A DNA stretch of 21,693 nucleotides, from the IMG/VR virus record IMGVR_UViG_3300021356_000194, positions 1 to 21,693 of that record. One strand, written 5' to 3'. Shown here piece by piece: positions 1 to 21,693 of this stretch. The notes beneath the pieces are model-generated. The model searched no databases. It was given only the letters and a program-made list of their open reading frames with translations, and was not told where the DNA came from. This DNA is from a virus. The first letter of the stretch is position 1. Every line of letters starts with the position of its first letter. The position numbers and the translations under genes are program-made.

Positions 1-623
1 TAAATACGATTCCAACGACGCATAGCATCAGAAATAGGCATTTTAGCCCGCTTTTCTGAAAGGTCTATTATTGATTGTAACTGCTCGTCAGTAAGGTCTG
101 ATATGTCTGATGTGTACAGCATATCAGCAGCCGCATCCACAAGGTCTGCCTGAACACCGCCTCCACCAATAGCACGGGCAAAGTCATCAATAGCCTCGTA
201 AAGGTATGTAGGAGCGCCCGGTCTTGATTTAAAAGCATCTAGCGCAACACCAAGGTCATGCCTCCAATCTTCGGGCGGGTAGTAGTCTCTTAAAAATGTG
301 CCGTCATCATACTCTTCAGCAGTTTTTGTCGGCTCAACGGGGGTTTCTGACGGCTCCAAAGAACCATCTTCCAATGGCAATTCCGTAGTACCGTCTGTCC
401 TTTTTTTTTCTAAATCGGGAGCCTGCTGCTCCCCAAAAAGTTCAGGAAACTTTGCATTTACTACTGAATAATTAAAATTGTATTTTTTAGCAGTAGCAGC
501 GTAATCTTTTAAAAGCTGTTGGTCAATTCCTTGAAGCTCAGGAAATTTTGGAAAAACGGTTTCCCAATTGTAATTATCCTTTTTAGCTGTTGCAAGAAAA
601 TCTTTAAGAAGTTGTTCGTCCAT
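1..623 (-). CDS. Large internal virion protein, N-terminal part (cut by left edge)
   Basis: The frame runs open from an ATG at 623 to the window edge, giving 207 residues, so the C-terminal part lies outside. Residues 5-30 and 37-62 form a clear tandem repeat of the form LLKD..ATAKK..N.N....V..KFPEL. After it comes an acidic, proline-rich linker (about 66-108), then a mixed helical region (about 109-207) with a glycine run near 153. I recall this KFPEL/KFPEF repeat from the N-termini of very large proteins at the end of the structural block in marine Bacteroidota phages and crAss-like relatives. These are thought to be internal (cargo or ejected) virion proteins, sometimes carrying lysozyme or other enzyme domains. 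The role here is inferred from that memory and from its place behind two other internal virion genes. The start lies 11 bp after the previous stop, with an AT-rich leader and no Shine-Dalgarno. No enzymatic motif is visible in the part present. Confidence 0.72.
   Translation of the reverse strand, partial: MDEQLLKDFLATAKKDNYNWETVFPKFPELQGIDQQLLKDYAATAKKYNFNYSVVNAKFPELFGEQQAPDLEKKRTDGTTELPLEDGSLEPSETPVEPTKTAEEYDDGTFLRDYYPPEDWRHDLGVALDAFKSRPGAPTYLYEAIDDFARAIGGGGVQADLVDAAADMLYTSDISDLTDEQLQSIIDLSEKRAKMPISDAMRRWNRI
438..611 (-). repeat. Tandem protein repeat (two copies, 32-residue period)
   Basis: The two copies lie at 534-611 (residues 5-30) and 438-515 (residues 37-62) of the left-edge gene. 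By eye they are identical at 17 of 26 positions: LLKD, ATAKK, two Asn, Val, and KFPEL. The DNA is also recognisably similar, so the repeat probably arose by local duplication. The amphipathic spacing suggests a short helical repeat. Its function is unknown to me. Confidence 0.75.
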
Positions 624-634
624 GTTTTTAAATA

Positions 635-2635
635 TTATCTAGCAGTTCCTCCTGTTTCTTCGTCAACATTTTCCTCAGCCTTTTCCTCAGTTTTTTTCTC
701 TTGAATCTTTTTCCTTCTTTCTTCCCCCTCTTCCTTTTGTTCTTCAATAAATTTATCTCCAAGCTCCCTGTCGTACAGAATCTCAGCCTTTTCACTAGAA
801 AGATTTGTTTGAAGGAAATTCATTAGCTGATTGTACTGCTCTTTCATTTTTTCACCCTCCTTATCCGAACTTAGGTTTGTGTCAAATTCAAATAGTGTTT
901 CACCACTTTGGTCGTTTATGTAAAAACCATCTTGAATGGTAAACTTCTCTGTGGTGTACAAAGGCTTGCCATCCTTTCCGGTTATCAAAGGTAAAATCTT
1001 ATTCAACCTACTTATAACAACATCTTCGTCATTGTAAAATACATTTTCATCTAAACCGAGTCCGGGGGTATCACCCTCTCCTACTGAAACAGACTTTGTA
1101 ATCCAATCATCAAACAAATCCTTTCTCTTGTTTACATTACCCCTTCTCTTTGCTCCTGTACCGCTAAAGTTCATGTCCGGCTGCGCCCCCTCAGGCATTT
1201 TGCCTGCTTTTTCAAGAGCTTCTTCTCTTGCAAGTCCGTGTATAAAGCTTCCTATTTCTACCCACTTTTCATATGGCATATTTTCCAAGTCATCAAGAGG
1301 AATAACTTGGTCTTTCCTAGAATCGAGATAACCCACATCTATACCGGTCAAAACCCCGTTTTCTATTACAGGCTCAAACTTTGACAACCCAATTTCTTTA
1401 ACAACATAAGGATTGTTTATGATAGAGCGAATGGTAGTCAACTTTTCATCGTTAGGCAGATAGTATAATGACGCCCACTGTTTAGCCAAATCAGCTTTTT
1501 TCTGTGCCTCTTCACCCGCTTCAATTTCAGCAGTATTCCTTTGAGGTGGTCTGCTTCTTTCTTGTGCTTGTTTTTCTACCTTCACATCTAGAGTAGACAT
1601 AAAGGATTTATCCATAAGGTCTTTTGCACGGGTCTTTTGGTCTTCGCTAAACACATACTGAGTAGTCCCTGAAGACCTATCAATCCTAACCTTGCCTTTT
1701 TCATCCTCACAATTCTCGTCATAGCAAAAAGTATAATCCTGCTCGCCGTCATAATCAAAAAGAACAGAAAGCATCGTCATTGGGTCTGCGAGCTTAGAAG
1801 CAATCATTTGGTTTTTGTATTTAATAAAGTCAAAAATCGCCCTACCTTCTGAATCGTATTCAGGAATCTGTGATTTGTCAGTAATCTTTTCTATTTCTAC
1901 AAATCTGTTTGCAGTAGTAGAATTTCTAACGACAGTCATTACCTTTTCGCCCAAAGCTTCCTCAGCCTTTTTCATGTCTGTTGTCATGTCATACTCATCA
2001 ATGAAAGTATTCAGACCTTCAGTCATTTGAGACATTGTAAGAATGCCATTTTCTTCAATCTTGCCGTCTTCTCCCATTTTATTGAGGCTCATAACACCCT
2101 CCGCATCAATACCAACTCTAAGATTTTGTAAATCTTGCCCAAACACACCTAACTTAGCCATTAACTCAGTCTCTGCATTAGAAGACGTTCTGCCGTCTTT
2201 ACCTTTTCCCTGCGCTCTTGCATTATGTTCAGCAACATAATCCTGCAACTGCTGAAGGTTTCCATAAAACTGAGCTGTTCCGTCAGTCATGTTTTTACGG
2301 ATGTTCATATACTGCCTCAAATCCATCTGACCACTTTCTAAAAGTCTTTTGGTCATCAGCATTTGTTCTTGAGCGTCTACTAAAAAATTGTTGCTAACAG
2401 TATTTAGCAGCTCAGACTGACCTTTAGGGTTTTCTTGAAGTGCTTGAAACGCTTGTCGTGACTCTTCATTGATTTCAGCCTTCATGTCCTCACGACGCTT
2501 CGCTTCAGCCTGAAGCATATCTGAAACCTGAACCCCTATTTCACCCCAACTAATTTGGTTAGAAGCTCTTTCTACATAACCGGCGGTAGCCATCTGACCG
2601 CCACCGGGCTTTGATACTATGCGCCCTTTAGCCAT
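635..2635 (-). CDS. Internal virion protein (ejection/cargo-type), 666 aa
   Basis: A predicted soluble, highly charged and largely helical protein without signal peptide or membrane segment. Residues 1-25 are basic and glycine-rich, followed by a conserved-looking stretch YVERASNQISWGEIG (about 20-34). Long charged helices follow (about 35-150), then a mixed middle part with repeated acidic patches. The C-terminus (about 615-660) is very rich in Glu and Lys and likely coiled coil. I recall the N-terminal YVERASNQI..G type in proteins at this position in marine podovirus genomes, annotated as internal virion or structural proteins. The ATG overlaps the stop of the upstream gene by one base (TAATG), so the two are probably translationally coupled and work together. 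By position this matches internal proteins of T7- and crAss-like particles that are packed in the head or neck and ejected with the DNA. No enzyme motif was found. Confidence 0.62.
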   Translation of the reverse strand: MAKGRIVSKPGGGQMATAGYVERASNQISWGEIGVQVSDMLQAEAKRREDMKAEINEESRQAFQALQENPKGQSELLNTVSNNFLVDAQEQMLMTKRLLESGQMDLRQYMNIRKNMTDGTAQFYGNLQQLQDYVAEHNARAQGKGKDGRTSSNAETELMAKLGVFGQDLQNLRVGIDAEGVMSLNKMGEDGKIEENGILTMSQMTEGLNTFIDEYDMTTDMKKAEEALGEKVMTVVRNSTTANRFVEIEKITDKSQIPEYDSEGRAIFDFIKYKNQMIASKLADPMTMLSVLFDYDGEQDYTFCYDENCEDEKGKVRIDRSSGTTQYVFSEDQKTRAKDLMDKSFMSTLDVKVEKQAQERSRPPQRNTAEIEAGEEAQKKADLAKQWASLYYLPNDEKLTTIRSIINNPYVVKEIGLSKFEPVIENGVLTGIDVGYLDSRKDQVIPLDDLENMPYEKWVEIGSFIHGLAREEALEKAGKMPEGAQPDMNFSGTGAKRRGNVNKRKDLFDDWITKSVSVGEGDTPGLGLDENVFYNDEDVVISRLNKILPLITGKDGKPLYTTEKFTIQDGFYINDQSGETLFEFDTNLSSDKEGEKMKEQYNQLMNFLQTNLSSEKAEILYDRELGDKFIEEQKEEGEERRKKIQEKKTEEKAEENVDEETGGTAR

Positions 2636-3420
2636 TACAGAGAAGGATTATTTTTTCTGTACAAATCAAAAATTTCTTCAAGCTGAGTTTTATCGTAATT
2701 ACTAGTCATGTAGTCTTGAAGCTCCATTGGAGACATATTCTGAATTTTTTTGAAAATGTTTTCGTCGGCCACTCCCCCTTCGCCTCCTCTTGCAATTTGG
2801 TCTGCAAGAAGATTTTGGTCAAATCCTTCTTCGTCAAACTCTTTAAACGCTTTAGCAGCTTGACTTTCCTTAAACAAAGGAACCATAGACATTCCCGTTT
2901 CAATAGCCCCTAACGTACCTTGAATACCCGACATAATATCATTTTGCGCCTGAGCTTCCATGTCTGCTGACATAAGCTGAGCGCCTGCCAAGTCTGCATA
3001 TGAAGCCTGAAGCCCTTGGGTATCCTTCTGCATCTTTTCTCCAACAACCATCCTGTCCCGGCTAGTAATCTCGTTAGCCATTCTATTTGAAATGTCCCTT
3101 TGAGTAGCAGCCTGTGACTGACTCACAACTCCGGCTGTTCTAGCAGCACCTCTTTCTGACTCTGCACCTGCTTCGGTTATTTGAGCGCCTTGTGCAAGAG
3201 CGCCTTGGGCCTCTTGTCTAAACACTTCTTTTGGAACAGAAAGCTCTTCAGACCGAATTGTTTCCATAAACTTCTGAGCTTCTCGTCTTGCTTCTACTCC
3301 TGCCAAATCAGCTTGTTTAGCTAAATTTCTTTTTTTAGCTGCTTGAGCAAAGCTCATTCCCGCGCCCGCTACAGAAGTAGCTGCACCAATGCCCATTGCT
3401 ATAGCTGTAAAACCTGCCAT
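2635..3420 (-). CDS. Small internal virion / ejection protein, Ala/Gly-rich, 261 aa
   Basis: The N-terminus (about 1-28) is rich in Ala, Gly and Met and moderately hydrophobic (MAGFTAIAMGIGAATSVAGA). Long Ala/Gln/Glu-rich helices cover about 29-170, including many AQ, EA and QAA segments. A second glycine-containing hydrophobic patch follows (about 165-180), then a charged C-terminal tail. This composition, with a glycine-zipper-like N-terminus on a helical Ala/Gln-rich body, is typical of podovirus internal proteins of the T7 gp14 type, which insert into the cell envelope during ejection. I infer that role by analogy and cannot show homology. The gene starts 2 bp after the GNAT-like gene and overlaps the 666-residue protein gene by one base. 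The alternative is a generic structural protein. Confidence 0.6.
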   Translation of the reverse strand: MAGFTAIAMGIGAATSVAGAGMSFAQAAKKRNLAKQADLAGVEARREAQKFMETIRSEELSVPKEVFRQEAQGALAQGAQITEAGAESERGAARTAGVVSQSQAATQRDISNRMANEITSRDRMVVGEKMQKDTQGLQASYADLAGAQLMSADMEAQAQNDIMSGIQGTLGAIETGMSMVPLFKESQAAKAFKEFDEEGFDQNLLADQIARGGEGGVADENIFKKIQNMSPMELQDYMTSNYDKTQLEEIFDLYRKNNPSL

Positions 3421-3422
3421 AA

Positions 3423-3833
3423 TTAAAGTGTTTTTATCATTTCTGATGTGTACGAATCCCCTTCACTATACCCCAATTCTTTATACGATTCAATCAACCC
3501 CCTGTGCTTTATAAGTGCATAGCTATACTTACACCCTTTGCTTTTTCCTGTTTCAGTAAGATTTTGAAGCAAAGTCAAAATACACTGTTGACGAAAAGGT
3601 TTCTTTCTAAAAGTCTTGCTTGAAATTATCCAATCAACCCAACAGATTTTTGAGTTTGTCAAATACAAGAATCCTGCGCAAACAGGTTCATCCTCATACA
3701 TACACATAAACCCACCCTTTCCGTCAAAAGGCAAAGAGTCTTTAGGTGGAGCTGCAAAATTCCAATCACTCCACCAACCCAAAAGGATGTTTTCATAATC
3801 AGACTCTTGCAGAACTCTAAGAGATATTGCCAT
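3423..3833 (-). CDS. GNAT-family acetyltransferase-like protein, 136 aa
   Basis: A short protein with a GNAT-like order of elements. It has an N-terminal strand and helix (about 4-20), a central pair of strands (GGFMCMYEDEPVCAGFLYL, about 40-58), then another strand (about 60-72, WVDWIIS). A helix spans about 78-97 (FRQQCILTLLQNL), and the C-terminal half, YSYALIKHRGLIESYKELGY, has the Y..LGF-like ending common in GNAT enzymes. The usual acetyl-CoA loop (Q/R-x-x-G-x-G/A) is not clearly present (I see KKPFRQQ instead), so catalysis is uncertain. I recall small GNAT-like proteins embedded in the structural operons of marine phages. The gene sits between a tail protein and internal virion genes, with gaps of 9 and 2 bp, so it is expressed as a late gene. 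It could modify a virion or host protein, or be a catalytically dead structural or chaperone-like relative. Confidence 0.55.
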   Translation of the reverse strand: MAISLRVLQESDYENILLGWWSDWNFAAPPKDSLPFDGKGGFMCMYEDEPVCAGFLYLTNSKICWVDWIISSKTFRKKPFRQQCILTLLQNLTETGKSKGCKYSYALIKHRGLIESYKELGYSEGDSYTSEMIKTL

Positions 3834-3837
3834 ACTG

Positions 3838-3845
3838 CAAATTTA
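3838..3845 (-). promoter_or_regulatory. Possible Bacteroidota-type -7 box before the GNAT-like gene
   Basis: The minus strand reads TAAATTTG followed by CA, an exact match to the TAnnTTTG -7 consensus of Bacteroidota. Its first three bases are the stop codon of the 279-residue protein. The ATG follows only four bases later, and no TTG is seen at the expected -33 distance. A promoter here would therefore give a leaderless or very short leader. Treat it as a weak candidate. Confidence 0.2.
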
Positions 3846-4682
3846 TGGAAATGACTTCATAACCTCTGTATCCACAGTGAACAGCTCAATTGGAGTTGTA
3901 AGGTTATTTGTCAATTCAAAAACGCAGTAATGACCAAGCACTCCATTTGACTCTGCAATAGAGTTTTTGACAAACATGAAATACCTGTCATTTGGAGGTG
4001 TAGTCGGCTGAGTCCCGTTGCTCGTATCAACGTCTATGTAATTGTTTCCGTTTGCAATGTCCCTCACAACGGCAGTAACAACACCCGCAAACACAGGAGT
4101 TATTGAAGATGCTCCGGTATCTCCATAGTATATGAAGTCGCCAACGCTAAGCGAAGTAGGTATTGCAATCGGAGGGCCGCTTCCTAATGGGTTAAAATAA
4201 TTGATTCGAGTGTTTGTCAAGTTGTTGCTAAAGAAAGCTGCCCCAATACCCTGAAAAGACCTTAAAGGAAACTGACTGCTGTCTATAGGATTTTGAAACG
4301 GACTTTGTTGGTCTTGGTCGTTTCTTACAAAAGCATAGTAAGACGCCTCTTTCAAGTCAAAATATTCTGCGTCTATAAATCCTGTTGCTTGAAGGTCTGT
4401 TTCAAGCTTCGCGTCCCAAGGCGCATCTCCTTCAAGGTTCAAAGTTTTAAAAAGCTTGTTTTCTAAAGGAGAAGAGTTGATTACGCTTTTTAAAGTAGAT
4501 GGATAGCTTGTTCCGTAAAAGTTGTTTCTACTTACCTCGTTTGAATTGTGTATAAAAAGATTCCCGCCCTTAAAGGTGTACAGGAACTGATTCATACCCT
4601 TAATAAATTCAGGGTGATAAGAATAAAAAGAAGGCCACCCTTGGCTTCCTTTACTGAATGTAAGCGTGTAGTTAGTAGGCAT
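3843..4682 (-). CDS. Tail structural protein (stabilization-protein C-terminal family), 279 aa
   Basis: Residues 14-60 carry a string of features I recall from the C-terminal part of crAss-like/marine podovirus stabilization and muzzle-type proteins. These are QGWPSFYSYHPE, a FKGGNLFIHN element and RNNFYGTSY (about 52-60), followed by FKTLNLEG (78-85). The second half has a small beta module (about 178-240: LSVGDFIYYG, a GVV strand, YIDVDT). It ends in LGHYCVFELTNN and ELFTVDTEV, again matching the remembered family ending (GYYA...F.N.S...AELF.V.SE). The family role is in the tail or neck apparatus below the portal. The gene is coupled to the upstream 605-residue gene by a TGATG overlap. In relatives I recall this segment following the stabilization-protein body inside one ORF, so here it may be a split-off part. 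Confidence 0.65.
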   Translation of the reverse strand: MPTNYTLTFSKGSQGWPSFYSYHPEFIKGMNQFLYTFKGGNLFIHNSNEVSRNNFYGTSYPSTLKSVINSSPLENKLFKTLNLEGDAPWDAKLETDLQATGFIDAEYFDLKEASYYAFVRNDQDQQSPFQNPIDSSQFPLRSFQGIGAAFFSNNLTNTRINYFNPLGSGPPIAIPTSLSVGDFIYYGDTGASSITPVFAGVVTAVVRDIANGNNYIDVDTSNGTQPTTPPNDRYFMFVKNSIAESNGVLGHYCVFELTNNLTTPIELFTVDTEVMKSFP

Positions 4683-6499
4683 CAGGAAAAACAGTTACAA
4701 AGCAAAACTTCAGAAGTAAGCCCCGATTCGCGGAATGGTAAATTCAAACTATATGGTTTTGCACAAACAGTAACAGCTACAGGATTGCTAGAAGTTTCGG
4801 CAGCTCGAATAAATCCATTTCTAATTATACCGCTACAATCTCTAAATGTAAAATTGTAAGACAGGTTTGTGCTGTTTTCTATTTTGTATGTGATGCATTG
4901 GTCAGCACAAGTTTCATCTTCAACAACAGAAATTATGTAGTAATCTATCGGTTCGGTGGAAGTGCCTTCAATTACATAAGTACAATCTGAACCAAGCGAT
5001 GTGTCACTAGCTCTTACCAAAGTACCTGAAGGAAGAGCGGGTATGTTTGCGGGCGCACCCAAAACAACAGTTACCGTTGAGTCCCCACAAAGAGTGGCAA
5101 GATATTTTACAAAGCCATCGCAATCGCAATCAATCAATTCGTAGCTAATAAAAGAAGGAAGGGTAGAAGGGTCAAAACTCCTCAAGCAAACTTCATTTAC
5201 AGAGTTTCCAAAACAAAAAAGTTGTTGAGTAACTCCGCTGCAATCAGTGTATGATACATTAACTGATTGGTCTGAGCTATTGATAAACTTAACTAAAGCA
5301 CAAGTATCAGCACATTCTATTGTATTTGGGTCATCTGAAAAAGACCTCCACCCAATAGAATTTGAAGGACAATCACCCGGCAGTTCTTGGTCTAACCGAT
5401 AAATACAAGAATCTTCTAAAACTTCAATGTGAGAATTTCCGCTTGCGTTGTTAGGAACTCCCGACACGCATACAACAGCTTCATCAAAACATCTATATGC
5501 TTTCCAATTTGATGGCGCAGCTCCGCAAGGAAGAATATTTTGAACAATACCATTTGCATTTACCTGAATAACAACACTTTGGCCAACTCTATAAAATCCG
5601 TTCGCTAAAGGAGTTGCTGCATTTGCATCTGAAAAAACAAAATTATTTTTTGCAACCCCCGAACCCTGTCCTGTAAATCCGGCAAAATAATAGGTTTGGT
5701 CAACATCATCCGGATAAGTAACATTATTGCAAGCATCGGATTTAGTGTTTTGCTTTAAAGAAGAAGCAAAAGAAGGTAGTGTTGTTGGACACTCCATCGC
5801 AAGCGACCAATCGTCTGAATTGCAAAGAGCATAAACAGTGGCTTCTACATTTGAAACTTGAGCATTTGTTTTTGAAATCACCGTAATGCACTCTCCGGGT
5901 TCTGTATCTGTCCCTTGTATATTTCCTGTTGTAACCGTTTCAGTAGAAGTTCCCCCTAAAGAATTAAATGAACTTCCATCAAACAAAAAAGGAGAAAATT
6001 CCCAATTGTAACCCCCTATGTTGTCTATAAAACAATCAGCAAGGTTATTCTTCCCAACCCATGTTGCAGTTCCTCCCGTTCCTCCATTTAACTCACCTTC
6101 TAAAAAAGATGAAAAAATCCTGTAGTCTGTTCCATCATAAGAAATGTTTATCCCATTTGGAACATCATTAGGAAAAAAACGAATAATAATCGCTCCTAGC
6201 CCATCTTTGCTGTCAAAGTTTGTTATAAACTTCCTACCCACATTTGAAGATGGATTTGGGGGGTTAGGTATTGTGGTAGATGTTCCGGAGTTTGCTGTAA
6301 ATGAAATGTTAGAGCATTCAATGTTGCAGCTAGGACAAGATGAAGGCGGAGCTAAAACTTGTCCATCCCAATACCTAGCCATTGAGCCATCAGAATACCA
6401 TCCTGCTGCCGCATAAGTAGTAAGAAGCGCGTCGGTCCAAATGCCGGTGGCAGATGTAAAAGAATTTCCGTCTATGTATACTGTTGAAATTACCCCCAT
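4682..6499 (-). CDS. Cysteine-rich modular tail/adhesin-like protein, 605 aa
   Basis: A Ser/Thr/Gly/Asn-rich, beta-predicted protein with about 30 cysteines and no signal peptide, built of repeated modules. An N-type module at 5-58 has the pattern DG..F..ATG..TDA.LT...A.G.YS.G...RYW.G, then CPSC; a looser copy lies at about 255-325 (FSDANAATPLANGFYRVG, then PCG). Two tandem composite units follow at 332-460 and 466-603. Each begins with a Y..xC..D..V module and ends with a six-cysteine module C-x3-C-x19-C-x(17-23)-C-x(19-21)-C-x-C containing a [YF]xDCSG core. The same six-Cys module ends the upstream 1541-residue protein. Position and composition suggest a surface-exposed tail or receptor-binding component in which disulfides or metal could stabilise the modules; this is inference. 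The gene is in frame with the upstream ORF, whose TAA lies 9 bases before this ATG. It is coupled to the next gene by TGATG. Confidence 0.6.
   Translation of the reverse strand: MGVISTVYIDGNSFTSATGIWTDALLTTYAAAGWYSDGSMARYWDGQVLAPPSSCPSCNIECSNISFTANSGTSTTIPNPPNPSSNVGRKFITNFDSKDGLGAIIIRFFPNDVPNGINISYDGTDYRIFSSFLEGELNGGTGGTATWVGKNNLADCFIDNIGGYNWEFSPFLFDGSSFNSLGGTSTETVTTGNIQGTDTEPGECITVISKTNAQVSNVEATVYALCNSDDWSLAMECPTTLPSFASSLKQNTKSDACNNVTYPDDVDQTYYFAGFTGQGSGVAKNNFVFSDANAATPLANGFYRVGQSVVIQVNANGIVQNILPCGAAPSNWKAYRCFDEAVVCVSGVPNNASGNSHIEVLEDSCIYRLDQELPGDCPSNSIGWRSFSDDPNTIECADTCALVKFINSSDQSVNVSYTDCSGVTQQLFCFGNSVNEVCLRSFDPSTLPSFISYELIDCDCDGFVKYLATLCGDSTVTVVLGAPANIPALPSGTLVRASDTSLGSDCTYVIEGTSTEPIDYYIISVVEDETCADQCITYKIENSTNLSYNFTFRDCSGIIRNGFIRAAETSSNPVAVTVCAKPYSLNLPFRESGLTSEVLLCNCFS
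4691..5506 (-). repeat. Two tandem composite Cys-rich protein units
   Basis: Unit 1 is residues 332-460 (5120-5506) and unit 2 is residues 466-603 (4691-5104) of the 605-residue protein. The best-matching parts are ECADTCALVKFINS against TCADQCITYKIENS, YTDCSG against FRDCSG, and the closing CDC against CNC. The divergence implies an old duplication, with no DNA-level identity expected. Confidence 0.7.
6326..6487 (-). other. N-type module of the 605-residue protein (copy 1)
   Basis: Residues 5-58, with TDALLT, GWYSDG and RYWDGQVLAPPSSCPSC. A second looser copy lies at 5525-5737 (residues 255-325), with FSDANAATPL, GFYRVG and a closing PCG. I recall this module from Bacteroidota phage structural proteins, but I know no established function. 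Confidence 0.5.
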
Positions 6500-6508
6500 T
6501 TCATTTTT

Positions 6509-9500
6509 TTAAGGACTACAAGACCCACAGTTAGAAAATGCTATTTCCACATCATTAACAGAACCTCCGTTTGCACTAAACACCGTGGGCAATGTCCTTG
6601 AGCAAACATTAGTTCCGCTTACGACAGTATTCGTAAACAAAAGGCCTGTATCGCAGTCAGTAAATTGAACTCTAGCATCAACAATAGACCCGTCGTTGAA
6701 CGTAACAGAATACTGTGAACATTGCTCGTTGCAAAAACAAGTAACATCGCAACAAACATCTGCAACAGTATTTCCCAATGTTGAATCATAGCACAAATTT
6801 ATAGATGAAGAAGACCTTAAGTCCCAAACTAAATACAACTTGTCCTGAAGAGTTATGTTGGTAATGCTTATAGACCTTTCCGCCCCTCCAATCGGCAAAG
6901 ATTGAAAAGCAGCAAGCGAAAGCAATGAAGATATTCCCGCAGGAGTATTTGGATAATCTGTATTTGTTGCTAAATAGCCTATAGATGCCCCGGTAGGAAC
7001 GTCAAAACTATCCCCCGGAACTTTATTGGTATAAACTCTTAAAGTGCTTCCATCAAAAGGAATAAAAGAAGTTCCTTGAGGTCCCGCAATTGTATCATAC
7101 CTAGAGACCAATGGGTTTGTTCCTGTTTGAAAAACAATCCCATCACTTCTTCTTATCGAAATAAGATTGTTAGTCGGGTCTTCGTACTCGTACTCAATAT
7201 GAAGCGTTTCATTTGCGTCATCATTGTTCGTAACAACAACTTCAACAACATCCATTAAACTTCCATAAGGGCATCCAACCTCAAAAGATTGAAAAGTAAT
7301 TTCATCTCCATTGCTACTCCTATCAATAGTCACTCTTACAGAGGTAGCGCCAAAATTATTTATGTTGGTTGCATAGCCTGTGTCAGATGTTGATGATATT
7401 GTACGGACACCCGGAGTCCCCCCACCAAAATCAGTAGTAATAGTAGCTGTTCCTGTAAGGCTAAGTATTGTGTACGAAATATCAATTTGCTCACCTGTAT
7501 TTGTGAGCTGCACATCAAAAGACACAGATGGGTTGGCGTCGTTTACTTGAATGTTTTGCTGAGTAACTCCGCAAGAAACAGGTTCATTAGTAGATGTTAC
7601 CTCGTCTGTAGTTGACGACAAAACATATTCGCCCATGTACGGGTCGTATCCTCCTAACTTTTTAGTGTTGTAGCTATCAATAAACAAGTCCCGAAACCAA
7701 GAGCGCATACCTAATTCAGATATTACAGTTAGGCTTTCTGACTTGCCTACACCTTTCATCTGAATTACCGCACCCCTCTTAGAGTCAGTAAAGTATCTGC
7801 TATCCCCCCACTGAACATGACTTTCAGGGTTGAAGCTATTTCCATAATCTTCTATGCGAGCAATTTGAGTTCCTAACACTTCAGGAACTGATGTGATAGC
7901 GCCGCCCGCAGCAGCATCTGAAAGAAGGTTTTTACCTACAAGCACATACGATACCTTATCTTCCTGAAGAGTAAACACATCTGTTTCTCTGCCGTCAATA
8001 AGAGTAATTACACCGTATGACTCTTCTAATGTTTTAAAATTAAGAAGGCCAAGGTTAAACTCATTAAGCTTGTTGACATTCGACTCGTCATTATAAATGC
8101 CGCTGTATGTTATGTCTGCAAACCTGTGGGCCTGTTTAGAGTCTTCGCTACTAACACTTAAAGCCCTGTTGCCCAATTCAAAAAATGTTCCTGTTGCAGA
8201 ATCTCTCATTTTGTAAGACTCTACGCCATTTCCAAATGCATAGCAGTTGAAAAAATTAGGATAGCAAATAGCAGGTTGGCTTGCCGTTTGGTCTTGCGTT
8301 GGAGACAAATGAAAGCCATTGCTTATGTCAAACACATTTTCGTTTTCATAAAAAATGTCGGGATTGGTATCTTCAGGAAGAGTTTCAAAAACCAACACTC
8401 TGTCAGATTTAAAAATCTGAATGTTTGCATTGATGTTTGAGTTCCTATTCCTACAATTTATAAATCCCCTTATTCTCAAAAACTCAAGAGTTGAGCCCCC
8501 AAAACAAAACTCAATTAAGCTACGAGAACCTCCACTTCTTCTTGAATTGAAACTATTGTTTGGTTGAAAAAGAATGTTTGCACTTCCTCTTTTAATGTTT
8601 GCAGGGTCTGTAAAAACAGACTCTAGCTTTTCACCAATAAAAAAATCATAAAAACTGACATAATCTCTTGATGCAACAAATGTTTCGTCAATCAAATAAG
8701 TCTTTGCTTCACAACCTGTTCCGTTGTCCCTATTGATGTCTATGTAGATTTTAACTCTACTTCCCGTAGGAATAGGTATGTCTATAAAAGAACCCGGTTG
8801 ACTTGGGTCTTGCTCTTGAGTTCTTAAAGTCAAAAAAGAACTATCAGTTGCCCGGTATCGCACTTGGTCGCTACCCGAAATTTTTACAAAATTGTCTTCG
8901 GCATAGTTAAGGTCGATATTGTTTGGCTGCACTTTCATGTACAACCCGGCAGGCTCTACTCTATTATCATCTAAAAAATTAGGAGGTTGAGCTTCCTTAG
9001 CTAAAACAGTAATATACTCACAAGTATTTGTTGGCCCGGAATTATCTGCTTTGATTATGTATCTATCGCCAACTTCAACCTTTGCTCCGTTTTCCCCTTC
9101 CAATAAAATGTATCCTTCACCTGTTCTTTCATCTGTAAAATAAATGTGAGAGAATATGGTCAAGTAGTTTGCTTTATTTGCTCTTGCAACAAACTTGTAC
9201 TTGGTAGCCCAAGAAGGTGGTTTTTGAGATGTTGGAATTGTAATCTTCGCCTTGTTTACAAGTGGAGAGTTTCCGCAAGGCACATGAATGACGTTTGTAT
9301 CACTTACAAGAGGAGTAGAGCTTCTCCCATAATCATCCATGTATACAATGGCAAATTCATAATCCCTGTTACTGTGAAGACTAGCTGAACCTGCTGCTCC
9401 AATAAAAGAAGCCGCTCCGGTAATTACTCTAAAATATTCGTAAGCATACTCAGCAGAGTCAGAAAGGTCTTCCCACTTGACAGCAGGAAACTGAAATCTT

Positions 9501-11134
9501 AAAAGACCTGTACTTGGGACAGTTGCTAATATCGGCTCTCCTGTTCCGTTAATACCACTCCCCACTTTATTTAAAGAAGTGCCACCTACATAGTTAAGCT
9601 GATTAGGTAGCTGACAATTAAACTCATCAGTAAACGTAGTGCCCTGACAAGAATTTGGAACAGTCTGTATGTTTAAAGAAGTTCCAACTGCCTCTAAAAA
9701 ATTCTGTGATTGAAAAAGAAAATCTATTCCTTGAGGAAAGTCTTGATTGAGCTGATACGAAAAAGTAATGTTTATGTCAGGAGACTGCTGATTAGTAGTG
9801 GTTGGGTTATTGGCGTCAAAACTTTCATGCCTTAAAACCGCAGAAAATTCAAGCCTAGCTCCTGCAATAAGCTGAGACGGCTGTATGTTAGAAAAATCAA
9901 ACTCAACGACACTGTCTGAAATAGTTCTACTTGTGCCGCTAATATTGTAAATACCATTGTAAAAACTTCTTGCATCTATCTGCTCAAAATCAACCTCTTG
10001 AGTTTCTAGCTCTGCAAAATATCTAAACTGAACAGGATTGTCCGAAGAATCTTTTAAGTCATAACCTTCTACATAATTGCCGAACATGAGCCTGTTGCCC
10101 ATAAGGGTTTGCCCAAGAGCTTTAAGGGGAACATTGTCATACAGTCTAAGTATTTCAGACTCAGGTAAAATCGTAAATATTTTATCCTTGTCAAACCTAA
10201 ATGTGTAAGACGAGTTGTTCGGAACAGGGTCTGTGTCTTTGTTGAATTTTTTGATGACTTTAATAATGCCATTAGAAGCATCTTTGTACAGAAGCTCAAT
10301 ACTCCTGACAAGCTTGTTCCCTGTTTGAAATGTTATTTCAGCAGCATTAAAGTTGTTGGTCATCCCCTCATTCAAAAAACTTTCAATAGCAAAGTTGAAT
10401 GGTTCTATAGCGAATGCAGGTGATGTAAATGGAGATGTCGCTGAATACTGACCGTCAGCATATCTATACCTGTAAGCAAAACAAGCAAACCTCTCATCAA
10501 TAAAGTTGACTCCTTCAGGAACTTGAATCAAATCAACAGAAGGAGCTACAAGAGGCGGCTTTTTAATTACCCTAATATCCTCCTCTAATAAAGAGTAATC
10601 TTGAAATGTTGTAGAGTCAGGAAGCGGGTAGTCTCTGTTTACATTAATAACCCTTGGTTGATTAAAATTGTCTGTAAAAAACAATAGGCCATCAATAAGA
10701 TTGACGCCCAAAACCATTTGGTTTGACTGAAAGTTTAAAGTGCTTTTGTTGCTATCGTTTGGGTCAACGCAGCTAACAACATGATATGTAACTATCTTGC
10801 TTTCAGTATTGTATGATACTATTAGGTCGCAAATGTTATTTGGAGATTCATTGTTGCCCCCATCATGCACAAACCAATACATTGTCTCATTTGCTGAATC
10901 TGCAAAAGCTCCTACACAAGTTGCCTCAGAAGAAATTTGTTCTGAGTTTACAGGATTGATAAGGGTAGTTAGCTGAAAATTACCTTTTGTATTTTCAATA
11001 ACACCAATCTCAGATTCTTCAGTAGAACCCATCCTGACATTAAGAGCATCAATGTATTCTCCATCAGGCAAAAGTCTTTCATCGACGGATTTATTCATCC
11101 GCCCCTTAATAAAGTTCCTAGAAATGTTTGGCAT
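6509..11134 (-). CDS. Tail stabilization-type protein (crAss/P22-like), 1541 aa
   Basis: Residues 1-52 carry the family opening: NISRNFIKGRMNKSVDERLLPDGEY (signature parts at 5-27), DALNVRMGS and GVIENTKGN. A long beta-rich body follows, with propeller-like strands such as LLFFTDNFNQPRVIN (about 150-164), ACFAYRYRYADGQYSATSPF (217-236) and LGQTLMGNRLMFGNYVEGY (340-358). At about 1105-1174 come WGDSRYFTDSKRGAVIQM and GGYDPYMGEYVLSS, which I recall as the end of the propeller region. From 1185 onward the sequence changes to Ig-like, Thr/Ser-rich modules (1188-1288 and about 1290-1437). It then carries a WDLRSSSSINLCYDS element and closes with a six-Cys module (1468-1539). In crAss-like particles such proteins build the tail barrel/muzzle below the ring proteins. 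The start is fixed by TAATG coupling to the 302-residue gene. The Ig and Cys extension is probably surface exposed. Confidence 0.8.
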   Translation of the reverse strand: MPNISRNFIKGRMNKSVDERLLPDGEYIDALNVRMGSTEESEIGVIENTKGNFQLTTLINPVNSEQISSEATCVGAFADSANETMYWFVHDGGNNESPNNICDLIVSYNTESKIVTYHVVSCVDPNDSNKSTLNFQSNQMVLGVNLIDGLLFFTDNFNQPRVINVNRDYPLPDSTTFQDYSLLEEDIRVIKKPPLVAPSVDLIQVPEGVNFIDERFACFAYRYRYADGQYSATSPFTSPAFAIEPFNFAIESFLNEGMTNNFNAAEITFQTGNKLVRSIELLYKDASNGIIKVIKKFNKDTDPVPNNSSYTFRFDKDKIFTILPESEILRLYDNVPLKALGQTLMGNRLMFGNYVEGYDLKDSSDNPVQFRYFAELETQEVDFEQIDARSFYNGIYNISGTSRTISDSVVEFDFSNIQPSQLIAGARLEFSAVLRHESFDANNPTTTNQQSPDINITFSYQLNQDFPQGIDFLFQSQNFLEAVGTSLNIQTVPNSCQGTTFTDEFNCQLPNQLNYVGGTSLNKVGSGINGTGEPILATVPSTGLLRFQFPAVKWEDLSDSAEYAYEYFRVITGAASFIGAAGSASLHSNRDYEFAIVYMDDYGRSSTPLVSDTNVIHVPCGNSPLVNKAKITIPTSQKPPSWATKYKFVARANKANYLTIFSHIYFTDERTGEGYILLEGENGAKVEVGDRYIIKADNSGPTNTCEYITVLAKEAQPPNFLDDNRVEPAGLYMKVQPNNIDLNYAEDNFVKISGSDQVRYRATDSSFLTLRTQEQDPSQPGSFIDIPIPTGSRVKIYIDINRDNGTGCEAKTYLIDETFVASRDYVSFYDFFIGEKLESVFTDPANIKRGSANILFQPNNSFNSRRSGGSRSLIEFCFGGSTLEFLRIRGFINCRNRNSNINANIQIFKSDRVLVFETLPEDTNPDIFYENENVFDISNGFHLSPTQDQTASQPAICYPNFFNCYAFGNGVESYKMRDSATGTFFELGNRALSVSSEDSKQAHRFADITYSGIYNDESNVNKLNEFNLGLLNFKTLEESYGVITLIDGRETDVFTLQEDKVSYVLVGKNLLSDAAAGGAITSVPEVLGTQIARIEDYGNSFNPESHVQWGDSRYFTDSKRGAVIQMKGVGKSESLTVISELGMRSWFRDLFIDSYNTKKLGGYDPYMGEYVLSSTTDEVTSTNEPVSCGVTQQNIQVNDANPSVSFDVQLTNTGEQIDISYTILSLTGTATITTDFGGGTPGVRTISSTSDTGYATNINNFGATSVRVTIDRSSNGDEITFQSFEVGCPYGSLMDVVEVVVTNNDDANETLHIEYEYEDPTNNLISIRRSDGIVFQTGTNPLVSRYDTIAGPQGTSFIPFDGSTLRVYTNKVPGDSFDVPTGASIGYLATNTDYPNTPAGISSLLSLAAFQSLPIGGAERSISITNITLQDKLYLVWDLRSSSSINLCYDSTLGNTVADVCCDVTCFCNEQCSQYSVTFNDGSIVDARVQFTDCDTGLLFTNTVVSGTNVCSRTLPTVFSANGGSVNDVEIAFSNCGSCSP
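6518..6733 (-). other. Six-cysteine module at the C-terminus of the stabilization protein
   Basis: Residues 1468-1539 have cysteines at 1468, 1472, 1494, 1511, 1536 and 1539 and an FTDCD core. This is the same layout as the two modules in the neighbouring 605-residue protein (Cys 396, 400, 420, 438, 458, 460 and 531, 535, 555, 579, 601, 603). Confidence 0.65.
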
Positions 11135-12042
11135 TATTTAAGCCATTTATCTCGGCCTCTCATAGTCATAAGAAGTTTGCCGGGGTCTATATTACTAAGC
11201 CTAATCTTTGCGTTTCTGAACAAAGCCTGCTTTTCTTTTCTTGCTCTTGCAACAATATACTCTTGGACACCAAGCTTAGCGTTCAACATTTCATATGTTA
11301 TGTATGCGTACACATACTTTTCAAAAAGCTTGTTTACGCTCATTGAAGACTCACTACCGCCTTCCATTCCATCAGAAATGTATTCGACAATAACAGTCTC
11401 TCCTGATGCTTCTGAACCAAAGTTAATTACACCTGCTGACCGGTTGATTTCAAAAGTAGGATTCTTGTTGGCGGTTTCTGTATTCAGCCCATATCTTTTC
11501 CCGTACCTGTACGAAAAGTACCAATCACCATCAATACACCAACCCTCAGCTCCATGAAATTGGTTTCCGGGATTTAGATAAATACTCTTTTTTGTGCCCG
11601 CCAATCTATCTGTGTCAATATCAGAATCTTTTCTAACAGCATTTCCTGATTGGTCAAACAAAATTCCGCTTGTTGTTTCGTCAGTCTGTTCAAAAGAAAC
11701 TGAAGACTGAACTTGAATATTCTCGGTCAAAGGAAACAAGAAACCATTCTTGTAGATGTTTATTCTTACCCAATTGACAAAATCGCTTGGGAGGATAAAT
11801 CGAAGAGTATCAGTAAGGTCAAGCTCAAGAACTTTTAAGTTTTTAAACGCATCATAGCTTAGCTCCTGAATAGCTCTCTTTGCATGAAAAATAATTTTGT
11901 AACGCTCTTCATTATTGATGAGGCTGTGATTGCCTGTGTTCATCAACATGAAGTTGTTGACAATGTCTTCTAATGAAACATATTGATACGAACCCCAATT
12001 TGATTCATTTTCGTAGTAACCCTGTTCTGATAAATATGCCAT
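11134..12042 (-). CDS. Probable neck/tail ring protein, 302 aa
   Basis: The N-terminal third looks conserved and helical: VSLEDIVNNFMLMNTGNHSLINN (about 22-44), then YKIIFHAKRAIQELSYDAFKNLKVLEL (48-74) and LRFILPSDFVNWVRINIY (79-96). The middle is beta-rich (about 97-215), and a helical C-terminus (about 235-300) ends in basic residues. I recall proteins with this AKRAIQELSYD...PSDFV....I layout next to stabilization proteins in crAss-like/marine podoviruses, where they correspond to ring or tail-adaptor proteins between portal and tail. The layout is comparable with P22 gp4/T7 gp11-type connectors. The gene is joined to both neighbours by one-base TAATG overlaps, which favours equimolar, coupled production of the three tail parts. 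The ring assignment is by position and recalled family, not by a search. Confidence 0.62.
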   Translation of the reverse strand: MAYLSEQGYYENESNWGSYQYVSLEDIVNNFMLMNTGNHSLINNEERYKIIFHAKRAIQELSYDAFKNLKVLELDLTDTLRFILPSDFVNWVRINIYKNGFLFPLTENIQVQSSVSFEQTDETTSGILFDQSGNAVRKDSDIDTDRLAGTKKSIYLNPGNQFHGAEGWCIDGDWYFSYRYGKRYGLNTETANKNPTFEINRSAGVINFGSEASGETVIVEYISDGMEGGSESSMSVNKLFEKYVYAYITYEMLNAKLGVQEYIVARARKEKQALFRNAKIRLSNIDPGKLLMTMRGRDKWLK

Positions 12043-13001
12043 TATTTCTCACTTAAAGTTTCAGCCTGTTCTTTTCCCTGACCAAACTTTACTACTTCTA
12101 TTTCTCTTATTGACATTCCTGCGTATCCCAATATCTTCTGAACCAATGTGTACTCATCATCAGCAGGAACCTCAAAATCTTGAAAGTCAGCTTGAGTTGA
12201 ATCAAATACAGGCTCTGCATTTGCAAGAGTAGTATATGTCCATCTTGGCTCTTTCGGATAGCGTATGTATTGAGCAACCACCTGACCATAAGCAGTTATG
12301 GTAGAAGGAAAGATTGTAAGGAAATCATTTGCCTCACTATGAGCCGGAAAAATTGTACTTGGCTGAGTATAAAGACTTGCGTTTAAGGTGGTGATTTTGT
12401 CATGGGTAATTCTATCAGAAACCTTTACACCGCTTAATACTCTGTAGTTTTGAAAAGGGTCGCCGTTTGTAAAAATATCATCTGTAAGCGTTAGTGTTTG
12501 CGGGCCATTCACCGCAGTAACATAAGCAAAATTTTCCGTGGTGGAGTTTACTACCAAATCCCCAACACTAACAGGGGCAGTCCAAGAAGGCTGTGAAGTA
12601 TCAATCAATTGTTTTGTATTCAAAACATTGTTGGTTCCACTTGCTACAGAAGAATACACCAAAACCTTGTTTATCATGTAGTAGTCTTCTCCGGTACTAG
12701 CTACACTAGGCAAATAAAAGTTATTCAGATTAGCAGTAACTGAGTTGACAGTTTTCTTTAAAGGCTTAGTAACTGAAAAGGTGTCTATCCCTTCCGCAAG
12801 GCTTCTGCCAATGTTTGCGTAATCAGTACCTGACTGCCGAGCATTTTCTTTATTGACCTGATAATTGTAGTCATACATATATTGGTCAAAAACCTCAAGC
12901 TGAGCTTGCTTTGCGTAAAGATTAAAATCGGCAGGAGTAATGTATCCGTAGTTGTTCTTATTCAGAACAGAAAGAACAGTTTGTCTTACTGAATTTATCA
13001 T
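12042..13001 (-). CDS. Probable neck/tail ring protein, 319 aa
   Basis: The N-terminus, SVRQTVLSVLNKNNYGYITPADFNLYAKQAQLEVFDQY, spans residues 3-40. It is a helix-turn-helix-like opening I recall from structural proteins that sit just before the stabilization-protein neighbourhood in Bacteroidota podoviruses. The centre (about 75-250) is beta-rich, with motifs such as VNSVTANLNNFYLP and VGDLVVNS. The C-terminus returns to helix (DDEYTLVQKILGYAGMSIREIEVV, about 279-302) and ends in a charged tail. It most likely forms a ring of the neck below the portal. It is the first gene after the second intrinsic terminator, with its ATG only 14 bases from the end of the T-run. The stop overlaps the next start (TAATG). 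Confidence 0.6.
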   Translation of the reverse strand: MINSVRQTVLSVLNKNNYGYITPADFNLYAKQAQLEVFDQYMYDYNYQVNKENARQSGTDYANIGRSLAEGIDTFSVTKPLKKTVNSVTANLNNFYLPSVASTGEDYYMINKVLVYSSVASGTNNVLNTKQLIDTSQPSWTAPVSVGDLVVNSTTENFAYVTAVNGPQTLTLTDDIFTNGDPFQNYRVLSGVKVSDRITHDKITTLNASLYTQPSTIFPAHSEANDFLTIFPSTITAYGQVVAQYIRYPKEPRWTYTTLANAEPVFDSTQADFQDFEVPADDEYTLVQKILGYAGMSIREIEVVKFGQGKEQAETLSEK

Positions 13002-13006
13002 AAACG

Positions 13007-13014
13007 CAAAATTA
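13007..13014 (-). promoter_or_regulatory. Possible -7-like box between terminator and ring-protein gene
   Basis: The minus strand reads TAATTTTG, a match to TAnnTTTG, lying directly after the terminator T-run and 5 bases before the ATG at 13001. No TTG at a -33 distance is visible, because that position falls inside the hairpin. If active, it would give a leaderless transcript. Confidence 0.18.
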
Positions 13015-13015
13015 C

Positions 13016-13045
13016 AAAAAAAGAAAGGGGCCTGTTGGCCCCTTT
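13016..13045 (-). terminator. Intrinsic terminator after the 247-aa gene
   Basis: On the minus strand, AAAGGGGCC and GGCCCCTTT form a perfect 9-bp stem with a 4-base loop (stem 13024-13045), followed by C and seven T. It lies about 20 bp after the stop of the 247-residue protein. The T-run on the minus side fixes the direction. Confidence 0.88.
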
Positions 13046-13064
13046 AAAATTGCAGTACAGCAAA

Positions 13065-13808
13065 TTACAGCTCAGCCTCTAAGTGCTTCAAAGCTTCAAT
13101 GCCTTGGTCTGATTTAAGATATTCTGCAACCACAACATTTCTGTTCATGCCGTGTGGGACATTCAGCATCTTCCCTTTATTACCTTTGGTATTGAACCAA
13201 ACCTCGCTGCCCGACCTGCGGGTAGAAAGAAGCTTTTCATCAAAGAAAGATTGAATTTGAGCCATGTACTCATTCTCAGGGTCACTAAGTGAATCCAAAA
13301 ACTCAAGCGGATTGTTTCTAGCATAAACAAGAACATCTCTTTTTAGCTCAGCAGTAGTTAGCCTCTGAGGGTCTCTTCCAAAAATAACTCGGTAAACCAT
13401 CTCAAGAGCATCTACATCAAGACTCTTCGCCTCAATAATAGCATCTGCCTGAATATTCAAAATGTCCAACTCCTCTTGAGCATCCTTTTCAGTATTGACC
13501 TCCTCAAACACAGAGCCATTCTGAGGATGAAAAGAAAGAAAGTTTTGAAGAATTTGGTTTTGCTTGGTAACGGTAAGCATACCGTTTTCAAAAACCACAG
13601 GCTTGAGTATTACCTCACCCTCCTGTTCTTCCATGAACGGAGTCTTTTGATTTGTAGCATATCGAAGAGCTTTGCTCTCTCCTGTGCTTTCATCAAAATA
13701 AGTAAGGGGATAAGCGCGACTATGGCGCGTTGGAAGGATATAGGACATGGGAGCCTTGTTTGCTTTTAGGCGATACACCTTGTCCTCAAACTTTTGTTTT
13801 TGTTTCAT
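13065..13808 (-). CDS. Conserved head-associated protein, 247 aa
   Basis: The N-terminal half (about 8-95) looks beta-rich, with a characteristic order: YRLKANKAPMSYILPTRHS, PLTYFDE, ALRYATNQ.PF..EQ.G, then PVVFENGMLTVTKQNQILQNFLSFHP. A helical middle (about 108-200) contains TAELKRDVLVYARNNP. The C-terminal part (about 203-247) has RSGSEVWFNTKGNKGKMLNVP and then a helix DQGIEALKHLEAEL. I recall this family from marine Bacteroidota phages directly after the capsid gene, where its role is unnamed. Position suggests a capsid accessory, head-completion or vertex protein. It is a single-gene unit: a strong terminator lies just upstream of its start and another just downstream of its stop. That would make its dose independent of the capsid gene or set by readthrough. 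Exact function is not known to me. Confidence 0.6.
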   Translation of the reverse strand: MKQKQKFEDKVYRLKANKAPMSYILPTRHSRAYPLTYFDESTGESKALRYATNQKTPFMEEQEGEVILKPVVFENGMLTVTKQNQILQNFLSFHPQNGSVFEEVNTEKDAQEELDILNIQADAIIEAKSLDVDALEMVYRVIFGRDPQRLTTAELKRDVLVYARNNPLEFLDSLSDPENEYMAQIQSFFDEKLLSTRRSGSEVWFNTKGNKGKMLNVPHGMNRNVVVAEYLKSDQGIEALKHLEAEL

Positions 13809-13824
13809 TGCACTTTATTTAAAT

Positions 13825-13850
13825 AAAAAAAGGGGGCGACTTTCGCCCCC
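13825..13850 (-). terminator. Intrinsic terminator after the major capsid gene
   Basis: On the minus strand, GGGGGCGA and TCGCCCCC form a perfect 8-bp, GC-rich stem with a 3-base loop (13832-13850), followed by seven T. It starts 16 bp after the capsid gene stop. The T-run and the position identify it as the terminator of the capsid transcript. Confidence 0.9.
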
Positions 13851-13866
13851 TTAATCACTCAACTGA

Positions 13867-15345
13867 TTACGCTCCGTAGCGGAACAAGAAGAAGTTGTTA
13901 GCTCCCATGACGCAAACAGCACGCTCGGTCAAGAAGTTAACCTTCATCTCATCGACATCGGAAGTTGCAGCACCTCCGGCGCTACCTGTCATCCATGTCT
14001 TGTAACGACGGTCCTCAGTCTCAGAAGCACGATAACGAACGTGCAGGAAAGGACGCTTAGCGTTCTTACCAAGAACTTGGTCGTACACAGTTGTAGAACC
14101 TGCGGGAACGAGCATACCTGTAATGGTCTGTGCAGAAGTTGCACCTGCCCATCCATCGCTCAAACCTCCACGCATAGTGGGGTCGTTCAGGTACTTCCAA
14201 TCAGACTTGTAAAAGTCATAACCACGACGGAATCCTGAGAACCCAAGGTTCAGAGCCATCTGCTCGTCATTGTCAAACAGACCGTAAGAAGTACCTCCGG
14301 CTCCGTAAGAGTTCTGAGCAGCAAGCATATCATCCATAGCGAATGAAGCCTCACGATTCAAGAAGAGTACGTTCTCTTCGATAGAACCCTGCTTGTCCAA
14401 GCGAGAAATGATGTCATCAAAGTCAGAAAGAACAGTTGGGTATCCACCGCCAAAGACGTTACCACGATTGTTTACCTCGTAGAAAATACCCTTGGTTCCC
14501 TTATTACCTACACCCGCAGCTGTAACGGCAGCAGCTCCTGAATCTGTTTCAGCAGGAACAGCCTCAAGCATTGAAGTTTCCATGTAGTCCTCAAAGCGGA
14601 GACGAGTCTCATGCTCAGACTTCATGTACCACAAGTAGCCGGTAGCGCCATTCTCGGTAGTCACTTCAATCCAACCAATCTGAGCCATGTCAGAGCCTGT
14701 AACACGATAGGCATCCTTCATGATGATAGGGCTGTTGTCGAAGATTTCATCGTTGGCTTCCAAGCTTTCAACCATTCCGGCAGAACCTTTCTTAAACTCA
14801 GAGCCATAGATGAATACCGTCAGAGTTTCACTGTCTCCAAAAGTTTGACCGCCCGCTTCATAGTATGCTACATCAAATTCGCCAGCGCCATAGTCAACAG
14901 CAGTAACAATACCTTTGTTAGCACCGGTCCCTGTGTTAGATGTAATCATAACAGTCTGACCTACTCGAATAGCAATGCCACCTGTGTTCAAAGGATTAGC
15001 AGAGCCATCTGTAGCAGCAGGATTGGGGTCAAGAGCATCGTTAACTGTGATGGTGGCAGTATCAGCAGCAGTAGTTGATGCTTGGTCTGAAACACAGTTG
15101 GTGTACTTGATGTGCAAACGACCTTGCTCTGCCCACTTGATTTGGTCAGAAGTAGTTGGCATTTCAGCTCCTACCATGCGAAGGAAAGAAGCTACGGTAC
15201 GATTACCATAACGCTCAAACTCCTTTTCATAAGTATCAGGCAGATACTGATTCAAGAAATTGAAGTCGGTAATGTAGTTTGTTGGCAACGCAATGCGCTG
15301 CGAAGAGGGCTGTAGATTGTAGCCCGGAGTTGATAGTACAGACAT
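13867..15345 (-). CDS. Major capsid protein (HK97-fold, crAss-like type), 492 aa
   Basis: The identification rests on position after portal and scaffold, the size, and a recalled family N-terminus: NYITDFNFLNQYLPDTYEK (23-41), then RMVGAEMPTTSDQIKWAEQGRLHIKY (56-81). A region at about 85-185 (Thr/Ala/Gly-rich, with GGIAIRVGQTVMITSN and GIVTAVDY) looks like a beta insertion domain. After it comes KGSAGMVESLEANDEIFDNS (186-205) and an HK97-like body with ENVLFLNREAS (324-334). The end is VCVMGANNFFLFRYGA. Codon choice differs from the neighbouring genes (Arg CGT, Lys AAG, Tyr TAC, Leu CTG), as expected for the most abundant virion protein. The ATG is preceded by a run of A residues (ACTAAAAAATAAAAA) and no Shine-Dalgarno. 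A strong terminator follows the stop. Confidence 0.88.
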   Translation of the reverse strand: MSVLSTPGYNLQPSSQRIALPTNYITDFNFLNQYLPDTYEKEFERYGNRTVASFLRMVGAEMPTTSDQIKWAEQGRLHIKYTNCVSDQASTTAADTATITVNDALDPNPAATDGSANPLNTGGIAIRVGQTVMITSNTGTGANKGIVTAVDYGAGEFDVAYYEAGGQTFGDSETLTVFIYGSEFKKGSAGMVESLEANDEIFDNSPIIMKDAYRVTGSDMAQIGWIEVTTENGATGYLWYMKSEHETRLRFEDYMETSMLEAVPAETDSGAAAVTAAGVGNKGTKGIFYEVNNRGNVFGGGYPTVLSDFDDIISRLDKQGSIEENVLFLNREASFAMDDMLAAQNSYGAGGTSYGLFDNDEQMALNLGFSGFRRGYDFYKSDWKYLNDPTMRGGLSDGWAGATSAQTITGMLVPAGSTTVYDQVLGKNAKRPFLHVRYRASETEDRRYKTWMTGSAGGAATSDVDEMKVNFLTERAVCVMGANNFFLFRYGA

Positions 15346-15360
15346 TTTTTATTTTTTAGT
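15346..15360 (-). promoter_or_regulatory. A-rich translation initiation region of the capsid gene
   Basis: The 15 bases before the ATG read ACTAAAAAATAAAAA on the minus strand. Bacteroidota translate highly expressed genes from A-rich, unstructured leaders without Shine-Dalgarno, and this is the most A-rich leader in the window. No separate promoter is visible between scaffold and capsid genes. Confidence 0.4.
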
Positions 15361-15364
15361 CTCG

Positions 15365-16432
15365 TTAACTTTTCTTGCTGCGTATTTTAAGTCCGCGCCC
15401 GGATTCTGAAGGAATAGCTCGTATTGTCAACCCATCCTTTCGAGATACTTGAGGGACAGCCCTCGTGTCAGACATATCTACGTTTTTCATTTTACGCATT
15501 GTATTGTCTGTTGCATCCGACTTGCCTTGCTCGTAAAAGAACTTGGCAAACTTTTCAGGGTTCAACGCCACTGCCAACGACCTGTGATAACCGTGTGTAT
15601 CCTTCAGCAACCCTTGCTCATCCACGAACTTCCCTACAAAGGATGTGGAGTTTAGCTGTTGCTTCTTGATTTCATCTCTATCACCGGGAGAGTAGGTAAG
15701 TTTTTTGTCTCCAACAGAAAATTCAAAACCTTTGAAATCGCCATCAAAAACTTCGTCAGTCTTTTTAATAAAATACTCACGCTTCCTAGTCTGCTCCTCT
15801 TCAATCGTCTTAGCCTCCTTCATGTATTGTTGATAGGCTTCGTATTGCTCCTTATCAGCTTCAGGAACCGAAGATGAACTTGACTCAAGTTTCACCTTGT
15901 ACTGCTCCTTGTTCTGATTGAACCAATCCTTAGCCTGAGCAACCACTTTTTTCTTCTTGAGCTTTACCTTTCTGATGTCGTCCTCATCATCCAAGTCTTC
16001 ATCATATGAATACTCTTCCATAACAAGGTCAACATCTTCGGGGTCAAGCCCTTTTTCAGTAGCCAAAAGATATTCTTTCAATCTTTCGTTTTCATTCTTT
16101 TCTTCAAAGTCTTCTTGCATTTTGACAAAATCGGAAAACCCTCTTCCTGTCTCCTGCTTAAACTTCATGTAAGTAGCTACATCTTCGGGAATATCCGCAG
16201 ACCTTTCCCTCTCACTCATCAGCTCGTCAAAAGAAGTAATTTCTTTGTCGTACCTATTTTTTATGTACGACAACACTTGTTCTTCTTTTAACTCCCCTTC
16301 GTCTCCACCTGCTTCATTATGAACTTCATTTGTGTCGACCTCGACACTTCCTTCGGCTTTATTTAAAACCTCCTGTTCTTTTTCTGAAACAGATTTTTCC
16401 TCACCTGTAACTTCTTTTACTTTGATTTCCAT
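15365..16432 (-). CDS. Capsid scaffolding protein (probable), 355 aa
   Basis: A very charged, nearly all-helical protein directly upstream of the capsid gene, the usual scaffold position. The N-terminus (1-50) is acidic and disordered-looking (repeated Glu, EVHNEAGGDEGELKEEQ). A conserved-looking central block follows: YIKNRYDKEITSFDELMSER (about 55-74), ATYMKFKQETGRGFSDFVKM (about 85-104), YLLATEKGLDPEDVDLVMEE (about 120-139), and then an acidic run and KKKKVVAQAKDWFNQNKEQY. Coiled-coil character extends to about 225. The C-terminus is strongly basic (RGLKIRSKKS), as in scaffolds that bind the acidic inner capsid surface. No protease motif is seen. It would guide capsid assembly and leave the head before DNA filling. 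The family is recalled from Bacteroidota phages and the role is inferred. Its start lies 30 bp after the portal stop. Confidence 0.75.
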   Translation of the reverse strand: MEIKVKEVTGEEKSVSEKEQEVLNKAEGSVEVDTNEVHNEAGGDEGELKEEQVLSYIKNRYDKEITSFDELMSERERSADIPEDVATYMKFKQETGRGFSDFVKMQEDFEEKNENERLKEYLLATEKGLDPEDVDLVMEEYSYDEDLDDEDDIRKVKLKKKKVVAQAKDWFNQNKEQYKVKLESSSSSVPEADKEQYEAYQQYMKEAKTIEEEQTRKREYFIKKTDEVFDGDFKGFEFSVGDKKLTYSPGDRDEIKKQQLNSTSFVGKFVDEQGLLKDTHGYHRSLAVALNPEKFAKFFYEQGKSDATDNTMRKMKNVDMSDTRAVPQVSRKDGLTIRAIPSESGRGLKIRSKKS

Positions 16433-16449
16433 TGTAGTTAGATTTAATG

Positions 16450-16457
16450 CAAATTTA
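16450..16457 (-). promoter_or_regulatory. Possible Bacteroidota-type -7 box before the scaffold gene
   Basis: The minus strand reads CATAAATTTGCA, containing TAAATTTG (TAnnTTTG). It lies in the 30-bp gap between portal and scaffold genes, 17 bases before the ATG. The same 12 bases occur before the GNAT-like gene (3836-3847). No clear TTG is found at the -33 distance. Of the candidates in the window, this one has the best spacing to its gene. Confidence 0.3.
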
Positions 16458-16462
16458 TGACA

Positions 16463-18901
16463 TTATCTTGGAGAAAACTCCGCAAGGTCAAAACCATCTA
16501 AACTATCTTCATTTGATTCAAAAACAATTGAAGGAAGATTGTTCAACCTCTGCTCAATAAGTTTGGACTGCTCAGTGTTTTGCTGACTAATCCTATCAGC
16601 TTTAGCATCCTCTTTAGCTTGCTCCCTATCACCCAAAGACTTGCCTTGCATAGCAGCTATTTGAAGATTGTACCTAAATTCTTCAGCCATTAACTGACTT
16701 TTTAGCTCAGCCTCTCCTCTCATTTTTTCAAGGTCATAAGTAGCTTCTGCTTTCTTAAGCTGCATTTTAGCCTGCGTCTCCATTTGAATTTTTTGCATAG
16801 CAACTTGCGCTGCCATCTGCTGAGACTGAGCGTTATTCTGAGCAGTCATAGCCTGCTTCTGCATTTCGTTCTTCTGAAGCTGTTCAGATTTTTTAATTCT
16901 CTTTACTTTGAGAAGTTGGTTCGCAAGCTTAATATTTTTGATTTCACGAATATCAATAGCGTCTTCAAGATTGATGTCACCTTTTGATAAAGCCATTTGA
17001 AGGTTTGCTTCAAGCTGAGCTTTTTGCTCTTCATCCGGAGCCACTTCCAAGAAGATGCCAAAATCGTAGATGTAGAGGTCTTTAATGTCGTTAAGAATTG
17101 AAACATTGTACTTTCCTATTTTATTTGCAAAATCATCCTTAAACTCTGAATACTCAAGAATATCAGCAACCCTACAAGAGATTCCTTCTGCGACTCTTTT
17201 AACTATAAAAAGAGTTGCATCGAGTATATGTCGAGTAGCTGTGTTTGAGTTTAAAGCAGCTAATTTCTGAACACCAACCAAAGACCTTTCATCAGGAGTA
17301 GAACCATCGCGAGCCTCATTAAGCCCCGTAACAGTTCTAATCATATCCAAGTAATGATTGTAGTTACCAATGAGCATTTGTGTTTTTGAAGCTCCTGAGT
17401 TTTTATTTAACTCCTGTATCGGAATCCTTGCTTGGTTAAAATCACCATCTTGAGTGTAACTTCGTCCAACTACACTACCCGTTTGGAAGTACAGCCTCAA
17501 AGCATCTTCAGGATTGTAAGTACCACCATTTCCAAGGTCAACCTCGTTCAGTCCATCAGCATCAATAAAAACACCATCGGGGACGGTACGAGCAATAACT
17601 TGCTGAAGCTTTAAGTGTGTAAGCTGAATCAAATCAGCAAATGGAATCATTCTGCGCACAAGGCTTTCAACTCTACCCTTGTACATACGAGGAGCGCAGG
17701 CTGCATAATTTGGCATAGCGTGCTGTGATGTAGACTTAGGGCGAACCATATTCTTCATCACCTCCCACTTCAACATAATGTTTGTGCCCATGACCATAAT
17801 GCCATCGTACCAAACATCAATTGTTTTTTCCATTTTTTCAAAACCTCCCTCTTCCATCATTTCTTCAGGAGGATTGAATGTGTCGTCTTTTTCAATAACC
17901 TTTTCTCCTCCCGTATCCATTTTCTTTTTCTTGTAGACCATCTTCTTAGCGGTCTTGTAGTTAAAGTAAAGGACAGTACAGGTGTCTCTGAAAAAAATAT
18001 CATCATCGTAAAACTCAGAAACATTGAAGTAGTCATACCAAGATTGGCTGTACTTAGATATTGTTTCTAAATCTTCTTGAGTTAAAGAGGGGTCTATTTT
18101 TAAAAGCTCTGTAATAGGTATGGTTTTTATCTCACCCCAATAAAAACAATCTTTAAAGTAGGGGTCTTCAGTATAGCTGTAAACTACATTAGCAGGGTCG
18201 CAGTAAGAAATTTTAACTCCGTCTCCGGGAAGAAACTGATGCTTAGCAATAGAAACACCCAAAACAGTTTGGTCGTAGTCCAACCTTTTCCTTGTGTGTA
18301 AAAAATCATTTTCATCAAATATTGTTGACACAGCTTCTTCTTGAGCAATCTCAATAGCAGGCTTGTAGTTAATCTGCATATAAAGAGAAAGCTCTTCGTC
18401 ATTTGCGGGAAGCTCGTCAGGATTCATTACAAAAGGGTCTTGGCCTGAAATGCTTTGCGCTATTTCAAGAATATCTTTTGCAGCCATCTGACCCTCAATC
18501 ATGTCCTGATACTTGCTTCGCTTTGCTTGAGACATTGCATCCTGAGCGTAAGCTTTTACTTTGAAAAGCCTGTCGGACATTCCATTAACTACAATGTCAA
18601 CGAACTTTGGTATTACGGGAACATTCTGCCAATTCAAATTGATGTAAGATAAATCCCCATCAATCGCAAGTTCTTTTTTGTATTGCGCGGTAGATTGTTC
18701 TCCGCGAGCATAAAGTCTTAAATTTTGATACTCATTGTATCTTTCGTAGTATCTACCTCTTACTGAATTATCTTTTCTAAACCACTCATACTGAATAGCT
18801 TGCCCTATCTGTAATCCAAATTCAAGAGTATCTTTTTCAGCATCAGGAACAAACTGACTAGGGAAACCCATTGGGTTTATGTTAATAGAAACTTCCTTCA
18901 T
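16463..18901 (-). CDS. Portal protein (crAss-like type)
   Basis: About 812 residues from the ATG at 18901. A TTG one codon earlier (18904) is possible, but the ATG forms a TGATG overlap with the terminase stop and is preferred. The N-terminal part has Y..R......Y..N..LYARGEQ..AQYK (about 51-75), then WQNVPVIPKFVDIVVNGMSDRLF (92-114). The middle block is the most diagnostic: MVRPKS (386-391), then AAC.PRMYKGRVESLVRRMIPFADLIQLTHLKLQQV (401-436), then TGLNEARDGSTPDERSLVGVQKLAALNSNTATRHIL (526-561). I associate this block with crAss-like and marine flavophage portals. The C-terminal region (about 660-785) is a long Gln/Met/Ala/Lys-rich helix, matching the barrel or coiled coil that reaches into the head. 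It forms the twelve-fold DNA gate at the capsid vertex and docks the terminase and the ring proteins. Confidence 0.87.
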   Translation of the reverse strand: MKEVSININPMGFPSQFVPDAEKDTLEFGLQIGQAIQYEWFRKDNSVRGRYYERYNEYQNLRLYARGEQSTAQYKKELAIDGDLSYINLNWQNVPVIPKFVDIVVNGMSDRLFKVKAYAQDAMSQAKRSKYQDMIEGQMAAKDILEIAQSISGQDPFVMNPDELPANDEELSLYMQINYKPAIEIAQEEAVSTIFDENDFLHTRKRLDYDQTVLGVSIAKHQFLPGDGVKISYCDPANVVYSYTEDPYFKDCFYWGEIKTIPITELLKIDPSLTQEDLETISKYSQSWYDYFNVSEFYDDDIFFRDTCTVLYFNYKTAKKMVYKKKKMDTGGEKVIEKDDTFNPPEEMMEEGGFEKMEKTIDVWYDGIMVMGTNIMLKWEVMKNMVRPKSTSQHAMPNYAACAPRMYKGRVESLVRRMIPFADLIQLTHLKLQQVIARTVPDGVFIDADGLNEVDLGNGGTYNPEDALRLYFQTGSVVGRSYTQDGDFNQARIPIQELNKNSGASKTQMLIGNYNHYLDMIRTVTGLNEARDGSTPDERSLVGVQKLAALNSNTATRHILDATLFIVKRVAEGISCRVADILEYSEFKDDFANKIGKYNVSILNDIKDLYIYDFGIFLEVAPDEEQKAQLEANLQMALSKGDINLEDAIDIREIKNIKLANQLLKVKRIKKSEQLQKNEMQKQAMTAQNNAQSQQMAAQVAMQKIQMETQAKMQLKKAEATYDLEKMRGEAELKSQLMAEEFRYNLQIAAMQGKSLGDREQAKEDAKADRISQQNTEQSKLIEQRLNNLPSIVFESNEDSLDGFDLAEFSPR

Positions 18902-21189
18902 CAAGATATTTCGCTTTGAATCCCTTTATTGCTGTAAGTTGCAAATTTAATGCTTATTTTCTTGGACTCTACTTTTTGAGGTCCGTACATATCTTTTTGA
19001 CAGGCCATTATAGCTAACCCTGAACTTATTGAAGCATCGTGCTTTGTTCGGTTAGATACATCAAACTTTGCCCAATCTTCAAGTGTCCTGTTAAAGTACA
19101 TAACCCCCATTTCATCAGGAGAACGATAACCACCCGTCATATCTAGCCCTACATACTTTTCAATGTAAGACTGAATAGCTGAAGCGTGAGCTTGCTTTAT
19201 GTCTTCAGAAGAGTTGGGTATTCCACCTATTTCCCTTTCGGTTACAGACAATCTGTTAAAAACTTTGTCAGGCCTGTTCATTGAATATCCCCTATAGCCC
19301 CTGTTCTTAAAGTGATACAGCAACCTAGCTTTGTTGTTTTCAGCTAACAGAGGCATTCCATAAAACACGCAAGCCATTAAAACATCTTCAAAAAATATCT
19401 CAGCAGTCTGCGGTCGTGCTATATACTCAAGGAAGAACTCATTGACGGGAGCGTCGTCCATGTGATACTTGGTAAGTCCATGTAAGGAACCATTAGAAAA
19501 TCCACCTCCCACAGTTCCGGATATGTCGTATGGGTCGCACCCGAACGCACCAAGGTGTTCATTAGCAGGATACCTTTTTCCATTTTTATCTATGACTTTG
19601 TTTTGTAATTTTTTTGGAGGCAACCAAGACACTCTAAACCTACCCCTTTTGTCAGGCGACCAAATAACTTCAGAATCTTTTACCCCATCCTTCCAATGAA
19701 AGTTGCCAACAGATATAAACTGACCCTGCATTATTCCGTCGTTATAATCTATCTGCTGATAAATCTTGGTAAGGTTGAATATAGATGACTTACTCTCATC
19801 TCTGAATGCGTGAGATTCTGTTCTTGGGAACTGCCTGTAAAATTCATTCAGCGCATCGGGGTCACTCTTCAAAGACTCTACTTCAGCTTCCCAATAGTCA
19901 ACCGCTCCTTGATGGATATATGCATCATCAATGCCCCTGACAGGCTTAGTGGTGGTTAAATGCATCACGGGCATACCATACCTGTCGATAAATCCCTCCA
20001 TGTTCCACTCCATCGGAATGAACAAATTGTACATTCCACTCCTTGTCTGACCGTTTTTGTTTCGGGTAGAAACACGAGAATCCTCATACAACTTCTTAAA
20101 GTTGGACCCTCCCTTGTCAAGAGCATTTGATGTAGAACCCATCATGCACTTGCCAATAATTTTAGACCCCAAACGCAAGCAGGTCTTAGTTACTCTCCAA
20201 TTGTTTAGGATATTGTTTGGCTTCAACCACTTGCCGCTTTCGTCATGCGCCAAAAACAAAAGCTTTTCGCCATCGTAACTGTTGTCTTCAGTATTCTTCC
20301 AATCAATCGTGGTGTCCAATCCACTCATGTCTTCATCAGACACCTGAGACATATTCTTTTTGGTAATCTTGGATGCGGGAATGCGGTACGCCAATTCAGT
20401 CTTTGGCTTATCCATACCATCCATAATGGGTCTAAAGAAAAACGGAAGCTTGCTGTTTATTGGAACAACCTTGTCGGTAAACATTTTTTTAGCATCAGCA
20501 CCTGTCTTCGACAGGATGCCAACCCGTGCATTTTTTGCAAGAGTTGCTGTGTTGACGCTTTCAGCAGACGACATAAATGAAAATCCTGAACGACGAATCT
20601 TCAGGTATATCATTCCAAAACAACGATTGTCAGCTCTACAGGCTTCCCAAAAAATAAAAAATATCCTGTTTGCTTCTCGGTAATCAGGATACCCTACATC
20701 AATAGAAGCCCACTGAAGGTACATATAATGAGAGCCTGTGATGTATGTAGGCTTTCCATTATTCAGGAACCAAAAGCCATTTTCTCTGTTGTCAAACTCC
20801 CCCTCTATGTACGACACCCACTTTGCCTTAAACTCCTTGGGCATCTCGTTCCAATGGAAGATGCTCTGTATTTTGTCTAAGACCTTAGGTATCTCATGTC
20901 TCTCCCAATACTGCTCTTCTTTCTTTTTACTTCTTGACCAAACATTTTTTGGCGCTTTAGGCAAAGCAATCTTTAGGCCTGAGATTTCCACAACCTCACC
21001 AATCTCTCCTGTCTTTGAAATAACAACAACGTCATACTTGGGGTCGTAGCCATACTTCCAACTCTTGCTACGATTCTTGTTCGACACAACCGTGCCGGGA
21101 ATGTGAGAGTCTAGTACAGTATAAAGGCTACTTTGACCTTCTTTCTGCAAATCCTCCAACGGATTTATCTGCTGCTTCTGACGCTTCAT
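18901..21189 (-). CDS. terL: Terminase large subunit, 762 aa
   Basis: The packaging motor ATPase and nuclease. A conserved N-terminal block (W...G.....IT..HY.YLQW, about 140-160) precedes the ATPase. The Walker A-like segment is KIRRSGFSF (197-205), a deviant form lacking the classic GK[ST], with the upstream Lys/Arg presumably taking the place of the usual lysine, as in many terminases. Walker B is LLFLAHDE (310-317) with the catalytic Glu, and the coupling motif is MMGSTSN (349-355). The C-terminal nuclease (about 545-730) shows GAFGCDPYD (D552), an acidic MPLLAENNK (E617) and a late Asp in KHDAS (D718), consistent with an RNase H-like metal site. Length is typical for crAss-like TerL. The start at 21189 overlaps the upstream small gene by 62 bases. 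The next in-frame Met lies far inside conserved sequence, so the long overlap is probably real. The stop overlaps the portal ATG (TGATG). Confidence 0.92.
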   Translation of the reverse strand: MKRQKQQINPLEDLQKEGQSSLYTVLDSHIPGTVVSNKNRSKSWKYGYDPKYDVVVISKTGEIGEVVEISGLKIALPKAPKNVWSRSKKKEEQYWERHEIPKVLDKIQSIFHWNEMPKEFKAKWVSYIEGEFDNRENGFWFLNNGKPTYITGSHYMYLQWASIDVGYPDYREANRIFFIFWEACRADNRCFGMIYLKIRRSGFSFMSSAESVNTATLAKNARVGILSKTGADAKKMFTDKVVPINSKLPFFFRPIMDGMDKPKTELAYRIPASKITKKNMSQVSDEDMSGLDTTIDWKNTEDNSYDGEKLLFLAHDESGKWLKPNNILNNWRVTKTCLRLGSKIIGKCMMGSTSNALDKGGSNFKKLYEDSRVSTRNKNGQTRSGMYNLFIPMEWNMEGFIDRYGMPVMHLTTTKPVRGIDDAYIHQGAVDYWEAEVESLKSDPDALNEFYRQFPRTESHAFRDESKSSIFNLTKIYQQIDYNDGIMQGQFISVGNFHWKDGVKDSEVIWSPDKRGRFRVSWLPPKKLQNKVIDKNGKRYPANEHLGAFGCDPYDISGTVGGGFSNGSLHGLTKYHMDDAPVNEFFLEYIARPQTAEIFFEDVLMACVFYGMPLLAENNKARLLYHFKNRGYRGYSMNRPDKVFNRLSVTEREIGGIPNSSEDIKQAHASAIQSYIEKYVGLDMTGGYRSPDEMGVMYFNRTLEDWAKFDVSNRTKHDASISSGLAIMACQKDMYGPQKVESKKISIKFATYSNKGIQSEIS

Positions 21190-21403
21190 TTAAGTTTTCT
21201 CTTTCCTGCTCTATTCTTGATATTATCTCAAACGCATCGAAGATTGCCAACTTCTTTGTAGCCGCTGCATTTTTAAGCCTGTCAGCAGCCAAATCGTTTT
21301 CAGGGTCTTCGGTAATAATCTTTTCTTCTGCAACCTTGATAAGTTGTTTGACGGCTTTCTCTGCCGCATCAATGATGTCTGTCCTAGCTTTCTTGAAGTT
21401 CAT
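21128..21403 (-). CDS. Probable small terminase subunit-like protein, 91 aa
   Basis: A small, all-helical, charged protein: KARTDIIDAAEKAVKQLIKVAEEKI (about 5-29), a short acidic turn EDPENDLAADRLKNAAATKKLAIFDAFEI (32-60), then SRIEQERENLNEASEAADK (61-80). I recall proteins with this A.RLK.AAATKKL.IFDAFEIL.RIE pattern in marine Bacteroidota phages immediately before terL. Position and size fit a small terminase or packaging-recognition protein, but the DNA-binding helix-turn-helix typical of TerS is not obvious, so the role is inferred. The ATG at 21403 lies 20 bases inside the upstream gene, and the 3' end overlaps terL by 62 bases. This gives a three-gene overlapping set that is surely co-translated. 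Stop is TAG. Confidence 0.6.
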   Translation of the reverse strand: MNFKKARTDIIDAAEKAVKQLIKVAEEKIITEDPENDLAADRLKNAAATKKLAIFDAFEIISRIEQERENLNEASEAADKSVGGFAERRSK

Positions 21404-21693
21404 TCCGGTGCATTGTAATATGTCTGTCCATTATCCTGTACATGAGCTGACCATCAACATCAAACTCATACTCACTTTCAGGAGCAAAGTTTATCAAATC
21501 TCCTTTCTTGATGTCTTGACTAAGAGTGTATTCACTTGGATACACCATCTCGCCCATAAGCGGCTCATACTCTGCTCCTGTAAACAAGAACATACCTTTA
21601 GGCTCTACGGGCTTTACAAAAGAATGCCTGCCCACTGAGTTCCACTCTCCATCTCTTTTGTACATAAACACCTGCTCATGCTCAACCAAGAAG
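21384..21693 (-). CDS. GroES-like (co-chaperonin-like) small protein, 5' end outside window
   Basis: The frame is open to the right edge, so the true start may lie outside; the in-window candidates are a TTG at 21689 and an ATG nine codons on. About 100 residues follow a GroES-like path. A strand with Val-Lys-Pro (SFVKPVEPKG) comes first, then FLFTGAEYEPLMGEMVYPSE, similar in layout to the mobile-loop and GE[VM] region. DIKKGDLINF corresponds to the VKVGD.V.F step, then EYEFDVDGQLMYRIMDRHIT to the final strands with an acidic G.....I...DI-like ending. The comparison is by eye with bacterial GroES, and no search was run. Phages such as T4 encode their own co-chaperonin for capsid folding, and a place ahead of the terminase and head genes fits that. 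The alternative is an uncharacterised small beta protein. Confidence 0.5.
   Translation of the reverse strand, partial: FLVEHEQVFMYKRDGEWNSVGRHSFVKPVEPKGMFLFTGAEYEPLMGEMVYPSEYTLSQDIKKGDLINFAPESEYEFDVDGQLMYRIMDRHITMHRNELQES

Follow-up and report, generated by a model that had tools for sequence, protein, structure and literature searches.

Two tail genes share a family of cysteine-rich modules

What do small, cysteine-rich repeats do at the end of one phage tail gene and through much of its neighbor? We examined this question in a 21,693-nt stretch of viral DNA (IMG/VR record IMGVR_UViG_3300021356_000194; hereafter the window), the minus strand of which carries all of the large genes and every feature described below. 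The gene order runs from TerL through the portal, a 355-aa gene, a major capsid-like protein and a 247-aa gene to two virion structural genes, which are followed by genes for proteins of 1541, 605, 279 and 136 aa and then by further genes. Based on their position and a PHROG match, the two virion structural genes look like ring/tail proteins. Cysteine accounts for 4.6% of the 605-aa protein, 1.6% of the 1541-aa protein and 3.7% of the 136-aa protein, and for 0-0.9% of the remaining proteins in the window.

An earlier note on this DNA had described a six-cysteine module with one copy at the end of the 1541-aa protein and two in the 605-aa protein, and its coordinates and cysteine positions proved exact. 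We refer to this unit as the C module. Profiles trained on the C modules of other phages, with the window and loci L006 and L005 excluded, recovered all three copies: the copy in the 1541-aa protein (6515..6739; cysteines 1468, 1472, 1494, 1511, 1536 and 1539) at 30.7 bits, and the copies at residues 396-460 (5120..5314) and 531-603 (4691..4909) of the 605-aa protein at 42.7 and 32.6 bits, respectively. None of 1000 shuffles that preserved cysteine positions scored as high as the real copies. A profile made only from C modules of simple tails of 1541-aa homologues recovered both copies in the 605-aa protein, and one made only from the C modules of 605-aa homologues recovered the copy in the 1541-aa protein. 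Built without relatives, a profile from the pair of copies in the 605-aa protein did not recover the third, and the proof of homology therefore needs intermediates from related phages.

Using iterated profiles, we separated four module kinds, termed N, MID, M and C, which give the 605-aa gene (4682..6499) the architecture N-MID-N-M-C-M-C; homologues of this gene occupy the same locus in relatives. The modules are roughly 65 residues long, with N modules of about 55-75 aa and a MID domain of about 150 aa. As the earlier note had proposed, C modules alternate with a second module, M (residues 331-395, 5315..5509, and 465-530, 4910..5107), which yields two M-C composites that match each other at 20.4 bits, a score reached by 0 of 2000 shuffles. 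The six cysteines belong to the C module, and the M module has two of its own (344 and 377 in the first copy). The N modules that precede the M-C units, at residues 1-58 (6326..6499) and 251-325 (5525..5749), likewise form one family, and at least 468 IMG/VR relatives encode N modules. Between the two N modules lies the MID domain (residues about 91-239; 5783..6229), which was delimited by profiles and is all-beta in the predicted structure; it did not appear in the earlier note.

The modules occupy a break in a split muzzle

The genes on either side of the 605-aa gene gave the array a structural context. The 279-aa protein (3843..4682) matches the Pfam family crAss_MUZ_C (E 2.8e-18; 66.6 bits against a cut-off of 27), which corresponds to the C-terminal part of the crassvirus muzzle. 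Residues 1-1170 of the 1541-aa protein (7625..11134), which extend to a GGYDPY..EY hinge, match phrog_14478 (E 3.5e-207). A profile of the 1541-aa family aligned W1027-1188 with residues 1049-1204 of the crAss001 muzzle protein gp44 (E 6.2e-6; probability 85), with the remainder of the chain too diverged to align, and a profile of the 279-aa family aligned residues 5-95 with gp44 1200-1289 (E 1.8e-6). The aligned pieces abut on gp44 at residue ~1200, and the array fills the break between them. In a Flavobacterium elemo phage, the two parts, which we term muzzle-N and MUZ_C, are fused into a single 1493-aa chain; phi18:3 and several other phages encode them in split yet adjacent genes; and in most of the relatives found, a module-bearing gene sits between them. 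Taken together, these arrangements indicate that the muzzle is interrupted at one place and that the array grows there. This site is C-terminal to region 318-1021, which in gp44 holds the IG2 and crass domains.

The earlier note had spoken of two adjacent tail genes. The gp44 and Pfam matches refine this to a crassvirus-type muzzle, the tail-tip gatekeeper, divided among muzzle-N, an insert gene and MUZ_C. Because the muzzle is not a single chain in the window, where the 605-aa gene separates the other two, the 1541-aa/279-aa pair is filed here as a split homologue of the muzzle and not as a standard muzzle. In phi18:3, the homologous split parts carry annotations as virion proteins based on MS/MS. 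We also considered a readthrough fusion of muzzle-N with the insert. The insert start is in the muzzle frame in the window, but relatives are distributed over the three frames 50/48/30, and this arrangement is thus not conserved.

Among named records, the closest are those of Cellulophaga phages (phi18:3, Pachyviridae), Flavobacterium elemo phages and the uncultured spring-water phage MW202828, the homologue of which is 42% identical to the 1541-aa protein. Phage phi13:2, which belongs to the same Cellulophaga group as phi18:3, was used as a crassvirus outgroup by Bayfield et al. (PMC10172136). Judged from these named relatives, the host is probably a flavobacterium-like bacterium. A search of the species-genome collection returned no muzzle relatives, and prophages therefore gave no host. 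None of the array-bearing phages that we found is a cultured one. Among phage records, the search for close relatives of the 605-aa protein returned only one 67-residue match.

Array composition turns over around a fixed attachment point

We surveyed 175 loci, picked from IMG/VR by their N-module pattern, which contained 234 distinct N, 88 MID, 84 M and 109 C modules. Between the muzzle-N core and the modules lies a stalk (residues 1171-1462; 6749..7624) that ends in a CC motif, the point of module attachment, which is found 270-294 residues past the GGYDPY hinge in nearly all array-bearing relatives. Beyond this motif, muzzle tails carry no module at all, C, C-C, N, N-N, or 1, 2, 3, 4 or 6 M-C units; exceptional tails include one with four M-C units plus an extra C and one (L003) that ends with MID. 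Most inserts have the form N-MID-N, to which one or two M-C units may be added. In L061, a lectin-type, concanavalin A-like Laminin_G_3 domain (E 2.9e-13) occupies the array slot. Each of the 143 module-bearing ORFs other than the muzzle is on a contig that also encodes muzzle-N, and a scan of the 52-kb record behind L103 with the M-C model gave hits at this locus only.

The earlier note had suggested that modules are added, lost and moved between the adjacent genes, and comparison of related phages bore this out. On a muzzle-core tree (126 rows; a quick tree with some long branches), we counted no fewer than 25 changes of tail type and no fewer than 10 of M-C copy number, and copy number in muzzle tails takes the values 0, 1, 2, 3, 4 and 6. 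Loci L127 and L128 capture one such event: their muzzle cores are 93% identical and their inserts are 91% identical through the second N module, after which the L127 insert exceeds that of L128 by exactly two M-C units (254 aa). Immediately past its stop codon, L128 has CATTTAAAAGTTGTACTTGCTAAAAAACAG, in which the end of the last C module and the adjoining flank can be recognized as they stand in L127 (CATTTGAAAGTTGTACTTGCTAAAAAACAG). Because L128 retains the end of the last C module past its stop codon, we conclude that two M-C units were deleted and left a scar.

The array also diverges faster than the muzzle core. Averaged over related muzzle pairs, which are not independent, identity falls below that of the core by 25 points in the tail, 17 points in the insert and 16 points in the stalk, and in the same comparison of non-independent pairs MUZ_C differs from the core by 0.9 points. 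Relaxed constraint could also cause the fast divergence of the array.

Module cysteines are conserved and vary in pairs

The proposal that the modules are disulfide- or metal-stabilized predicted cysteines that are conserved among relatives and paired. The six cysteines of the C module are each 98-100% conserved across the 109 distinct C modules, and the two M cysteines are invariant in the 84 distinct M modules. Where cysteines are absent, they are absent two at a time: C2 and C3 jointly in L006 and, in a by-eye reading, L162; C4 and C6 jointly in the fourth M-C unit of L117; and C156 and C226 of MID jointly in L017 and L039. One C module, in L141, is ambiguous with respect to pairing. For N modules, columns 70 and 111 both hold cysteine in 34 of 34 cases and neither does in 192 of 192, with zero exceptions. 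These columns change 7 times each on the tree, every time together, although only 4 independent pairs fall on supported branches, a number with which sign tests cannot reach 0.05. In the AF2 model, C2 (74) is placed opposite C3 (94) in the predicted hairpin register, as deduced from the limits of strands 75-81 and 87-92. Since the cysteines vary two at a time, disulfides are favored over four-ligand metal sites, which suggests that the module cysteines probably form intramodule disulfides. For the C module, the predicted pairs are C2-C3, C4-C6 and, as the two cysteines left over, C1-C5. The expectation of conserved and apparently paired cysteines was thereby borne out, with the choice between bond and metal shifted toward the former.

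The earlier note had also regarded cysteine-rich repeats as unusual in tails assembled in the cytoplasm, a statement that needs a qualifier. Disulfides are present in the tail barrel, hubs and portal-vertex proteins of crAss001 (PMC10172136), and in the sheath and baseplate of Agrobacterium phage Milano they form an extensive network (PMC10811340).

The modules are predicted to be compact beta domains of an unnamed family

Consistent with the compact beta fold anticipated for the modules, both regions that we modeled were all-beta. The AF2 model of the second M-C unit (residues 462-605; pLDDT 91.6, pTM 0.80) contains five strands in M and five in C, and N-MID-N (residues 1-330) was predicted with pLDDT 85.3 and pTM 0.77. 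A Foldseek search of the M-C unit against the PDB returned no match below 0.001, and fold comparison of M-C returned none above Z 8, with the N-terminal domain of PriA as the best match for M at Z 7.5, a value that is within the range expected of models without true kin. The MID domain resembles CUB, GOLD, collagen-binding and CBM sandwiches at Z 5-8 only. Such weak matches to solved structures prove nothing about function. In BFVD, relatives without a name were found for N-MID-N (E down to 8e-30) and for M-C (1e-4), which indicates that the module family is present in databases but lacks a name or role.

Sequence families gave a similar picture. The 605-aa insert protein matched no Pfam or PHROG family above threshold, and the modules matched nothing above threshold in Pfam, PHROGs or PDB sequences. 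The BACON domain (PF13004) was not matched by 14 C modules (E<=1) or 23 insert proteins (E<=0.1), and no Ig family in Pfam matched the modules above cut-off, their models being all-beta. Separately, the PHROG search gave one C module a weak hit (0.0012) in a family labeled 'tail fiber protein'.

Discussion

We propose that the modules form a host-surface adhesin array that is part of the tail-tip muzzle in a crassvirus relative, a reading to which we assign a probability of about 0.6. In crassviruses, the tip of the muzzle is presumed to touch the surface of the cell and to open the gate (PMC10172136). The adhesin reading is based on the tip position, the turnover and divergence of the array and the lectin-type substitution in L061. 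In this arrangement, the muzzle chain is broken at the equivalent of gp44 residue ~1200, and the stalk after the core ends in the CC motif and leads into at least one small beta module with cysteines (N, M or C); the separate insert gene supplies further modules and MID, and a third gene the C-terminal domain of the muzzle. With gp44 as the homologous guide, the tip would carry six copies of the muzzle, and therefore the array would be multivalent there. We infer that the array is exposed at the tip and that the insert protein is in the virion. Intramodule disulfides would form once the virion has left the reducing cytoplasm and would stabilize, in the extracellular environment, modules that are short and have small hydrophobic cores, and the gain, loss and swapping of modules would tune binding to variable glycans or proteins of the host surface.

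Several other explanations deserve consideration. The array could instead be a mechanical spacer or stabilizer, with receptor binding located elsewhere, such as in tail fibers; the M-C and N modules might make the tip longer or stiffer and thereby let the gate reach through a capsule to the outer membrane, or their disulfides might lock the parts of the split muzzle together. The ruler-like series of 0-4 and 6 M-C copies, the constant place of the CC motif and the fact that BACON, the closest precedent, serves as a linker in bacteria (PMC6949934) all fit this explanation. We nevertheless consider it unlikely, given that the array diverges faster than the core and that different module types, even a lectin-type domain, fill a slot for which a pure spacer would not require them. 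Binding of metal (Zn or Fe-S) by the cysteines, which would make the modules metal-stapled beta domains, would accord with CxxxC and CxC spacings of the kind found in metal sites and with assembly in a reducing cytoplasm, where disulfides form with difficulty. A four-ligand site would be expected to vanish whole, however, whereas these cysteines are gained and lost two at a time, and disulfides do exist in the tail barrel and hubs of crAss001 (PMC10172136), which leaves the metal explanation very unlikely.

The insert gene might also be a hitchhiker or an accessory gene that occupies a hot spot between the muzzle halves, and its product a secreted or decoy protein, for example, and not a virion component. 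Although the insert protein matches no known family, it has modules in common with the muzzle tail, sits within a run of structural genes and is kept in most array-bearing relatives, and we regard an accessory role as highly improbable. Finally, MUZ_C could complete the muzzle-N propeller in trans and the disulfide array at the junction could act as a redox- or binding-sensitive latch that opens the gate when engaged at the cell surface. This reading is speculative and, in our estimation, quite unlikely; if it were true, host recognition and gate opening would be coupled through one evolvable socket.

Tandem beta domains on phage tail proteins are already known, and the closest precedents are the BACON repeats of crAssphage and phage Ig-like arrays. 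Like the BACON repeats of crAss-like gut phages (PMC6949934), the modules are tandem, small, tail-associated beta domains with a proposed role in host binding, and the M-C units of muzzle tails (0-4 or 6 copies) are likewise arranged in tandem. In contrast to those repeats, the modules lack a PF13004 match, reside in another gene and have as their unit a two-domain M-C composite in the muzzle; the text of the BACON paper does not mention disulfides. The accretion of Ig-like domains described by Fraser et al. (cited in PMC6949934) likewise involves swappable surface beta domains for which weak, variable adhesion is proposed; the window modules differ in having no Ig-family match above cut-off, conserved cysteine pairs and a fixed attachment after the CC motif. 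Milano (PMC10811340) also places disulfides in virion proteins of a tailed phage assembled in the cytoplasm, but its notable bonds join sheath and baseplate subunits and must be reduced for contraction, whereas the pairs described here seem to be internal to small repeated modules.

With respect to the muzzle itself, the locus resembles gp44 of Bacteroides phage crAss001 (Crassvirales; PMC10172136) in its position after the ring proteins, its crAss_MUZ_C domain and the two aligned segments. It differs in that gp44 is a single 1371-aa chain, whereas the window encodes three genes with a stalk and an array of cysteine modules at the break. Variation in crassvirus muzzle length through insertions has been reported (PMC10172136); they affect the crass and IG2 regions, and the array lies at another position. 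The open literature that we searched yielded no description of a split muzzle, an array at this socket or these cysteine modules.

The muzzle is the most distal conserved tail protein, and in crassviruses the part of it that contacts the receptor is only presumed. The socket described here may be a candidate site of variable surface-facing parts in the crassvirus neighborhood. Because the modules are definable units of ~65 residues with countable turnover, contact between muzzle and host would become approachable through single recombinant modules. Furthermore, the array provides a clear natural example of cysteines that evolve in pairs within proteins assembled in a reducing cytoplasm.

The insert gene of the window starts in frame with the muzzle (tail-tip protein) gene, three codons past the muzzle stop (junction at 6499-6511, minus strand); relatives do not keep this shared frame. 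Immediately past MUZ_C, the tail-tip genes adjoin an acetyltransferase-like 136-aa gene (3423-3833, minus strand). Among the related loci examined, 17 retain this gene after MUZ_C, and its counterpart in the spring-water phage MW202828 is annotated as an N-terminal acetyltransferase subunit. The 136-aa protein is likewise cysteine-rich (3.7%).

In three related loci, the insert comprises an N module, a small beta module of the array, followed by 130-160 aa of unrelated sequence (L002:24830-25213, L055:13487-13903 and L177:8166-8654), for which no family match was found. The N module looks like an adaptor for varying cargo.

In the muzzle tail of L061, a lectin-type Laminin_G_3 domain (14558-15283) replaces the two-module M-C units, of which its relative L117 carries six. 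Long muzzle tails lacking cysteine modules occur in L016 (14408-15403) and L069 (5164-5922), and the latter matches a virion structural PHROG and weakly resembles, below the cut-off, an arabinofuranosidase catalytic domain, which suggests that the muzzle socket, where array modules attach, may hold further domain types beyond the cysteine modules.
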